Assembly: GCF_900636965.1 (NCBI RefSeq) | Contig: NZ_LR134331.1 | Span: forward strand, 2,170,001-2,234,000 | DNA: 64,000 nucleotides | DNA from: Lacticaseibacillus rhamnosus | Lineage (GTDB): Bacteria > Bacillota > Bacilli > Lactobacillales > Lactobacillaceae | Reading direction: 5' to 3' | Made by a program: the position numbers and the translations under genes | The notes under the pieces: generated by a model | The model's input: only the letters and a program-made list of their open reading frames with translations | Told to the model about the DNA's origin: nothing | The model's database searches: none | In this document: piece by piece, positions 1-64,000 of the stretch | Numbering within the stretch: the stretch's first letter is position 1 | Layout of the letters: every line of letters begins with the position of its first letter

Positions 1-166
1 TTAACTCACCGGGTAGATACGCAACCAGATGATCTTCTGCCACGCTCACGTATTTCTCTGCGACAATCGATTCATCCGGTACTAATTCGGTCACCCGATC
101 AATGTAAAAGAGCGGGTAACGATTTGGGATTAGCGTTTGGATGGTTGAGGTATCCAAAGTTGTCAT
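1..166 (-). CDS. FabZ-like 3-hydroxyacyl-ACP dehydratase, N-terminal part
   Basis: Only the first 55 or so codons are in the window; the gene continues past position 1. The product begins MTTLDTSTIQTLIPNRYPLF and goes on with YIDRVTELVP, which matches the N-terminus of the FabZ hot-dog-fold dehydratases (pattern IPxRYPFLLVDRV). Enzymes of this family dehydrate 3-hydroxyacyl-ACP in fatty acid elongation. The active-site histidine and glutamate lie outside the window. The ATG at 166-164 is preceded by AGGAGG about seven bases upstream. The TTA at positions 1-3 is not in frame and is not a stop. A small relative within the hot-dog superfamily is possible. Confidence 0.6.
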   Translation of the reverse strand, partial: MTTLDTSTIQTLIPNRYPLFYIDRVTELVPDESIVAEKYVSVAEDHLVAYLPGEL

Positions 167-193
167 AGCCTCGCCTCCTCTTTAACCGCGGCC

Positions 194-354
194 TCAGATG
201 GTGACAGTCGCGAAAATGTCTAAAAGCAGTTGTGCGATATTTTCGCGTTGAACCGTCATCACTGGTTGCCGGTTTTTGTCCAACCAGATTAATTGGATGT
301 TCAAAGCATATGCAGAACTGTTTTGATTGTCAAACCTTTTTCGTCATTATTCAT
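194..354 (-). pseudogene. possible small frameshifted ORF upstream of the FabZ-like gene
   Basis: An ATG at 354-352 opens a 17-codon frame (MNNDEKGLTIKTVLHML) that stops at TGA 303-301. An adjacent frame then reads open to a TGA at 196-194, giving a protein-like stretch (NIQLIWLDKNRQPV, then TVQRENIAQLLLDIFATV). Joined, they would give a protein of roughly 55 residues just upstream of the FabZ-like gene. I do not recognise the product. It could be a decayed gene or chance. Confidence 0.2.
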
Positions 355-656
355 TTGTGAGAATATTGATATTCCTGAATGAATGCGGTCTCAGATAATA
401 TTGTTAAGGGATTTAAGGGTTGCCATAAACTGATAAAATATGCAGAAAATTTATTTATTAAATTTTATCTGCGAACGATCGATTGACGAGCCACCCACAA
501 CTAATTTGGTGAATGACAGTTGGCTGATCATGACGGCAAATCGGTTTCAACTTGAAGATGATAATATCTGGTGCTGTGTTGTTGGAACGATGGTAGTCGT
601 TTGGAAAACACTACCTGATACGTGGATTTCTAACTGCGCCGTTTTTGCTCACTTTC
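355..656. other. intergenic stretch, no recognised gene
   Basis: No convincing coding region is seen. Bases about 620-652 resemble the right end of the palindromic repeat at 657-780 (TTTCTAACTGCGCC followed by GCTCAC), so a decayed second copy may be present. Confidence 0.4.
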
Positions 657-780
657 TATAACGCGCTCCCCAGCGCAGAAGTCTGCGTGTAAGGACCTTA
701 AGCGCAATGGCCAAAGACCGGGCCATCGCGCTTAAGGCCGCTTACACTCCGACTTCTAACCGCGCTGGCTCGCGCTCACA
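657..780 (+). repeat. palindromic intergenic repeat, copy A
   Basis: This is a full-length copy of a roughly 120-bp imperfect palindrome that recurs through the window. Its left end is ATAACGCGCTC and its right end GGCTCGCGCTCAC. Outer arms AGAAGTC/GACTTCT and inner arms CCTTAAGCGC/GCGCTTAAGG pair. It lies immediately beyond the terminator of the neighbouring minus-strand hydrolase gene. Confidence 0.9.
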
Positions 781-781
781 T

Positions 782-817
782 AAAAACGGCCATCCGCCTT
801 GGGATAGCCGCTTTTTC
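782..817 (-). terminator. terminator of the alpha/beta hydrolase gene
   Basis: Read on the minus strand, AAAAAGCGGCTATCC pairs imperfectly with GGATGGCCGTTTTT, ending in a T tract. It lies about 30 bases past the stop codon at 847. Confidence 0.8.
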
Positions 818-846
818 GATTTAAGTTCGGTTAAGTCTTTTTACCG

Positions 847-1833
847 CTAATGGCGGCTGACGGCAGCGCGTAGTTCACTGTCTTTTAGTTTCAGCCGCAC
901 AATGGTTCCGACTTTTTCCGGGTCATCTATCCACGGTTCATGGCCCGCACCGTTGATCGTTGTTAATTCACCATGCTGGACGACAGCGGCGATCTCCTGA
1001 CCCAATTCAGGGTTGGCAAATGGGTCGTTGGTTCCCCAGATTAAACTCATGGGTACCGTTAGCTGCCGTAAATACCGTTCCGGCAAGACGTTGGATTCTT
1101 TTGACCGATACATGCTGCGTAATAACGACAAGCTGGTTAATTGATAATGCGGTAAATGTGTAAACGCATGAACACAATCAGCAAAGCTTTGCGGCAGTGC
1201 GCTCACGGCGGCCGGATCTGTCCCCATGCGATGAAGCGGTCCCCAGGCGCGCTTGGCTGATTTCGGGATCTGGCGTTTCATAAACCAGCGACTCAAGACC
1301 GGATTTAAGGCCGGTTTTAACGGTGCCGGTGTACTGGTCATCAGCATCCGGCCCGGATTGCCTAGCAAAATGAGCTGATCCACTCGTTCCGGATAAGGCA
1401 GTGCAAACCAGGTTGCCCAGTGTGCGGCCAGCGAGTGGGCAATGATCGGCACTGTTTTCAAATCAAGCTGATCCATGACTTGGCCGATCAATTCAACCGC
1501 AAAGTCATGCACCTTGACCTGTTCGTAATCAAAGCCGTCACTTAACCCACTGCCTGGTAGTGCGAGCACAAATAGATGATAACCAGCTAATTGCGGCAAC
1601 AATGGCGCTAATTCATACGGATCGCCGGTATTGCCAGGGATCATGAGTACCGGATCCCCGTGACCAAATTCTAAGACGCGGACACGCAAATTTGCTTCTG
1701 CTGACTCCGTGGGTGCGATTTTAAGCCATCGCGTTTTCGGTTTTAAGTGAAAATCAAGCCAAAGTTGATTCTCCGCATTACGCGCCGCCTGAAAAGCAAC
1801 CGAATCATGTTCAAGAATGGGTTGCGTCACCAA
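847..1833 (-). CDS. alpha/beta hydrolase fold protein
   Basis: A 328-residue alpha/beta hydrolase. The nucleophile elbow reads AHSLA (Ser near residue 134), so the usual GxSxG glycines are replaced. The likely acid is Asp in WGTNDPF and the catalytic histidine is in GAGHEPW near the C-terminus. An oxyanion-type loop MIPGNTGDPYEL follows the first core strands. The start is TTG at 1833 or GTG at 1830; both lie 6-9 bases after GGAGG. There is no signal peptide, so it is probably cytoplasmic. The substrate cannot be told from sequence. It is apparently monocistronic, with its own terminator and the alcohol dehydrogenase gene ending 43 bases upstream. Confidence 0.85.
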   Translation of the reverse strand: MVTQPILEHDSVAFQAARNAENQLWLDFHLKPKTRWLKIAPTESAEANLRVRVLEFGHGDPVLMIPGNTGDPYELAPLLPQLAGYHLFVLALPGSGLSDGFDYEQVKVHDFAVELIGQVMDQLDLKTVPIIAHSLAAHWATWFALPYPERVDQLILLGNPGRMLMTSTPAPLKPALNPVLSRWFMKRQIPKSAKRAWGPLHRMGTDPAAVSALPQSFADCVHAFTHLPHYQLTSLSLLRSMYRSKESNVLPERYLRQLTVPMSLIWGTNDPFANPELGQEIAAVVQHGELTTINGAGHEPWIDDPEKVGTIVRLKLKDSELRAAVSRH

Positions 1834-1876
1834 TCAATTCCTCCTTTTTAATCCTATCCCTCAATTAGCGACTTAA

Positions 1877-3073
1877 CTAAGCTGTCAGGCCATTCGTCAT
1901 GGACGCTTGATAAATCGCTTTGACGTCTTCTTCAGATAATGGCACATACGCGCGGGTTTCCAGACTGGCATTGGCCACAGCCGCTGTTGCCATCGCGTCA
2001 AAATGCGCTTCATCGGCAATTCCGACTTCCGGTAAGGTCATCGGGAAGCCTAAATGCTGAATCCAGTCAAACGTTGCGTCGATTGCTGCTTGGGCAACCG
2101 CGTATGTTTCGTCTCCTTCAAGGTCCCAAACATGCCGTCCGAATCGCGCAAACATTTCCGCGGTGGTCGGATCTTTGGTCAAAATAAACTCCATCCAGCG
2201 CGGTGTTAAAATGCCGAGGCCAACGCCATGCGTAATGTCATAGTAGGCTGATAGCTCATGCTCCAAACTGTGAACCGTCCAACCATTTTCGTTGGCCACG
2301 CTCACAAGACCATTCAATGCCATGGTCGCACTCCACATCAAGTTGGCGCGGGCATCCGGATTATGCGGCTCTTTAACGGCGATAGGTGCCCACTTAATAA
2401 CAGTACGCATTAGACCTTCCATCATCCCTTTGCTGGCGTCATTATTTTTCGAACGATCAAAATATTGTTCGATCAAATGACTAAGGATGTCCATTGAACC
2501 AGCCGCCGTTTGCCGTACTGGGACAGTATAGGTCAAGCTCGGGTCAAGAAACGAAATGGCGGGGGTATTCGGGCCAGTGGTACCCAACTTTTCATGGGTT
2601 GCCGGATTAGAAATCACGGAGCCGCTGTTCATTTCACTACCTGTTGCCGCCAACGTTAAAATATCAACAACCGGTACCTGCTGCAACTTGTGCCGCGTTA
2701 TCCCGCGATCCTTCACCAAGTCCCACGGGTCACCGTCATAGAATTTGGCACTGGCAATGACTTTAGCAGCGTCAATCACCGAACCGCCGCCAACTGCAAG
2801 CACCACGTCAATATCGTGTTGCTTTGCCAACTGTTGACCTTCACGAATCGAGGCAATTTTAGGGTTGGGCTCAATACCAGCCAGTTCGGTAACGTCTAAG
2901 TCTGCTAAAAGCCCCTTAACGGTATCATACAAGCCGGACTTTTTGATGGAATGACCGCCATAAACGAAAAGAACACGTGAACCAAAGCGACTCACGGCAT
3001 CATGTAACTCAGTATCAAGCCGGCCGGTACCAAAGCGAATATCGGTGGCGTTTTGAAATCGGAAATTTTTCAC
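1877..3073 (-). CDS. iron-containing alcohol dehydrogenase (butanol dehydrogenase-like)
   Basis: Group III Fe-ADH. The nucleotide-binding GGGSVIDAAK motif is near residue 95. Metal ligands are expected at the Asp/His of GSMDILSHLIEQ and at the histidines of WTVHSLEHELSAYYDITHG. Length and motifs fit the YqhD/BdhA-type NAD(P)H-dependent enzymes that reduce aldehydes to alcohols. I chose GTG at 3073 (product begins MKNFRFQN) because TAGGAG lies six bases upstream; the longer frame from 3091 would start inside that ribosome binding site. The physiological aldehyde is unknown. Confidence 0.85.
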   Translation of the reverse strand: MKNFRFQNATDIRFGTGRLDTELHDAVSRFGSRVLFVYGGHSIKKSGLYDTVKGLLADLDVTELAGIEPNPKIASIREGQQLAKQHDIDVVLAVGGGSVIDAAKVIASAKFYDGDPWDLVKDRGITRHKLQQVPVVDILTLAATGSEMNSGSVISNPATHEKLGTTGPNTPAISFLDPSLTYTVPVRQTAAGSMDILSHLIEQYFDRSKNNDASKGMMEGLMRTVIKWAPIAVKEPHNPDARANLMWSATMALNGLVSVANENGWTVHSLEHELSAYYDITHGVGLGILTPRWMEFILTKDPTTAEMFARFGRHVWDLEGDETYAVAQAAIDATFDWIQHLGFPMTLPEVGIADEAHFDAMATAAVANASLETRAYVPLSEEDVKAIYQASMTNGLTA

Positions 3074-3398
3074 AGTGCCATCTCCTATCATATAATGTCA
3101 ACTTAATTGTACCGTTGTTGGCATTAAAAAAGAAACCGGATTCGGGCCGAACATGGCATACTGTCCTCGGCTTAATTTCAAGATAGCCAATACACCAAGC
3201 CAAATTCATGCGAACCATACTGCAAAGAAACAATGACCCTGATTTGTAATCGAAATGCCGATTTTTGCATTCTTATGTTGTTCGAAATCCAAAAATACGG
3301 CAAAAGGAATGAGTGACACCTCCCCTTGCCGTACTTGATTCAATGGTGCAACAAAGTCCGATGACTGTTACGCCGTTAATATTGCCACTGAGTCATTC
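3074..3398. other. intergenic stretch between the alcohol dehydrogenase and rhodanese-like genes
   Basis: No gene is supported. A hairpin (TACGGCAA with TTGCCGTA, about 3296-3333) lies downstream of the minus-strand rhodanese-like gene and may act as a weak terminator, although no strong T tract follows it. Confidence 0.4.
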
Positions 3399-3767
3399 TT
3401 AATGTGCTGGTTCAACTGGTAGGTTCATCCCTTGCCATCCTTCCAACGCACCTGCCAACTCAAATGCCTTAAACCCATGCGAAAGCAAGATCAACAAGGC
3501 TTGTTTGCCCAAAGTAGTGCCGCTAGTCCAGTCATACACCACATAGGTTTTTTGCTGGTCGAGTTGGTCCAATTTAGTGACAAGATCTTTTGCCGGCATG
3601 GCGCGGGCACCTTTGATTTGTACCTTTTTGGCTTGCGTCGGTGCATTACGAACATCCAGAACTTCATATGTTTGGTCACCAGCCTGTAACGCATGAAGAA
3701 CTGTGAAGTGATCAATGTAAAGACTTAAGTAGGTTCTTAAAAAATCAATTTTAGCTTGTTCCATCAT
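3399..3767 (-). CDS. rhodanese-like domain protein without the catalytic cysteine
   Basis: About 122 residues with a single rhodanese fold: [20 protein letters not shown], then [11 protein letters not shown], then [15 protein letters not shown]. Active rhodaneses have Cys at the start of the loop after the VVY strand; here the residue is Asp (YDWTSG), so sulfur transfer by the usual mechanism is unlikely. I chose ATG at 3767 because AAAGGGG lies six bases upstream; this start overlaps the end of the MarR gene by 17 bases, suggesting translational coupling. It is probably a binding or sensing partner of the MarR regulator rather than an enzyme; that role is inference. Confidence 0.75.
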
Positions 3768-4293
3768 GATGTGCCCCTTTCTGAGGGTATATGGGGTACT
3801 TGGTCCCGAGCAGTAATTTATCGAGTAATCGGTTGAGTTGTATTTGTTCATCATGGGTTAGGTTGGCAAAGAGCCGATTAACCGTTTGATAATTCACCGG
3901 TAAAAACCGGTCAAGTAACGTCGCCCCTTCTGTTGTCATCCGAATTAAAGAAGCGCGTTTATCAGCTGCGGTCGTCGTCTTCTCAACCAAGCCACTTGCG
4001 ACCATGCCTCGAACTAATTTACTCGTGGTTGCTTTAGTTGCCCCGAGCTTTTCAGCTAAGACAGTAATACTTAAAGCTTGCGGTTGTTGATGGTACAGGA
4101 ACATTAAGATCAAAAAGCGTGATTCCGACAACCCAAATTGATCTAGAACCTGTTGATAGTCATTGGCAACCGCTCTGAAGCAAGTGCGAAAATTCAGAAA
4201 AGTCAAGACTGATTGAGTGTCAACATCGGGATAAACTTTGCGCATTAGGTCAAGCCGATGTTCATCCGGGCGATCAGTAAAGTCAAAATTCAA
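3751..4293 (-). CDS. MarR-family transcriptional regulator
   Basis: A 180-residue MarR protein with a winged helix: [20 protein letters not shown] recognition region, then [21 protein letters not shown], which carries the DxR wing signature. The N-terminus is about 40 residues longer than typical MarR. Translation starts at TTG 4293, seven bases after AGGAGG. The gene is first in a two-gene operon with the rhodanese-like gene. Two perfect inverted repeats sit on its own promoter, which implies autoregulation. The ligand is unknown. Confidence 0.85.
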
Positions 4294-4310
4294 AAGCCAT
4301 CCTCCTCATA

Positions 4311-4346
4311 TTGTTAGCCAGCTAACAACATGAGTATGTAACTCAT
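4311..4346. promoter_or_regulatory. two inverted-repeat operators in the MarR promoter
   Basis: TTGTTAGC-CA-GCTAACAA (4311-4328) and ATGAGT-ATGTA-ACTCAT (4330-4346) are both perfect dyads. The second covers the -10 element and the first covers the transcript start region. These are likely binding sites for the encoded MarR protein. Confidence 0.7.
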
Positions 4347-4361
4347 TCTCACGCGTGTCAA
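4333..4361 (-). promoter_or_regulatory. promoter of the MarR-rhodanese operon
   Basis: On the minus strand: -35 TTGACA (4361-4356), 17-base spacer, -10 CATACT (4338-4333). Confidence 0.7.
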
Positions 4362-4523
4362 GCAATGTTTTATCGAAAAATGGGTTTATACAACTGTTAT
4401 TCAATGATGACTTTGAAAATGCGTAGTCGTGACGCAAAGACAGGGTATTTATATCAGTTATGAGTTGTGAACACAGAATACGACTTTCTACTCTGGACGA
4501 TTTGCAAGTTTGATCTTACTTCC
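4362..4523. other. intergenic stretch, nothing recognised
   Basis: This lies between the MarR promoter and palindromic repeat copy B. No open frame or hairpin stands out. Confidence 0.3.
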
Positions 4524-4635
4524 TATAACGTGTTCGTCAGCCCAGCAATCTGCGCTTAAAGACCTTAAGCGCAGTGGCCAAACCTCGGCAGGCCGCTTAC
4601 ACTCCGATTGCTAACCGCACAGGCTCGAGCCCACC
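4524..4635 (+). repeat. palindromic intergenic repeat, copy B
   Basis: A diverged copy: left end TATAACGTGTTC, right end CCGCACAGGCTCGAGC. The outer arms read CAGCAATC and GATTGCTAACCG, a variant that still pairs. The inner arms are shortened. It sits directly beyond the terminator of the exopolysaccharide operon. Confidence 0.8.
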
Positions 4636-4679
4636 AAAAAAAGCACCTTCTTCACAACTAATACTTGTGAAAAAAGTGC
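4636..4679 (-). terminator. terminator of the exopolysaccharide operon
   Basis: On the minus strand, GCACTTTTTTCACAA pairs with TTGTGAAGAAGGTGC and is followed by seven T. It lies about 60 bases past the last gene of the operon. Confidence 0.85.
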
Positions 4680-4736
4680 AGGCAAAAAACTCCCTGTTAT
4701 AACCGGCGTTAATATCCATAAGCTATCAATGACAGA

Positions 4737-5594
4737 TCAAACATCATATTCCGTTGCTTTTTCTGCTTGATGAATCAGATCTGCCGGCGTCTTGATCCCA
4801 TCATCGCGCATATCGGCAATGCCGAGTTGCAACGTAACAGCCACATCCGGCATACCGGGTTGCGCGGCCAGCGATTTGGCAAACTGGCTGCGAATACGCT
4901 TAGCCGCAATGGTGGCCCCTGCGCGATCAGTGTATAGCAACACAGCCCAAGTCGGATGGGTCCGATCAATCAAATAAACCATGTCATTCGTCCGCGTTGA
5001 AGCTGTAAGCGCCTGTGAAACAATTTGAATCAGCTCATTAAACTGCGCTGTTGTCATTAGCCGGCGCAACTCACCTTCGTAGCGCAATTTTAAGGCAATG
5101 GTGCTAACCGGTAAGTGATAACGGCGGGAAGTATCCATGTAGACGGCGCCATCTTGTTGATAAGCCACCAACGTTCGCAACCGAGTTCGTTCGTCAAAAC
5201 TGCCGAATTGCTGAACCCGATTGATCAACTCCTGATTCCGATGTTGCAACGTCAGTGTTTTTTGAACCAGACCGTAAAAGGAGACACTGAACAAAACCGG
5301 CATGATCAACCAAAAAATCAACGCTAGCGGTGCTGGGTGTCCGGCTAAAAGGTCGGTATACACCATCCATGTGCCCTGTGCAAAAATGAACAGTAGATTC
5401 AATACTAGCCCCGCCGTCAATCCCCAAAAGTAGGTTGCCAATAAAAGAAAAATACTGATACCAAGATAGACAGTGTTAAGCAAGACCTGATCAGATGTCA
5501 ATGCCATGAACACCGCAGTAACTGCTGTCAGAAACAGGAATGCTAGCAAGTTCAAATCGGTCCGCAGACCAAGCTCAGCGGTTTTGCTTTTCAT
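4737..5594 (-). CDS. membrane protein with degenerate GGDEF domain, candidate c-di-GMP receptor
   Basis: 285 residues. Three to four membrane segments occupy about residues 15-110, followed by a GGDEF-like domain (about 130-285). The signature motif is destroyed: where GG(D/E)EF should stand the sequence is DRTHPT (210-215). An RxxD inhibitory-site motif, RTND (201-204), is kept at the normal distance (RTNDMVYLID versus RxxDxVxRyGG). Proteins of this type, such as PelD and (as I recall) Listeria PssE, bind c-di-GMP without making it. It is the last gene of the operon and overlaps the BcsB-like gene by 20 bases. The receptor role is inferred from motif and context. Confidence 0.75.
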   Translation of the reverse strand: MKSKTAELGLRTDLNLLAFLFLTAVTAVFMALTSDQVLLNTVYLGISIFLLLATYFWGLTAGLVLNLLFIFAQGTWMVYTDLLAGHPAPLALIFWLIMPVLFSVSFYGLVQKTLTLQHRNQELINRVQQFGSFDERTRLRTLVAYQQDGAVYMDTSRRYHLPVSTIALKLRYEGELRRLMTTAQFNELIQIVSQALTASTRTNDMVYLIDRTHPTWAVLLYTDRAGATIAAKRIRSQFAKSLAAQPGMPDVAVTLQLGIADMRDDGIKTPADLIHQAEKATEYDV

Positions 5595-7725
5595 TCGTTA
5601 TCCCCTTCTCCTGTGCCCGTGTGCCATACTTTCGTAACAAGAAAATCAGTGCTGCCAGCAACAATACCAGCATCACCGCAGCAACCGTTAAGAAAATGAC
5701 CAGCGTCCGTTTCTGAAGCAACTGTTTGGTAACGGATGATCCGGTACTGGTTATCGCTTGTTTTTTAAAGCGATAGTCGTAATGCTGATTATCCGGATCC
5801 ACTGCAATCAAGTCACCACGATATGCCTTAATTTGTGGCTGGGTTACCATTTGCGTCGACCCTAAAAAGGTGGCGTCAGCCGTGGCTCCAGTCACAACTA
5901 GCATGGTTTTGGCAGCATTATACGGCGAGCGCAGCAATTGCGCCGTACCTAGCGTTTTGCCATAAGCACTTTCAATACTGAGCTTTTCGTTGGCCACTAG
6001 CCGCGTAAAATTACCATTGTAGCGAAAATAAAGCTTGGGGTTTAACGTTTGAACCAATCGCGTGGCTTTGGGACTGCCAAAAGCAATGACATTGTTGGCA
6101 GCTAAGACTGCTTCACTTGGCGCTTGATCATAATAGGTGATGGTGCCAGTATTCCGTTTAGCAAAACTGCCAAGCAAGTTCACAATATTCGTCAACGTTT
6201 TAAAATCTGTGTTCGTCATTTGGGCCGGGCGAACCACCGCTACATGATCGAACGCCCCTTGCTTGAGGAACATCGTCGGGTAGTTTCGAAAAAGCTGACT
6301 GGTTTGTGGCTTTGACTTAACCCGAAATTCCGAGGCTTCACCAATCGTAGCCCATGGCGTCTGGTCATTGGTCGTCGTGGTCGTGCCCGGTAACGCCAAA
6401 TCGACGGCGATGCGGATTGTCACCGCATTTGCAAGCGGCATGTTCTTGGGCACGGTTAACGTAATTGTTTTGCCATTAGCACCCGCTTGCGTCAATCGCC
6501 AACTCCCAATAGGTCGATCGTCCACAGAAGCCGTCACTAATGACCGGGAAAAATCGAGATTCTTGGCATACCGCAAATTCAATTTAATTTGGCTGCCATC
6601 AGCATTGGTGCGATCCATTGGCAGCTTCACGAAAAAGACTGCCTGCTGATGTCCGCTACCAGTAAGGGTTGTATCCGTTGGGCTCAGCGCGTAATGGTTC
6701 CCGAAATCCTGAAGCGAACTAGAAAAAGTCTGGGTTTTTGCCGTGATGATTTTTTTCGTTGCTTTAGTTTCCTGCATCAGTTCCTGATTGGCCACAAATC
6801 GTGCCGCTTTCACAAGTAACGTGTCCGTTTTGGCAGTAACTATCAATTGGTAGCGACCGTTTGTATAAACTGTCTGCAGGACAGCCCCGCGATTCAGATC
6901 ACGAGTTTGGATCTGCTGCTTAACTGCGCTTGGCAAATGGTCGTAACGAGCTACCACCATTTGGTAAGGACGATTAGCTAAGGTCTCACTATCACTTGGG
7001 GCAATCGCAATTGCTTCTTCCGCATTGCTCAAAACCCGTGCATAACCCGCCAAAGCGTATGTAGCGGCAGCTAATTCCGAGTTGCTCGGCGCTTTCGGAA
7101 CGGCAATGCCCGCCTGTCCTTTGGCTATAGTATCTTGACCACTAAAATGCTGATAAAACGACTTAATCGCCGGCTCAGGCTCATCTAGCGTATAGGTAAA
7201 ATTCAAATTACTTTGTGGATAAACCGTTAACCAGTTAGCAGGCGTCTGGGTCTTTTCGACTGTCCCCTGATCCGTCGTTAGCACTTGGCCTTGGACGGTT
7301 AGTTGATTACTGCCTTGAATTAAATTCACCGGAACATCAATACTGTGAGTTTGTAACCCACTCGTGTTATCCGGTCGAAAAGAGGCAAATTTAACCCCAT
7401 TAATGGCCACCGTCAAATCAGATAGGGTCCGATCTGCCAACTGACTCACCTGAAAGTTCAGATTAAGTTTGGCTGTTTCGACTTGCCAATATCCCATTTT
7501 GACAAAATACATGTCCGTTCGAATGCCTTGACCAGACTGACTAGTCGCGACATTTTGAAACGGTTCGGTAAAAGTTTGCGTTGCTGCTTGCACCGGCAAC
7601 GGCTTGACAAAGAAAAAACACAGGACGGCTAGCAAGTATAAGAACCATTTATTGATACCGTTTTGTCTTATACCAGTGAGCCTGTTGATGAAAAAGTTGT
7701 TCACGAATATACGCCACCATTCCAT
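5575..7725 (-). CDS. BcsB-like exopolysaccharide synthase accessory protein
   Basis: About 700 residues. A hydrophobic secretion signal (KWFLYLLAVLCFFFV, ending near VQAA) is followed by a large extracytoplasmic region with beta-rich carbohydrate-binding-like segments, and one C-terminal membrane helix (about 674-697) with a basic tail. This is the layout of BcsB, the partner of cellulose synthase BcsA. The start is unresolved. The ATG at 7725 lies 77 bases inside the upstream glycosyltransferase gene and has no good ribosome binding site; GTG at 7704 is an alternative, and translation is probably coupled. It follows the synthase gene, as in bcsA-bcsB. Confidence 0.7.
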   Translation of the reverse strand: MEWWRIFVNNFFINRLTGIRQNGINKWFLYLLAVLCFFFVKPLPVQAATQTFTEPFQNVATSQSGQGIRTDMYFVKMGYWQVETAKLNLNFQVSQLADRTLSDLTVAINGVKFASFRPDNTSGLQTHSIDVPVNLIQGSNQLTVQGQVLTTDQGTVEKTQTPANWLTVYPQSNLNFTYTLDEPEPAIKSFYQHFSGQDTIAKGQAGIAVPKAPSNSELAAATYALAGYARVLSNAEEAIAIAPSDSETLANRPYQMVVARYDHLPSAVKQQIQTRDLNRGAVLQTVYTNGRYQLIVTAKTDTLLVKAARFVANQELMQETKATKKIITAKTQTFSSSLQDFGNHYALSPTDTTLTGSGHQQAVFFVKLPMDRTNADGSQIKLNLRYAKNLDFSRSLVTASVDDRPIGSWRLTQAGANGKTITLTVPKNMPLANAVTIRIAVDLALPGTTTTTNDQTPWATIGEASEFRVKSKPQTSQLFRNYPTMFLKQGAFDHVAVVRPAQMTNTDFKTLTNIVNLLGSFAKRNTGTITYYDQAPSEAVLAANNVIAFGSPKATRLVQTLNPKLYFRYNGNFTRLVANEKLSIESAYGKTLGTAQLLRSPYNAAKTMLVVTGATADATFLGSTQMVTQPQIKAYRGDLIAVDPDNQHYDYRFKKQAITSTGSSVTKQLLQKRTLVIFLTVAAVMLVLLLAALIFLLRKYGTRAQEKGITNEKQNR

Positions 7726-8902
7726 AAAGTGCGACTGCCAGCCATAACTGACTGTAAGTGATATACATTAACCCGATGATCCCGACATTACCGACTGTCA
7801 TTTCGCCTTTTTCTGTGGAGATCGTAATGAAGGTACTAACGATGAATAACAAGATCGCCAGCAGCCACAGACCGGTGGAGAAACCCTTCAGTCCAACATG
7901 CGCCCAGCCGGCAGTTGACAGAATAAAAACCGCATCGGACAGAACAAGCGACGTCATGAGCAGAAAATAAATCGAGAGAAAGTAAATGAGGTCAAACCGG
8001 ATCGGTCGACCGCGTTTTTGAAAAAGTAAGGCGCTATTTTTTAAAATAACGTAAATATTACCTTTGACCCACCGTGTCCGCTGATGAAACCACACATCGA
8101 GTGTCTGTGGTTCCTGTTCCCAGGTCACGGCTTTGGGTTGAAATTTGATCCGGGCGCCGTTCATATAGACATGAAAACTGATCTCCGTGTCCTCGGCTAG
8201 TGCCTTGACATCCCAACCGCCGATTTTGTCAATCAGGCTGCGGCGAACGACATAATTGGTGCCGGGGATCGTGCATAAGCCAAACAAATGTTGCCGACCA
8301 GCCTGAGCCATCCACTGAAACGACAAGGTCTCAATGTTGATGAAACGAGTTAACCATGTCGCCTGCTTGTTGCGCGTACGAAACTTACCAATCACCGCGC
8401 CTAATCCATCGTCCGCCATCAGTTCACTCACCAAAATTCGCAAAGCACCGAATTCTGGCGTGTTATCGGCATCATAAATGGCTAACACCGACCCCTGTGC
8501 CTTGGTCAGCCCAATATTCAACGCGTTAGACTTTCCCTTACCGCCTGTCACGGCATCTGTGTTGATCACATGCAACTGCCGATCTGGATACCGATGTTGC
8601 AAATCGCGAAGTAACGCCGCGGAATTATCAGAAGAATTATCATTAATCACAATGATTTCATAACGATCCTGGGGATAATCAAATCGCAACAAGGATTCAA
8701 CGGTTTTGACAATCACCACGCCTTCATTGTGCGCTGGCACCATAACGGAAACCATTGGCGGTGTGGGCGGCAAAGACGGTTCTGGTTGTTGCGTCATCTT
8801 CATATACTCAAAATAGCCCGCGACAACCAAAATGACGTTCACCATGAGGATCAGCCAAATCGCCCCGATGGCAAATAGCATGATCCAATCTAAAGCACTC
8901 AA
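7649..8902 (-). CDS. processive family 2 glycosyltransferase, BcsA-like without PilZ
   Basis: 417 residues. An N-terminal membrane helix (about 8-30) precedes the GT2 catalytic domain: VPAHNEG (55-61), VINDNSSD (85-92), DAD metal/donor site (144-146), AEDTE acid motif (237-240) and QRTRW acceptor motif (274-278). Three to four membrane helices follow. The D, DxD, ED and QxxRW set marks a membrane synthase of the cellulose, hyaluronan or poly-GlcNAc type. Unlike bacterial BcsA it ends soon after the last helix and has no PilZ domain. Translation starts at TTG 8902, seven bases after AAGGAGG. The sugar polymerised cannot be told. Confidence 0.85.
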   Translation of the reverse strand: MSALDWIMLFAIGAIWLILMVNVILVVAGYFEYMKMTQQPEPSLPPTPPMVSVMVPAHNEGVVIVKTVESLLRFDYPQDRYEIIVINDNSSDNSAALLRDLQHRYPDRQLHVINTDAVTGGKGKSNALNIGLTKAQGSVLAIYDADNTPEFGALRILVSELMADDGLGAVIGKFRTRNKQATWLTRFINIETLSFQWMAQAGRQHLFGLCTIPGTNYVVRRSLIDKIGGWDVKALAEDTEISFHVYMNGARIKFQPKAVTWEQEPQTLDVWFHQRTRWVKGNIYVILKNSALLFQKRGRPIRFDLIYFLSIYFLLMTSLVLSDAVFILSTAGWAHVGLKGFSTGLWLLAILLFIVSTFITISTEKGEMTVGNVGIIGLMYITYSQLWLAVALYGMVAYIREQLFHQQAHWYKTKRYQ

Positions 8903-8949
8903 TTGCAGCCTCCTTCAGTTTTTATGACGAATTCCTTCAATCGCTCTAC

Positions 8950-10509
8950 CTAACGTCGAAATTTATCGCGATAAAGCTTACTGCCTTTTCTCAGCAACAC
9001 GGCAAGGATCACCAACATGATCAGCATGAAAATCAGCAAAAACCGTTCTTGCCAATTGAAGAATCCGTTCAGACGGGTACTGATACGCTTTGCCTGTGGC
9101 CGTTTCTGGTGGGGGTTGTCCCCGCTAGCGACCGTGACGGGTTTGCCGTTTCGCCAATATTGGCCGAATTGACTGGTTACCGTCACGTTGCCTGCTACAA
9201 GCCGATTGGTGAATGCATCCGAACTAAAGTCAAACCAAGTGCCGTGATAAGCACGGAGATCCTGTTTGAATTGCGCCAACGCTTTTGCTGTCGTTGGTAG
9301 TGCCATCTGCAGTGCTAGCGGTGCTGCAGATGTGATGCCACTATCATTCGCCCCTTCAATCGTTTGCCAACGCCGCAGCGGCATCACCCAAAAAGCACGT
9401 TCAGTCGTATTCGCAGTTTGCGGTACGGTATGCGCCGATGCATCAGCGGTGGGCATACTCGGCAGTAACCACTGGGTGTTCGTTTGACGATAAAGCGCCT
9501 GTAATTTAGGCGTCAGTGCAGTACGGATGTCACCACTGATGCCACTGGGGTAAAGCCCGTTTTGTATTGCCTGTTTCACTTGTGCCAGATACAATCGCTG
9601 CACAGCTTTAGCATCAGCAGGTATCGTCTGGCTGAGCTGTGGCCACTGCCAGATTAACTGACCGCCAGCTTGCATGCTATTGGCTAAAGCTGCCAAGTAA
9701 GCAGCATGCTCCGGTAAACGTACATGTTTCGCGGTTAATGTGGCACTAAGCGCAAAGGAAATCCCTTGTTGGCGTAAAAACGTCGTCACCTGCCGTAACT
9801 GTTTAGGACTCGTTGTCGGCGTCACTCCGGTTATCAGAAGTGCCGGTGCCAATTTTTGTGCCTGCCCCGTTAAAAACCGAGCTAACAACCGCTGGGCTAA
9901 CAAACCGGTCAAACCGTTCTGATCAAAGAAAGGTAAATAAGCTTTGTCTTCGGTCATCAAACCATAGCCGTATGTCTGCGATGTTCCTTGCACTTGCAGA
10001 CGACCCACTGCATCAGCAACTGCCGGATACAAAGTCCAAGTTGTCGCGGTAAACGGCAGTAATTGCCTGACGTTGGTTGTCTCATCCTGCAATTGCAACT
10101 GCAAATGCGTCACTTGCTCACCAGCACCGAATGTCCGTATAAAATCCTGCGGTAATCGCGCGCCGATATGGATCTTTTTCCCCGTAAACTGCGCCCAATC
10201 ATGGTCAAATGCAGCACTATTTTGCGGACTTGCTTGCCAATTCACCATTCTCATCACCGCTGTGTATTTCCTATTGAGCTCACCGGCATGGTACTGGCTA
10301 AGCGCAACTTGGGTCACCGACTGTCCTAAACCAAGCAATAATCTGGTCATATCAGCAACAGGTTGATCTTGTGCGGTTTCTGAGTGTTGGCTGTCATAGA
10401 CCAATAGCACTGCCGGTCGGGTGGCAGCAGCAACAGGTTGCTCCTGACAGACATGATTGCCGGCTACCAAGCCAATGATGATCAACAAACAGCTGAACAA
10501 ACGCTTCAT
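8950..10509 (-). CDS. membrane-anchored extracytoplasmic protein of the exopolysaccharide operon
   Basis: 519 residues. There is an N-terminal secretion signal (RLFSCLLIIIGLVAG), a long extracytoplasmic region starting RPAVLLVYDSQHSE, and a C-terminal membrane helix (about 484-506) with a basic tail. I do not recognise a catalytic signature. The general build recalls DUF2334-type proteins (a degenerate polysaccharide-deacetylase relative) found in similar clusters, but that is a weak guess. Start ATG 10509 overlaps the stop of the upstream gene (ATGA) and follows AAGGAGG. Operon position suggests polymer modification or export. Confidence 0.65.
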   Translation of the reverse strand: MKRLFSCLLIIIGLVAGNHVCQEQPVAAATRPAVLLVYDSQHSETAQDQPVADMTRLLLGLGQSVTQVALSQYHAGELNRKYTAVMRMVNWQASPQNSAAFDHDWAQFTGKKIHIGARLPQDFIRTFGAGEQVTHLQLQLQDETTNVRQLLPFTATTWTLYPAVADAVGRLQVQGTSQTYGYGLMTEDKAYLPFFDQNGLTGLLAQRLLARFLTGQAQKLAPALLITGVTPTTSPKQLRQVTTFLRQQGISFALSATLTAKHVRLPEHAAYLAALANSMQAGGQLIWQWPQLSQTIPADAKAVQRLYLAQVKQAIQNGLYPSGISGDIRTALTPKLQALYRQTNTQWLLPSMPTADASAHTVPQTANTTERAFWVMPLRRWQTIEGANDSGITSAAPLALQMALPTTAKALAQFKQDLRAYHGTWFDFSSDAFTNRLVAGNVTVTSQFGQYWRNGKPVTVASGDNPHQKRPQAKRISTRLNGFFNWQERFLLIFMLIMLVILAVLLRKGSKLYRDKFRR

Positions 10510-11996
10510 GGCGACACCTCCTTGGCACTAGCCAGCGCATCCACCGCTTGGTCCTCATGGCGCGTCATGAAGTCGCTAAGCCCTAAAAGCAAGACCAGAT
10601 TCTGACTAACGGCGGTTAAGACCAAATGACGGGCCAAATCAGCATCACCATTCAAAATAACAGCCACGAGCATTGCGATTACCACAAGCCCTTCAAATCC
10701 GATCACGAGCCAGCCGCAAACAATCCATGCCCGAATACCCCGGCGCCCGCCTTGATAAACCCGATAACCGTAAAGGCCAATTAGAATGCTGGCAAGTAAT
10801 AGAAAGAACTGAAACTGTTTGGGGAAAAATGCCCGCATGACCAAACTGCAACTCGTAAAATACCGACTTTGCTGTTTCGGTAGCCCTTTCGTCGTAACAG
10901 GAAAGTCGCCCACGGCCGCCATCTGTGTCAGGTACACATCCCCGCTCGCAAGCTGGAGCATCCGAACGAGCTGATCGGGATAACCGGCATAGAGCCGCAG
11001 TACCTTGCTATATCGCAACTGGCGCACAAACTCACGCTGTACAACGCGATGACGCGTGTTAACTGGCAACTTATCCTGGTAAAACTGAGTGCCCGCCAAC
11101 AATGCGTATTGCGGTTCAAGACCGACACTGGCCAACGTTTTGCCCGGATCAGTGGCGTTTAGCAACACACCGCGGGTCATGCTTTGATACAAACTGACCG
11201 CCTTTAGCTCGGCTGGCGTCTGCCGGATTGTCAAGCCACTCAAAAGTACCAACGCAAAACTCACGAGCAGCAAACACCATTTAAATGCCCGAGTACGGTG
11301 CCACCATAACCCCACGGTAGCTAACAATACCGGTCCCACTAACCAAGCAGTCTGCATATCGGCTGTGATCAAAATGGCCCCAGCGCTTGCAACAATCAGC
11401 AAATAACGCCACGCATGCGCTGGTTTTCTGGCCAATAGCAGCAAACTGCCAAACAAATAAGTGACAGCAATCAGCATCACGGATTGTGAATAAAAAGAAT
11501 TGAAGTACAGCGTCAGGCTGGTATCACCCAATAGCCAAACTGCCAGTATCGCAATGAGATAATGGCGGCCTTTTCGTTGTTGCCGAGTCAATCCGGCAAC
11601 AACCAAATACACACCACCTAAGTACAAGCCAAACGCCAGCATTCCCAAAACCCGTAAATGAAAAACGGTTCGACTGATTAAAAGTTGATCGATCCAAAGC
11701 GCAACTTGAATGAGCAAGTTTTGACTCGACCATGCCGGCAAACGGGTATCGTTGTAAAATTGCCGGATGCTATAGGTAACATCTAAATAACGCGCTCCAT
11801 GATGAGATGCGCCCAATCGCGGCAACAATTGGTTATGAGAGAGCACCCTAGCAAATTCACCGTTATCGGCATACCCGTGCAAGATCGGCCCAAACAAGTA
11901 CCAGCCGCAGACAGCTATCAGTAGAATGACTGCCAAAAGCGCCGGAGAGCAGTGACGGCTAAAAACAGCGCCTGCCGCTTGCAAACGCCGCTTCAT
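10506..11996 (-). CDS. polytopic membrane protein, possible GT-C-type glycosyltransferase
   Basis: About 496 residues with roughly ten hydrophobic segments. The first extracytoplasmic loop carries GYADNGEFARVL; an acidic residue in this loop is typical of GT-C glycosyltransferases. An extracellular loop of about 120 residues lies in the C-terminal half. The start is ATG 11996, overlapping the stop codon of the GH8 gene (ATGA) and preceded by AAGGACAGG; a longer frame to 12017 has no support. It may transfer a sugar or other substituent to the polymer. Function is not proven from sequence. Confidence 0.65.
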   Translation of the reverse strand: MKRRLQAAGAVFSRHCSPALLAVILLIAVCGWYLFGPILHGYADNGEFARVLSHNQLLPRLGASHHGARYLDVTYSIRQFYNDTRLPAWSSQNLLIQVALWIDQLLISRTVFHLRVLGMLAFGLYLGGVYLVVAGLTRQQRKGRHYLIAILAVWLLGDTSLTLYFNSFYSQSVMLIAVTYLFGSLLLLARKPAHAWRYLLIVASAGAILITADMQTAWLVGPVLLATVGLWWHRTRAFKWCLLLVSFALVLLSGLTIRQTPAELKAVSLYQSMTRGVLLNATDPGKTLASVGLEPQYALLAGTQFYQDKLPVNTRHRVVQREFVRQLRYSKVLRLYAGYPDQLVRMLQLASGDVYLTQMAAVGDFPVTTKGLPKQQSRYFTSCSLVMRAFFPKQFQFFLLLASILIGLYGYRVYQGGRRGIRAWIVCGWLVIGFEGLVVIAMLVAVILNGDADLARHLVLTAVSQNLVLLLGLSDFMTRHEDQAVDALASAKEVSP

Positions 11997-13144
11997 GATG
12001 TCACCTGTCCTTCGCAATAGGTATCCAAGGCAACCAATGTCATTAAGTTGTCAAATGAATACACCGTTTGACTCGCCGCATCACCCAGCCCGCCATTTAA
12101 CGGTGAGTCAGTCTGCATCTGAAACGCCAACGCATGCTGCAGTGCGTTTTTGGCGGTTGCCTGATCGTGCTGTTGCATCGCCAACAAGGCCGCCAAAGCG
12201 TAAGCAGCAGCAGATTGATCCTCGCTAGCTGCTTGTCCGGTCGCCGTGTAACGATTCATCAACTGACCCGCTCTCACCTGTTGGCGCACCCACTGCCAAG
12301 TAGCATCCGATAACGCCTGAACTTCACTAAGATGCAATGCCGTTAGTAAACTTTCGACAATATTGATGGTTGCACTTTTGGTGTAACTTTGATCAGTCAA
12401 GTTTAGGCGTGTGGCAAATAACGGTAAGGCAGCACTTGACAGATGTCCATTTTGTACCTGCAGCAAGGCTTTCTGATAAACTGCTTTGCTGCCTAACTGC
12501 TTAAGCGTTGCCAAATCCACATAGCACAAAGTCAGGGTTTTCGCGCGCTTACCCGTGGACGCGTCAACATAATCGGTTAACTGGTTTGCGCGTAAATTGG
12601 TCACTTGAAACTTGGCGTAAAGCCCGCGGGCAGTTTGTTGCCACTTGGACTGCGGCATCTGCAACAAGCTGCGCATAATCCGGAAGTCATCAACCGGGGC
12701 ATTTACCGGATACAAGGTTCGCGTCGTTGGTTGGTAACGATAGCTAAACTGGTGTCCCTGCCAAAAAAGACGCTTCGTACGATGATAAAAAGCCGAAAAC
12801 GCCGCATTTTGCCGGGTTAACGCTAGATGCTGCAGCCATAGTCCGGAAGATTCGCTTAAATAAGCATGGCCAGACGCCTTAGTTCCGGTTTGCTGGTCGT
12901 TACGATAATTCGTATAGACCCCGTCTTTTTGGACCATTTCTTTCTTTAAGAATCGAAGCAGCGCGGTATATTGCGCCTCAAACGCTTTATTTTTAGGCGC
13001 ACGAATAGGCACCGATCTAGTGACCGGTGCCACTTGTTTTGTTGTTTTTTCAGGTTGCACTTGCTGACACCCAGCCAAAAAAAGGCCGGCTGCCAAAACC
13101 GCCAGCAACCGTTGCCATCCCCAAACTGACATTTTTGCAAACAA
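11993..13144 (-). CDS. glycoside hydrolase family 8-like lipoprotein
   Basis: 383 residues. An N-terminal lipobox LFLAGC (lipidated Cys26) places it on the outer face of the membrane. The alpha/alpha-barrel catalytic part has GH8-like elements: acidic YLSESSGLWL (Glu98) and APVDDFRIMRSL (Asp152/153). GH8 enzymes cleave beta-1,4 glucans or chitosan, and BcsZ in cellulose operons belongs here, so it may trim the polymer made by this operon. The likely start is TTG at 13144, ten bases after GTGGGG; ATG 13132 is the alternative. It is the first gene of the six-gene operon and has its own promoter. Confidence 0.7.
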   Translation of the reverse strand: MFAKMSVWGWQRLLAVLAAGLFLAGCQQVQPEKTTKQVAPVTRSVPIRAPKNKAFEAQYTALLRFLKKEMVQKDGVYTNYRNDQQTGTKASGHAYLSESSGLWLQHLALTRQNAAFSAFYHRTKRLFWQGHQFSYRYQPTTRTLYPVNAPVDDFRIMRSLLQMPQSKWQQTARGLYAKFQVTNLRANQLTDYVDASTGKRAKTLTLCYVDLATLKQLGSKAVYQKALLQVQNGHLSSAALPLFATRLNLTDQSYTKSATINIVESLLTALHLSEVQALSDATWQWVRQQVRAGQLMNRYTATGQAASEDQSAAAYALAALLAMQQHDQATAKNALQHALAFQMQTDSPLNGGLGDAASQTVYSFDNLMTLVALDTYCEGQVTS

Positions 13145-13257
13145 TTTTACTTTTCCCCACTCGATTTGTTCTGATCAACTAACCGTCTTTTTTATCATGC
13201 TTTATTGCCCTGCTTAGACATGCTAAACCCCTGACGGTATAGACCAACTAATATATT

Positions 13258-13285
13258 ATTATACTGATTTCGGCTTACAAAACAA
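13258..13285 (-). promoter_or_regulatory. promoter of the exopolysaccharide operon
   Basis: On the minus strand: -35 TTGTTT (13285-13280), 16-base spacer, consensus -10 TATAAT (13263-13258). Two direct copies of CAACTAATAT (13245-13254 and 13283-13292) flank the core and could be regulator contacts. Confidence 0.6.
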
Positions 13286-13310
13286 CTAATATTTCTAATA
13301 ACAACATCAG

Positions 13311-13341
13311 AAAAAATGAATGCCTTGTTTCACCAGGCATT
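13311..13341 (-). terminator. terminator of the diguanylate cyclase operon
   Basis: On the minus strand, AATGCC pairs with GGCATT (extended by a short A/T region) and is followed by CATTTTTT. It separates the cyclase gene from the exopolysaccharide operon promoter. Confidence 0.75.
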
Positions 13342-13350
13342 GGCTGTCAT

Positions 13351-14544
13351 TTAATGCGAATAACTATCCTCTGCCGAAAGATTCACGAGGGCTTCATCCT
13401 GCTCTGTGGTCAACTTTGCGCGGCCTTGAAATTTCGAGTAATAAAGCATCTGATCCGTGCGATCATAAAAGGCATCCGGATTGAGATCAGCCGCCTTCAA
13501 TTGCGCCAATCCCATCGATACTGTGATGTGTAAGACGTTGCCCGCAACCATGAAGGGATAGTGGTGGATCCTCGCTTGCAAGCTATTGGCAAAAGCCACG
13601 GCCCGCTCGAAGCTTTGATGCCGCAACAGCAAATTAAATTCTTCACCACCCACGCGAAAACATTGAACATCCGGCGTCTTTCTGGTCTCGTCCAACAATA
13701 GCCGACCAACTTGCGCCAAAATTTCATTTCCTGCCAAATGGCCATACGTATCATTCATCTGTTTGAAATGATCAATATCAAAAGCAATCATGGCAACAGG
13801 TGTTTGTTGAAAACGAAAATCCTTAAATGCTTTCGCCAACTGCCGCTCAAAACTGGCATAGTTCTCCACTTGCGTTAGCCGATCCGTACTTGCCGCGTAC
13901 TGAATGCGCGTTGTGTCATCATTATTGCGGTCAAAAAAATCCAGAACATAACTTAGCACGGTATTTGTGATCAAAAAGTCGCCAGCATAGACCAAAGCCA
14001 TTGCGCCCGTGCCATTTGCCAATAAGGCTGCATTGAGAAACACTACAACCTGCCAACACAGCCCAACGCAAACTGTTAGCGCGAAACTGGCCTGCATAAA
14101 AGACAATTGCATGCGTCGCCCCAACACTACAAAGGCATAAGCAACGACTGCTTCAATGCTTATTACGCTCAAGTCCTGCCAGATTGTCGTGTTAAATCCG
14201 ATCAAAACCAACTGTGTCAAGCCACCGGCACCGGCAGTGACCACCAAACTGCGAGCCCCCAAATAAGCCATGACATAAAAAAACAACATTAATCGTTCAT
14301 TCACAATAATCCAGGTAGGTTTGCCGGTCAGTAACTCTATTTGAAAGAAAACCAGTAACACGCCAAAGTAAACCGTTCCCAGCTGATTCAACCGTCCCTT
14401 GGTATAGATCACCTTACCGCCGTGGAGATGATGGCGTTTTAAATAAGCCAGGACAATCATCTGAAAGATCAAAATGACGCCGAGAATAACAAAAATATCA
14501 CGCAAAGTTGACGCCAAAATCGGCAAAAGTGTTTCAACGTTCAT
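13351..14544 (-). CDS. membrane-bound diguanylate cyclase (GGDEF)
   Basis: 397 residues from ATG 14544 (GTG 14553 is an alternative; AGGTG lies six bases before the ATG). Five to six membrane helices occupy the first 200 residues, then a full GGDEF domain: DIDHFKQMNDTYGH substrate loop and an intact GGEEF motif (302-306 in the longer frame). It should make c-di-GMP from two GTP. The usual inhibitory RxxD is not at its normal place (RKTPD, one residue too long), so product inhibition may be weak. The start overlaps the NADH oxidase stop region. Its product probably feeds the degenerate GGDEF receptor encoded just downstream. Confidence 0.88.
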   Translation of the reverse strand: MNVETLLPILASTLRDIFVILGVILIFQMIVLAYLKRHHLHGGKVIYTKGRLNQLGTVYFGVLLVFFQIELLTGKPTWIIVNERLMLFFYVMAYLGARSLVVTAGAGGLTQLVLIGFNTTIWQDLSVISIEAVVAYAFVVLGRRMQLSFMQASFALTVCVGLCWQVVVFLNAALLANGTGAMALVYAGDFLITNTVLSYVLDFFDRNNDDTTRIQYAASTDRLTQVENYASFERQLAKAFKDFRFQQTPVAMIAFDIDHFKQMNDTYGHLAGNEILAQVGRLLLDETRKTPDVQCFRVGGEEFNLLLRHQSFERAVAFANSLQARIHHYPFMVAGNVLHITVSMGLAQLKAADLNPDAFYDRTDQMLYYSKFQGRAKLTTEQDEALVNLSAEDSYSH

Positions 14545-14549
14545 TCCAT

Positions 14550-15923
14550 TCACCTATTGTTTGATGCTTGATCCGCGGTTGCTTCTTGTTCAATTGCCTG
14601 TTGCGCGACCAAATTCAGATAATGAAAAGGCTGGTCATAGTTTGGCTGAAAGAACATATCGACAAACGCCAAGTCATCGATCGTATTCCGATTTGCAATG
14701 GCAACCGATACGGTATTGGCTGACTGGGTGATATCGTAGCGACTTAATAATTGCGCGCCAAGAATGCGTCGCGTATCACGCGCATACACGAGTCTGATCA
14801 TGACCCGATCAGCTGTGGGCATGAATTTAGGCCGATACGTGTCCTCGTAAGTAACTGCCGCGGCGGTGATCCCTTTTTCCAAGGCGTTTTTAAGCGTCAA
14901 GCCGGTTGAGGCCAAGTGGTGATTAAATAGCGGCATCGCAGTTGTCCCTTGCGTCCCCGGATAACGTTGCAAGTTCCCAAAAAGGTTGCGACCCGCGATC
15001 ATCCCTTGCCGAACCGCATTCGTCGCTAACGGAATATAAACCTGTTCTCCAGTCGGATTAAACTTCACGGTACATGCATCGCCTGCCGCGTAAACATCAG
15101 GATCAGAAGTCTGCAAGTAATCATTGGTCATAATCGCGCCATGCCGATCCATCTCAATTTGCCCGCGTAACAGTTCTGTATTAGCCATAAATCCGGTACA
15201 AACAATCGCTAAATCTACTTGATAAGTGTTCATCGCTGTTTCAATCGTGATCGGATCCGCAGTGGAAGCACCGCTATGAAAAGCCTGAACCCGTTCGTTT
15301 AGCAACACTTTAGTCCCGTGTGCCTCAAGCAGTCTGACCACTCGTTTGGACATCGCCGGATCAATATAGTGATTAAGCAATTGATCATTACCTTGTAGCA
15401 ACGTCACCTGATGACCTGTGTTCGTGTAACTTTCGGCTAGTTCCACCCCAATATAGCCACCACCGACAATCGCAATGTGTGCATGTTGACTTGCGGTTGC
15501 GTAAATTGCCTGCGCCTGCTGGTAATTCTTGCACATCAACACCCGCTCTTCACTAACCCCGTAAACCGGCGGAACGACGACATAGGAACCGGTCGTGACC
15601 AACAATTTGTCGTAGGTATCCTTGAACACCTCGTTAGTCAGCAGATTCTGAATGGTCAATTGTTTCGCATGAACGTCAATTTTTAAGACATCATGCTGAA
15701 TATGTACCGTTGCCCCTGCTTTGCGCAAACTTGCCGGAGTCGCATAAAACATATCCTCAAGCCGCTTGACCGTCCCAGCAAGATAAAGTGCAATCCCGCA
15801 TGAAAGAAATGAGACATTGTCTTCACGTTCATAAATGACAACATCGCTTTCTGGATGTTCTTTTAAAATCTGCATTGCAGCGGCAACTCCTGCATGCGTA
15901 CAGCCAACCAAAACAATTTTCAT
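14550..15923 (-). CDS. nox: FAD-dependent NADH oxidase, probably water-forming
   Basis: 457 residues of the pyridine nucleotide-disulfide oxidoreductase family with a single redox cysteine. FAD binding: VGCTHAGVAA at the N-terminus. Redox-active Cys42 is in SFLSCGIAL, the Nox/CoA-disulfide-reductase signature. NAD binding: AIVGGGYIGVELAE (151-164). Second FAD contact: DVYAAGDACTV. A dimerisation domain forms the C-terminus. It reduces O2 to water with NADH through Cys-sulfenate in known Nox enzymes; a CoA-disulfide reductase cannot be excluded. It lies between an EAL gene and a GGDEF gene on the same strand, with the cyclase start overlapping its end, so redox state and c-di-GMP may be co-regulated (inference). 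Confidence 0.8.
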   Translation of the reverse strand: MKIVLVGCTHAGVAAAMQILKEHPESDVVIYEREDNVSFLSCGIALYLAGTVKRLEDMFYATPASLRKAGATVHIQHDVLKIDVHAKQLTIQNLLTNEVFKDTYDKLLVTTGSYVVVPPVYGVSEERVLMCKNYQQAQAIYATASQHAHIAIVGGGYIGVELAESYTNTGHQVTLLQGNDQLLNHYIDPAMSKRVVRLLEAHGTKVLLNERVQAFHSGASTADPITIETAMNTYQVDLAIVCTGFMANTELLRGQIEMDRHGAIMTNDYLQTSDPDVYAAGDACTVKFNPTGEQVYIPLATNAVRQGMIAGRNLFGNLQRYPGTQGTTAMPLFNHHLASTGLTLKNALEKGITAAAVTYEDTYRPKFMPTADRVMIRLVYARDTRRILGAQLLSRYDITQSANTVSVAIANRNTIDDLAFVDMFFQPNYDQPFHYLNLVAQQAIEQEATADQASNNR

Positions 15924-15966
15924 AGCGTCAAAATCCCCCCCATTTACTCAACGCTGTCAGATCTCC

Positions 15967-16653
15967 TCAATTTGTTGGATCAGAAGCCTGTAACTTCAAA
16001 AGTTGCGGCTTCCCATAAAAATAGCCCTGCCGCAAATCAATCCCCAGTGCATCAACAAGCCGATCATCAGCAGCACTTTCAATCCCCTCAAGAATGAAGC
16101 GCATGTGGTACTCAGCCGCAAGATCACGCCAAAACCGTACACGTTGCTGCATACGTGCATCGCTCAACGTCAACTTGGCATCATTTTGTAAAGCGAACTT
16201 CATCTCACTCGCATAAGGCAAAAGTGGTCGGATATGCGACAATTTATTTTCGCCGGTAGCCACATCATCAAGGCTGATTTCAATCCCGCGTTCGACAAAC
16301 CGCTGGATCATCGGCTCAAGTTGCGCCCAGGCAATCGGGGCTTCCTCCGGCTCTTCCGTTAGTTCCACAACCAGACGCACCGGACGCAACTCATTTTGCA
16401 CATCAATCAAGGCCGTTTGAATCTGGTGATTGAGCATCTGCATCCGATTCAGATTGACGGAAACCGATCCGATTTTCAAAACCAATTTTTGCGCTGTTTG
16501 CCGCAGTGTATCAGCAATCACCGGTGCCGGCAGTGCTGAAAAAGACACAGGTGGCTGCCAACCACGAGACGTATGTTGCTTCATCAAAAGTTCATATCCA
16601 ATGAGACTTTGATTGGCTTTATTAAGTTGCGGTTGAATAAAGTAACGATACAT
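15967..16653 (-). CDS. stand-alone EAL domain protein, c-di-GMP phosphodiesterase or relative
   Basis: 228 residues, all EAL domain, no membrane segment. Recognisable positions: GYELLMK (EAL-equivalent ELL), VSVNLNR (Asn), VVELTEE (Glu), SLDDVATG (the DDFGTG loop with Phe-Gly changed to Val-Ala), EMKFA (Lys kept, following Asp lost), ILEGIES (Glu) and QGYFYGKP. Most metal and catalytic residues are kept but loop 6 is altered, so activity may be reduced. Start ATG 16653 has GGAG upstream. It ends 43 bases before the nox start, so EAL, Nox and GGDEF could be one transcript. Confidence 0.8.
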   Translation of the reverse strand: MYRYFIQPQLNKANQSLIGYELLMKQHTSRGWQPPVSFSALPAPVIADTLRQTAQKLVLKIGSVSVNLNRMQMLNHQIQTALIDVQNELRPVRLVVELTEEPEEAPIAWAQLEPMIQRFVERGIEISLDDVATGENKLSHIRPLLPYASEMKFALQNDAKLTLSDARMQQRVRFWRDLAAEYHMRFILEGIESAADDRLVDALGIDLRQGYFYGKPQLLKLQASDPTN

Positions 16654-16886
16654 GATAACTCCGATCTAAAAATATTCTCAACAAAGAATATTGGCTGCTT
16701 AATAACACTTCTTCTTAAGTTTAACGGAATGTACCGCTTTAAACAACGAGCGTTTTTTAAAACGCCGGTACTTTGGAAATGTTCTTCAGTTGTCATTAAA
16801 TCTGGTCCTAGTTCAAGAAGATTAGCTGCTTGCGGTTTTTTCTTGCGTTTTTTGTTTTGGGCGATTTGGTAATTTTTCTTGCGTTC
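16654..16886. other. intergenic stretch upstream of the EAL gene
   Basis: AT-rich; expected to carry the EAL gene promoter, but no confident -35/-10 pair was picked. The long antisense frame through it is judged spurious. Confidence 0.3.
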
Positions 16887-16984
16887 TATAACGCGTTCAT
16901 CGGCGCAGAAGTTGGCGTGTAAAGACCTCAGCTGCAAAGCCCTCGTACACTCCGATTGCCAACCGCGCCGGCTCGCGTTCACAC
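16887..16984 (+). repeat. palindromic intergenic repeat, copy C (shortened)
   Basis: Left end TATAACGCGTTC, right end CCGGCTCGCGTTCAC. The outer arms GGCGCAGAAGTTGGC and GCCAACCGCGCC pair; most of the inner arms are missing. It abuts the terminator at 16986-17013. Confidence 0.85.
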
Positions 16985-16985
16985 C

Positions 16986-17013
16986 AAAAAAGCCCGATAA
17001 TCATCATCGGGCT
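16986..17013 (-). terminator. intrinsic terminator
   Basis: On the minus strand, AGCCCGAT pairs with ATCGGGCT and is followed by TTTTTT, just past the small ORF at 17032. This supports that ORF being transcribed. Confidence 0.8.
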
Positions 17014-17031
17014 TAGGATGCTGCTCTGAAA

Positions 17032-17262
17032 CTAATGACTAACTTTGACGGCATAAACAACGCGAATCGGGGTTGAGCGGACTCGCAGTAGACGTGCTGC
17101 CTCTTGGTTGCCATGGCTGGCGCGGATACATAGCATGCGTCGGGCCTGTTTAGCGACTAACAGGGTTGGAAAATCTTTTGGAAATAGTAAAGCGAACAAC
17201 GCTTCGTTCGTTGCGCCAATCAATGATAAGGGACACCTTTCTGCTTGCTGTAATTTGTGCAT
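17032..17262 (-). CDS. small hypothetical protein
   Basis: A 76-codon frame of unknown function. The product is basic (many Arg/Lys) with no clear membrane segment. ATG 17262 lacks a ribosome binding site and sits directly at a promoter-like -10 (TTGGCG, 17 bases, TACACT). A better start is TTG 17223, ten bases after AAAGGTG, giving 63 residues beginning MIGATNEALF. A clean terminator follows the stop by about 20 bases. I do not recognise a family. Confidence 0.45.
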   Translation of the reverse strand: MHKLQQAERCPLSLIGATNEALFALLFPKDFPTLLVAKQARRMLCIRASHGNQEAARLLRVRSTPIRVVYAVKVSH

Positions 17263-17438
17263 AGTGTAGCATGTTTCTTCTCAGGCGCCAAGAGAATCTT
17301 GAATGTTTTCGTTATTTTAATCTAAATGTTACTTTAGCCATCCGCCCGTCATGAAATTGGGTTGAACACAGAATTTTTCAGAACCCTTACCTCTGTATGT
17401 AAAGACGAATAAGCTGGGGTTTGCACGGACCATCAAGT

Positions 17439-17852
17439 TCATTGCAAAGCGGTTAACAATCGTTCCAAGGTGGCGGTAAGTGCTTCAGGATCTTTAACAT
17501 TGGTGGCGAAAGCTTTCTCCAACACCTGAAACAACTCATGGACTTCCGCAGCCGCCGCTTGTCCATCAGCCGTCAAAAAAAGTTGCCGCTCGCGGTCACT
17601 GTGCGGTGCCATCCGTTTTTCTAGCAGACCTTGTTGAATTAGCCGCTTGATCAGGTTAGAAACACTCGCCGGACCACGACTTAGATCCACGCTAATCTGG
17701 CGCTGATTCGTACCAGGATGTGCAGCGACAAAAGTCAATACCTTAGCCTGATCGCTATTTAAGTTGAGCGTGCCGAGATGTTGATTGAGAAAATATTTCT
17801 GTAATTTAGCCAGCTGATAAATCAAGCCGGAAATGTTTGTTTCGGTTTGCAT
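17439..17852 (-). CDS. MarR-family transcriptional regulator
   Basis: 137 residues, a typical MarR size. Winged-helix part: TNQRQISVDLSRGPASVSNL recognition helix region, then EKRMAPHSDRERQLFLTADG with the DxR wing signature. ATG 17852 is preceded by GGAGG. It appears to stand alone; neighbouring minus-strand genes have their own terminators. Target genes are not evident. Confidence 0.85.
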   Translation of the reverse strand: MQTETNISGLIYQLAKLQKYFLNQHLGTLNLNSDQAKVLTFVAAHPGTNQRQISVDLSRGPASVSNLIKRLIQQGLLEKRMAPHSDRERQLFLTADGQAAAAEVHELFQVLEKAFATNVKDPEALTATLERLLTALQ

Positions 17853-17964
17853 GTCGAACCTCCATACCCATTAGCATACACGTTTGACTTGCAAACACAA
17901 CAGTTTCGTTAGCGTCTTTTCTCTGAATCCCAGTAGCAAACCGCGTTACAATTGAAGGACATTC

Positions 17965-18003
17965 AAAAAGACGCCTGCCATAATTTCATTGTATGCAGAC
18001 GCC
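17965..18003 (-). terminator. terminator of the zinc-ribbon protein gene
   Basis: On the minus strand, GGCGTCTGCATA pairs with TATGGCAGGCGTC and is followed by TTTTTG, about 20 bases past the stop at 18022. Confidence 0.85.
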
Positions 18004-18021
18004 CTTGTCTTCTTGGCGCAA

Positions 18022-18777
18022 TTAATCATCGCTGTCTTTAATAAGCTCCCATTTGCCTGAATCATCATCGTATTTGCTCATTTGGTCATGAATCTCATCG
18101 TAGCGGTATTTATTGTACAGTTCGCCACTATCTTTGTCGTAAACATCGACTTCTTTCATGTTAACTGCCGGCGATGTGACTTCCACGCGGTAATCGTCGA
18201 GATCAAAATCGTCCAGATCGGCGGCCATTTTGGCAACATCGCGGTTACTTAGATCGCTGCTACTGCTGTTGGTCTCTTCTTTTTCTGCACGTGACTCGCT
18301 GGCATTAGCGAGTGATTCACTGGCGGCTTCTTGAGACGCTGCCAGTGAGCTAGATGCTGCTGCCTGCGATTCGGATGCCGAGGCTGAGGCGATCGAAACT
18401 GAGGAGGCGCTTGCTGCTGACGCACTGGCCGAACTCGAGGCGGCTTCTTGCGTCTGCTGACTGCGGTTCTGAAAATATAAGACACCGCCCACAATGACAA
18501 CCGCAGCGAGTAATACCAGCGTCACAATTAGCCATGGTCGTTTCGGGTGGTTGGGGGATCCGCCACTGGTTTGGCGGCGACGGGTCACCGGTGGCACGCT
18601 GCCTGATTGTGGTCCTGACGCCGATGCCGGACTCGTCTGACCGCCAACATTTTCCTGCTGATGGGCTAACGCAGCATTCTGATTTTCTAATCGATATGCC
18701 TTAAGATTGAAACCGCAATTGTGACAATATGCTTCGTCAGCGCTAACCTGAACGCCGCAATGTGGACAAAATTCCAT
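18022..18777 (-). CDS. zinc-ribbon membrane protein with Ser/Ala-rich extracytoplasmic linker
   Basis: 251 residues from ATG 18777 (GGAGG nine bases upstream; the longer frame to 18843 lacks support). N-terminal zinc ribbon CPHCG-x13-CHNCG, a Gln/Ser/Pro-rich stretch, one membrane helix (PWLIVTLVLLAAVVIVGGVLYF), about 80 residues rich in Ser, Ala and Glu, and an acidic C-terminal domain (LDDFDLDDYRVEVTS, KYDDDSGKWELIKDSDD). By topology the ribbon is cytoplasmic and the tail outside. The function of this zinc_ribbon_2-type class is unknown. Related architectures lie at 20044-21123 and 24286-25332. Confidence 0.8.
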   Translation of the reverse strand: MEFCPHCGVQVSADEAYCHNCGFNLKAYRLENQNAALAHQQENVGGQTSPASASGPQSGSVPPVTRRRQTSGGSPNHPKRPWLIVTLVLLAAVVIVGGVLYFQNRSQQTQEAASSSASASAASASSVSIASASASESQAAASSSLAASQEAASESLANASESRAEKEETNSSSSDLSNRDVAKMAADLDDFDLDDYRVEVTSPAVNMKEVDVYDKDSGELYNKYRYDEIHDQMSKYDDDSGKWELIKDSDD

Positions 18778-18881
18778 TTCTACTTCCTCCGTTTTTGATA
18801 TTTGGTATCTTACTACCCTGTCATACCAACAATTGAACGCCAAGCTAGCACTGACGATCGCAAGCTGTATACGCTACTCAC

Positions 18882-19883
18882 TTATTTTTCAGGAACCGGC
18901 AGCTGTCGCAACATCCATTGATAAGCTTCAGGTAGGATCTGTTGCCAATAAGTAAAGCCGTGCGCCCCAGCAGCGCTCCAGTGCGTGGTCGGATTTACCC
19001 CGGCAGTCGTGAGTTGATCGGCAAACCGGCTAACATCCTGAAATGGCACCGTTGTATCCGCCTGACCGGAAGCAAGAAAAACGTGCAACCCGACAGTGCG
19101 GTCACCTGTTAACATTTTAGCCGGCGCATCTGCTTCCCACTGTGCCTGATTCCATTGTCCGGCACGCAAAAATGCTGGCATCCGTGGCCGCGCAGCTTCA
19201 GGAACTTGTTGCCAGACAGCCGGTGACAATGCTGCAACCGTGCGAAATGCTGTCGGAACCGCTAGCGCCAGATGCAGTGCGCCATAACCGCCCATCGACA
19301 CGCCACCAACCGCATGGGCATCCGCCTGGGGCAATACGGCAACTTGTTGCTGCAAATGCGGCAGCAAATCCTGAACGATCGCTGTCTGCATCTTTTCTGC
19401 TGGCGAATCAACGTAAAAACTATTGCCACCATCAATGAAAACCACGACTGCGGGATGCTTAGTGGCTGTCACCGCTTGATCTAACATGGTTTTTGAATCA
19501 ACCAATTTCACCAGATTGGTTGCATCACCATCCATCCCGTGCAGCATCAAGATAAGCGGATACTGGCGCGATGAGGTATAGCCAGCCGGAAGATACGTAA
19601 AATAGCGCCAAGAACGATTCAGCGTCGGCGAAAAGAAACTTGACTCGTTGAGACTGCTAGCCGCTTGTGGTGACGTGACACTCGACTCAGATGAAGTTGA
19701 TGTGCTGATAGTGCTGCGGTTAACAATTTTTGAAGCAGACGCCGATGTCACCTGTCGTGGCGCTGACGTTGAAGATTGACCCGATTTTGAAGGTGCCAAA
19801 GATGGAACCCACCAGATCAAAAATACGACCGCGATCATCAAAGCAGTGATTAAAATACCAGAGATTCGCTTACGCCGTTGCAT
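18882..19883 (-). CDS. membrane-anchored esterase (alpha/beta hydrolase, esterase-D-like)
   Basis: 333 residues. An N-terminal membrane anchor (GILITALMIAVVFLIWWV) and a Ser/Thr-rich spacer precede a catalytic domain on the outer face. Esterase motifs: LILMLHGMDGD oxyanion region, GGVSMGGYGA nucleophile Ser, SGQADTTVPF acid, AGAHGFTYW histidine. The family includes acetyl-esterases and S-formylglutathione hydrolase-like enzymes; an anchored form suggests action on cell-wall or polysaccharide esters (inference). Confidence 0.82.
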   Translation of the reverse strand: MQRRKRISGILITALMIAVVFLIWWVPSLAPSKSGQSSTSAPRQVTSASASKIVNRSTISTSTSSESSVTSPQAASSLNESSFFSPTLNRSWRYFTYLPAGYTSSRQYPLILMLHGMDGDATNLVKLVDSKTMLDQAVTATKHPAVVVFIDGGNSFYVDSPAEKMQTAIVQDLLPHLQQQVAVLPQADAHAVGGVSMGGYGALHLALAVPTAFRTVAALSPAVWQQVPEAARPRMPAFLRAGQWNQAQWEADAPAKMLTGDRTVGLHVFLASGQADTTVPFQDVSRFADQLTTAGVNPTTHWSAAGAHGFTYWQQILPEAYQWMLRQLPVPEK

Positions 19884-20043
19884 AGTCGTGCACCTTAACC
19901 CAAGCCAATACGTTCCTTTGTTTCGGTTTCAAACCCTTACCCCATAACTGCCTCTTGTGAAGGACTTCTTTATCGTACAACACTCAGCACCAATACAGAA
20001 CATATTTTATTTTATCGCAACAAACGTTCAGTTGCGAAACGCG

Positions 20044-21123
20044 TCAATCACGCCGCAAAAGCCGTGCCGTGACGACCATCACTAATGCAGCAACTATCCC
20101 CACAACATAGCCAATGCCAGGATTGAGCAACCCTTGAATTTGATTTGTTCCGCTACTCATTAATGGTGCATAGGCAACATATAAAGCCGCATACCCTAAT
20201 AATCCTAACATCCCGCCAAGTCGCATCATGCCGCGCGCCCGGAAAAGCCCAAACACTAATCCTAAAGCTGGCCCCACACCTGCCAACGCTAGCGCTACAT
20301 AAGGCAGATTAACCTTTGCCGCACCCACTGTCCCAGTGGTAGCAGCCGTCGTTTCGGCCAATGTACTGGCACTGCGAACCAAGTCATACAAACTGCCGCC
20401 CACCGTTGTCGTACCAACCCCGCTCGCTCCAAAAGGCCAAGCATAAGCGGCAATTAGGGCAAGAAACGCGGCCGCTAAATAAACCAGCCAGATCAAGCTA
20501 CCGCGCCGATGCGATTTTCCAGCAAATTGCAGCCACCAACGCGACGAACCGCCACTTTGGGAATTAGGTGAAAAGTTTGGCTGACGAATAGGCGTCGAAT
20601 ACGGAGGCACCTGACTAGCCTGTCCAGATGAAGGCATCGTCCAAATATCATCATCATCGGACTGATCGCTACGATTCCGCGGCTGGTAACGTGCCACCGG
20701 TCGCCGGTTCGCCACGACATAAACCGCCACCGCACTGGCAACTGCAAGCACCCAACCGATCAAGACCGAAAAGCTAAAGACACAAAATAACACCATGACG
20801 CCAATTAACGTATACACAATGTGAACAGCCAGCCAATCAAGAAAATGCTGAAAGCTGTCGTCAGTTAAGTCTAGGCTTTTCTTACCGGCCGGCGTCTGAC
20901 TTTGACGTCGCCGAGAGCGCTCACCAACTGTTGGCTCCTGGTCAGCAATCGAATCTTGCGGCTCCGCTTGTTTAGTCGGTCGGCTTTGCGTGGATTGTGC
21001 CGCTGTTTGTGCCGCAATTTGGGCATCAAAACGCACCAAATCCGTGCCGCAATTTGGACAGTACTTAACGCCTGCCGGTATTTTAAAACCGCAATTTGGA
21101 CAGTACCGCATCTTTCCAGCCAA
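20044..21123 (-). CDS. zinc-ribbon polytopic membrane protein
   Basis: About 359 residues. I place the start at TTG 21123 (begins MAGKMRYCPNCG) because GGGAGGG lies seven bases upstream; longer starts at 21159 and 21177 have weaker sites. A double zinc ribbon (CPNCG-x10-CPNCG) is followed by a polar Gln/Arg-rich linker, two helices near 120-150, another polar linker, and four to five helices in the C-terminal half. Function unknown. It shares the ribbon-plus-membrane build of two nearby genes. Confidence 0.75.
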   Translation of the reverse strand: MAGKMRYCPNCGFKIPAGVKYCPNCGTDLVRFDAQIAAQTAAQSTQSRPTKQAEPQDSIADQEPTVGERSRRRQSQTPAGKKSLDLTDDSFQHFLDWLAVHIVYTLIGVMVLFCVFSFSVLIGWVLAVASAVAVYVVANRRPVARYQPRNRSDQSDDDDIWTMPSSGQASQVPPYSTPIRQPNFSPNSQSGGSSRWWLQFAGKSHRRGSLIWLVYLAAAFLALIAAYAWPFGASGVGTTTVGGSLYDLVRSASTLAETTAATTGTVGAAKVNLPYVALALAGVGPALGLVFGLFRARGMMRLGGMLGLLGYAALYVAYAPLMSSGTNQIQGLLNPGIGYVVGIVAALVMVVTARLLRRD

Positions 21124-21326
21124 ATCGGTTTCCCTCCCATTTTTGTTGTTTAAATCCATCTTGCCTGCTTCCGCCAAAATAGTAAAGTTTCTGCCAACTT
21201 TTTAACGAAAAGCAAGCGATTTTGCAAACCATGAATGGCATAGTCAGCAGTCATCTTGCCGCTGAATTTTTGTGAAAATGAACATTGGTTGCTTCCACCC
21301 TCACTTACTTATGATCGTTCCGAAAC
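21124..21326. other. intergenic stretch, nothing recognised
   Basis: About 200 bases between the zinc-ribbon gene start and the terminator of the next MarR gene. It presumably holds the zinc-ribbon gene promoter; none was picked with confidence. Confidence 0.3.
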
Positions 21327-21358
21327 AAAAAGGAATCGCCCACCGGACAATTCCTTTT
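21327..21358 (-). terminator. terminator of the MarR gene at 21444
   Basis: On the minus strand, AAAAGGAATTGTCC with GGGCGATTCCTTTTT forms a hairpin (arms AAAAGGAAT/ATTCCTTTT) with a T-rich tail. Confidence 0.7.
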
Positions 21359-21443
21359 AAGTTGCTCGCTTATTCTAGATTAAGTCAGTGCATCCGCTAC
21401 TTTTAAGCTTTTCAAGCGGAAGCGCCATCTTCACGACAACCGC

Positions 21444-22028
21444 TTAAAAATGGCGGTCGAAGCCATGGGGACCACCTGCCCCAAAGCTGCCAGGGTAGCC
21501 GCGGCGGGGACCATGATGCCCGTGATGAAAGCGCTCCGCCCACGCCCGCATATCGTCAAACTGTTTTCCTTCTGGCCAGCTGAGATCATCGCGATTAGCC
21601 AAATCCGCCGTTAATTTTTCAATTAACTTCAACAACTCGGCTTGTTCATCGTCAGTCAAACCGCTAAAAATTTGATCCGGTAAATCGGTTTTCAGCTTTC
21701 CGGTGGTTTCAATGAATTTGCGCCCATCGTCAGTCAAAGCAATGAGTTGAACCCGTTTATCGGTTTCCGATTCATGGCGGTTAATCAGGCCCAGTTCTTC
21801 TAGTTTCTGCACCAAAGCCGAAACCGAGCTAGGGCGAATGTCTAAAGCTTCAACTAAATCCGAGTTCGTTAGCTCACCGCGCTGATCGAGTAAGCGCAAC
21901 AAACGCAATTGATTAGGTTGCCGCTGCTGATCACCAAAACGCAGGCTGCTGGCGATGGCCCCCATAAATGGCCGCTTTTGGAGTAATTGCCCGAATACTT
22001 TTAATAATGCTTCTGAAGTTTGTGTCAT
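21444..22028 (-). CDS. MarR-family regulator with Gly/His-rich tail
   Basis: About 194 residues from ATG 22028 (AAGGAGC nine bases upstream); the frame extends to 22085 without support. Winged helix: TNSDLVEALDIRPSSVSALV recognition region, then NRHESETDKRVQLIALTDDG wing with DxR. The tail (HHGHHGPRRGYPGSFGAGGP) is rich in Gly, His, Pro and Arg, unusual for MarR, and could bind metal. Its own promoter is flanked by four GTTAGT-type half-sites, implying autorepression. Confidence 0.85.
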   Translation of the reverse strand: MTQTSEALLKVFGQLLQKRPFMGAIASSLRFGDQQRQPNQLRLLRLLDQRGELTNSDLVEALDIRPSSVSALVQKLEELGLINRHESETDKRVQLIALTDDGRKFIETTGKLKTDLPDQIFSGLTDDEQAELLKLIEKLTADLANRDDLSWPEGKQFDDMRAWAERFHHGHHGPRRGYPGSFGAGGPHGFDRHF

Positions 22029-22061
22029 ACTTTTTTGCTCCTTTTGAATACGAGATTTTTG

Positions 22062-22137
22062 AAAGTTAGTTTTGTTTACGTTCAACTAACTTACATTAGT
22101 ATAATCACTTATTTAGTTAGCGTCAATTAAAACTAAC
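22062..22137 (-). promoter_or_regulatory. promoter and operators of the MarR gene at 21444
   Basis: On the minus strand: -35 TTGACG (22126-22121), 17-base spacer, -10 TATACT (22103-22098). Inverted half-sites AGTTAGTT (22062-22069) and AACTAACT (22084-22091) lie downstream; TTAGTTAG (22113-22120) and AACTAAC (22131-22137) bracket the -35. Confidence 0.75.
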
Positions 22138-22254
22138 ATAAAATCATCAAGTGTTTTGAGTGCCCGCCTCAAAACAACCCCTGAGACTGTCGACCACAAG
22201 TTCCAACCCAATGTGGTAATGCTCTTCATTGCCGTCCCGATTCCAAGTGCTAGC

Positions 22255-22289
22255 AAAAAGCCCGCCCCTATCATCCCTGGGCGGACTTT
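22255..22289 (-). terminator. terminator of the Nudix gene
   Basis: On the minus strand, AAAGTCCGCCC pairs with GGGCGGGCTTTTT. It lies 23 bases past the stop at 22312. Confidence 0.85.
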
Positions 22290-22311
22290 ACTTTATCGAA
22301 TTGCTAGCTTT

Positions 22312-22779
22312 TTAATGTTGCTGTTCCCCATCCAAATAAGCGCGAACGCACGCAATCATGTCGCGCGATTGCATATTGAATAATGGTGGCAACTGATCGA
22401 AGTCAAAATACTTCAAAGCCAATGTCTCATTCGGATCAGCTTGCTCCAAACCGCCACCCACCGGCTTTACCAGATATAGTCGGCAGATAATCTGGGCCTG
22501 ATCGCCATTTGGATACGTGGTAAAGCCCTGCTCAAAAGTGTGTAACGGCTTGATAGGCTCAACCAGCAAGCCTGCATCTTCCTTCATTTCCCGTTTCAGC
22601 GTCTCGACAAACGTCTCGCCATACTCCATCATGCCACCGGGTAAACTCCAATTGCCTGCATCAGTGCGCTGTTGCAGTAATATTTGTCTTTGGTCATTGA
22701 CGACAGCACCCGCAACTGCATTTAGAAAAATCGGCATATGCCCGACCTTGCTGCGGATGTCTTTTATATAATTTGCCAC
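22312..22779 (-). CDS. Nudix hydrolase
   Basis: 155 residues from GTG 22779, preceded by AGAGG; this start gives the usual family length, whereas the frame to 22872 does not. Nudix box: GGMMEYGETFVETLKREMKE followed by DAGL, so the second catalytic-type Glu of REUxEExGU is Asp. It hydrolyses a nucleoside diphosphate linked to another moiety; the substrate cannot be read from sequence. A monocistronic unit with a terminator downstream. Confidence 0.85.
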   Translation of the reverse strand: MANYIKDIRSKVGHMPIFLNAVAGAVVNDQRQILLQQRTDAGNWSLPGGMMEYGETFVETLKREMKEDAGLLVEPIKPLHTFEQGFTTYPNGDQAQIICRLYLVKPVGGGLEQADPNETLALKYFDFDQLPPLFNMQSRDMIACVRAYLDGEQQH

Positions 22780-22933
22780 TTGGCTGCCTCTTTTCTTGAC
22801 TTCATTACATTGATTATTCAATAGATGCTTGGCAAGTGCAAGCGACTCATCACCCAGATCAAAATTTCGCACACAGTTGCTGGAGCCAAAAGCTGACCCG
22901 ATTTTCTATAAAAAATTCTAAGCAACACCATAC

Positions 22934-22989
22934 AAAAACGACCATCACCCTCAAGCGTCTTATCAACGCTCAAGGGATGGTCGTCTTTT
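22934..22989 (-). terminator. terminator of gpmA
   Basis: A long hairpin: on the minus strand GACGACCATC(C)CTTGAGCG pairs with CGCTTGAGGGTGATGGTCGT, followed by TTTTT. Confidence 0.9.
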
Positions 22990-23016
22990 CAATTATGCAA
23001 ATGAGTTAGCGAATCA

Positions 23017-23706
23017 TTAGTCCAACTTGGTCTTGCTGTTAACGTTCAACTTTTCATCAAAGTCATAAACAACCGGTTCGCCAGTTGCCATTTCCAAGTT
23101 CATGATGTCAGCATCGGAAATGTTTTCGATGTACTTGGTCAAAGCACGCAGAGAGTTACCATGTGCGGCAATAACAACATTCTTGCCGTCCAACAGATCT
23201 GGTGCGATGTGGTCTTCCCAGAATGGGATAACCCGTTCCAGCGTCACTTTCAGGTTTTCGCCGCCAGGAATGATCCGCGGATCAAGGTCGGCATAACGAC
23301 GATCCTTAGCAGCAGAGCCTTCGTCAGTTGCCTTCAACAATGGTGGCAAAACGTCGTACGAACGGCGCCAGATGTGAACTTGATCGGCACCGTATTTGTC
23401 AGCCGTTTCCTTCTTGTTCAAACCTTGCAATGCGCCATAGTGACGTTCGTTTAGGCGCCAGGTTTTCATTTCTGGAATCCACAATTGGCCGGATTCTTCC
23501 AAGACGTAGTGCAGGGTCTTGATCGCACGGGTCAAAACTGAGGTGTAAGCTTGGTCGAATTCAAGACCAGCCTGCTTAATTAATTCACCGGCATGCTTTG
23601 CTTCTTCGACACCCTTTTCACTCAGATCAACATCTACCCAGCCAGTGAACTGGTTGGACAGGTTCCATTCACTTTGTCCGTGACGGATCAATACTAATTT
23701 CGCCAT
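23017..23706 (-). CDS. gpmA: 2,3-bisphosphoglycerate-dependent phosphoglycerate mutase
   Basis: 229 residues, the standard length for bacterial dPGM. Catalytic [10 protein letters not shown] (phospho-accepting His), active-site Glu in [13 protein letters not shown], and the second histidine in [12 protein letters not shown]. It interconverts 3- and 2-phosphoglycerate in glycolysis. ATG 23706 has GAGG upstream. It is a single-gene unit with a strong terminator. Confidence 0.97.
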
Positions 23707-23847
23707 ATCAGAGAATACCTCGCTTTTATGATTTGACAGTCTTCTGCCTGTTTACAGAATCTCATGTTACACCATTTTCAGTAAGTTCGCACCCGCTTTC
23801 TCTGGTATATTGGAAACATAGCAAAAAGAAAAGGTTTAACAACGTTT

Positions 23848-23867
23848 GTAACTGGTGCACCAGTTAC
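23848..23867. promoter_or_regulatory. perfect 20-bp palindrome
   Basis: GTAACTGGTGCACCAGTTAC reads identically on both strands with no loop. It lies between gpmA and the small membrane protein gene, about 140 bases upstream of each start. It looks like a dimeric protein operator rather than an RNA hairpin; the binding protein is unknown. Confidence 0.55.
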
Positions 23868-23975
23868 GACACACGGTACGATGTGATCGACACGCACGCT
23901 TGTCAGTACAGGGTACCGATGCGATTCGGATTGACGTCCCTTATGACTTTTATGCTCAGTAATTTGGAGGTTCTC

Positions 23976-24182
23976 GTGAAAAAAATTTGGCTCACAATTG
24001 GTGGTATATGGTTGATCAGTGTCATTTATTTTTTGATTTATATCAACTTACCGGCGATGCAACTGGCAGTAAATGAAAACGGCTTTTTATCGTTGGTTCA
24101 TGGCATCATGGATCTGATCTTACTTGGCGGTACGTTTGCCTTAGTTGCAGGAGGTCTTTATCGTTTATTTCATCGGCGGTAA
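23976..24182 (+). CDS. small two-helix membrane protein
   Basis: 68 residues from GTG 23976 (TTTGGAGG six bases upstream). Two hydrophobic helices (IWLTIGGIWLISVIYFLIY and GIMDLILLGGTFALVAGGLY) joined by a short polar loop, ending in basic RLFHRR. The longer frame from 23733 runs through non-coding upstream sequence. Function unknown. It is followed after about 100 bases by the zinc-ribbon gene on the same strand. Confidence 0.65.
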   Translation: MKKIWLTIGGIWLISVIYFLIYINLPAMQLAVNENGFLSLVHGIMDLILLGGTFALVAGGLYRLFHRR

Positions 24183-24285
24183 GAAATTTCCCGTCATTTT
24201 AGTCAGTATTGTGTCTGTCTTTTGTTATGATTAAGTGACGATTGTTTTTGAAAATGGAACTGGGTTTAACTTTGGAGGGAATATC

Positions 24286-25332
24286 ATGTTTAAATTATGT
24301 CCAAATTGTGGGGCACATAACGCACCCACTGCTAACTTCTGTACAAAATGCGGTGCAAATCTGGCGGGGGTGGCCGCCACACAGCCGCAAGCTCCCGCAA
24401 CTCCTGACACAACCGATGGAAAAGCCGATACCGTTAGTGCGACTAGCCAATCACCCGTAGCAACCGCACCAACGGCAGACGCAAAATCTGGAGCAGCACC
24501 GGAAACCGCTAAACCGATTTCCACTCACACCACCCAAGCTGATACGGCCGCCGATTCACAAGCTGCCCAAAGTTCGGAAAGCTCAGCGGCCGCAACGCAA
24601 ACTGCGCCGACTACCGACAACACTGCTACCGATGCTCCAACCAGTCAGGCCCCTCAGCCAACGCCACAGCCTAATCCAACCGTTGAGGCTACCAAGCAGT
24701 ATGCGGGCAGTTACTGGCGGTATTTAGTCGATAGTATTAAGCATCCGGCCAGCATTGAGCGCACTTATCATAGTTATTTTGGACTGACCAGTCTGGCGAT
24801 TACCATCGTTAGTCTGGCCTTGACGATTGCTTTGCGCGCCGGCTCGGCTTTTTCATCCTTACCCGGCAGCCTTGCCAGTTCTGTCATGAGTACATTTTTG
24901 AAGTTGCTGGTCTTAGTTGCGATTCTGGCGATTGGCGTGATTGCCATTTATTATCTGGGCGTTCGCGGCATATTAGGTGATCGGCGGCGGCGTTTTCTCG
25001 ACTTTACGACAGATTATGCGTTCCACTGTAATTGGATGGTGTTCTTCTCCGTCTTTACCCTGTTAATGCAGATATTGGGTCTCATCAACGTTGGTTCGGC
25101 AATGTTAATTTCGTTATTATTGACCATCAGTCTTAGCCTCTTTTTCTTAGCCGGGCCTTATATGCTATTTACGGCTCAGTCAACTAATCATTTCGACAAG
25201 ATTTACGCCCTTCTCATCGTCAGTGTGCTACTAGCCATTGTCTTCATGGTGATTACCATGTTTGGTCTTGCCAGCATCATGGGCAGCCTTTATCAAGGAC
25301 TCAACGATTTTGGCCGCTCGTTTAATTACTAA
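24286..25332 (+). CDS. zinc-ribbon membrane protein, Yip1-like
   Basis: 348 residues from ATG 24286 (TTTGGAGGG six bases upstream). Zinc ribbon CPNCG-x10-CTKCG, about 120 residues of low-complexity Ala/Thr/Gln/Pro linker, then five to six membrane helices (from about residue 180) reminiscent of Yip1/YIF1-type domains. Function unknown. It is the third ribbon-membrane protein in 7 kb. It converges on a serine hydrolase gene with a shared terminator. Confidence 0.75.
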   Translation: MFKLCPNCGAHNAPTANFCTKCGANLAGVAATQPQAPATPDTTDGKADTVSATSQSPVATAPTADAKSGAAPETAKPISTHTTQADTAADSQAAQSSESSAAATQTAPTTDNTATDAPTSQAPQPTPQPNPTVEATKQYAGSYWRYLVDSIKHPASIERTYHSYFGLTSLAITIVSLALTIALRAGSAFSSLPGSLASSVMSTFLKLLVLVAILAIGVIAIYYLGVRGILGDRRRRFLDFTTDYAFHCNWMVFFSVFTLLMQILGLINVGSAMLISLLLTISLSLFFLAGPYMLFTAQSTNHFDKIYALLIVSVLLAIVFMVITMFGLASIMGSLYQGLNDFGRSFNY

Positions 25333-25433
25333 TACAGCTGGATCAATCGCGTATTAGCCACTTGGAATGCTTGTGCCATCAGTCAGGCGCATAAGGCACT
25401 CGCGCTAAAAAACAAGCAATTGCCGTTCAACAC

Positions 25434-25480
25434 AAAACCGGTCCTAATGACATTTATCTTCTGTCATTAAGACCGGTTTT
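25434..25480. terminator. bidirectional terminator
   Basis: AAAACCGGTCCTAATGACA pairs with TGTCATTAAGACCGGTTTT. A-tract and T-tract on the two sides allow it to serve both converging genes. Confidence 0.92.
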
Positions 25481-25495
25481 CATGTTCCTGCCTGG

Positions 25496-26599
25496 TTATT
25501 CCACCAATGCTTCTAAGTTCTGCGCCAGCGTCACCGTGTCGGTTGTCATCGTATGATTACCAAACAACACAACGCCACTGGTCGCATTAGCACGAAAATA
25601 AGCAAGGGTACTGAAACTTTCCGGATTGTCGTTGTACATGCCTTGCAATAAACGCTGATCGTCCAACCACGCTACCCCGCTGGCATACTGATTACCATCT
25701 GCATAATGTGCCGCAATTAACTGACGATAGACTTTTTTAGGAATAATCTTCCCGGTTTCCGCTGCAATGATCACCTTGGCCAAGTCGGTCACGCTCATGT
25801 AGACACTCCCACTGCCAAGTAAACTCGACAAAAGCGCCTGGCTTAAATCATCCGGCTGGTACGATTGATCATCTTCGCTCAGATAACCTTGCGCCACTGG
25901 CATTTTCGCCGATAACGCATCGAAGTTACGGGTGTGTGTGAGTTTTAACGGTGCCAAAATCGTTTGGTCTAGTGCCGCAGCGAAAGGCTTCTTTGTGACT
26001 TTGCGAATAATCCCCGCTAATAACGCATAATTGGCATTAGTATAAATAAAGCTATGGTCGCCGGTGGATCCTAGTTGATTCAAATTCCAGTCGAGCGCGG
26101 TTTTTTCTGATGTCAGTATTTGCTCCGGTGTAAGTTCATCCATCTGAATGCCTGAGCGATGATCCAGCAGCTGCCGAATGGTAATGTCGCGACTATGATC
26201 AATGTCGGGATAAAACTTGGCTAGCTTAGTAGTCAATGACAGCCGGTGATCGGCAATCAGTCGCCCAATGACGAGCGCCGTTAAATACTTTTCTACCGAG
26301 GCCAGCGGAAACATCGTCGTCCCATTATTCGCTAATTTGCGCGTATGATCTGCTTCACCGACACCGCCTGTATAAACAATCCGGCCCTTTTTGATCAAGG
26401 CAACACTGCCTCTAAAGTCGGTCGCATCAATCAGTTTACGAACATGCCGCCGCAACTGTGCTTGAGGAACAGGTCGTGCCGTAATCTTACTGACTTGACG
26501 CTGATGCTGGATCCAGCGCATCGTCACGCCACCAACGACGACCAAAACACCTAACACCGCCAAAATGATCAGCCACCGGCGTTTACGCGTCATTTTCAT
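25496..26599 (-). CDS. membrane-anchored serine hydrolase (beta-lactamase/class C PBP-like)
   Basis: About 367 residues. An N-terminal anchor (WLIILAVLGVLVVVGGV) precedes an extracytoplasmic class-C-type domain: SVEK (SxxK nucleophile, in FPLASVEKYLTAL) and YTNANY (YxN). The family includes D-amino-acid peptidases, D,D-carboxypeptidases and esterases. The start at ATG 26599 follows AAAGGAG closely; ATG 26593 is equally possible. Both overlap the end of the upstream AI-2E-type gene, implying coupling. It probably acts on cell wall material; the substrate is unknown. Confidence 0.82.
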   Translation of the reverse strand: MKMTRKRRWLIILAVLGVLVVVGGVTMRWIQHQRQVSKITARPVPQAQLRRHVRKLIDATDFRGSVALIKKGRIVYTGGVGEADHTRKLANNGTTMFPLASVEKYLTALVIGRLIADHRLSLTTKLAKFYPDIDHSRDITIRQLLDHRSGIQMDELTPEQILTSEKTALDWNLNQLGSTGDHSFIYTNANYALLAGIIRKVTKKPFAAALDQTILAPLKLTHTRNFDALSAKMPVAQGYLSEDDQSYQPDDLSQALLSSLLGSGSVYMSVTDLAKVIIAAETGKIIPKKVYRQLIAAHYADGNQYASGVAWLDDQRLLQGMYNDNPESFSTLAYFRANATSGVVLFGNHTMTTDTVTLAQNLEALVE

Positions 26600-27659
26600 G
26601 ATGCTCCTTTGGCTGCGGGACAGTGTCATAAGTCGAATGATGTGCTTTGGTTCCGGCAATCTTTTTGACCCCTAAAACATCCAGGAAAAAGGTGAAGATC
26701 GGAATGCCAACGATCAAGCCCCAAGTCCCAAAGAGCCGCTCTGCCACCAGCAACACGACAAAGGTGAAGAAGACAGGCAATTGCGTGCGGCTGCTCATGA
26801 ACTTAGGATTCAAGACATATGCTTCCAACACATGAATCGCCGCAATCATGATCAAAATGGTGATGACATCTTGCCAGCCGCCAACCGTATACCCGATGAT
26901 CGTCAACGGAATGAGTGAAATAATCGCCCCGGCAACCGGAATGAGTGATAACAGAAAAACCATAATCGCCAGACTCGGAATATTCGGCATTTTCATAAAC
27001 AACAGCGTAATCGTCGTAATCACCGTGTTAACCACCGCGATAAAGATCTGGGCTTCCATAACAACCCCGAACGTATTGATGAATTTCAAGGCAAAATAAC
27101 GCAGGTCTTTAAAATACCAGCCAAACGGTGAATCCAAAAACAGTTGCCCAAATGCCGGTAAGCTATCCAACTCGATGGTAAAGAAGAAACTCAAAATAAA
27201 CGACAACACCAACGTCAAGCCCATCGCACCAATGTTACCGGCATATTCAAGAACCGTTGACAGGCCAGTCTTAAGTTGTTCGGTGAGGTTCAGGCTCTTG
27301 GTACTCTGCAAAACCCACTGCATCACCTGATTGTTGGCAAAGGCATCGCTGTTATAAAAATCCTGTACCGAATTAAACAGCGTGATCGTTTGGTGAATAA
27401 TGGCTGGAACATAATGGACCGCTGCATAGATCAACCCTAAAATCACCAATATGTAAACAGGTACAACGATCACAAACGGCCGAACATGAACGTGGCGTTG
27501 AACCGCGTGCACTAAGCGACTGACTAGAAACGCAAAAATAAAGGTCAACAAAATGTCGCTCATAATGCTACGGGCAAACCACAAAACCAAAAAAACCGAG
27601 AATAAAACCACTGTACGTCGGACTGGCACATTGTTGATAAATTTTTCGTACGCTGACAT
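26583..27659 (-). CDS. AI-2E family (PerM/YdiK-type) membrane protein
   Basis: 358 residues from ATG 27659 (GGGGAAG upstream). Seven to eight helices, a soluble loop around residues 100-150, and the conserved C-terminal part (SLIPVAGAIISLIPLTIIGY, then LEAYVLNPKFMSSRTQLPV) of the AI-2E transporter-like family. Members export AI-2 or act in ion exchange or osmotic adaptation; the role here is open. It overlaps the serine hydrolase gene downstream. Confidence 0.85.
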   Translation of the reverse strand: MSAYEKFINNVPVRRTVVLFSVFLVLWFARSIMSDILLTFIFAFLVSRLVHAVQRHVHVRPFVIVVPVYILVILGLIYAAVHYVPAIIHQTITLFNSVQDFYNSDAFANNQVMQWVLQSTKSLNLTEQLKTGLSTVLEYAGNIGAMGLTLVLSFILSFFFTIELDSLPAFGQLFLDSPFGWYFKDLRYFALKFINTFGVVMEAQIFIAVVNTVITTITLLFMKMPNIPSLAIMVFLLSLIPVAGAIISLIPLTIIGYTVGGWQDVITILIMIAAIHVLEAYVLNPKFMSSRTQLPVFFTFVVLLVAERLFGTWGLIVGIPIFTFFLDVLGVKKIAGTKAHHSTYDTVPQPKEHHENDA

Positions 27660-27712
27660 CGTCTTCCCCACCATCCATTTTTCGCTAGTTAAATCTTAGC
27701 GTGCCGCAAAAA

Positions 27713-27744
27713 GAAAAAAAGTGCAAGCATTCGCCAGCACTTGT
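27713..27744 (-). terminator. terminator of the sortase gene
   Basis: On the minus strand, AAGTGC-(loop)-GCACTT followed by a run of T, immediately after the stop at 27750. Confidence 0.85.
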
Positions 27745-27749
27745 TCAAA

Positions 27750-28451
27750 TTATAAGAAAATTTTCAGGTTCTTTTGATTTGCTTTCTTGACCGACTGAAG
27801 TTCTCCTTGAACAATGATCCGATCCACTTCGCCTTCTGTCGGTGACGCACATGTGACTAAGGTAATCAGTTTTTTGCCTGCCACATCATCGATCCATTGC
27901 ACCTGAGTTTCGTTAACAATCTGTTTCGTGGTCACTTTGTAAGTGTAAACTTTCTTCATATTCGTAATCGCGACTGTATCGCCAGTTTGGACATTTTTCA
28001 AAGGCGAAAAAAGAATCCCTTGGTTGGTCATGTAGTGGCCGGCTAACGCATAATTGCCTTCGCCCATCTTCTGATCAGCCTTCATCGTCCCGGCGCCGGC
28101 GCTCAGGTTATCATTTGACAGCCCCTTGAGAATCGGCAACTTCAGATGAACGCTGGTAATGGCAATCTTACCAATCGGATGCAGATTACGGGTCAACGCG
28201 GCATTCCCGACCGTGTTGATATCAAGCGCTTTAACACCTTTAAAATCAAACGTGGCACTTCTTTTTTCGTTCTTATCAACTGTATTGCGATCAATCTGCC
28301 CCATCGTCCATTGGCTTAAATGATCAACGACAAACAGCTTAATCGGTTCGTTGAAAACCAGCGCTAAGCCCAGAAGGACACCGAGCGCAAAAATCGTCCG
28401 CCATAGCCAGCGATGCTTACGTGGGGACTGTTGTTTACCTGATTTCGTCAT
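27750..28451 (-). CDS. srtA: class A sortase
   Basis: 233 residues from ATG 28451 (AAGGAGG seven bases upstream). N-terminal anchor (LWRTIFALGVLLGLALVF). Catalytic His in YALAGHYM, Cys in ITLVTCASP (TLxTC) and Arg in EVDRIIVQG. It joins LPxTG surface proteins to peptidoglycan. It is a single-gene unit, as is usual for housekeeping SrtA. No LPxTG substrate is encoded in this window. Confidence 0.93.
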   Translation of the reverse strand: MTKSGKQQSPRKHRWLWRTIFALGVLLGLALVFNEPIKLFVVDHLSQWTMGQIDRNTVDKNEKRSATFDFKGVKALDINTVGNAALTRNLHPIGKIAITSVHLKLPILKGLSNDNLSAGAGTMKADQKMGEGNYALAGHYMTNQGILFSPLKNVQTGDTVAITNMKKVYTYKVTTKQIVNETQVQWIDDVAGKKLITLVTCASPTEGEVDRIIVQGELQSVKKANQKNLKIFL

Positions 28452-28749
28452 CGTTATCCTCCTTGCAAAGAGCATACCTTGAAACCCACTGAGATTCAAG
28501 CAGGCCCATGATACCCAAGTCTCAGCCTTTCGCTAACAAATTGTAAGTCAATTAGGCGGATAAACGCAAGTCAACAGCTCAGTCGCTTTTTTAGCTGCAC
28601 ACTGACAAGGGGTTATCGTTAATGTCACTCTCGCATGAACCTTATAAAAAGCATCTCACTACCACTCAGCTTGCATGGTATACTGACATCATTCGCTCAC
28701 AACCAAGAACTGCATTGCATCAAACTCGAAGCTAGGAGAGATTTAACCT
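28452..28749. other. divergent intergenic region between sortase and GtrA genes
   Basis: About 300 bases with promoters for both genes. An extended -10 (TGG-TATACT, hexamer 28679-28684) fits the plus-strand GtrA gene; no confident -35 was found. Nothing else stands out. Confidence 0.45.
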
Positions 28750-29160
28750 TTGAAAACGCTGATTCATCTATATAAACGCTACGAAATGATCATCAACTAC
28801 TTATTTATCGGCGGGCTGACCACCTTGATCAATTTCGTCACCTTTTTTGTGATGCGCTATTTTGATATTGGCTTGGTCTTAACCAACACGACCGCTAACA
28901 TTGTCAGTGTCATTTTTGCATTCTTCGCCAACAAAAGTGTCGTCTTCCACAGTGACTATTCAAGCAAAAAGAAGTTCTGGTTCGAGCTAACCAGTTTTCT
29001 AATCCTCCGTGGCGTTTCACTGTTGCTGGATAACTTCATTATGATTGTCGGCGTGGACTGGCTTCACGGCAACGAGATCCTGGTCAAAATTCTGGATCAA
29101 ATTATCATTGTCGTCGCTAACTACCTGTTCTCAAAACTGATCTTTGTCCGCAAACGGTAG
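28750..29160 (+). CDS. GtrA/GtcA family membrane protein
   Basis: 136 residues with four helices and the family signature at the N-terminus (YLFIGGLTTLINFVTFF) and later FFANKSVVF. Members are thought to flip or help transfer undecaprenyl-linked sugars used to decorate wall teichoic acid or O-antigen. Translation starts at TTG 28750, nine bases after AGGAGAG. No glycosyltransferase partner lies next to it. Confidence 0.88.
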   Translation: MKTLIHLYKRYEMIINYLFIGGLTTLINFVTFFVMRYFDIGLVLTNTTANIVSVIFAFFANKSVVFHSDYSSKKKFWFELTSFLILRGVSLLLDNFIMIVGVDWLHGNEILVKILDQIIIVVANYLFSKLIFVRKR

Positions 29161-29190
29161 CTATGCTTATCGAGTTCTAGATTGTTAACT

Positions 29191-29232
29191 AAAACGTGCC
29201 CCAAAAGTAAAAACCGCTTTTGGGGCACGTTT
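29191..29232. terminator. bidirectional terminator
   Basis: AAAACGTGCCCCAAAAG pairs with CTTTTGGGGCACGTTT. Shared by the converging GtrA and pyruvate oxidase genes. Confidence 0.92.
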
Positions 29233-29251
29233 GCGTTTTCATCAACCAAAT

Positions 29252-31015
29252 TCAACCCACCGAAACATGATGCGCCGCTAGAAACGAACTAAACGGCACC
29301 AAATTATCAGCATAATAACGTTTCTTGAAGGCAGTAATTGTAGCGGCATCGAAACGATCCGGATCTAACTGCAGATGCTCGACCGGGATTGGCCGCTCAT
29401 TCGTAATTTTGGCATCAATCAGTGTTGGCTTGCCAGCAATGCGATTGGCTTCGGCTTCATCAAACGCAGCCGCGAGTTCCGAAACCTTGGTGACGGTCAA
29501 ACCGGTCATGCCCATACCCTTAGCAACCGTTGCAAAATCAATCGCTGGCATATCGACGCCAAACCATTCGTGTCCGTCATCCTCTTGCTCATCTTCAATA
29601 TAACCCAATGCATTATTGGAAAAGACAACATTGATAATCGGCAGGTGGTACCGCACTTCTGTATCCAGATCCTGCATGACCATCGCCGCGGCACCATCAC
29701 CAGCAAGATTGAACACTTGGCGCTGAGGAAAACTCAACTGTCCGGCTAAGGCTGCCGGCAATCCTGCTCCCATCGTGGCGAACAGTCCGCTGGTTGTCCA
29801 CGCTTGCCGACCATTCACTTTCAGCAAGCGCACAGCATTTTGGGTGACATCCCCGACATCAATCGCAAAAATTGCATCATCGGTCGCAATGCGGTTGATC
29901 TGGCCGAATACCGGCTCAAAGCGCATATCACCAGTGGTTCGTTGCATCATGGCGTCATTATATTGGTGCCAATTTTTGACGTTATCGACATTAGCCTGAT
30001 ACCAGCCGCTGCTAGGAGCCTCATCACTGCGGGCAATCATTTTCTTCAAAGTTGCGGGTGCATCCGCTAAGATTGCCACATCTGTGTGATGCCGCTTGCC
30101 TAAGGTTTTGGGATCAGCTTCGATTTGAATAAACTTGGCTTTAGGCGAAAACATGACTTCCGCAAATGGATAATTCGAGCCGACAAACATGATCAAATCG
30201 GCCACCCGCAATGCTTCATTGGCCGGTTTCGATGCGACTCGTGCAGCCGAACCCAAGAGTGCTTCAAAGGCGTACGGAATAATCGGCTTGCCCAGCGCTG
30301 TGGTAATCACCGGCATTTGTAACTTTTTGGCTAGCGTCATCACCGTATCTGCTGCCCCGCGAACGCCTTGACCGACATACATCACCGGACGAGACGCGGT
30401 ACGAATCAATCTTAATGCCTGATCCACCTGTTCATCGGTGCCAGCCGCTAAAATCGGGGTGGCATGGGTCGCCGCGGCACTGTAATACCCATTCGCCGGA
30501 ATCAACTCGGCAGCCAAGTCGTTAGGAATCACCACAATCGCCGCACCATGAGCAGCATATGCCCGCCGAATCGCTTCATCAATGACATGCGGTAAACTCT
30601 GCGCTGTGGTGACGGTACGTGCATAGACAGCCGCATCCTGAAACATTGGATCTTCATCTAATTCCTGAAAGAAATCAGCATTCATAAACCGTTGTTCCAC
30701 TTGGCCCACTAAGAACAAAGTAGGCACTTTATCCATTTTGGCATCATAAGCCCCTTGGAAAAGATGTGTTGCTCCGGGACCGGCTGACCCGAATGCCACC
30801 CCAATACGACCTGTCAATTTTCCATCGGCGACCGCTGCCAAAGCCCCGACTTCTTCATGGCGTACATGAATATACTTGATGCGTGACTTTTCCTCATCCA
30901 ACGCGTACATCATGTTATTAAATGTACCACCGGGGATGCCGTAAATGTGCGTGACGCCCCAACTCTCCAAAGTTTGTAGCGCTGCAACCCCGGCTTTAAT
31001 CGTCTCAGCCATCAT
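29252..31015 (-). CDS. pox: pyruvate oxidase
   Basis: 587 residues, TPP-dependent. N-terminal YGIPGGTFNN and HVRHEEVGALAA with the TPP-activating Glu, FAD-type central domain, and the TPP motif GDGAAAMVMQ followed by SNNALGYIEDEQ. Length and motifs match lactobacillal and pneumococcal pyruvate oxidase: pyruvate, phosphate and O2 give acetyl-phosphate, CO2 and H2O2. With ackA (60075-61280) it gives ATP and acetate. ATG 31015 or 31012 follows AAAGGGGG. A hairpin lies in its leader. Confidence 0.92.
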   Translation of the reverse strand: MMAETIKAGVAALQTLESWGVTHIYGIPGGTFNNMMYALDEEKSRIKYIHVRHEEVGALAAVADGKLTGRIGVAFGSAGPGATHLFQGAYDAKMDKVPTLFLVGQVEQRFMNADFFQELDEDPMFQDAAVYARTVTTAQSLPHVIDEAIRRAYAAHGAAIVVIPNDLAAELIPANGYYSAAATHATPILAAGTDEQVDQALRLIRTASRPVMYVGQGVRGAADTVMTLAKKLQMPVITTALGKPIIPYAFEALLGSAARVASKPANEALRVADLIMFVGSNYPFAEVMFSPKAKFIQIEADPKTLGKRHHTDVAILADAPATLKKMIARSDEAPSSGWYQANVDNVKNWHQYNDAMMQRTTGDMRFEPVFGQINRIATDDAIFAIDVGDVTQNAVRLLKVNGRQAWTTSGLFATMGAGLPAALAGQLSFPQRQVFNLAGDGAAAMVMQDLDTEVRYHLPIINVVFSNNALGYIEDEQEDDGHEWFGVDMPAIDFATVAKGMGMTGLTVTKVSELAAAFDEAEANRIAGKPTLIDAKITNERPIPVEHLQLDPDRFDAATITAFKKRYYADNLVPFSSFLAAHHVSVG

Positions 31016-31033
31016 AAGTCCCCCTTTTATTTA

Positions 31034-31063
31034 AAAACCGGCAATCTGAACCTGCCAGTTTTG
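31034..31063 (-). terminator. terminator-like hairpin in the pox leader
   Basis: On the minus strand, AAAACTGGCA pairs fully (one G-U) with TGCCGGTTTT, followed by a T/A-rich stretch, about 20 bases before the pox start and downstream of a plausible promoter. It may attenuate pox or stop read-through from the betaine operon. Confidence 0.45.
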
Positions 31064-31092
31064 GCGTGTTATTAAAGCTGCTTCCGCGGTTA

Positions 31093-31121
31093 TACTAGGC
31101 ACGAAAAGATGAGAAAGCAAA
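31093..31121 (-). promoter_or_regulatory. probable pox promoter
   Basis: On the minus strand: -35 TTGCTT (31121-31116), 17-base spacer, -10 TAGTAT (31098-31093). Confidence 0.5.
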
Positions 31122-31135
31122 TCATCTGCCTATGT

Positions 31136-31192
31136 AAAAACGCCAAGGATATGATCCGTCTTCATGACGAACCGTACCCTCAGCGTTTTGAC
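31136..31192 (-). terminator. probable terminator of the glycine betaine transporter operon
   Basis: On the minus strand, AAAACGCTGAGGGTA pairs imperfectly with TATCCTTGGCGTTTTT, with an inner stem GGTTCGTC/GACGGATC. It directly follows the stop at 31198. Confidence 0.65.
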
Positions 31193-31197
31193 AATGG

Positions 31198-32100
31198 TTA
31201 CTTCAAATCTTCAATGCTATTAATATTCTTCATATACTTTGGAACGGCCAAACCGACCCGAGCGCCATCCATATTCACACCAAGATCAACAACCTGGTTC
31301 TTATAATCGGCGTATAACTTAGCAGCAGTATTTGGCAACCACGCCGATACCTGTGCATCTGCTGCTTTAGTCGCAACTGATGCCCAAACCGGCTGCGGTT
31401 CCATCGCGCGAATCGTCACTTTATAACCCACTTGCCGCAAAACGGTCGCCACAACGTTTGTGGAGGCAATTTCCGAATCCCAGGCAATATAGGTCAGGGT
31501 TAATTTAGGACTACCGCTAACATGACTAACACCCTTAGTCCATTGAGCAATTTGCTCCGGATGTTTCTTCACGTATGCTTTTGCAGCTGCAGCAGGATCC
31601 TGGCCATTGTTCACCGCCAACATCACACTAGAAATTTCTTTGGGCGTCCAGTGAAATTGATCAAGCACCTGGTAGGCTTGCGGAGCATCTTGCTTAAGCC
31701 CTTTACGCACAATCGTATGAATCTGTTCGGCTTTACCATAGACATTCTTAGGATCCTTCAAAAATTTCAACGGAAACTTGGTGAACATCCAGTGAGGCGT
31801 CCAGCCGGTCACCACAATGGGCCGCTTATCGGCAATCGCCTTTTGCAGCGTACTGGTCATCGCCGCGGTTGAGCTTGGTTGCAACTGCCAATTTTTTTGT
31901 TCCAATCCGTATGCTTTTAAGGCCTTGTCGGTACTGCTCATGATGCCGGCACCTGCATCGATTCCGGTAATCGTGTAGTTAATTTGCGGCCCTAAAGGCT
32001 TTTTGGCATCGTACTTAGGTTGGGTACTGCTGCATGCGGTCAAAAAGCCAACCGTGGCTACCATCGCCAGTGCCGCAATGATTTTTTTATAAAAAGTCAA
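31198..32100 (-). CDS. glycine betaine/proline-type ABC transporter substrate-binding lipoprotein
   Basis: 300 residues. Lipoprotein signal (ALAMVATVGFLTAC) with Cys near residue 23, then an OpuAC-type ligand domain: INYTITGIDAGAGIMSSTDK, VVTGWTPHWMFTKFPLKFL (aromatic Trp cage) and YIAWDSEIASTNVVATVL. It captures quaternary amines such as glycine betaine or carnitine for osmoprotection. Start TTG 32100 follows GGAGG by seven bases. It is the last gene of the three-gene operon. Confidence 0.88.
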   Translation of the reverse strand: MTFYKKIIAALAMVATVGFLTACSSTQPKYDAKKPLGPQINYTITGIDAGAGIMSSTDKALKAYGLEQKNWQLQPSSTAAMTSTLQKAIADKRPIVVTGWTPHWMFTKFPLKFLKDPKNVYGKAEQIHTIVRKGLKQDAPQAYQVLDQFHWTPKEISSVMLAVNNGQDPAAAAKAYVKKHPEQIAQWTKGVSHVSGSPKLTLTYIAWDSEIASTNVVATVLRQVGYKVTIRAMEPQPVWASVATKAADAQVSAWLPNTAAKLYADYKNQVVDLGVNMDGARVGLAVPKYMKNINSIEDLK

Positions 32101-32111
32101 ACAGCCACCTC

Positions 32112-32963
32112 CTAGCGCGTGCGATTGAGACTTTGGGTAATCCGATCCAGAATGATTGCCAGAATAACAATCGCCAAACCGGCAACAAACCCGCCGCCAG
32201 CGTCGTTACGACCCACAGCAAAGTAAACCTTGGTACCTAGGCCCATTGCCCCAATCATGGATGCAATTACGACCATGGATAAAGCCAACATCATACTTTG
32301 GTTAATGCCAGCCATAATGGTGCCGCGAGCAAAGGGCAGCTGCACTTTGATCAGCTGCTGCCAACTCGTAGCACCAAATGCAACGGCTGCCTCATTCAAG
32401 TCGGCTGGTACCTGTTCAATTCCCAATTGCGTCATCCGAACAGTCGGCGGCATCGCGAAAATGACTGACGCAACAACGCCAGGTACCATCCCGATGCCAA
32501 AGAATGCCACGGCGGGAATCAAATAAACAAAGGCTGGCATGGTCTGCATAAAGTCCATCAACGGCTTAACAATCGCCGAAACGGTTTTACTTTCAGCAGC
32601 CCAGATACCCAATGGAATGCCGATGACAATTGCCAACAAGCTTGCGGTCAGAACCAAGGTCAGCGTCTGCGTCATATCGCGCCAAAATCCCAGGTTCCAG
32701 ATTAACAACAGCCCCACTAATTCAAAAATCAGCAAACTGCGATACTTCTGCCCTCGCTTAAGGTACCAGGTCAGCGCCATAATCAAAATGATAAACAGCC
32801 AAATCGGAATGAAATCAAAGATCGCTTGAAAGGCATTGACAATCGTTCCGATAAAGTTCGTCAGCACACCGAAGAACCCGGCAAATTGAGTGAGCCAGTC
32901 CACGAAGGAATCAATCCAATGTGCTAATGGTAACGTTGGGATGGTGACTAAAAGATTAAACAT
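32112..32963 (-). CDS. glycine betaine/proline-type ABC transporter permease
   Basis: 283 residues from ATG 32963 (AGGAGG nine bases upstream). Five to six helices with the EAA-type cytoplasmic loop ([20 protein letters not shown]). It corresponds to ProW/OpuAB and forms the membrane channel for the ATPase and binding protein encoded beside it. It overlaps the ATPase gene by eight bases. Confidence 0.9.
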
Positions 32964-34179
32964 TGACATTGACCTCCTGTCCTGAAAGTGCGCCAAGAAC
33001 GGCACCACGAATAATAATCCCGCAAAGTCGTTTCTGATCATCGATGACAGCATACGGAACTGAAGTAGTCGACACAGCATCCAGCAGGTCAGCTAACGGC
33101 GTATCCATTTTTGTTGTCGGTACGTCGGTCTTAACAATCGTGGTTAAGTCCTTTTTCCCGCTATCAATGGCCGCACGAACATCATCGGCATCCAAGATTC
33201 CTACTAATTGTCGCTTGGTGTTGACAACATACAAGCTGGAAATCTCGTTGTCACGCATCCGCCGTGCTGCCAAACGCGGACCATCCTTGTCGATATTCAC
33301 GGTGTTAGCGCGAATCATAACATTAGCTGCGGTATAAACCTGACTTCGATCCACACCTTCAATGAACTTCTCAACGTAATCATCTGCTGGTTGACTCAGA
33401 ATCTCTTCTGGTGTCCCGATTTGAACGATCTCGCCGTCTTTCATAATCATGATGTGATCGCCAATCCGCAACGCTTCATTCAGATCATGGGAAATGAAAA
33501 CAATCGTCTTGTGCATTTCTTCTTGCAGATCCAACAATTCGTCTTGCATATCACGCCGATTTAACGGATCAAGCGCAGAAAAGGCCTCGTCCATTAAGAG
33601 AATCTCGGCATCACTGGCCAACGCGCGCGCCAAGCCGACACGTTGTTGCATCCCGCCAGATAATTGATCAGGAAATTGATCGGCAAACCCGTCTAATCCC
33701 ACTAAATCAAGCGCTTTGTTGGCTTTAGCTTCACGTTCGGATTTATCCATCCCCTGAATTTCCAAGCCAAACGCTGCGTTTTGTAAAACAGTTCGGTTAG
33801 GCAATAGCGCGAAGCCTTGAAATACCATGCTCAGCTTTTGCCGCCGCACTTCACGCAGGTGTTGCTTGTCCAACTTGGCAATATCATCACCATCAATCAG
33901 AACTTGTCCGGCAGTCGGTTCAATTAACCGATTCAGCATTCGCAGTGTGGTTGATTTACCCGAACCAGAAAGCCCCATGATAACGAAGATTTCCCCTTTT
34001 TTAATAGTGAAATCAGCTTGATCAACACCCACGGTTGCGCCCGTAGCTTTTAGAATCTCAGCCTTGGTTTTCCCTTGCTTTAACATTTCTTTGGCGCGAT
34101 TGATTCGTTTGCCAAAAATCTTGGTTAAACCACTCACTTCGATTTTTGTTTCAGCATCATTTTCAATCTTGTGTTGCAT
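32956..34179 (-). CDS. glycine betaine/proline-type ABC transporter ATPase with CBS domains
   Basis: 407 residues from ATG 34179 (AGGAG seven bases upstream). The ProV/OpuAA-type N-terminal extension ([20 protein letters not shown]) is followed by Walker [13 protein letters not shown] signature LSGGMQQRV, Walker [13 protein letters not shown] and the switch His. Two C-terminal CBS domains follow; in OpuA these sense ionic strength or c-di-AMP. First gene of the operon; osmotic control is expected from family knowledge. Confidence 0.92.
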
Positions 34180-34416
34180 TTGCTCACTCCTCTCAGGCAC
34201 TTTAACGAATTAAGATCTCGTTTTGGTGCCCGGTACTTTTTAAAATCGCTCATGACCTGATGTAGCGATTTTGCTCTGTTTCAGAAACAGTTGTCATCGA
34301 ATTGAAACAATGCTAACCATTGTACGAGTCATTTGTGTGTGATTCAAATCACGGAATCTCATTTTCATTTTCAAGCCTCGCTGGTGTTTTCACTTGCTGA
34401 AAATTTTAACCATAAC
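34180..34416. other. intergenic region upstream of the betaine transporter operon
   Basis: About 240 bases expected to hold the operon promoter. It contains TTTCAGAAACAG and TTTTCATTTTC elements but no promoter I would call. No gene is present. Confidence 0.3.
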
Positions 34417-34450
34417 AAAAAAGCCCTCATCGGCATGGGATTGAGGGCTA
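34417..34450 (-). terminator. terminator of sfsA
   Basis: On the minus strand, AGCCCTCAATCCC pairs partly with GATGAGGGCT, followed by TTTTTT. It lies about 80 bases past the stop. Confidence 0.8.
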
Positions 34451-34531
34451 GGGACGATTGATGACCCGCTAATCGTGCATCGTAATCGTTGTCAAGTCAA
34501 TATGAAAATATCATGACCGAATTCTCATATT

Positions 34532-35263
34532 TCACAAACTCGCCAAGTTCATTTCCGTAAATGGCAGATGCTCGTCAAACAGGATCGGCTGGCCCAAAGT
34601 AATAAAATCCGGACCCGTCATCGTGTCATAAGCCAAGACGCGCACACCGTTTTGCTTGGCAATTGTGATTGCGGTGACAAGCTCTGGAAACCGTTCACGA
34701 TAAATCGTCATTTGCTGAATATTGGGTAACTGCACAATAAAAACCAAAAATGCCTGATAGCCTTCCGCTTGTGCCATTGTCAGCGTGTGCACATGCTTCA
34801 GCGCTCGTGTGGTGGGTGCATCGGGAAACGCCGCCAATGTTTGGTTGGCTAATGTGACGCCTTTAGTTTCAACAAACCATTTTTTGCCATCAGCCGCAGT
34901 TCCCGCAAAATCAAGCCGGGAATCGCGCCAGGTGGTCTCGGGACGAACCGCATAAGGCAAGGATAATCCGGGCAATTTCATGGTGCCAGCCTCCAAGCAT
35001 TCTCTGGCAACGTGGTTGGGGGCTAAGCTGTCTATATTAATCCAACGATTCTGCCGCTTTACCGCAAGCAGATCATAGTGCGTCTTCCGGTTGGGATGAT
35101 CCACATACCGGACACTGGCAAGCGAACCTGGCACTAGAATTTCCTTATTCCGGCCAGTGTTGTTCATATGTACCGATGTCGTCACGCCATCAATCGCAAT
35201 TTCAACCGTAAACCGACTCACGCGCCGGATCAGTTGCCCGACACTGACATTTTGATACTGCAT
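34532..35263 (-). CDS. sfsA: SfsA family protein
   Basis: 243 residues, the usual family length. N-terminal OB-fold-like part (RFTVEIAIDGVTTSVHMNNTG) with VPGSLASVRY, then the nuclease-like core: ESRLDFAG-type DSRLDFAG, WFVETKGVTLA and FLVFIVQLPN. Family members bind DNA; Escherichia coli SfsA affects maltose genes. The nuclease-like D/ExK arrangement (DFAG...ETKG) is visible. ATG 35263 has GAGGAG upstream. Confidence 0.9.
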   Translation of the reverse strand: MQYQNVSVGQLIRRVSRFTVEIAIDGVTTSVHMNNTGRNKEILVPGSLASVRYVDHPNRKTHYDLLAVKRQNRWINIDSLAPNHVARECLEAGTMKLPGLSLPYAVRPETTWRDSRLDFAGTAADGKKWFVETKGVTLANQTLAAFPDAPTTRALKHVHTLTMAQAEGYQAFLVFIVQLPNIQQMTIYRERFPELVTAITIAKQNGVRVLAYDTMTGPDFITLGQPILFDEHLPFTEMNLASL

Positions 35264-35331
35264 AAACGCTCCTCATTTCGATTTTGCTTGAACAGGTAGC
35301 ATAGTGCTTATTAACCGCGCTGACTTATGCT

Positions 35332-35390
35332 CATAACGTGTTTGCTGGCGCAGGGATTTGCGTGTAAGGACCTTGGTTGCAATGGCCACT
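35332..35390 (+). repeat. palindromic intergenic repeat, copy D (left half only)
   Basis: Left end CATAACGTGTTTGCTGGCGCAG, then GCGTGTAAGGACCTTGGTTG and CAATGGCCACTTA. The right arm is missing. Bases 35308-35334 (TTAACCGCGCTG) may be the right end of another decayed unit. Confidence 0.7.
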
Positions 35391-35408
35391 TATGTTCTGG
35401 TTTACGCC

Positions 35409-35532
35409 CATAACGCGCTCCCCGGCGCAGAAGTCTGCGTGTAAGGACCTTAAGCGCAATGGCCAAGCCCGGGCCATCACGCTTAAGGCCACTTACACTC
35501 CGACTTCTAACCGCGCCGGCTCGCGCTTACAC
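35409..35532 (+). repeat. palindromic intergenic repeat, copy E
   Basis: Full length, very close to copy A: ATAACGCGCTCCCCGGCGCAG at the left, CCGCGCCGGCTCGCGCTTAC at the right. The inner arms are CCTTAAGCGC and the near match CACGCTTAAGG. The last base abuts the terminator of the Usp gene. Confidence 0.9.
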
Positions 35533-35573
35533 AAAAATAGCAGCCGTAGACTTTATCAAATCTCACGGCTGCT
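35533..35573 (-). terminator. terminator of the universal stress protein gene
   Basis: On the minus strand, AGCAGCCGTGAGATT pairs with the GTCTACGGCTGCT region, followed by ATTTTT. Confidence 0.85.
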
Positions 35574-35596
35574 TATTTGAATCATAGCACTGACAA

Positions 35597-36058
35597 TTAG
35601 CGGACAATAATAACGGATACCGCTGCATCGCGGGCTACTTCGCTTGCAACGTGGCCCAGTCGCAGACGGCCACGACGTACGTGTGAACCCATGATAACCA
35701 AGTCCGGCTTGAACGCTGGAATAACCTCGTCAAGCAGTGCTGCTGCCGGGCGACCTTCAGCAATAATCGGCTGGGCCTTCTGTACGCCGAACGCACGGGC
35801 TTTTTCAACATAAGTATTCAGGTTCTTCGCCATTTTTTCCCGTGCTGCTTCAACATCATCAGGTGTCAATGACTGGAAAATATTCAGATCGCCGGTTTCA
35901 AGTACCGATACAATCCCCAGCGGAATATCATAAATCTTGGCAACCGTGCAGGCGTAGTTCAATGCCTTGCGCGAGGAGTCGTCATCATCATCATCAACCG
36001 CCAATAACAGCCGATTATAATGCACGGATTCAATCGTTAAATCATTTTCAGTAACCAA
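35597..36058 (-). CDS. universal stress protein, UspA family
   Basis: 153 residues, single Usp domain. N-terminal LLAVDDDDDDSSRKALNYAC and C-terminal GSHVRRGRLRLGHVASEVAR with the ATP-binding G-x2-G-x9-G(S/T)-like pattern (MGSHVRRGRLRLGHVA). The run of five to six Asp after the first strand is unusual. Start TTG 36058 follows AAGGGGG. The role in stress is family knowledge; the ligand is not known. Confidence 0.88.
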   Translation of the reverse strand: MVTENDLTIESVHYNRLLLAVDDDDDDSSRKALNYACTVAKIYDIPLGIVSVLETGDLNIFQSLTPDDVEAAREKMAKNLNTYVEKARAFGVQKAQPIIAEGRPAAALLDEVIPAFKPDLVIMGSHVRRGRLRLGHVASEVARDAAVSVIIVR

Positions 36059-36106
36059 AAGAAATGCCCCCTTGCAAGTTTAGGTGTCCCTAACATGTTT
36101 ATTTTA

Positions 36107-37366
36107 TCACACATCGCCTTTGTTTTCCGCAAAATACTGCTTAAAGCGGCCAACATAATTATGAAACATATATTTCAATAATAGCCAGCGTTTAAGCGTC
36201 ATATCGGGTTTGTAAAAGACAGTCGTCCCATAACGCTTTTCTTTGATCAACTTCAACGCTTCCCGCTTGGCCTCGTTGTCGGCAGAGTATTGCTTGAAGA
36301 CCCGTTCAGGCACCCCAAGCCATAATTTGTACTTGCTGCGATCGGAATTGCCATAAACAGTCGGAGCATCTTTGAGATCACCGGTGATATAATCGCGCAC
36401 AGGCCAGCTGGCAAGATTATAGCCATTCAGGGTCACGAAAAAGCTGCTGCGTCCCTGACGAATATTAATCTCAAATAACTTAAACGTGTTGTCGCGGTGA
36501 TCGTACTTCATATCAAAGTTAGCAAAACCGGTAAACTTGATGGCTTCGAGAAATTCTTTGATTTGATCATACAATGTATGATCAAAAGCTGGCATAATCG
36601 CCACATAATTCCCGATAGACGCTGGAGTGGGATCTTCAAGTAGCGGATGCCCAAGACACATCATTTTGACATGATGATACTGGTCGACATAACAATTCAA
36701 CGTCCGCATATTGCTGTCATCACCCGGTACAAAGTCTTGAAGAATTAAGTCAGATGTATACCCATTGTCATAAATCTTGGCAATGGTGTTGGTCAATTCG
36801 ACTTGGGAGTGAATCGTGAAGGCCTTCTTACGCCCTTCAAAGTGGATATTCAACCATTCCACCGAATCGGTCGGTTTCAGCGCCACAGGAAATTCAAATG
36901 GCGCCGTAATTGTGGCGTTGCTTTCATACATCGACTTGGTCACGATCTTAGTGGCTGGGTAAGGAAGATGGTATTCTTCACAAACCTGGTAAAAGCTTTC
37001 CTTACTGTTAAGGCGTTTTAAAAGATCATAGTCGACATATGGGCAGATAAACCACTGACTTAATTCATCTTTATGTTTGGACACCAATTGTGCGTATGTA
37101 TCACCGCATGCAATTAGCAGCAGACGCCCAGCCGACGCCGCGTGCAGATGCGCAACTTCACGCATTTTTTCGATAAAAGTCGGGTCAGAATCAAATTGCT
37201 TAATCAGATGGACATTTACGATTCGTGAAAAGCGTGTCGGTGCCAGCTGTTCACGCGCATAGACATCAATCGCCCCGCCGATCATCTCGTGGAACGAACG
37301 CGCCATACCATACACGTTCATATCACTGCCAAGCAGGATGGGGGTAAAACTGGGTGTATCTTTCAT
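36107..37366 (-). CDS. ATP-grasp carboxylate-amine ligase, candidate D-aspartate ligase
   Basis: 419 residues. ATP-grasp core: FPVALKPTDSVEW and LILQDFVPGDDSNMRTLNCY for ATP binding, then FANFDMKYDHRDNTFKLFEINIRQGRSSFF with the metal-binding E-x-N-x-R. Size and pattern resemble Enterococcus/Lactobacillus D-aspartate ligase (Asl), which adds D-Asp to Lys of the UDP-MurNAc-pentapeptide for D-Asx cross-bridges, a wall type known in the casei group. The specific assignment is inference. ATG 37366 is 12 bases after GAGGAG, a long spacing. It is monocistronic. Confidence 0.6.
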   Translation of the reverse strand: MKDTPSFTPILLGSDMNVYGMARSFHEMIGGAIDVYAREQLAPTRFSRIVNVHLIKQFDSDPTFIEKMREVAHLHAASAGRLLLIACGDTYAQLVSKHKDELSQWFICPYVDYDLLKRLNSKESFYQVCEEYHLPYPATKIVTKSMYESNATITAPFEFPVALKPTDSVEWLNIHFEGRKKAFTIHSQVELTNTIAKIYDNGYTSDLILQDFVPGDDSNMRTLNCYVDQYHHVKMMCLGHPLLEDPTPASIGNYVAIMPAFDHTLYDQIKEFLEAIKFTGFANFDMKYDHRDNTFKLFEINIRQGRSSFFVTLNGYNLASWPVRDYITGDLKDAPTVYGNSDRSKYKLWLGVPERVFKQYSADNEAKREALKLIKEKRYGTTVFYKPDMTLKRWLLLKYMFHNYVGRFKQYFAENKGDV

Positions 37367-37606
37367 CTGAATGATAATCTCCTCGTTCGATTAGGTGCGG
37401 GCAAAAGAATGCCGGGTACCATGAAATTTTCATTGAAAGTGCAGTGGCAAGTTGTCTCAGCGGGTCCAAACTGCACTAATAACTTTCCCTGAGCGGTTGG
37501 TCAAAATGAATATTGCCTTCAGCTCGTCGCCCCAGAATTATACCATACTGGCAATCTGCATTCATGAAGATACTAATAGGATAACAGTTTTTCAAGATTT
37601 AGATGC
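37367..37606. other. intergenic region upstream of the ATP-grasp ligase gene
   Basis: About 240 bases containing the ligase leader; no clear promoter picked and no gene. Confidence 0.3.
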
Positions 37607-37639
37607 AAAAACGCCAAGTGTCAGGGCTTGGCGTTTTTT
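37607..37639 (-). terminator. terminator of the thrC-thrB operon
   Basis: On the minus strand, AAAAAACGCCAAG pairs with CTTGGCGTTTTT. It lies nine bases past the thrB stop. Confidence 0.9.
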
Positions 37640-37647
37640 GATATTGT

Positions 37648-38526
37648 TCAGCTTTCTGAAACCCGCACCCCTTCTATACTCGGCTGGACGACCTGCACGC
37701 GCCATGCCGGCCATTGTTGGCTGGCGGCTGCTTGCAGCTGGCGAGCAGCCGTTGCTCCTTCCACAATTGCAAGCAGGGTCGATCCTGAACCCGAGATCAA
37801 CAGAACGCCATTGGCTGCGGTTACCAATTGACGGACAGCCTGATAGTCCGGAATCAATGTGGCACGATAAGGTTCCTGCATCCGATCATGGGCCACTTGA
37901 TGTAAAAGCGGCAAATCACCATCGGCCAACGCGCGCGTCATTAAAACGCACCGCCCCATCTGATAAGCAGCATCTGCGTAAGTCATCGTTGTAGGAAGGA
38001 TTTTTCGTGCTTCTGCCGTGCTCACAGCATAGTCGGGAATGAATGTCACTAACTGCAACTGTGAGCTGACCGGATACTGGCGCACAATGGGCTCTGTATC
38101 TGCCAAAATAGTTGCACACAGCTGACCAAAAATTGCAGGGGCAGCATTGTCCGGATGTCCCTCCATTTTCGCTGCAAGCTTCAAAAGCTGAGTCCGATCC
38201 CAGCCGGCATGAAACCACTCATTCGCCGCAGCAATTCCGCCAACAACACACGTAGCCGAACTCCCCAAGCCCCGAGAACTAGGAATATTCGAATCGACCG
38301 TAATCCTTAAATTTGGCACTGGTTGATCAACCGCCTTGGCAAATGTCGCAAACGCTTGATAAATCAAGTTCTGTTCATTGGCAAAGTCAGGATCATCCCC
38401 AACAATCTCAAGCTTTTGGGTGCTCGCTTCGAAGGTGAACCGAGCTTTGAGATCAAGGGCTAATCCTAAAACGTCATAACCAACGCCTAAATTAGCGCTT
38501 GTTGCCGGAACGGACACGCTGATCAT
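37648..38526 (-). CDS. thrB: homoserine kinase
   Basis: 292 residues of the GHMP kinase family. N-terminal VSVPATSANLGVGYDVLGLA, phosphate-loop VDSNIPSSRGLGSSATCVVG and C-terminal GVLLISGSGSTLLAI. It phosphorylates L-homoserine for threonine synthesis. I start at ATG 38526 (AAGGAGG upstream; standard N-terminus) rather than the frame start at 38553. It overlaps the end of thrC by 35 bases, so the two are coupled. Confidence 0.95.
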   Translation of the reverse strand: MISVSVPATSANLGVGYDVLGLALDLKARFTFEASTQKLEIVGDDPDFANEQNLIYQAFATFAKAVDQPVPNLRITVDSNIPSSRGLGSSATCVVGGIAAANEWFHAGWDRTQLLKLAAKMEGHPDNAAPAIFGQLCATILADTEPIVRQYPVSSQLQLVTFIPDYAVSTAEARKILPTTMTYADAAYQMGRCVLMTRALADGDLPLLHQVAHDRMQEPYRATLIPDYQAVRQLVTAANGVLLISGSGSTLLAIVEGATAARQLQAAASQQWPAWRVQVVQPSIEGVRVSES

Positions 38527-40006
38527 CGTTAAAAACCTCCTTTGCGGCTGCAATGATCGCCTGACCCATTTTGTCCGGCGCCACCACGTGTTTAGGTTGG
38601 GCAGTCAAAGTTGCCAAGCGCGCTAAATTAGCAGGAATCGGAACACCACTCATTTGTTGTAACTGGGTCATCACGGCAAAGTCGTCACCTGTCACCGGCA
38701 AGTCAAGGGCTTGAGCAACTGCACGTGGAAATTTGTATGGACTAGCCGTTGCGAGTAACACATTAGGCGTCGGATCGCCGGTTGTCTCCCGATATTGCTG
38801 CATCACATGGTAGCCGACAGCCGTGTGAGGATCCAACAAATAGCCGTTTTGCTTCCAAACCGCAGCAATTGAAGCTGCAATCTGCGCATCTGCGGCAAAA
38901 CCGCCAGCAAAATCAGCCTGAATCGCTGCCAAAACATCGGGCCGTACCTGATAGCGGCCGGTTGTGGCCAATTCTTCCATTAACTTAGCCACATATCTGC
39001 TATCTTCACCACTCTTATAGTAGAGTAGCCGTTCCAAGTTACTGGAAATCTGAATATCCATACTTGGCGCAACCGTCTTTAGGAACGGGCGATTGCGATC
39101 ATAAATACCGGTTTCAAGAAAGTCCGCCAGTTCATGGTTGGCGTTGGCCGCGGCAATTAATTGATGAATCGGCAAACCCAATAACTTCGCGTAGAAACCA
39201 GCTAGGACATCCCCAAAGTTGCCAGTCGGAACGGTGAAGTTAACCTTTTGACCCAGCTCAATGGCACCTGATTCAACCAGTTGCAAGTAGGCGGAAAAAT
39301 AATAAACCACCTGGGGAATCAAGCGCCCGATATTAATCGAATTGGCGGCCGAAAGCGTTACTTGTTCCGCCTGCAAACGCGCCGCAAAACCGGTGTCGGT
39401 AAAGAGATCTTTAACGGCACTCTGCGCTTGATCAAAATTACCGCCAATTGGGAAAACCCGTGTGTTATTGCCGGTTGTCGTTAACATTTGCCGCTCCTGA
39501 ATCGGACTAACCCCATGATCAGGATAAAAGACGGTAATCCCGGTTTGGGCGACATTTTTGAAGCCCTGCAACGCTGCAGTCCCGGTATCGCCACTGGTTG
39601 CGGCTAAGATCATGATGCGATCTTCCGGATCCAGTGCCAGGCGCATCAATTGGGGTAGTAGTTGCAACCCCAAGTCTTTAAAGGCGCTGGTTGGGCCATG
39701 AAATAGCTCTAAAACATGAAAATCACCCACAGACCGAACAGGCGTCAGCCGGCGATCAGAAAAATTTTTATGATATGCAAATTGGATCGCCTTTTTCAGC
39801 GCAGCAGTGTTAAAATCAGGCAACAGGGTCGTGAGAACATTCTGAGCAATCGTTTCATAATCTTTACCTAATAAATTTTGAAGATTCAAGCGGTAATCCG
39901 TCAAATGCGGTAAAACAAATAACCCGCCTTCTTCGGAGATGCCTTGCTTGATCGCTTGTTGTCCAGTCTTGCTAACGCGCTGATCCCGTGTACTTGTGTA
40001 TCGCAT
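38492..40006 (-). CDS. thrC: threonine synthase
   Basis: 504 residues, long-form (type I) threonine synthase: TRDQRVSKTGQQAIKQGISE N-terminus, PLP lysine in FHGPTSAFKDLGLQLLPQL, ATSGDTGTAAL, and FTVPTGNFGDVLAGFYA phosphate-binding region. It converts O-phosphohomoserine to threonine. ATG 40006 has AGGAGT upstream. Divergent from hom across about 107 bases. Confidence 0.95.
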   Translation of the reverse strand: MRYTSTRDQRVSKTGQQAIKQGISEEGGLFVLPHLTDYRLNLQNLLGKDYETIAQNVLTTLLPDFNTAALKKAIQFAYHKNFSDRRLTPVRSVGDFHVLELFHGPTSAFKDLGLQLLPQLMRLALDPEDRIMILAATSGDTGTAALQGFKNVAQTGITVFYPDHGVSPIQERQMLTTTGNNTRVFPIGGNFDQAQSAVKDLFTDTGFAARLQAEQVTLSAANSINIGRLIPQVVYYFSAYLQLVESGAIELGQKVNFTVPTGNFGDVLAGFYAKLLGLPIHQLIAAANANHELADFLETGIYDRNRPFLKTVAPSMDIQISSNLERLLYYKSGEDSRYVAKLMEELATTGRYQVRPDVLAAIQADFAGGFAADAQIAASIAAVWKQNGYLLDPHTAVGYHVMQQYRETTGDPTPNVLLATASPYKFPRAVAQALDLPVTGDDFAVMTQLQQMSGVPIPANLARLATLTAQPKHVVAPDKMGQAIIAAAKEVFNDDQRVRSGNKR

Positions 40007-40113
40007 GTGAACGACTCCTATCTGATCCGACTTGTTTTTGCAATAAGGATATGATAATCTGTTCGCATTAGAAAAACAAGTGTCTATATTTTATATACAA
40101 GGAGCTGAAGAAA

Positions 40114-41313
40114 ATGAATATTGCCATCTTAGGTTTTGGTACTGTCGGTAGCGGCGTTTATGACATCGTTGAAAATGGTGATCGCCGAATGCGGGTCACT
40201 GCTATTTTCATTCGCCCAACCCACCCAGCTACGATGCCTGAGATGACAACAAATTTCGATGCTATCCTTGCCGACCCGACTATCGATGTTGTCGTTGAGG
40301 CTATTGGCGGCTTGCATCCTGCTTATGATTATATCCTACGTGCACTGCAGCACGGCAAACATGTGGTGACCGCCAATAAAGCTGTCGTTGCGCAACACCT
40401 GCCTGAATTCATCACAACGGCGGCTCAGCATCACGTTCGCTTTTATTTTGAAGCCACTACTGGTGGTGGCATTCCCTGGATTCGCAATTTGGAACGCGCT
40501 GCTCGCATTGACCAAATCGATACCATCGAAGGCATCTTTAATGGTACGAGTAATTATATTTTGGATCAAATGCAACGGGCGCATCTCGATTTTGACCCGG
40601 TTTTGTTGGCAGCTAAAGACATGGGCTATGCCGAAGCCGATCCCAGTGCGGATATTGATGGTGACGATGTGGTTAACAAGCTGAAAATTTCCGCCGCACT
40701 GGCTTACGATATGGTTCCGCCGCGTGATGTTCCTAAATTTGGCATTCGTAATGTCACCAAAGCCGATATTGACTTTTTCGCCAGTCGTCACCAGGTTTTA
40801 CGCCTAATTGGCAAGAGCAGACGAGTTGGTAACCATTATAGTATGGTCGTTGAACCGCGTCTTTATCCGGCGACTGCTTTGGCGGCCAACACGTTTGAAA
40901 ACTTCAACCTGATCCGACTGCACGGCCAGACCATTGGCGATTTGCAGTTTTATGGTCAAGGCGCCGGTAAATATCCGACTGCTAATGCCATTGTTCAGGA
41001 TCTATTCGACATTCTGGAAAATGCCCCGCATCTGACGCGGCACTTTAATCAGAACTTACAATTCGATGCAGATCTGAATACTGCTGATTACTTGCTGCGC
41101 GCCGATCCGCTCACGTTTGCCATGTTTAACGATAAGGACACCGAAGTCGTTCAGGATCATCTTTTAATCAAACAAATCCCGACTGGTGAAATGCATCGGC
41201 TCATGCGTGGCGTTTTGGCAATTGATGCTCATGCCTTCATGGCAGCCATTGGCGATAGTGAACTGACCACCCGTAACGTCAAAGAACAAGTTGATCAGGG
41301 GGTAATCGAATGA
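40114..41313 (+). CDS. hom: homoserine dehydrogenase
   Basis: 399 residues. NAD(P)-binding ILGFGTVGSGVYDIV, catalytic region VTANKAVVA and TTGGGIPWIRNLERAARID, then GIFNGTSNYILDQM and the GYAEADPSADIDGDDVVNKLKI family signature in two parts. The length is shorter than forms with a full C-terminal ACT domain, but about 100 residues remain after the catalytic core. It reduces aspartate semialdehyde to homoserine. ATG 40114 has AAGGAG upstream. It overlaps the aspartokinase gene (ATGA). Confidence 0.95.
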   Translation: MNIAILGFGTVGSGVYDIVENGDRRMRVTAIFIRPTHPATMPEMTTNFDAILADPTIDVVVEAIGGLHPAYDYILRALQHGKHVVTANKAVVAQHLPEFITTAAQHHVRFYFEATTGGGIPWIRNLERAARIDQIDTIEGIFNGTSNYILDQMQRAHLDFDPVLLAAKDMGYAEADPSADIDGDDVVNKLKISAALAYDMVPPRDVPKFGIRNVTKADIDFFASRHQVLRLIGKSRRVGNHYSMVVEPRLYPATALAANTFENFNLIRLHGQTIGDLQFYGQGAGKYPTANAIVQDLFDILENAPHLTRHFNQNLQFDADLNTADYLLRADPLTFAMFNDKDTEVVQDHLLIKQIPTGEMHRLMRGVLAIDAHAFMAAIGDSELTTRNVKEQVDQGVIE

Positions 41314-42656
41314 AAGTCGTTAAATTCGGCGGCAGTTCGGTTGCCGACGCCGGGCAGTTTCAAAAAGTCAAAGCCATTATCAACCAAGACCCGCAGCGCC
41401 AAATCGTTGTCATCAGTGCAGCCGGTAAATATGGCGATGCAACCCGCAAGTTGACCGATACCCTTTATCTGATTGCGGATGGACTCGAAGCCGGTCGTGA
41501 TGTCACCCCGCTTTTTGCTCAAGTGACAGCCCGACTGGAAGCTATCAATCAGGCTCTACATTTGCATGTGCCACTCATAAAACTCATGAATACGATTCGT
41601 CATCACATCGCCACTCATTACTCGCGCGATTATCTGGTTTCGCGTGGTGAGTTTTTAACCGCCCACCTGATGGCTGCCTATTTGGGCTATACCTTCGTTG
41701 ATGCTGCTGATCTCCTCTTTTTTGATCAAAATGGGGCAATCGATGAAGCCAAAACATTAGCGGCTTATCGGCGGCTACCGCGTCATCATGGGATAGTTGT
41801 TCCCGGATTCTACGGGCAAAATGCTGCCGGTCACGTACAACTCATGGCGCGCGGCGGGTCTGACATTTCCGGTGCGTGGTTGGCGCGGCTGGCTCAAGCC
41901 GATCTTTACGAAAATTGGACCGATGTTTCCGGAATCAAAATGGCCGATCCGCGAATTATTCAAGATGCCGATAGTATTGATGTGATGAGTTATGATGAAT
42001 TGCGCGAATTGACCTATATGGGCTTCAGTGTTTTTCAGGAAGAGGCTGTCCAGCCAGTGCGAGAAAGTGGCATTCCAACTCGCATTCTTAATACGAATGC
42101 CCCGGAAGATCCGGGCACATTGATTATCCAAGATGATGACCCGGCAAATGATATGCGGATCATTACCGGGATTGCCGGTCGCAAGCATTATCTGGTGGTG
42201 ACGATTCGGCAATATCAACTGGCATTACATCTCGATATCATTCAGCATGCACTGGACGTCATTGCTGATCATCATTTGGTCGTTGATTATCTCCCCACTG
42301 GCATTGACAGTTTTAGTCTGTTAATTCGCGAACCACGCCATCAGGTTTCCGTTCACGAACTCACGGCAGCAATTAAAGCAGCGTGTCAGCCTGATAAACT
42401 TGAGGTCACCGAGAATGTTGCACTCATTGCGATGGTTTCCCGAAAGTTACGGCAACGACCGGCAATTGCCGGCAAGGTCCTCGCCTATCTAGACGACAAC
42501 CTGCTCAATGTCCAGCTTGTCAGCCAGACCAATGACGATATCAATTTGTTAATTGGCGTAAATGATAAAGACTACGACAAAGCCATCCGCGTGATTTATA
42601 GTAGTATTCATCAAAATTTTCACCGCCCGGCGCCATACATTGAAGGCATTGCTTAG
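41310..42656 (+). CDS. aspartokinase
   Basis: 448 residues. N-terminal VKFGGSSVADAGQF nucleotide site, SRGEFLTAHLMAAYLGY, LMARGGSDISGAWLA substrate region and TDVSGIKMADPRI; C-terminal tandem ACT domains (about 300-448), which bind lysine or threonine in feedback-controlled enzymes. First step of the aspartate pathway. Start overlaps the hom stop by four bases. Which amino acid inhibits it cannot be told by eye. Confidence 0.94.
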   Translation: MKVVKFGGSSVADAGQFQKVKAIINQDPQRQIVVISAAGKYGDATRKLTDTLYLIADGLEAGRDVTPLFAQVTARLEAINQALHLHVPLIKLMNTIRHHIATHYSRDYLVSRGEFLTAHLMAAYLGYTFVDAADLLFFDQNGAIDEAKTLAAYRRLPRHHGIVVPGFYGQNAAGHVQLMARGGSDISGAWLARLAQADLYENWTDVSGIKMADPRIIQDADSIDVMSYDELRELTYMGFSVFQEEAVQPVRESGIPTRILNTNAPEDPGTLIIQDDDPANDMRIITGIAGRKHYLVVTIRQYQLALHLDIIQHALDVIADHHLVVDYLPTGIDSFSLLIREPRHQVSVHELTAAIKAACQPDKLEVTENVALIAMVSRKLRQRPAIAGKVLAYLDDNLLNVQLVSQTNDDINLLIGVNDKDYDKAIRVIYSSIHQNFHRPAPYIEGIA

Positions 42657-42694
42657 TGTATCCCGCCGTGTATTAATTTCTTTAGACATCAACC

Positions 42695-42747
42695 AAAAAG
42701 TGGCTCCGTTGCGATTTTAGAACAATCGCAAACGGAGCCACTTTTTT
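42695..42747. terminator. bidirectional terminator
   Basis: AAAAAGTGGCTCCGTTGCGAT pairs with ATCGCAAACGGAGCCACTTTTTT. Serves the plus-strand aspartokinase and the minus-strand flotillin genes. Confidence 0.93.
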
Positions 42748-42781
42748 AATTAAAAGCAATCATTCTGAATTTCACTCATGA

Positions 42782-44314
42782 CTACTTTTGCTTCTCGGCC
42801 ATGCGCGATGGTGTACTTGATGCCGCTTGCTCGGTAGTGGCCGGTTGATCACTATTTGGCGCCGGTGCTGGTTGCTTGGTGTCAGGTGCCTTGGCTGATG
42901 GTTGCTCGTGGTGCTTGATCGCATCGACAACCGGTTGATTGCCAGCCTGATGCATCAGTGCGCCATTTAACATCCCGCGAATGTCGATGCCGGCAACTTC
43001 TTGCAACATGTCTAGTTGCTTGACCAAACTGCCGCTGGTTTGATTCGTCAGGTCGCCATCGCCATAAAGCTTGATCGAATCAACATTTGCATACGGACTC
43101 ATAGCAGCCTCAATAATCTTCGGCATTGCTTCAATCGTCATCTTGAAGCGGCCGGATTCATCAAGTTGCCGTGCTGCTTCCGCTTGTTTAGCAATCGCTT
43201 CCGCTTGTGCAAGCCCGATCGCCTTGGTCTTGCCAGCTTCTGCTTCCCCAATCGCCTTGGTTGCATTTGCTTTGGCTTCGGCATCCAATTCAACCTCTTT
43301 TGCCGATGCTTCAGCGGCCGCAATCTGGGTTGCTTTTTGGGCTTCGGCGGCACGCTGGGCTTTATACAAGTCCGCATCCGCTTGTTTACGCACGGTTGCA
43401 TTCAGTTCCTGTTCCTGCAATTCGGCGTTCTTTTGGGCTAATTCAATGTCTTTTTCTTTTTGAACCTGCTTGGCCTTCATCTGTTCAACAATCGCGGCCT
43501 GATCAGCTTGCGCCTGAGCAATTTCTTGCTGCTTTTTGAAGTCAGCCATCTTGACCTGCTGTTCCCGTTCGGCGTCAGCAATTTGGGTCTGACGTTCGAT
43601 TTCCTGCTGCTTTGCTTCCTGATCTGCTTGCGCCTGTTGAATTCGGGTGTCACGATTGGCGGCTGCTTCGGCTACAGCGGCGTTCTTCTTAACTTCCGCA
43701 ATCTGCTTCTTACCCAGTGAGTCCAGATAGCCGTTCTTGTCGGCAATATCTTTGATCGTGAACGAAATAATCTGTAAACCCATTTTGGCTAAATCGGAAC
43801 TCGCCACATCCTGGACCTTTTCGGCAAAGGCATCACGATTCTGATAGGTATCCTCAACCGTTAATGTGCCCAAAATTGCCCGTAAATGGCCTTCCAGAAT
43901 TTCGGTGGCTTCCGAATTAATCTGCTCGTCATTTTTGCCTAAAAATTGTTCCGCAGCGGTTGCGACTTCTTCCTGACTGGAGCCTATTTTTAAAATAACC
44001 GTCCCGTTGACGATAATCGGAACCCCTTGTTGCGTGTAGACTTCAGGCGTTGCGACTTCAATGGTCCGCGTATTTAGACTTAAAACGTCCCAGCGCTGCA
44101 AAATCGGTAAAATAAAAGACCCGCCGTTGGTAATCAATTTGACACGATTGCCATTGACATCGCGAAAACTGTGCTTGCCGGAAATCAAGGCACCGGAAAT
44201 AATCAGCACTTCGTTAGGCAAAGCGGTCTTACGATGGGTGGCCAGAAAAATAAAGAGCAAGATCAATAAAACGGCCGCAATAATCCACGGCATATAATCA
44301 GTTAAAATTTCCAT
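42782..44314 (-). CDS. flotillin (SPFH domain protein)
   Basis: 510 residues from ATG 44314 (AAGGAGG upstream, matches family N-terminus). One membrane helix (WIIAAVLLILLFIFLA), an SPFH/band-7 domain (about 35-200), a long heptad-rich Ala/Gln/Glu/Lys coiled coil (about 200-400), and a Pro/Ala/Thr-rich tail with QPAPAPNSDQPATTE. It scaffolds ordered membrane domains, like Bacillus FloT/YuaG. It overlaps an NfeD-like gene upstream by 17 bases, the usual pairing. Confidence 0.9.
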   Translation of the reverse strand: MEILTDYMPWIIAAVLLILLFIFLATHRKTALPNEVLIISGALISGKHSFRDVNGNRVKLITNGGSFILPILQRWDVLSLNTRTIEVATPEVYTQQGVPIIVNGTVILKIGSSQEEVATAAEQFLGKNDEQINSEATEILEGHLRAILGTLTVEDTYQNRDAFAEKVQDVASSDLAKMGLQIISFTIKDIADKNGYLDSLGKKQIAEVKKNAAVAEAAANRDTRIQQAQADQEAKQQEIERQTQIADAEREQQVKMADFKKQQEIAQAQADQAAIVEQMKAKQVQKEKDIELAQKNAELQEQELNATVRKQADADLYKAQRAAEAQKATQIAAAEASAKEVELDAEAKANATKAIGEAEAGKTKAIGLAQAEAIAKQAEAARQLDESGRFKMTIEAMPKIIEAAMSPYANVDSIKLYGDGDLTNQTSGSLVKQLDMLQEVAGIDIRGMLNGALMHQAGNQPVVDAIKHHEQPSAKAPDTKQPAPAPNSDQPATTEQAASSTPSRMAEKQK

Positions 44315-44711
44315 CAGTTCCCTCCTTAGGGTTGTGAGTAGCCAAGGCATCAACATAGGCAATACCTTGTTTGAGTTCAATGATCACGACTTTTGTGCCC
44401 TGATCTAGCGGCTGGCTTTTATCCGACCACAACTTGGCCGGATATGTCTGGCGGGCGCGTCCACCACCGGTTACCATGACTTCGCCAGTGTGATGATGCG
44501 CCACATCTAACGTCAGCGTACCGAGTAAGTAATCCCGATCGCTCATTGATGTGGTGTTCTCAACCGGCGACAGTAGCCGTTGCAATAACGCCAATAATGG
44601 TAACAATACCAGTGATAACAACATCCATAAAAGACCGCCAATGACCAATAGCGCCACCACTCCGACGATCACCTGTAACCACAGTTCTTGCTGTGCCCAC
44701 CATGCCAACAC
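44298..44711 (-). CDS. NfeD-like membrane protein
   Basis: 137 residues from GTG 44711 (GAGG eight bases upstream). One long or two short helices (LQVIVGVVALLVIGGLLWML and SLVLLPLLALLQRLL) and a C-terminal small beta-barrel-like domain (DYLLGTLTLDVAHHHTGEVM, then GTKVVIIELKQGIAYVDAL) as in NfeD/YuaF OB domains. These proteins partner flotillins. It is coupled to the flotillin gene. Confidence 0.8.
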   Translation of the reverse strand: MLAWWAQQELWLQVIVGVVALLVIGGLLWMLLSLVLLPLLALLQRLLSPVENTTSMSDRDYLLGTLTLDVAHHHTGEVMVTGGGRARQTYPAKLWSDKSQPLDQGTKVVIIELKQGIAYVDALATHNPKEGTDGNFN

Positions 44712-44939
44712 GACACTCGCCTCGCTTTCAAAGGGACTAAAATCTTCCTCATTTTATCATGTAAACGGTTATACGCCTATACCAATAAGAAAAATATTTA
44801 GTGGTGCTTTGCATGTTGACTGCGGGGCCAACACCCCGTCTCTATGTAGTCCCGGTGGCATGAAGAAGTTACTCTTTGTTTGCCACCGACTAAAGCTTCA
44901 AAAATCACGTATATTGCGTGAATGCTTTTCGACCTGCCA

Positions 44940-45983
44940 TTAGTCGTAATGCAAGGCATAGTCTTCCGACACCTGATAGTGCAGTGTTTTGGTAAATAGC
45001 AAATTGCTAAGATAAGCCAGTCCAATCGGCAAGATGAAGAAAATGATCGTCAATTCAAGCACATTTCCCACCGTCACCGCCTTCATTGCATCGAGTGCAG
45101 CGAGTGGCCCGACTAAACCAGAAAAGCCAAATCCGGCACTGGCAGGCGTTCCTTGAATGTGCAATGCAGCACCGATACCACCAAGAATGCCGGCATTAAG
45201 CGCCATGGGTAAGAAGAGTTTCGGTTTAGACAAAATGTTGGCCATTTGCATCTTCGGCGAGCCCAGAAAATGTGCCAGCGAGGTCCCAAGCGGATTCGCT
45301 TTCCAGCCATAAGCCGCCAGCGCAAAACTTGCCCCGACAATGCCAAGGTTAGCAGATCCGGCACCGATGCCGTTCAACATAATAGCCGTCGCAATCCCCA
45401 CTGTACTGATCGGCGTCACAATCAAAATGGCAAAGATGATCCCCATCAAAACGCCCATCGCAATCGGCTGCAATTCGGTAATATCATGGACAACAACGCC
45501 AATATACTTCGTGATTCCGGAAACCGGCTTGAGAGTGAGCATCCCCACCCCACCTGCAATCAGCAATACTAACGATGGAATCAGAAGAATCGTGTACGCC
45601 TTGAGCGCATTGCCCAACAATAGAATGACTAAATAGCCAATGGCGAGGGTGATCGCCAAATTAATCACATCCCCGGTTCCGGCAACACTCAAGCCGGTTT
45701 TGGTCAGATGATAATTACCGGCACCAATAATGGCAGCCAGTGCCAGCGAACTTGTTTGAATCGGCGTAAACTTCGCCAGCATCCCCACGCACACAGCCGA
45801 TAACGCCGGTAACAAGGTCATCGCGGCGGTCGTCATATACGTGACAACGGCCAACTGTGGAAAGCTAGGTAAAAGCAACTTGACGAGCGCATTTAAGATC
45901 GCTCCAGGAACCAAGGCAACAATAATCCCCACTGATAAACCGTTTAAAATGTTCATCGTCACGGTTTTTACATCTTGTTTCAT
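44940..45983 (-). CDS. PTS EIIC-type permease homologue without other PTS domains
   Basis: 347 residues from ATG 45983 (CGGAGGAAG upstream). Nine to ten helices with glycine-rich loops, resembling the PTS_EIIC_2 family of stand-alone membrane proteins (GAGNYHLTKTGLSVAGTGDV, GVGMLTLKPVSGITKYIGVV). No EIIA or EIIB domain nearby, so phosphoryl-coupled transport is doubtful. It lies 13 bases after a D-2-hydroxyacid dehydrogenase gene on the same strand, so it may carry a metabolite of that enzyme (inference). Confidence 0.7.
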   Translation of the reverse strand: MKQDVKTVTMNILNGLSVGIIVALVPGAILNALVKLLLPSFPQLAVVTYMTTAAMTLLPALSAVCVGMLAKFTPIQTSSLALAAIIGAGNYHLTKTGLSVAGTGDVINLAITLAIGYLVILLLGNALKAYTILLIPSLVLLIAGGVGMLTLKPVSGITKYIGVVVHDITELQPIAMGVLMGIIFAILIVTPISTVGIATAIMLNGIGAGSANLGIVGASFALAAYGWKANPLGTSLAHFLGSPKMQMANILSKPKLFLPMALNAGILGGIGAALHIQGTPASAGFGFSGLVGPLAALDAMKAVTVGNVLELTIIFFILPIGLAYLSNLLFTKTLHYQVSEDYALHYD

Positions 45984-45996
45984 CGTCTTCCTCCGT

Positions 45997-46989
45997 TTAA
46001 TTAACTTGGTGCGGTGAATGCCCACCGGCTAAAATAGTTTTGACGTCATCCAATGAAATATCGATCATGTTTTTCACGGCTGCATCCGTATAAAAACCGA
46101 TATGCGGAGAAATCTCAACGTTCGGCAAAGCCTTTAAAGTTTCAAGATTGGTATTGTCCACGCCGGATTGGCTGCGATCAACCCCAAAAATACCGGCTTC
46201 ACCTTCAATTGTGTCCAAAGCAGCGCCGGCAATCTCACCACGTTGCAGCGCCTCAATCAAAGCAGCCGTATCGACAATCGGTCCGCGGGCTGCATTGATC
46301 AAGTAAGCCGTCTTTTTCATCTTTTTGAAGGCGGCAGCATCAAGCATATGGGTGGTGATGTCGTCCAGCGGTGTGTGCACGGTGACGATATCGGCAGTGG
46401 CCAGCAAGGTGTCAAGATCGACATAACGAACCGTATCCGCCAATTCAGGTCGCGTTACCGGATCAGCCACGATGACGGTAGATCCTAAGGCGCGAAAAAT
46501 GCGGGCGACGGTACTGCCGATTTTGCCAGCGCCAATGATGCCAATCGTTAATTGATGAACTTCCTGCGCTTCCAGACCACCCCAGCTATAATCATCTTTG
46601 GCTTCGCGCGCCGTAGCCTCACCCAAATGGCGAATCAATCGCATGGCATGAGCCAAAACCAGTTCCGCAACCGATCGCGGCGAGTATGCGGGCACATTGG
46701 TCACGGCCAATCCATTGGCAGCCGCAGCATCGAGATTAACAATGTCATAGCCGGTAATCCGCAAAGTCAACTGCTTCATCCCGAATGACTTCAACTTCTG
46801 ATAAACAAGCGGTTCTGGAATGGCGCCATGCTGTTGAATGACAACCCCATCGTAGCCCTTAGCCAGATCAACCGTATCAGCATTGAAGGCAACGGTATTG
46901 GTATCAACTTGAATATCATTAGCAGCAACCCAGTCATCAATCGCTGGTTGTTCGTCTGGTCGAACACTATACATTAAAATTTTCTTCAT
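45997..46989 (-). CDS. D-2-hydroxyacid dehydrogenase (D-lactate dehydrogenase-like)
   Basis: 330 residues. I choose the third of three consecutive ATG codons (46989), seven bases after AGGAG. NAD-binding TIGIIGAGKIGSTVARIF; catalytic Arg in INAARGPIVD, Glu in DTIEGEAGIFG and His in ISPHIGFYT. It is a relative of D-lactate and D-2-hydroxyisocaproate dehydrogenases; the substrate range is not fixed by sequence. Next to an aromatic-type aminotransferase it could reduce phenylpyruvate or indolepyruvate to the hydroxy acid (inference). Confidence 0.85.
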   Translation of the reverse strand: MKKILMYSVRPDEQPAIDDWVAANDIQVDTNTVAFNADTVDLAKGYDGVVIQQHGAIPEPLVYQKLKSFGMKQLTLRITGYDIVNLDAAAANGLAVTNVPAYSPRSVAELVLAHAMRLIRHLGEATAREAKDDYSWGGLEAQEVHQLTIGIIGAGKIGSTVARIFRALGSTVIVADPVTRPELADTVRYVDLDTLLATADIVTVHTPLDDITTHMLDAAAFKKMKKTAYLINAARGPIVDTAALIEALQRGEIAGAALDTIEGEAGIFGVDRSQSGVDNTNLETLKALPNVEISPHIGFYTDAAVKNMIDISLDDVKTILAGGHSPHQVN

Positions 46990-47037
46990 CATCATTCTCC
47001 TTTGAGCGCGTTATCGTCCAACTGCAAACCTGCCTAC

Positions 47038-48201
47038 CTAATGCGTTGCCATAAACTGCTTAATGCGCTCAGCCGCCAGTTTCAAATCCGCCATCGAGGC
47101 CGCATACGAAATCCGCACATAACCTTCACCGCCTGGCCCAAAACTGGCACCGGGAATCACGGCAACCTTTGCTTCACGTGCCAACGCATAAACAAACTTC
47201 CAGCTGTCATGGAACCGGTCTGGCAACTTAGCAAAAATATAAAATGCGCCATCCGGATGAGGAACTTCCAAGCCGGCTTCCGGTAAGGCCTTCATCAGAA
47301 AATCACGCCGTTTTCGATAGGCTTGCTTCATCGGCTGACTATCTTCCATACCATTTTTTAACGCCTCTTCAGCCGCGCGCTGGGCATTGGTGGTGACGCT
47401 GGTAATCGTAAACTCGCTAACCTTGCCGATTTGTTGAATAATCGCAGCCGGACCTGCTGTGATCCCAACGCGCCAGCCGGTCATTGCGTGGGATTTTGAA
47501 ACCCCGTTAAGGACAATTGCTTGATCAGGGAGTATCTCGCCCATCGAAACATGCGTCCCACTGTAGGTCAATTCTGAGTAAATCTCATCGCTTAAGACAA
47601 AAATTTCATACTGCTTGATGACGTTGGCTAATGCGCTCAGATCCGCGCGATTATAAGTCACCCCAGTTGGATTAGTCGGGTAGTTAAGAATCACCGCTTT
47701 AACCGTGTCCCGATTGGCTTCAATCGCCTGTTGTAATTTCTCTGGCTTAAGAATGAACCCATCCGCCGAAGTGTCGATAAATATTGGTTTTGCTCCGTTT
47801 AATAACACGATTGGGATGTATAAAGGAAAAATCGGAGTTGGGATAATCACGGTATCGCCTTTGTTCAACATAGCCGTTAAACTCGAATAAATACCGCCAG
47901 TGGCCCCAGCTGTGATCAAAATCTGCGTCTCCGGATCATAGGAGGTTTTATATTTCGTTGCCAGATAATGGCTTGCCGCAGCTCGTAATCCCGGCAAGCC
48001 TTTGCTCTGGGTATAATGGCTCTCATCATTTTCGATTGATTGGATGCCCGCCGCCTTGACATGCTCCGGCGTCGGAAAATCCGGTTCACCTAATGTCAGC
48101 TTAACAATCCCTTCAATACCGCTAATTTCTGCATTGAATTGTAAAATATCGCTCGGTTTGAGTTGCCGAACCTCGTGATTCATACGATCGACTAATGCCA
48201 T
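47038..48201 (-). CDS. class I aminotransferase, probably aromatic amino acid
   Basis: 387 residues, fold-type I PLP enzyme. PLP lysine in NGVSKSHAMTGWRVG; AGATGGIYSSL phosphate region; ILNYPTNPTGVTYN; substrate-carboxylate Arg in YVRISYAAS. It resembles AraT and PatA. Aromatic specificity is supported by an upstream leader peptide rich in Phe, Tyr and Trp, not by active-site reading. ATG 48201 has GGAGGG upstream. It transaminates to alpha-keto acids, which the dehydrogenase encoded about 50 bases downstream could reduce. Confidence 0.82.
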   Translation of the reverse strand: MALVDRMNHEVRQLKPSDILQFNAEISGIEGIVKLTLGEPDFPTPEHVKAAGIQSIENDESHYTQSKGLPGLRAAASHYLATKYKTSYDPETQILITAGATGGIYSSLTAMLNKGDTVIIPTPIFPLYIPIVLLNGAKPIFIDTSADGFILKPEKLQQAIEANRDTVKAVILNYPTNPTGVTYNRADLSALANVIKQYEIFVLSDEIYSELTYSGTHVSMGEILPDQAIVLNGVSKSHAMTGWRVGITAGPAAIIQQIGKVSEFTITSVTTNAQRAAEEALKNGMEDSQPMKQAYRKRRDFLMKALPEAGLEVPHPDGAFYIFAKLPDRFHDSWKFVYALAREAKVAVIPGASFGPGGEGYVRISYAASMADLKLAAERIKQFMATH

Positions 48202-48240
48202 GTAAATCCCTCCATCTTTTTACATCCAGTAAGTTGAAAC

Positions 48241-48279
48241 TAAAATAAAAGCCCCGCAGTCATCGATTGACCGCGGGGC
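48241..48279 (-). terminator. attenuator terminator upstream of the aminotransferase gene
   Basis: On the minus strand, GCCCCGCGGTCA pairs with TGACTGCGGGGC, followed by TTTTATTTTA. It lies between the leader peptide and the aminotransferase start, about 40 bases before the ATG. Confidence 0.88.
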
Positions 48280-48413
48280 ACGAAATGGGAATGATTCTCC
48301 TGATTCCAGCCACACAGTCAATTGCTTGATCTGTGTGACCGCTCACTCAAAGGTAACTGGTCTCACAGATCGCGTCTGAAAAACCAGAAATAAAATGATT
48401 GGCTACCTTGAGT
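48251..48413 (-). promoter_or_regulatory. attenuator pairing segments (antiterminator region)
   Basis: In transcript order: segment 2 (48371-48359, GATCTGTGAGACC, containing the leader stop codon) pairs with segment 3 (48340-48328, GGTCACACAGATC). Segment 3 (48337-48326, CACACAGATCAA) alternatively pairs with segment 4 (48321-48311, TTGACTGTGTG). Segment 4 (48322-48309, ATTGACTGTGTGGC) alternatively pairs with the 5' half of the terminator (48279-48266, GCCCCGCGGTCAAT). An early stem ACTCAAGGTA (48413-48404) with TACCTTTGAGT (48355-48345) also forms. This is the order of a classical ribosome-controlled attenuator. Confidence 0.75.
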
Positions 48414-48428
48414 CAGCTTTGTCATCAT
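48363..48428 (-). CDS. leader peptide with aromatic codon run
   Basis: A 21-codon frame from ATG 48428 to TGA 48365-48363, with AGGAGG eight bases before the ATG. The C-terminal part reads SFYFWFFRRDL: four Phe, one Tyr and one Trp within six codons. No T-box motif is present. The peptide probably has no function of its own; a ribosome slowed at these codons when charged aromatic tRNAs are scarce would change downstream pairing and let transcription continue into the aminotransferase gene. Confidence 0.8.
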   Translation of the reverse strand: MMTKLTQGSQSFYFWFFRRDL

Positions 48429-48460
48429 GATGAGAACCTCCTAAGAAATAGATTAGTTAA

Positions 48461-48489
48461 AGACTACTGGTTAACGGACGGTTTGTCAA
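48461..48489 (-). promoter_or_regulatory. promoter of the leader-aminotransferase transcript
   Basis: On the minus strand: consensus -35 TTGACA (48489-48484), 17-base spacer, -10 TAGTCT (48466-48461). The leader ATG follows about 33 bases later. Confidence 0.75.
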
Positions 48490-48655
48490 CCGGAACTGAA
48501 CTGATTTTTTTGCGGGACGAATTTGCCATTTAGGTTCACTACAATGGGTCGCCATCACGTCACCGGCAAGTTACTAACTCACTTTTTCAGAGGAAAATGA
48601 ACGCATTTTGGCAATGGAATACGCTACAATGAAGACAATCAAGAAAGGGGCTTTA

Positions 48656-49363
48656 ATGATGAACTATACCATCTCGGCCAACAATACGTTTCCGGTTGTG
48701 CAGATTGCGCTACAACAAGATGAAACGATCCAGATCGAATCTGGCTCCATGATCTATCACAATGGCTTGGTTGAACTAAGCGGCCACATGAATAGCAATG
48801 GCAAACGCGGACTCGGCGGCCTAATGAGTGCGATTGGACGCTCCATAACCAGTGGCGAGAGCTTTTTTATCACAACGGCAACTGGTAAGGCGGCTAACGC
48901 TGAATTGGCGATTGCGCCCGGCAACCCCGGCGTTATCAAAGAATTGACGCTCGATGCCAATCATCAATATCGCCTGAATACCGGTGCGTTTTTGGCAATG
49001 GACACTTCCGTTAGTTATCACATGGCCAGTCAAAAAGTCGGTGGTGCTTTATTTGGCGGCACTGGCGGATTCTTCATCATGGAAACAGCGGGCACTGGCA
49101 CCATGCTGGTTTCGGCTTATGGTGACATCATTCCGATCGAACTTGATGGCAGCCATGAATATGTCGTGGATAACAGTCATGTTGTCGCTTGGGACAGCCA
49201 GCTGGATTACAGCATCCAGCCGGCTAGTGGTGTCATCGGTTTTACTACCGGTGAAGGTTTAGTCAATCGGTTCACTGGTTCCGGGACCGTCTATATCCAG
49301 ACTCGGAACATCGAGGCACTGGCTAATTTGATTCAACCATTCATCCCCAGCAATGATAACTGA
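48656..49363 (+). CDS. AIM24 family protein
   Basis: About 235 residues from ATG 48656 or 48659 (AAAGGGG upstream; the frame from 48608 lacks a site). Beta-rich AIM24/TIGR00266 fold: VVQIALQQDETIQIESGSMI, GRSITSGESFFITTATGKA, TGAFLAMDTSV and GTVYIQTRNIEALA. Widespread, biochemical role unknown; the mitochondrial namesake affects inner-membrane structure. Followed after 20 bases by a hydrolase gene in the same operon. Confidence 0.85.
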   Translation: MMNYTISANNTFPVVQIALQQDETIQIESGSMIYHNGLVELSGHMNSNGKRGLGGLMSAIGRSITSGESFFITTATGKAANAELAIAPGNPGVIKELTLDANHQYRLNTGAFLAMDTSVSYHMASQKVGGALFGGTGGFFIMETAGTGTMLVSAYGDIIPIELDGSHEYVVDNSHVVAWDSQLDYSIQPASGVIGFTTGEGLVNRFTGSGTVYIQTRNIEALANLIQPFIPSNDN

Positions 49364-49383
49364 TCACTAAGGAGCTCTATACG

Positions 49384-50172
49384 ATGCCAACTAAAATAGG
49401 CCTTCACTACAACAAAATTGGGGTTGGGAAAACCATCTACTTTTTACATGGCATGGGGTTAGACGGACACAGCATGGCAGCTTTTTATGAGCCACGTTTT
49501 ACCAGCGAAGAGCGGCATTTTGCCCGCCTCTATCCGGATTTACCGGGAATGGGAAATTCACCGGCCACGTCAGCATTGCAATCTGCTGATGATGTGTTGG
49601 CACAGGTTCATGCTTTCATTCAGGCGACCAGCGAAGGGCCATGTTATCTTGTCGGCCATTCTTACGGTGGCTATCTAGCATTAGGCCTGCTTGCGCGATT
49701 TCCTAACGAGTTTTCCGGTGCTTTTTTAACCGCTCCGGTTGTACTCGCGGAGAAAACAGCACGTACGGTTGCGCCACTAAAGCATCTTATTAGTGCGTCA
49801 GTAACCAGTCAGTCACCGGATTTTACCGACTATCTACACATGAATGTTGTTATCAATCCTTCAACCTGGCGACAATATCAGGAACTTATCCTGCTAGGGC
49901 TTAAAACTTTTAACCGCGATTTCTGGGTTGCCATGAAGAACCGCCATGCTTATCGTCTGTCGATTGAATCACGCTTAAGCAGCCTGATTAAGTCACCAGT
50001 TACGCTTGTGTTAGGTGAAAATGACAATGAAGTTGGCTATCAGGATCAAGTGGTCTTTGCCCATAAAGGCGCACACATGACCACAACCGTAATCCCAAAC
50101 GCCGGTCATAATCTGATGATCGATGCGCCTGAGGCTGTCATGACCGCGTTTCATCAGTTTCTACACAAATAG
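49384..50172 (+). CDS. alpha/beta hydrolase
   Basis: 262 residues. Oxyanion region YFLHGMGLDGHS, nucleophile elbow GHSYGGYLALG (Ser near residue 98), acid in LVLGENDNEVG, and His in PNAGHNLMIDAPE. A canonical small cytoplasmic hydrolase of unknown substrate. ATG 49384 has AAGGAG upstream. Second gene of the AIM24 operon, which ends at the terminator at 50195-50222. Confidence 0.87.
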   Translation: MPTKIGLHYNKIGVGKTIYFLHGMGLDGHSMAAFYEPRFTSEERHFARLYPDLPGMGNSPATSALQSADDVLAQVHAFIQATSEGPCYLVGHSYGGYLALGLLARFPNEFSGAFLTAPVVLAEKTARTVAPLKHLISASVTSQSPDFTDYLHMNVVINPSTWRQYQELILLGLKTFNRDFWVAMKNRHAYRLSIESRLSSLIKSPVTLVLGENDNEVGYQDQVVFAHKGAHMTTTVIPNAGHNLMIDAPEAVMTAFHQFLHK

Positions 50173-50194
50173 TGCCAAACCGCTACGCTTGATT

Positions 50195-50222
50195 AACCGT
50201 CGCTATTTTGCGGCGGTTTTTT
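50195..50222 (+). terminator. terminator of the AIM24-hydrolase operon
   Basis: AACCGTCGC pairs with GCGGCGGTT (G-U allowed), followed by TTTT. Confidence 0.85.
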
Positions 50223-50231
50223 GCGTCCTCT

Positions 50232-50822
50232 TTATATCCGAGCTGTTAACTGTTCAGGCGTTAGGTGGCGTGTGGTGCGAAAGATGCTGTAAACCGATTC
50301 CGGTGAGCGAACCGGCGTTTGATTGAGCCAGTAAACAATTAAATCCACAACCCCTTGACTGACAATCTCCTGAGCATAATCGCTGGGCACATCACGATCA
50401 TCAGCAACTAACTCACTACCGCCTTGCCGCAACAACTCAACAACCAATTGCTTCACTTTCGCGGTTAGTTGCGTTTGATTTTCATTCAACAGTAAAACGG
50501 CCAGATCCCGTTGGCGATACAAATACTTGAACAACTGAAAGAAAGCATCACGCTCGGGTAACGGGTTTGCTGCGCGTTTAGCTTGAAGCGGTTTGGGAAA
50601 ATGGGCAAAAATGCTTTTCACATGTCCGATCATTTCATCTTCATAATGCGCCAATAAATCATACTTATCGAAATAGTGCAGATAAAAGGTGCCACGACTG
50701 ATGCCGGCCAACTTGGCTAATTGTTGCACGCTTAACTTGCCAAACCCTTCCTGATGCATCAGCGTCATAAACGCCTGCTGAATTTTCATTTCTGTTTCAA
50801 GCATTTTCGTACTACTAGCCAT
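50232..50822 (-). CDS. TetR-family transcriptional regulator
   Basis: 196 residues from ATG 50822 (GGAGG eight bases upstream; the frame to 50891 lacks a site). N-terminal HTH: QQAFMTLMHQEGFGKLSVQQ, LAKLAGISRGTFYLHYFDKY, the canonical TetR helix-turn-helix. C-terminal ligand domain ends VVDLIVYWLNQTPVRSPESV. Divergent from a YhgE-type membrane protein gene, its likely target. Confidence 0.88.
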   Translation of the reverse strand: MASSTKMLETEMKIQQAFMTLMHQEGFGKLSVQQLAKLAGISRGTFYLHYFDKYDLLAHYEDEMIGHVKSIFAHFPKPLQAKRAANPLPERDAFFQLFKYLYRQRDLAVLLLNENQTQLTAKVKQLVVELLRQGGSELVADDRDVPSDYAQEIVSQGVVDLIVYWLNQTPVRSPESVYSIFRTTRHLTPEQLTARI

Positions 50823-50971
50823 CGCGTCAACCTCCATGAACATACTGTTAATTACCATTCTCATTGAACAACAAATTTTACCCCGAAGCAATTGACAAAT
50901 CGTGCCAAACTGTTCACCCGTTTAAGCGGCGATCATCAGCACTTTTCCCGCATGCTGCCGGTTAAAAGTGC

Positions 50972-50986
50972 GTTCAGAGACTGAAC
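50972..50986. promoter_or_regulatory. candidate TetR operator
   Basis: GTTCAG-AGA-CTGAAC is a perfect 15-base dyad between the divergent TetR and YhgE genes, 20 bases upstream of the YhgE -35 element. Confidence 0.5.
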
Positions 50987-51005
50987 AGATGGCTCAGATT
51001 GTTTC

Positions 51006-51034
51006 TTGTCTGACCGCCTTAAGGCCACTATGAT
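51006..51034 (+). promoter_or_regulatory. promoter of the YhgE-type gene
   Basis: -35 TTGTCT (51006-51011), 17-base spacer containing the palindrome GCCTTAAGGC (51016-51025), -10 TATGAT (51029-51034). Confidence 0.65.
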
Positions 51035-51074
51035 CGTGAATGAACAGAGTGTCAATTTGAAAGGCGGTCTTACC

Positions 51075-52556
51075 ATGCTAAGAAGTGAATGGCGTTATCT
51101 CATGCAGCACAAAATGATGGTCGTTGTCCTGGTGGCAATTGCGCTCATCCCAGCCATCTATTGTTTTATCTATCTTTCGTCCATGTGGGATACCTATGGC
51201 AAGATGGATCAGTTACCGGTCGCCATCGTTGATCATGATCGGCCTGTTACTTACCACGGAAAAAAGATTGCGATTGGCCAGCAGTTAACCGCCAATTTGA
51301 CCAAATCAACCGCGCTGGATTTTCATCATGTTTCTGCTTCCACTGCGACCAACCGGCTGCACCGGGGCACCTATTACATGGTGTTGACCATCCCGCGTAA
51401 CTTTTCCAAAAAGGCAACCACCCTACTAACGACCACCCCAGAAACCATGCCGCTTTACTTTCGGTTCAATTCCGGTCAGAACTTCATTGTCTCTAAAATG
51501 ACCACAGGCGCTGCGACTGCCATCAAATCAAAAGTGGCGAGTCAAGTTACCAAATTATATGCTGGCATTGTGCTAACGGCACTACATCAGGCCGATACCG
51601 GCATGACCAAGGCGGCTACCGGCGGCCAAACGTTGACCACCGGCGCTCAACAACTCACAACCGGCACCGCACAACTTAGCACTGGACTAAACCGCCTCGC
51701 AACCGGGCTTCAGCAAGCAACCAAAAGTCAGGGACAGACGAATCAAGCAGTGGCTTCCCTCAATACCGGCGTCACCCAATTAACAACTGCCGCCACCGCA
51801 CTCGCAGCTGGCTCGCAACAGTTACAAAACGGCAGCCAAACTTTAGCCAACCAATTGACAATCGGCAGTCAGAAGCTGGCAAGTATCCAAACTGGGGCGA
51901 ATAACGCTGCTGCTTTAGCCGCGCCTGTGCGTGAAGTCACGTCGGATGTCGCCAAGATCCCCAACAACGGAACCGGCATGGCGCCTTTTGCCATCGCTAT
52001 CGGCCTCTATGTCGGCGGAATCGCGCTGGGCACCATGTACGAAGGCTTCCTACCGCATCGTAAACCACGGTACGCACTAAGTTGGTGGGCCAGCAAAGCT
52101 TCGGTGATTGGCACAGTTGGCTTATTACAGGCAGGATTGCTTGATATTTCCTTATTAGCTGGTAATCATTTGCACGTCAGCGATCATGGTCTGTTCTTCA
52201 TTGCCATTCTTCTCGGATCTTGGTTGTTCCTGTCCTTGATTTTCTGTCTCCGCCTGCTGCTTGGCGGTTTCGGAACATGGCTGGTTTCAATCGTCTTGGT
52301 CCTTCAGCTAGCTGGCTCAGGTGGGTTATACCCTACTTATTTGGTCAATGGCTTTGCAAAAGCGATCAATGAATGGCTGCCGATGACCTATCTCATTGAC
52401 GCTTTAAGAAGCTTAATTGCAACTCATCAAGCGATTGGCACCGACATGGCGATCATGATCGGCTTAATCGGTCTATTCAATCTTCTTATGCTCTTCCGTT
52501 TTCAGATCGGCTTGCATCAAAGCTTCATCGAAATTGATGCTACTGAAGATGCTTAA
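51075..52556 (+). CDS. YhgE/Pip-type (ABC-2-like) membrane protein
   Basis: 493 residues from ATG 51075 (AAAGGCGG upstream). N-terminal helix (MVVVLVAIALIPAIYCFIYL), a roughly 300-residue extracytoplasmic part with LPVAIVDHDRPVTY and tandem LTTGAQQL/LSTGLNRL/LNTGVTQL-type repeats, then five helices. This is the build of YhgE/phage infection protein and ABC-2 exporters without an ATPase. The stop codon TAA lies at the left edge of palindromic repeat copy F. Probably under TetR control; possible roles are membrane stress or export. Confidence 0.85.
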   Translation: MLRSEWRYLMQHKMMVVVLVAIALIPAIYCFIYLSSMWDTYGKMDQLPVAIVDHDRPVTYHGKKIAIGQQLTANLTKSTALDFHHVSASTATNRLHRGTYYMVLTIPRNFSKKATTLLTTTPETMPLYFRFNSGQNFIVSKMTTGAATAIKSKVASQVTKLYAGIVLTALHQADTGMTKAATGGQTLTTGAQQLTTGTAQLSTGLNRLATGLQQATKSQGQTNQAVASLNTGVTQLTTAATALAAGSQQLQNGSQTLANQLTIGSQKLASIQTGANNAAALAAPVREVTSDVAKIPNNGTGMAPFAIAIGLYVGGIALGTMYEGFLPHRKPRYALSWWASKASVIGTVGLLQAGLLDISLLAGNHLHVSDHGLFFIAILLGSWLFLSLIFCLRLLLGGFGTWLVSIVLVLQLAGSGGLYPTYLVNGFAKAINEWLPMTYLIDALRSLIATHQAIGTDMAIMIGLIGLFNLLMLFRFQIGLHQSFIEIDATEDA

Positions 52557-52673
52557 CGCGCTCCCCGGCGCAAAGGCCTGCGTGTAAGGACCTCGAACGC
52601 AATGGCCAAAACCGGGCCATCACGCCCAAGGCCACTTACACTCCGGTCTCTAACCACGCTGGCTCGCGCTTAC
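52553..52673 (+). repeat. palindromic intergenic repeat, copy F
   Basis: Begins TTAACGCGCTCCCCGGCGC, so its first bases form the TAA stop of the YhgE-type gene; ends CGCTGGCTCGCGCTTA. Inner arms CCTCGAACGC and CACGCCCAAGG match only partly. Confidence 0.85.
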
Positions 52674-52795
52674 CATAACGCGTTCGCCAGCCCAGAAATC
52701 TGCGTGTAAGGGCCTTGGGCGCAATGGCCAAAGCCCGGCCATCACGCCCAAGGCCACTTACACTCCGATTTCTAACCGGGCTGGCTCACGCTCAC
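52674..52795 (+). repeat. palindromic intergenic repeat, copy G
   Basis: Tandem to copy F. Outer arms GCCAGCCCAGAAATC and GATTTCTAACCGGGCTGGC pair across a variant sequence; inner arms CCTTGGGCG and CGCCCAAGG pair. It ends about six bases before the ribosome binding site of the next gene. Confidence 0.9.
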
Positions 52796-52812
52796 TAAAG
52801 AAGGTGTTTGCG

Positions 52813-53757
52813 ATGTTAAAAAGCAACAATTCGCTCAGTATCTCAGCCTTAATTGAACAACACGGTCATGAGAAGATTCGTCAGGCCCGGCGTATGCTGG
52901 TTGTGAATCTCATCGTCTACACTGTGATTGCCGCCATTGAGCTATGGTTCGGCGCGAAGGATCATGCCGTTGCTTTAACCGCCGATGGTCAAAATAATTT
53001 GACTGGCATTGTCACCGTCTCTGCTTTGATTGTCGGACTATCGTTTGCCACCCGCCCTTCTGATACATTTCATCTTGAAGGTCACTGGCAATTTGAGAAT
53101 CTTGCCGTTTTTCTTGCCGGCTTGGGTATGTTTCTTATCGGCCTGATCACCATCTGGGAAGGACTGGGCGCAACTTTGGCCTTACTATCCGGACACGCCG
53201 CTGCGCCACTCAAAGGCCAAGCCGCTATTATGGCTGCCATTTCAGCGGTGTCAATGTTAATCCTTTGTTGGTTCAACCACCTCATTGGCCAACATACACA
53301 AAGCAGTTCACTCGCGGCATCGGCCAAAGATTTTCTCGGCGACGCTTTGACTTCAACTGGCACCATGATCGCCATTCTCGGTGCTTCCTATTGGCACATC
53401 CACTGGATTGATCCACTGGCAGCTGTTTTGATCGGGCTATTCTTGATCTGGAACGGCAGCCGAATTCTCAGCACCAGCGCTGAAAAGCTCTCCAACGGGT
53501 TCAATCCTGCCCTCCGCACCCAACTTGTGGACAAGCTGCAAACTGTTAGTGGGATACTCGCGGTCAGCTTCGTTGATGGTCGGTATGCTGGCAGCAATAT
53601 TATTGTCGAAGCCGAAATCGTGCTCCCAGCCGGTGATAGCCTCGCCAAATCCTACCGCATCTGCAAAAGTGCCGAGCAAGTCCTCCAAAGTGACTTTCCA
53701 GTGCTGTACTGTTGCATTCAGGTCAAACCCAACTTACCCAAAAATATGTCTAGATGA
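52813..53757 (+). CDS. cation diffusion facilitator (CDF) family transporter
   Basis: 314 residues from ATG 52813 (AAGAAGG eight bases upstream; GTG 52804 is less likely). Five to six helices; TM2 site region LTADGQNNLTGIV and HLEGHWQFENLA, TM5 region AKDFLGDALTSTG with paired Asp, and a C-terminal cytoplasmic domain of about 85 residues. Exports divalent metal, with Zn or Mn most common in the family. No promoter space exists outside repeats F and G, so it is transcribed through them or from within. Confidence 0.87.
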   Translation: MLKSNNSLSISALIEQHGHEKIRQARRMLVVNLIVYTVIAAIELWFGAKDHAVALTADGQNNLTGIVTVSALIVGLSFATRPSDTFHLEGHWQFENLAVFLAGLGMFLIGLITIWEGLGATLALLSGHAAAPLKGQAAIMAAISAVSMLILCWFNHLIGQHTQSSSLAASAKDFLGDALTSTGTMIAILGASYWHIHWIDPLAAVLIGLFLIWNGSRILSTSAEKLSNGFNPALRTQLVDKLQTVSGILAVSFVDGRYAGSNIIVEAEIVLPAGDSLAKSYRICKSAEQVLQSDFPVLYCCIQVKPNLPKNMSR

Positions 53758-53802
53758 TGAGCTCCCACCACACTTGCCAGCGCAGAGAAGTGACTAACAC
53801 TT

Positions 53803-53855
53803 AAAAAGCACAAGCCACAGACAGAATGAGTTCTGGCTGCAGCTTGTGCTTGTTT
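53803..53855. terminator. bidirectional terminator
   Basis: AAAAGCACAAGC pairs with GCTTGTGCTT; flanking A and T tracts serve the converging CDF and asparagine synthase genes. Confidence 0.88.
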
Positions 53856-53869
53856 AGGTTCAAAATCGA

Positions 53870-55774
53870 TTAGGCTTCGAGCTTTTCTTTGTTTGAATCC
53901 GCCACATAATGCGGAATCTCATCATCAATGAAATAAACCTTATACCAAACTAAGAAGGTATAAATCGTCCAAACTTTGCGGCGATCATTGCGCTCTTTGC
54001 GGTAAGTCTTATCGAGAATATCCAAAATCGCGTCTTGATCAAAGAACTCTTTAACCCAGTCTTGCTCAAATGTTTCGCGAACCTTTTTATAAAAAGGCTC
54101 ATCTTCAAGCCACTGTTTGACCGGAACCGGGAAGCCGAGTTTTTCGCGACTCGCCCATTCTTCTGGCAGGTGACGGTTGGCAGCTTCACGCAAGGCGTAC
54201 TTAGAATTGTGTGAGTTGATCAGATATTTGGTTGGAATACCAGCCGCCACTTTGGCAACTTCCTTATCCAAAAACGGCACCCGCAGCTCCATGGAGTTGG
54301 CCATCGACAGCTTGTCGGCCTTCAGCAAAATATCCTTAGGCATGAACTGGTGAATATCAAGGTACTGCATCTTCTTGACTTCATCATCGTAATGGCGCAC
54401 CTTTTTGTACGATTCCGTTACGATATCACGAACACTCTTACTCTGGCGGAATTCCGGCTGCAAAATCTCATCGGCCTGGCCTTCATGGAAAACTAAGGCC
54501 TCACCAATGAAGAACTCTTCCGCCGGGGCCGTGGATTCATACAGATGCAGCCGTCCGTGGAAGTTCGGCATCTTCTTCAACCCATGGGCAATGCGGTACT
54601 TCACGCCGCGCGGTAACTTGCGCAAGCCGTCCGCGAAGACCCGAATCGCATGGCTGCGGGTGTGAAAACCATAGTTAGCATACCCGGCAAAAAGTTCGTC
54701 GGCCCCTTCACCAGACAAAATAACCGTCACATCTTTGTGAGCCAGTCTTGTCAGGAAGTATAACGGCACGCAGGAAGGGTTGGAATCCGGTTCGTCCAAA
54801 TGATATTGAATCAACGGGAAGTTATCCAACGCCTCTTTTTCCGTCACGATATCACTGGTGTTATCTAAGCCCAATTTATCGCTGAGTTCCTTCGCGGCGA
54901 CCCCTTCATGATACTTCTTGTTGTCAAAACCGATGGAGAAGGTGTGCTCTGGCCGCAACAGCGCGGTAATGTAAGATGAATCCACCCCTGAAGAAAGCAG
55001 CGATCCGACTTCAACATCGGAAATTCGGTGGGCATCAACTGATTCGGACACACTCTTGTCAATGGCAGCAACCGTATCTTCAAAACTCAGATTATTAGCC
55101 TTGAAATCCATATCCCAATACTTCTTAATCGTGAGTTCATTATCCTTCAACGTGAAGTAATGACCTTCCGGAATGCGATAAACGCCTTTGAAGAAAGTTT
55201 CGTCCAACGCGGAGTACTGGAAAGTCAAATACGGTTTGAGCGCTTCTTTATTCAGTTGTTTCTTAAACTTAGGATGCTTCAAAAAGGCCTTGATTTCACT
55301 ACCAACGATGAACGTATCGCCATCGTGGTAATAATACATCGGCTTAATCCCAAAGAAGTCGCGGGCACCAAACATTTCTTTCTTGTTGTCATCCCAAATC
55401 AGGAAAGCAAACATGCCGCGAATCTTTTTCAACAGTTCTTCAATGCCATACTCTTCGTAACCATGAAGCAGCACCTCGGTGTCGGAATGGGTCTTAAACA
55501 CATGTCCGGCAGCAATCAAATCTTTGCGAATACTTTGAAAATTATAGATTTCCCCATTAAAGATAATCGCAACAGTACCGTCTTCGTTCAGAATCGGCTG
55601 CGAACCACCCTTTAAATCAATGATCGACAACCGACGAAATCCAAGCGCAACATCATCATTGATATATTCGCCACTCGAATTCGGCCCCCGGTGTTTAATC
55701 ATATCCATCATGTTATTAATAACTGGTTTCTTGTTCAAAATTGTCTTGTCCGCAAACGCGATGATTCCGCACAT
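53870..55774 (-). CDS. asnB: glutamine-dependent asparagine synthase
   Basis: 634 residues. N-terminal class II glutaminase with catalytic Cys2 (MCGIIAFADK), HRGPNSSGEY and FNGEIYNFQSIR; C-terminal synthetase with PP-loop SLLSSGVDSSYI, ILSGEGADELFAGY and MELRVPFLDKEV. It amidates aspartate using Gln and ATP. In Lactococcus a homologue (AsnH) amidates the D-Asp cross-bridge of peptidoglycan; with a D-aspartate-ligase-like gene in this window that role is possible. The gene has its own promoter and follows a repeat array. Confidence 0.93.
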   Translation of the reverse strand: MCGIIAFADKTILNKKPVINNMMDMIKHRGPNSSGEYINDDVALGFRRLSIIDLKGGSQPILNEDGTVAIIFNGEIYNFQSIRKDLIAAGHVFKTHSDTEVLLHGYEEYGIEELLKKIRGMFAFLIWDDNKKEMFGARDFFGIKPMYYYHDGDTFIVGSEIKAFLKHPKFKKQLNKEALKPYLTFQYSALDETFFKGVYRIPEGHYFTLKDNELTIKKYWDMDFKANNLSFEDTVAAIDKSVSESVDAHRISDVEVGSLLSSGVDSSYITALLRPEHTFSIGFDNKKYHEGVAAKELSDKLGLDNTSDIVTEKEALDNFPLIQYHLDEPDSNPSCVPLYFLTRLAHKDVTVILSGEGADELFAGYANYGFHTRSHAIRVFADGLRKLPRGVKYRIAHGLKKMPNFHGRLHLYESTAPAEEFFIGEALVFHEGQADEILQPEFRQSKSVRDIVTESYKKVRHYDDEVKKMQYLDIHQFMPKDILLKADKLSMANSMELRVPFLDKEVAKVAAGIPTKYLINSHNSKYALREAANRHLPEEWASREKLGFPVPVKQWLEDEPFYKKVRETFEQDWVKEFFDQDAILDILDKTYRKERNDRRKVWTIYTFLVWYKVYFIDDEIPHYVADSNKEKLEA

Positions 55775-55818
55775 ACAGTTAACCCCTTTTCGCGTGAATG
55801 ACGATCATTACTTGTTTC

Positions 55819-55846
55819 AGTATAAAGATTTGACAACGCAAGTCAA
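55819..55846 (-). promoter_or_regulatory. promoter of the asparagine synthase gene
   Basis: On the minus strand: -35 TTGACT (55846-55841), 16-base spacer, -10 TATACT (55824-55819). The -35 is only five bases from palindromic repeat copy H. Confidence 0.75.
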
Positions 55847-55850
55847 TCAA

Positions 55851-55973
55851 AGAGCGTGAACTGGCGCGGTTAGCGATCGGAGTGTAAGTGGCCTCAACCC
55901 TAAATGGCTGGGCTTTGGCCATTTAGGGTTGAGGTCCTTACACGCAGATCGCTGCGCCAGTGAACGCGTTTCA
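55851..55973 (-). repeat. palindromic intergenic repeat, copy H
   Basis: Opposite orientation to copies A-G. Arms TGGCGCGGTTAGCGATC and GATCGCTGCGCCA, inner arms CCTCAACCCTAAATGGC and GCCATTTAGGGTTGAGG, both paired but different in sequence from other copies. Confidence 0.9.
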
Positions 55974-55977
55974 GAAC

Positions 55978-56098
55978 AGAGCGTGAGCCAGCCCGGTTAG
56001 AAACCGGAGCATAAGTGTCCTTGAGCGTGATGGCCCGGGCTTGGCCATTGCGCTCAAGGTCCTTATGTGCAGGTTTCTGGGCTGGCGAACGCGTTTCA
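55978..56098 (-). repeat. palindromic intergenic repeat, copy I
   Basis: Tandem to copy H, same orientation. Arms GCCAGCCCGGTTAGAAACC and GGTTTCTGGGCTGGC, inner arms CCTTGAGCG and CGCTCAAGG. Units are joined by GCGTTTCAGAACAGAGCGTGA. Confidence 0.9.
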
Positions 56099-56102
56099 GA
56101 AC

Positions 56103-56141
56103 AGAGCGTGAACCGACTCCTGCGCCAGTGAACGCGTTTCA
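56103..56141 (-). repeat. palindromic intergenic repeat, copy J (internally deleted)
   Basis: GAGCGTGAACCGACTCC followed directly by TGCGCCAGTGAACGCGTTTCAG: both ends of the unit are present and the middle is lost. Confidence 0.75.
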
Positions 56142-56225
56142 GCCGCAGCCCGACCACACTCACACTGCCCCCCTCAAAGTCGGCACCATCACCGAATCCC
56201 ACCACTAAAATCCCCCAAAAACGGC

Positions 56226-56268
56226 AAAAAAATAGAGATCCAAGTTCCTACAGTCGAACTTGGATCTC
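56226..56268 (-). terminator. strong hairpin terminator without an assigned gene
   Basis: On the minus strand, GAGATCCAAGTT pairs perfectly with AACTTGGATCTC, followed by TATTTTTTT. It would end a minus-strand transcript coming from about 56300-56750, where I cannot name a gene. Confidence 0.8.
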
Positions 56269-56793
56269 CTAAGTTAAGGATTTGACCGATGCAGTCATAT
56301 TGTTACATTGACTGGTACTAATTGTAAAACCCTCTTCAATAAACCTAATACTGCGACACCTCTACAAAAATCTTATTCACTTGTACGGAACGACGAGTGT
56401 TGAAATGATGTTGCCAGATAACTTGGCGTTGTTTGGTGGTTCTATGACACACCCGATTGAACATCTATGGGAAGCTCATTGTCCCGCTTGGATTACTGAG
56501 TCTTGTTATTAGCCTCATACCTCCATGTGTGTTCATCTTTAGATCTCATGGAACATGAATCTGACGATAGGTGGCGCAGATACTTACTGCACCAACGCTC
56601 TATTCGTTTTACTCGTGCTTTGCGACACACACTTTCGAGCCAGTTCGTTTGCTTGTTACTGAACGAAGGATCGTGATTCTTGGTTCCTGCATCGACCTTG
56701 ATGTTCTTCCTTAACTTCAAATAAAGTGTATCATGTAAGCGCTATCTTGGCAAGCCCTATGACCTGCTTTTTTACAAAAAAATTTTTAAACCG
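56269..56793. other. gene-poor stretch, possible remnant DNA
   Basis: Lower GC than its neighbours. A 75-codon minus frame (56493-56720, with NWLESVCRKARVKRIERWC) and a 34-codon plus frame (56406-56510, with LPDNLALFGGSMTHP) are open but lack family resemblance and good ribosome binding sites. The terminator at 56226-56268 suggests a former or short transcript on the minus strand. Confidence 0.35.
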
Positions 56794-57858
56794 TCAAAAA
56801 GCAAACCGTCGAACCCGACTTGCTGCGCCATAGCCATAGAGACTTAAACGCCGACGATCAATGTCAACACTGACAACATATCCGGCATATTCGCTAGGAG
56901 TACCAAAATGTCGATCAAACCGGCGATTAAATTTAGTCGTCAATCCGTGATGGCGACCCATCAGTGCACTGGTATTTTGTAGGCTGTAATGAATACCATT
57001 CACCTGATAGTCCGCTTCCAAGTGATAGTGTCCGGCGAGATACGCAATGATCCGGCCCGTGTTTTGGGTGAAATCAAACCTTAACTGTCCGCCAAATTCA
57101 GGCGTTTTACCTGTATTCAACACCCCACTGGCATGCAAATTAAAAGCCCGCAACAACTCATGGACGGCCCGACCGTTAAACCTTAAGGCTGGTTGGCCTT
57201 TTTGATTCATTGCCGGCGCGTGACTCATGATTAACACATCACGATTCAACGCGCCTTTTAACGCTAAAGCAAAGTCGCGTAACTGCGCAAACGAAACCGC
57301 TAAAGTCTTCTTGACATCGTAAATTTTATGTCCGGCATGTAACGGTACATCAGCCGTATTTAATACGATCACGCGTAATCCCGGATAGTCCCGTACCAAT
57401 AAGCCTTCATGCGAAACCGCAATATCAGGCTGCGCGGCATCTGTCGCAAATATCAGCTGACGATTAACATCCGGCAAGAAGCTGCCTTTGTGACCGGGCC
57501 GCTTTTCGGCGAATTTATCATTGTCATCGTGATTGCCTTTAGTAACCAGAAATGGCACCGCACCCCGCCGATAATCAACCATGATATTGCGCAAGCGCAT
57601 TTTGGTTAGCCATGGCAATTCCGAGCCATCAACCAAGTCGCCAAGATGAACCCGCAAGTCAAGTGGCATCCGGGTACTCAACCACTGCTGCTCACGGACA
57701 TGCCAAAATCCAGTCGGGCCATAATAAGTCGATGAGAATTTGGCTTTGTCATGAGTATCGGTAATCAAGGCGAAATTCAAGGCTGAAGGCGACAATAATG
57801 GTGTCACCGCATCAATAAAATGGCCCAAATCTTTTTTAACAAAAGGCCGAATTGTCAT
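56794..57858 (-). CDS. calcineurin-like metallophosphoesterase
   Basis: 354 residues. Metal ligands in order: LITDTHD (DxH), HLGDLVDG (GDxxD), VTKGNHDDND (GNHD), MSHAPAMN and LAGHYHLEAD (GHxH). A complete five-motif set. Substrate unknown; no membrane segment seen. ATG 57858 follows GAGGAGG at a longer spacing. It starts 36 bases after menA, probably the same transcript. Confidence 0.88.
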   Translation of the reverse strand: MTIRPFVKKDLGHFIDAVTPLLSPSALNFALITDTHDKAKFSSTYYGPTGFWHVREQQWLSTRMPLDLRVHLGDLVDGSELPWLTKMRLRNIMVDYRRGAVPFLVTKGNHDDNDKFAEKRPGHKGSFLPDVNRQLIFATDAAQPDIAVSHEGLLVRDYPGLRVIVLNTADVPLHAGHKIYDVKKTLAVSFAQLRDFALALKGALNRDVLIMSHAPAMNQKGQPALRFNGRAVHELLRAFNLHASGVLNTGKTPEFGGQLRFDFTQNTGRIIAYLAGHYHLEADYQVNGIHYSLQNTSALMGRHHGLTTKFNRRFDRHFGTPSEYAGYVVSVDIDRRRLSLYGYGAASRVRRFAF

Positions 57859-57894
57859 GGCCTGCTTAACCTCCTCACACGTACGCTTTACCGC

Positions 57895-58809
57895 TTAGAA
57901 ATTGAGCCACACCCCAAGCGCCAAAAAGACTACCTGCGCTAAAGTGGTGACGAATAGATTTTTGATGGCGTTCGGAAACGTCAGCTTTTTAACCGGATTA
58001 GCAGCAAACCCACGCGCATTTTTGACGACCAGCGGCACGGTGATCAATGTCAGCAGCGTCAATTTTGGCAACAGGCCGAGTAATACCGAAACAATCAGCA
58101 TCAAGAATCCTGCCGTATACAGACTATAAAAGAAAACAATGCTGCGCTGACGTCCGAGATAATGGACAATCGTGCGCCGTTTAAGCGTCTCATCTTCATC
58201 CTGATCAGCAATGTTGTTGGCCAGTAACAACGCCGAAATTGCGCATTGTGCCAACCCACTTGCCAGATAAACCGACGCAATTAATGACCACGAAAAGTCG
58301 ACCACGTTAAAGACGTTGACATAAACCGCGATCAGAAAAATGACAAACCCCATCGTAAATCCCGAGAAGAATTCTCCATACGGTGTGGCAGAAATCGGCC
58401 GCGGACCACCTGCATAGCCATAGCCTACCGCAAAGCTAAACAGTCCCATGACCAACAATGGCCATCCGGTACGGCTTACCATCCACAAGCCAAGCACTGC
58501 GCTGGTGACCATCATTGCCACCACCATCCAGCCAATCATACTTGGATTCAGATGATTGACGCCGATGATATTGGTCTTTTCGCGAAAATGTAGAGCTTCT
58601 GTCTTTTCCGAACGGCGATAATCTTGATAGTTGTCATTCGCATCAACCGCCATGTTAAACAAAAGCATGGCAACAAAGAAAACCAACAATTCCGGAATAT
58701 GTAACGTATGATAATGGTACCAGGCAAACAACGTCCCCAACAAAAAGGGGAAAACCGATGCTGTTTTCGCCTTAACCTCAACTAATTCAAGAAATACAGA
58801 TATTGACAT
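57895..58809 (-). CDS. menA: 1,4-dihydroxy-2-naphthoate polyprenyltransferase (UbiA family)
   Basis: 304 residues from ATG 58809 (GGAGG five bases upstream); the frame to 58929 runs into the divergent gene. Eight to nine helices with two Asp-rich motifs: NxxxD in AVDANDNYQDYRRSE and the second in LANNIADQDED. It attaches a polyprenyl chain to DHNA in (demethyl)menaquinone synthesis. It is divergent from a polyprenyl synthase gene that would supply the chain. No menFDHCEB genes occur here, so DHNA may be taken up from outside. Confidence 0.87.
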   Translation of the reverse strand: MSISVFLELVEVKAKTASVFPFLLGTLFAWYHYHTLHIPELLVFFVAMLLFNMAVDANDNYQDYRRSEKTEALHFREKTNIIGVNHLNPSMIGWMVVAMMVTSAVLGLWMVSRTGWPLLVMGLFSFAVGYGYAGGPRPISATPYGEFFSGFTMGFVIFLIAVYVNVFNVVDFSWSLIASVYLASGLAQCAISALLLANNIADQDEDETLKRRTIVHYLGRQRSIVFFYSLYTAGFLMLIVSVLLGLLPKLTLLTLITVPLVVKNARGFAANPVKKLTFPNAIKNLFVTTLAQVVFLALGVWLNF

Positions 58810-58824
58810 AACAACCTCCAACAA

Positions 58825-58854
58825 TTGACTTTTAAGAATCAGGTACAGTAGAGT
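58825..58854 (+). promoter_or_regulatory. probable promoter of the polyprenyl synthase gene
   Basis: -35 TTGACT (58825-58830), 18-base spacer, -10 TAGAGT (58849-58854), between the divergent menA and polyprenyl synthase genes. Confidence 0.5.
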
Positions 58855-58884
58855 AAATATGTCTTTAGGAAAGAGAGAAAATGC

Positions 58885-59853
58885 ATGATTCATCCCCTGT
58901 GGCACCGATTCCCCATGGTCTATCACCAACTCGAACAGATTCAGCAGCGGCTGGAACAGGTCGCGACTTTACGCGAACCACAAGTGCATACGTTGATTCA
59001 GCAACAAATCAATGCAGGCGGCAAGATGTTACGAAGCGGGCTTATGCTTATGCTAGCGCGTTTTGGCGAACCTGACAACGCTGAGCTTGTGACGGCTGGT
59101 GCTGCGATTGAAGCACTACACCTAGCCACACTGGTTCACGATGATGTGCTGGATCATGCCGATATTCGTCGCGGCATGACCACGGTTTCTGCCGAGTCCG
59201 GAAATCGTGAAGCCATCTATGCCGGTGATTTCCTGTTTGCCATCTATTTTCAGTTGCTTAGCGAACAGGATCCCGAAACCGTTGATTTAAGAACCAACGC
59301 CCGCATCATGAAGCGCATCTTTATGGGTGAAGTGGATCAAAACGGCCCCAGCGCACCGCTCATTCCAACCGTCAATGCTTATTTAAGTGCCATCAGCGGT
59401 AAAACAGCCGCTTTGTTTGCGCTGGCGACTTATACAGGCGCAACGATCGGTCACCTTTCTGCCACCCAGAAAAAGGCCGCTTACCGATTTGGCCGGCAGC
59501 TCGGCATGGCCTTTCAAATGATTGATGATTTACTTGATTATACCCAAACTGCCAAAACATTGAATAAACCGGCGCTTGAGGATTTAAATAATGGCATTGT
59601 CACCTTGCCGCTCATCTACGCCTATCAAACTGTGCCTGACCAGTTGACGCCTTTAACGAAAACAGCCGAACAAATCGCCGCCAATGCTGATGAAATCGCT
59701 GCGATTGTTCGTAAACACGGTCTTCCACAGGCACATCAGCTTGCTTTCACCTATACACACCGAGCAATTGCAGCTTTGAACCCACTGCCTTCATCGCCTA
59801 CCAAAGCAGCCTTGACCAAGCTCACGCAGCAGCTCTTGCAGCGAACGCATTAA
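58885..59853 (+). CDS. trans-polyprenyl diphosphate synthase
   Basis: 322 residues. First Asp-rich motif LVHDDVLDHADIRRG (DDxxD), GGKMLRSGLML substrate region, second motif QMIDDLLDY (DDxxD), and GIVTLPLIYA. A long-chain enzyme of the HepT/IspB type that probably makes the menaquinone side chain, given the divergent menA. Chain length is not readable by eye. ATG 58885 has AGGAAAGAGAG upstream. Confidence 0.88.
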   Translation: MIHPLWHRFPMVYHQLEQIQQRLEQVATLREPQVHTLIQQQINAGGKMLRSGLMLMLARFGEPDNAELVTAGAAIEALHLATLVHDDVLDHADIRRGMTTVSAESGNREAIYAGDFLFAIYFQLLSEQDPETVDLRTNARIMKRIFMGEVDQNGPSAPLIPTVNAYLSAISGKTAALFALATYTGATIGHLSATQKKAAYRFGRQLGMAFQMIDDLLDYTQTAKTLNKPALEDLNNGIVTLPLIYAYQTVPDQLTPLTKTAEQIAANADEIAAIVRKHGLPQAHQLAFTYTHRAIAALNPLPSSPTKAALTKLTQQLLQRTH

Positions 59854-59998
59854 CTAATTTGTGATTTCTTTAGCGATCCCAGCTTCAATTTTGGTTGTCT
59901 GTCAGTGCAAAAATTGTTAAAGAATCGCCGCCAACATTGCATATTTCAAGAAATCATGCCAAAATAATAATTCATTTAATTTTTAAAAATTAACAATT

Positions 59999-60029
59999 AG
60001 CACAATGTTTCACAAACATTGTGCTTTTT
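59999..60029 (+). terminator. terminator of the polyprenyl synthase gene
   Basis: AGCACAATGTTT-CAC-AAACATTGTGCT, a perfect 12-bp stem followed by TTTT. It lies 145 bases past the stop and just before the ackA promoter. Confidence 0.8.
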
Positions 60030-60032
60030 AAG

Positions 60033-60041
60033 TGGTATGAT
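60033..60041 (+). promoter_or_regulatory. probable extended -10 of ackA
   Basis: TGG-TATGAT (hexamer 60036-60041), about 34 bases before the ackA ATG. No convincing -35; the terminator hairpin occupies that position. Confidence 0.4.
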
Positions 60042-60074
60042 ACAGATATAGCAATAGTGAAAGAGTGATCAAAC

Positions 60075-61280
60075 ATGGTAAAAATCCTCTCTATCAATGC
60101 CGGCAGCTCCTCACTTAAATGGAAGTTGTTTGACATGCCCAGCGAAAGACAAGTAGCAGAAGGCGCAACTGATATCCTGCGTCAGTCGACGGTTAAAATC
60201 AAGTATGGTACTGATCAGGTTTATGAAAGTACCACTCCGATTCGCAATTATCGGGAAGCTGTCAGCAATTTGCTCAGTCACTTGCAATCTTTAGGTCTGG
60301 TGAACCGCCTCGATGAAATTACCGGCATCGGTCATCGCGTTGTTGCAGGTGGAGAACTATTTTCCGCACCTATCGTCATTGACAATCGGGTGTTGGCACA
60401 AATTCGAGCGCTGCGGGATTACGCGCCACTGCACAATCCCGTCGAAGCCGATTGCATCGACATTTTCCGTAAGATGATGCCTTGGGCGCTTGAAGTGGCG
60501 GTTTTTGATACTGCCTTTCATCAGACTATGAAACCGGTCAATTATCTTTACAGCATTCCTTATGAATATTATCAAAAATATGGCGTTCGTAAATATGGCG
60601 CACATGGCACCAGCGTTCGGTATGTCAGTGCTCACGCAGCCAAAATGCTAGGCAAACCGCTTGAATCCATGCGTATGATTGTCATGCATCTTGGCGCCGG
60701 CTCCAGCATCACGGCGATCCAAAATGGTAAATCCGTGGATACGTCAATGGGGTTCACCCCTGTATCCGGCGTGACAATGGGAACCCGCGCCGGTGATGTG
60801 GACGTTTCATTGATTGCCTACCTCATGAAGAAGTTAGACATAACCGATGTTGATCAAATGATTGACATTTTAAACACCGAATCCGGATTGCGCGGGATCT
60901 CCGGCATCAGCCACGATGTTCGTGATCTTGAAGCCGCCGCCCCGACGCATCCGCGCGCAAAACTAGCGCTGGATATTTTCGTCAACCGAATCATCAAATA
61001 TATCGGTGCTTACGCGGCCTTAATGAATGGCGTTGACGTGCTTGTCTTCACAGCCGGCATCGGCGAGCACAGTAGTAATATTCGCGCCCGCATCATGCAA
61101 TCGCTTGGCTATCTGGGCGCCCGGATTGATCCTGAGCGCAATTTACAGATTCACGATAACGCCGGCGATATTACGGCAGCCGATGCACGTGTCAAGACCC
61201 TCGTTATCCCGACAAACGAGGAATTAATGATTGTCCGGGATGTTATGTCATTAAGCCAAGTTGCCCAACAAGCGGAATGA
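60075..61280 (+). CDS. ackA: acetate kinase
   Basis: 401 residues, standard length. ILSINAGSSSLKWKLFD signature, GIGHRVVAGGE, VAVFDTAFHQTM, MIVMHLGAGSSITAIQNGKS, DTSMGFTPVSGVTMGTRAGD and VFTAGIGEHSSNIR. It makes ATP from acetyl-phosphate, which pyruvate oxidase supplies. ATG 60075 has GAAAGAGTG upstream. Single gene with terminator. Confidence 0.96.
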   Translation: MVKILSINAGSSSLKWKLFDMPSERQVAEGATDILRQSTVKIKYGTDQVYESTTPIRNYREAVSNLLSHLQSLGLVNRLDEITGIGHRVVAGGELFSAPIVIDNRVLAQIRALRDYAPLHNPVEADCIDIFRKMMPWALEVAVFDTAFHQTMKPVNYLYSIPYEYYQKYGVRKYGAHGTSVRYVSAHAAKMLGKPLESMRMIVMHLGAGSSITAIQNGKSVDTSMGFTPVSGVTMGTRAGDVDVSLIAYLMKKLDITDVDQMIDILNTESGLRGISGISHDVRDLEAAAPTHPRAKLALDIFVNRIIKYIGAYAALMNGVDVLVFTAGIGEHSSNIRARIMQSLGYLGARIDPERNLQIHDNAGDITAADARVKTLVIPTNEELMIVRDVMSLSQVAQQAE

Positions 61281-61333
61281 ATCCGATTTTGATCTTCAAC
61301 CTGCCTTAACATTTGAATCACTGCTTTTTGAAT

Positions 61334-61380
61334 GCGCCAGAAGTCATTACAGCAAATGCTGCCTGACTTCTGGCGTTTTT
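61334..61380 (+). terminator. terminator of ackA
   Basis: GCGCCAGAAGTCA pairs with TGACTTCTGGCG, followed by TTTTT. Confidence 0.9.
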
Positions 61381-61480
61381 GGGTTCAAAAAAGTTGCCTT
61401 ATATTCACACAAATGATAGCCGCTCAACCCACGTAAATCGCCGCAGCTGACAAATCGTCATCAAATTTCCAAAATGCTGC

Positions 61481-61509
61481 TTGCAATTCCAATAGTCGCT
61501 GTTTATACT
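61481..61509 (+). promoter_or_regulatory. promoter of the ABC exporter operon
   Basis: -35 TTGCAA (61481-61486), 17-base spacer, -10 TATACT (61504-61509). Confidence 0.7.
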
Positions 61510-61538
61510 GTGCATATATTACATATACAGTATAAACA
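61500..61538. promoter_or_regulatory. operator, likely for the GntR regulator
   Basis: Perfect 12-bp arms TGTTTATACTGT (61500-61511) and ACAGTATAAACA (61527-61538) separated by 15 bases. The left arm covers the -10 element. Likely target of the GntR protein encoded at 63738. Confidence 0.7.
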
Positions 61539-61557
61539 CACAAAGGAGATGTTCGCT

Positions 61558-62445
61558 ATGCTCAACGTCACCAACCTTACCAAGCGTTTTGGAAATACCA
61601 CCGCCGTTCACGATGTTTCTTTTGCGGTTCGACCCGGAGAAATTCTCGGACTTATCGGTCAAAATGGTGCCGGAAAGACCACGACCTTCCGCATGTTACT
61701 GAACTTGCTGCAACCGGATCAAGGCACGGTTACTTGGAACCAGCAACCATTGGCCAAACTGAGTCGCGAGACAATCGGGTATTTACCTGAAGAACGCGGT
61801 TTGTATCCTAAAATGACCATCGCGGATCAAATTTGTTTCTTCGCTGAACTTCACGGTATGAAACGTCCAGCGGTCATGGCAGTCCTTGATCAATGGCTTG
61901 ACCAATTTCAAGTCAAAGGCAAGCCCACTGATCTCGTCAAAGATCTGTCAAAAGGTAATCAGCAAAAAGTTCAACTGATTGCCGCGATGATTCATACACC
62001 CCAATTTATTATTTTGGATGAACCCTTTTCCGGTCTGGATCCGGTTAATGCCCATCTGCTAGAAGTCGGGATTCGCCGGTTGCGTGATCAAGGCAGCGCA
62101 ATTATCTATTCGAGCCACGACATGCGCAACGTTGAAGCCATTTCCGATCGGTTGGTCATGCTAAAAAACGGTGCCGTTGTCTTATCCGGCAAGCTTGACG
62201 AAATTCGCGAACAGTTTGGTCAAACCCGACTCTACGTTCAATCCCCCTTAACCCAACAGGAGCTACAGGCTTTCCCCGGCGTGATCACGGTGACGCCACG
62301 TTCCCGCGGCTTCTTAGTCAAACTGACCGATCCGCAAGTTGGCCATGATATTTTCGCCGCTGCCACACACCAAGGCTACATTCCCGAGTTTAGTCAACAA
62401 GCACCATCCTTAGACGAAATCTTCCGCATGAAAGTAGAGGCCTAA
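61558..62445 (+). CDS. ABC transporter ATP-binding protein (NatA-like)
   Basis: 295 residues from ATG 61558 (AAAGGAG nine bases upstream); the longer frame to 61474 crosses the promoter and is rejected. Walker A GQNGAGKTT, signature DLSKGNQQKVQ, Walker B FIILDEPFSGLDP, switch YSSHDM. C-terminal domain of about 90 residues as in Na+ or antibiotic exporters of the DrrA/NatA group. Operon with the permease two bases downstream and a GntR gene. Confidence 0.9.
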   Translation: MLNVTNLTKRFGNTTAVHDVSFAVRPGEILGLIGQNGAGKTTTFRMLLNLLQPDQGTVTWNQQPLAKLSRETIGYLPEERGLYPKMTIADQICFFAELHGMKRPAVMAVLDQWLDQFQVKGKPTDLVKDLSKGNQQKVQLIAAMIHTPQFIILDEPFSGLDPVNAHLLEVGIRRLRDQGSAIIYSSHDMRNVEAISDRLVMLKNGAVVLSGKLDEIREQFGQTRLYVQSPLTQQELQAFPGVITVTPRSRGFLVKLTDPQVGHDIFAAATHQGYIPEFSQQAPSLDEIFRMKVEA

Positions 62446-62447
62446 TC

Positions 62448-63719
62448 ATGGAAAAAATGGATGTCATTTTTCGCCAAGTCTTCATCAAGAATCTTAAAAG
62501 TAAAACCTGGTTATGGATTGTCCTGGGTCCGTTAGTATTAGCCGCTATTTTTGGCGCGGTTTTCTGGTTGATGAATCAAACCAACCAAACAACCCGAATC
62601 GGCGTGGTTTCGGACAGCCCGGCATTGGTTCAAACGTTTAAAAGCAGCAGCGACAACGATCAGCATTATACGCATTACGCCACCACGGCTGCAGCTAAAC
62701 GAGCATTGGCGGCCGAAAAACTTGATGCAGTTTTGACAGTCACCGGTCAGCCGACCCAACAGGCAAGTCTCATTCAGCGAACAGATGGGCAAAGCATCAA
62801 TCGCACCCAACTACAAGGTGTGCTGGCTCAAGCCCACACCAAAAAAGTTGCCAGTCAACTACAGCTATCGACCACCCAACTGCAGCAACTTTTTGCGACT
62901 CCCGCCTTGGCCACTACCAGTGTCAAAGTAGATGATGGCAAGCTTGTCACCCGTTCTGCCAAATCCCAAGCGTCCGGATCGGTTGCGGGTTTCATCGTCG
63001 ATATTTTGATTTACACCTTTGTCATCGGTTATGCTTCAATGATGGCGCAGGAAATTGGGACAGAAAAAGGGTCACGGATAGAAGAATCGATTTTAACTGC
63101 GATTACGCCGCAAGCTCAGTTCTTTGGCAAACTGCTTGGCATTCTGGCGTTGATGGCAACACAAATCATTATTTATGGCGTGGTCGGATTAGCCAGTCTC
63201 GTCGCCTTACGCCAGCTACCGCAAAATCCCCTGTCAACGCTTATCGGCCATCTTGACCTGAGTAGTGTGAGTCCAAACATGATTCTGTTTAGTATTGCGT
63301 TCTTCTTTGTCGGCACCTTGACCTATACCGTTTTGGCCGCCTTAACTGGTTCGCTGGTTGCGAATCAGGAACAGATCGGCCAGGCTACCACACCGATTGT
63401 GATGCTGGGAATGGTTGGCTACTTTGGCGCTATCATTGTTGCCAATGGCGCCTCGCCTATTCTTAATATCGCCAGTTATGTGCCATTTTTATCAACCATG
63501 ATGATGCCCGTACGACTGGGAGCAGGCCAAGTCAGTGCTGCGGCCGGCTGGTCAGCATTCGGCATTAATGTGATCTTTTTAATCGCGTTCACCTGGCTAA
63601 CGGTCAAGCTTTATCAGACGAATGTGTTAAGCTATTCTGATGGCGGTATTTTCAAAGCGTTCAAGCGTTCGTTACAATTACAACGTACCGCCCGCAAGCG
63701 TCATCCGGTCAAATCATGA
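62448..63719 (+). CDS. ABC-2-type permease (NatB-like)
   Basis: 423 residues. One N-terminal helix (WLWIVLGPLVLAAIFGAVFW), a roughly 150-residue extracytoplasmic domain (RIGVVSDSPALVQTF), then five to six helices, ending in a basic tail. This is the ABC-2/NatB build and pairs with the ATPase just upstream. The exported substrate is unknown. ATG 62448 directly follows the ATPase stop. Confidence 0.88.
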   Translation: MEKMDVIFRQVFIKNLKSKTWLWIVLGPLVLAAIFGAVFWLMNQTNQTTRIGVVSDSPALVQTFKSSSDNDQHYTHYATTAAAKRALAAEKLDAVLTVTGQPTQQASLIQRTDGQSINRTQLQGVLAQAHTKKVASQLQLSTTQLQQLFATPALATTSVKVDDGKLVTRSAKSQASGSVAGFIVDILIYTFVIGYASMMAQEIGTEKGSRIEESILTAITPQAQFFGKLLGILALMATQIIIYGVVGLASLVALRQLPQNPLSTLIGHLDLSSVSPNMILFSIAFFFVGTLTYTVLAALTGSLVANQEQIGQATTPIVMLGMVGYFGAIIVANGASPILNIASYVPFLSTMMMPVRLGAGQVSAAAGWSAFGINVIFLIAFTWLTVKLYQTNVLSYSDGGIFKAFKRSLQLQRTARKRHPVKS

Positions 63720-63737
63720 CACGAAATGAGGTTAACC

Positions 63738-64000
63738 ATGCGGATCGTCATCTCAAATCAATCGGGCAAACCGATTTATGAACAAATCGAAGACCAGGTG
63801 AAAACCGCGATCCTCGCCGGTCAGTTAAAGGCGAATGAACAACTGCCGTCTATCCGCAGTCTTGCTAAAGATTTACGTATCAGCGTGATCACAACGACCC
63901 GCGCCTATCACGAACTTGAAGCAGCCGGATTCATTACCAACGTTCAGGGTAAAGGCGCCTATGTTCTCGGCCAAGATAGCTCTTTGGTCCGGGAAAACGC
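63738..64000 (+). CDS. GntR-family regulator (YtrA-like), N-terminal part
   Basis: About 87 codons are present before the window ends. Starts MRIVISNQSGKPIYEQIEDQ with GAGG upstream of ATG 63738. GntR winged helix: LPSIRSLAKDLRISVITTTR and AYHELEAAGFITNVQGKGAY. YtrA-type regulators are short and sit in operons with ABC exporters, repressing them. It is the third gene of the ABC operon and likely binds the dyad at 61500-61538. Confidence 0.85.
   Translation, partial: MRIVISNQSGKPIYEQIEDQVKTAILAGQLKANEQLPSIRSLAKDLRISVITTTRAYHELEAAGFITNVQGKGAYVLGQDSSLVREN

Follow-up and report, generated by a model that had tools for sequence, protein, structure and literature searches.

The minus strand of a 64,000-nt stretch of Lacticaseibacillus rhamnosus DNA (NZ_LR134331.1, 2,170,001 to 2,234,000; hereafter the window, with positions counted from its first letter) carries, ahead of an aromatic-type aminotransferase gene, a leader that is very probably a ribosome-mediated transcription attenuator of his-operon topology, in which starvation would lead to read-through. 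This reading draws on the anatomy of the leader, its conservation, compensatory base changes and gene context, from which ribosome stalling and the direction of the response are deduced. A promoter, an AGGAGG, a 21-codon leader frame, a series of pairing segments and a terminator had been proposed in an initial annotation of the sequence, and each was recovered in its place. On the minus strand, to which all of the following features belong, the promoter comprises a TTGACA -35 element (48484..48489) and, across a 17-nt spacer, a weak TAGTCT -10 element (48461..48466), which is missing from the promoter scan because it shares just three of six bases with the consensus. Promoter-like matches of at least 9/12 were present within the 95 nt upstream of 64 of 76 leaders, against 21.9 expected from mononucleotide shuffles. 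The Shine-Dalgarno AGGAGG (48437..48442) precedes the leader peptide ORF MMTKLTQGSQSFYFWFFRRDL (48363..48428; 21 codons plus TGA), which ends FYFWFFRRDL and includes six aromatic regulatory codons, F-Y-F-W-F-F (48378..48395), recognized from the sequence and from run composition over 170 leader candidates, whose 93 'other' rows include the chance finds L229, L230 and L240 and the wrong frames L212, L264 and L265. Segment A (48376..48413), made up of the aromatic and upstream codons, pairs with segment B' (48345..48361), and segment B (48359..48371), within which the leader stop codon lies (TGA, 48365-48363) exactly as had been claimed, pairs with C (48328..48340). C pairs with either B or D, and D (48310..48322), the antiterminator strand, with either C or E (48266..48278), the 5' arm of an intrinsic terminator hairpin E:F (48251..48279) followed by a T tract (48241..48250) at which attenuated RNA is expected to end. 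B, C and D are the segments that had been numbered 2, 3 and 4. A and B' were placed by folding and covariation, and B, C, D and E by pairing energies and covariation, with a terminator scan contributing to E; the hairpin was placed by the terminator scan and covariation.

The exclusive pairings originally described (2 with 3, 3 with 4, and 4 with the terminator arm) are real as judged by duplex energies, with B:C, C:D and D:E reaching -17.3, -11.3 and -14.6 kcal/mol in the window, energies matched by 0, 54 and 3 of 5000 shuffled partners, respectively. Folding of the 215-nt leader yielded -85.4 kcal/mol; its shuffles averaged -54.6 (z -8.1), and 0/200 did as well. The A:B' helix, which was absent from the initial annotation, is part of the untranslated default fold and, aligned as in the family model, includes two non-standard pairs in the window sequence. 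Scanning the window against Rfam returned no family at its gathering score, and the T-box, correctly reported as lacking, did not appear even as a weak match to the leader (E <= 5). The best sub-threshold match, to RF04312 'trpB', lay over C:D and E:F and scored 27.2 bits across the full model against a cut-off of 59.

These pairings define an off state, composed of A:B', C:D and E:F, and an on state, composed of B:C and D:E, between which the position of the ribosome would decide. Without translation, C would pair with D, the terminator E:F would form and the RNA would end near 48241. Once the peptide is completed, a ribosome resting on the stop codon would cover B, leading to C:D, then E:F and termination. 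Were charged Phe, Tyr or Trp tRNA in short supply, the ribosome would instead stall at one of the six codons, opening A:B' and leaving B free to take C; D, thus released, would take E, the terminator would be prevented and transcription would enter the aminotransferase operon. A footprint model discriminated these states in the window's own genus when the RNA ends at D: in 5/5 leaders (four distinct sequences), D was free at 0.64-0.86 when the ribosome was stalled but at 0.01-0.02 when it stood on the stop codon or was absent. Over 43 leaders, mean D freedom was 0.46 when stalled, 0.26 at the stop codon and 0.24 without a ribosome, and stalling freed D by more than 0.2 in 18 of the 43, including 13 of 38 outside the genus; accessibility fell by more than 0.2 in three (L069, L074 and L107). 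The modelled set leaves out 23 Lactiplantibacillus-type leaders, seven named loci, L073 and three leaders in which D could not be placed. Full-length equilibrium folding paired E with F almost regardless of leader and state (mean 0.95-0.97) and did not discriminate the states, and before F exists E still paired upstream at the stop codon in 39/47 leaders. Since equilibrium folds favour the terminator and fewer than half of the leaders free D by more than 0.2 upon stalling, the decision must be kinetic, as it is in classical attenuators.

Conservation of the aromatic codons and covariation of the segments in relatives had been put forward as checks on the attenuator, and both were observed. Among 397 Lactobacillaceae genomes, 96 contained orthologous aminotransferase loci (E <= 1e-140; 97 loci), of which 77, spread over several genera, possessed an aromatic leader ORF and 19 had none within 700 nt upstream by the peptide patterns used; the remaining locus (L055) is cut by a contig end, and a matching leader from the same genome (L241) ends another contig. 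Phe, Tyr and Trp were all represented in 72 of these 77 araT leader peptides, the other five being without Trp, and a terminator-like hairpin was called in 76, a few in poor register. The alignments (A1 and A2) leave out nine of the 77 leaders, namely the duplicates L010 and L086, and L050, L054, L073, L075, L076, L120 and L131 on account of the terminator call or a cut start; L129 is left out of the model alignment A3. Searching DNA with a degenerate YFW[FY]F pattern proved too noisy for use, with matches in 285/397 genomes and, among 31 loci inspected, clear leaders at L132-L134 only (L132 from a separate search), and a contig search for related loci gave five.

Compensatory changes were found in the mutually exclusive helices across 46 leaders from several genera. 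In the terminated structure (A:B', C:D and E:F), 92.5% of cells were paired, compared with 33-46% in slid controls, 23 of 33 pairs had changed on both sides, and 0/500 shuffles reached any measure; A:B' was paired in 95.7% of cells and E:F in 91.4%, the latter with 13 of 14 pairs changed on both sides. For the read-through structure, B:C and D:E were paired in 95.1% and 88.2% of cells (slid controls 31-42% for the whole structure), and cells paired, cells changed on both sides and the covariation score beat all 500 shuffles, with pairs changed on both sides reached by 38/500 and pair types by 173/500. The pairings were also kept in 22 Lactiplantibacillus-type leaders (96.9% and 92.4%), a set in which read-through pairing is nearly invariant and no covariation was detected for B:C and D:E. 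Three leaders have exchanged the Trp codon for Arg (TGG to CGG) together with its B' partner (CCA to CCG). As the regulatory codons form one strand of A:B' and change with B', the peptide and the RNA evolve jointly, which calls for caution in reading conservation of the peptide by itself. By eye, the stop codon stands at the 5' side of B in other genera, compared with its position inside B in the window. A possible stem between the leader Shine-Dalgarno and the 'TQLN' codons received partial support, with 83.5% and 65.1% of cells paired.

A covariance model of segments A to D (R1) gave 147 matches (E <= 0.01) in 116 of the 397 Lactobacillaceae genomes; for 72 of these matches, an orthologue followed on the same strand within 900 nt. 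All 75 others were inspected, using reference proteins for first-gene assignment that were chosen after the first 40 match loci had been seen. An aromatic-metabolism enzyme was the first recognized gene in 57 (AraT paralogue, n = 19; AroE, n = 14; transketolase, n = 14; DAHP synthase, n = 10) and a homologue of one of the two further genes of the window operon in 13 (PTS_EIIC_2, n = 11; 2-hydroxyacid dehydrogenase, n = 2); one preceded an unassigned protein of ~180 residues, and four had no recognized gene, of which L241 is the leader at a contig end and L229, L230 and L283 look like chance. Outside Lactobacillaceae but within the order, there were 20 matches in 19 genomes, most of them weak, and the first gene of the 18 with a recognized one encoded the ~180-residue protein (n = 11), DAHP synthase (n = 3), AroE (n = 2), AraT (n = 1) or a TrpX-type protein (n = 1); L240 is probably a chance match, and L287 runs into a contig end. 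Within the sequence retrieved, DAHP synthase came next in 10 of the 11 loci with the ~180-residue protein (L232-L234, L236, L286, L288-L290, L292, L293 and L295), which in these other families stands between the leader and DAHP synthase, and the one representative scanned had no significant Pfam match. Domain scans of representatives supported the DAHP synthase, transketolase, TrpX-type protein, PTS_EIIC_2, AroE and AroB assignments. Within a class-wide sample, under stricter filters (E <= 0.005), 2 of 299 genomes matched, our own and one other Lactobacillales genome. Two genomes of the same genus that have no orthologue (loci L227 and L228) keep the segments before the dehydrogenase and PTS_EIIC_2 genes, and in their leader peptides, MIKILKSNLHVAFSFAFRQ and MIKMLKSNLHVAFSFAFRQ, Phe is by eye the sole aromatic residue. 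Genome G294 has two strong leader copies, one at AraT (L076) and one at PTS_EIIC_2 (L211, peptide ..NFWFWFFDN).

In the window, the first gene behind the leader (47038..48201, minus strand; ATG at 48201) encodes an aminotransferase whose best NCBIfam match, at 544 bits and thus below the cut-off of 576, is NF005588/PRK07309, which we take to be an aromatic aminotransferase family. From this gene, we infer that the operon extends on the same strand to a D-2-hydroxyacid dehydrogenase identified by domain scan (45997..46995) and a PTS_EIIC_2 membrane protein (44940..46025), homologues of which stand directly behind the leader at L211-L215 and L217. The host genome gave no match to DAHP synthase model PF00793 (positive control in 11/14 genomes) or PF01474 (positive control in 2/14 genomes). 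Given this lack of a detectable DAHP synthase, the role of the operon may lie in salvage or transamination and not in de novo synthesis, and the benefit of the switch to the host would be indirect; possibly, aromatic 2-oxo and 2-hydroxy acids are converted back to amino acids under shortage.

Gene content also bears on an improbable reading of opposite sign, in which a high level of an aromatic amino acid stalls the ribosome and induces a catabolic operon, as in TnaC, an arrest-peptide switch. An aminotransferase and a 2-hydroxyacid dehydrogenase presumably make up an operon of the type making aromatic lactates, and the window operon could be catabolic in this sense; likewise, leaders of different genes, Trp and Phe/Tyr ones alike, repeatedly show 'QLN' or 'INR' ahead of the run, a recurrence that plain codon counting would not call for and that pairing with the leader Shine-Dalgarno explains in part at most. 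Against an arrest peptide, however, the same leader type precedes biosynthetic DAHP synthase, AroB, AroE and transketolase genes, as well as TrpX-type and TrpB genes, and a set comprising shikimate enzymes, transketolase, TrpX-type transporters and TrpB fits with starvation switching expression on. Moreover, the Trp position is occupied in different leaders by W, Y, S, F, R, L or G (in rough register), and a ribosome arrested on the stop codon would mask B, an outcome that, given the pairings, promotes termination.

Leaders before aro and transketolase genes add two helices, B0:C0 and C0:D0, between the stop codon and the core, giving eight segments, an extension by two that is expected to leave the sign of the switch unaltered. 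The eight-segment alignment (A4) comprises 29 leaders from 41 loci considered, 12 being left out, and had 92.4% and 93.0% of cells paired in its two conformations (slid controls 28-51%). For B0:C0, 93.4% of cells were paired and both sides had changed in 5 of 10 pairs; for A:B' in the aro and transketolase set, pairing extended to 100% of cells, and 3 of 9 pairs had so changed. Pair types were reached by 67/500 shuffles in the first conformation and by 121/500 in the second, for which pairs changed on both sides were reached by 14/500.

The trpB motif matched below threshold in the window has been ranked a strong riboswitch candidate, found mostly before an uncharacterized ABC transporter, although a classic attenuator was left open as an alternative by those who described it (PMC11109978). 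Searching 173 Lactobacillales genomes with RF04312 gave 122 matches, with 103 genomes matching at E <= 0.001 and 38 over the cut-off. In each of the 50 loci inspected of these 122 (L298-L347; 30 listed and 20 hand-chosen, mostly lower-ranking), a Shine-Dalgarno-preceded short ORF ended within 45 nt of the motif, and 48 of these ORFs contained Trp and 34 W..W; at random anchors in the same loci (n = 9023), the corresponding values were 8.2%, 3.0% and 0.16%. The Trp patterns were set after the first 30 loci had been seen, and Trp was present in 18 of the later 20. Pairing of the stop region with the first arm of the motif, equivalent to B:C, beat 95% of shuffles in 46 of the 50 loci, with mean energies of -14.2 kcal/mol for native, -10.3 for partner-swapped and -6.0 for shuffled sequences. 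The first downstream ORF was TrpX-like (blastp to L235) in 44 of the 50, and a domain scan identified TrpB downstream at L303 and L308; L235 (314 bits) and L328 (316 bits) fall below the TrpX model cut-off of 390. L328 is the host's own second leader (G000:C1:685413-685517, outside the window), which precedes a TrpX-like substrate-binding protein and has the Tyr-rich peptide MRQRKTTQLIHAYYYGYFG, suggesting that the substrate of this protein may be Tyr rather than Trp. Judged by sequence and pairing, the trpB-motif loci appear to represent a Trp-codon attenuator, of which the motif would be the C:D and E:F half.

Even less likely than an arrest peptide is a reading in which the ORF is incidental and the window leader, in line with the proposal made for the trpB motif, acts as a metabolite riboswitch or is bound by a protein. 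The leader RNA is highly structured, as such a reading would have it, and the strong ranking given to the motif (PMC11109978) speaks in the same direction. Nevertheless, the amino acids of the ORF track the gene, with Trp in the trpB-motif leaders and Phe, Tyr and Trp in the araT leaders at the frequencies given above, and B contains the stop codon in the window; in the eight-segment and trpB-motif leaders inspected by eye, the stop codon falls at or beside the equivalent segment. Least credible of all is a plain terminator with chance hairpins, or a T-box: terminator-like sites do exceed shuffles in the region (10 versus 4.3 expected), yet the gene upstream of the leader starts at 48608 on the plus strand so that none reads toward this terminator, the fold stands well apart from its shuffles (z as above), the pairings are conserved and no T-box matched in the window, at the 20 loci without a pattern-found leader or at 18 other loci.

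A second Rfam family, RF02863 'Enterococcus sRNA 2410', matched AroE leaders above its cut-off of 61 bits (L294, 88.5 bits; L239, 70.1) and a TrpX-type leader just under it (L235, 59.4), and was absent among the matches of the window leader at E <= 5. Although filed as an sRNA, RF02863 matches leaders of the AroE and TrpX types, and the 'sRNA' would thus most simply be an attenuated leader RNA. The main text of a 2011 paper on Enterococcus sRNAs does not mention sRNA 2410 (PMC3166299).

The his operon attenuator of enteric bacteria alternates between A:B, C:D and E:F and the alternative B:C and D:E, and the window leader shares its six segments, two alternative antiterminator helices and run of regulatory codons, but differs in amino acids, phylum and sequence, and in the eight-segment version found in the Lactobacillales set. 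In the enteric trp and pheA attenuators, too, the position of the ribosome at aromatic codons decides termination; there, however, the antiterminator blocks the terminator arm directly within four segments, whereas the window leader is a helix relay. Thus, of the enteric trp/phe logic invoked in the initial annotation, ribosome-mediated attenuation is supported comparatively, and the topology is of the six-segment his type rather than the four-segment trp type. T-boxes sense tRNA directly, without an ORF, and bring about starvation-induced read-through of amino-acid genes in Firmicutes; the window leader differs in having no T-box match. With the RF04312 motif the window shares the P1 hairpin and terminator, equivalent to C:D and E:F, and aligns over all 107 positions, but its score is far below the cut-off and the motif is presented as a riboswitch candidate (PMC11109978). 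Other leader-peptide attenuators of Firmicutes, Bacillus hisS*/hisZ (PMC2965389) and Staphylococcus aureus ilv (PMC5794164), and the Acholeplasma aroF leader uORFC-13-1 (PMC8632094), are likewise portrayed in the relevant passages as an amino-acid-specific leader ORF with a terminator, but differ in lineage or in the genes and amino acids concerned, and those passages include no aromatic gene set. Titles and abstract openings in the open-licence PMC literature yielded, where searched, no description of this aromatic leader set in Lactobacillales, and the main text of a 2013 study of lactic acid bacterial regulons makes no mention of aromatic, attenuation, leader peptide, T-box, araT or shikimate (PMC3616900).

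Overall, we consider it likely that these leaders form one Lactobacillales attenuator superfamily, with a Phe/Tyr/Trp version before araT, shikimate, transketolase and PTS_EIIC_2 genes and a Trp version before trpX-type and trpB genes, which would explain the trpB motif and, by match, sRNA 2410, in which the chain grew from six to eight segments with its sign unchanged, and in which leader residues predict the amino acid of the transporter. Classical ribosome-mediated attenuation would then act over aromatic genes in lactic acid bacteria, a group in which T-boxes are the form of control to expect, and a testable mechanism is offered for two orphan Rfam families, RF04312 and RF02863. An attenuator chain could accordingly gain two segments with no change of sign, and leader peptides may allow transporter specificity to be assigned. 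Aromatic lactates, which an operon of the window's type could produce, are of importance to food and gut microbiology.
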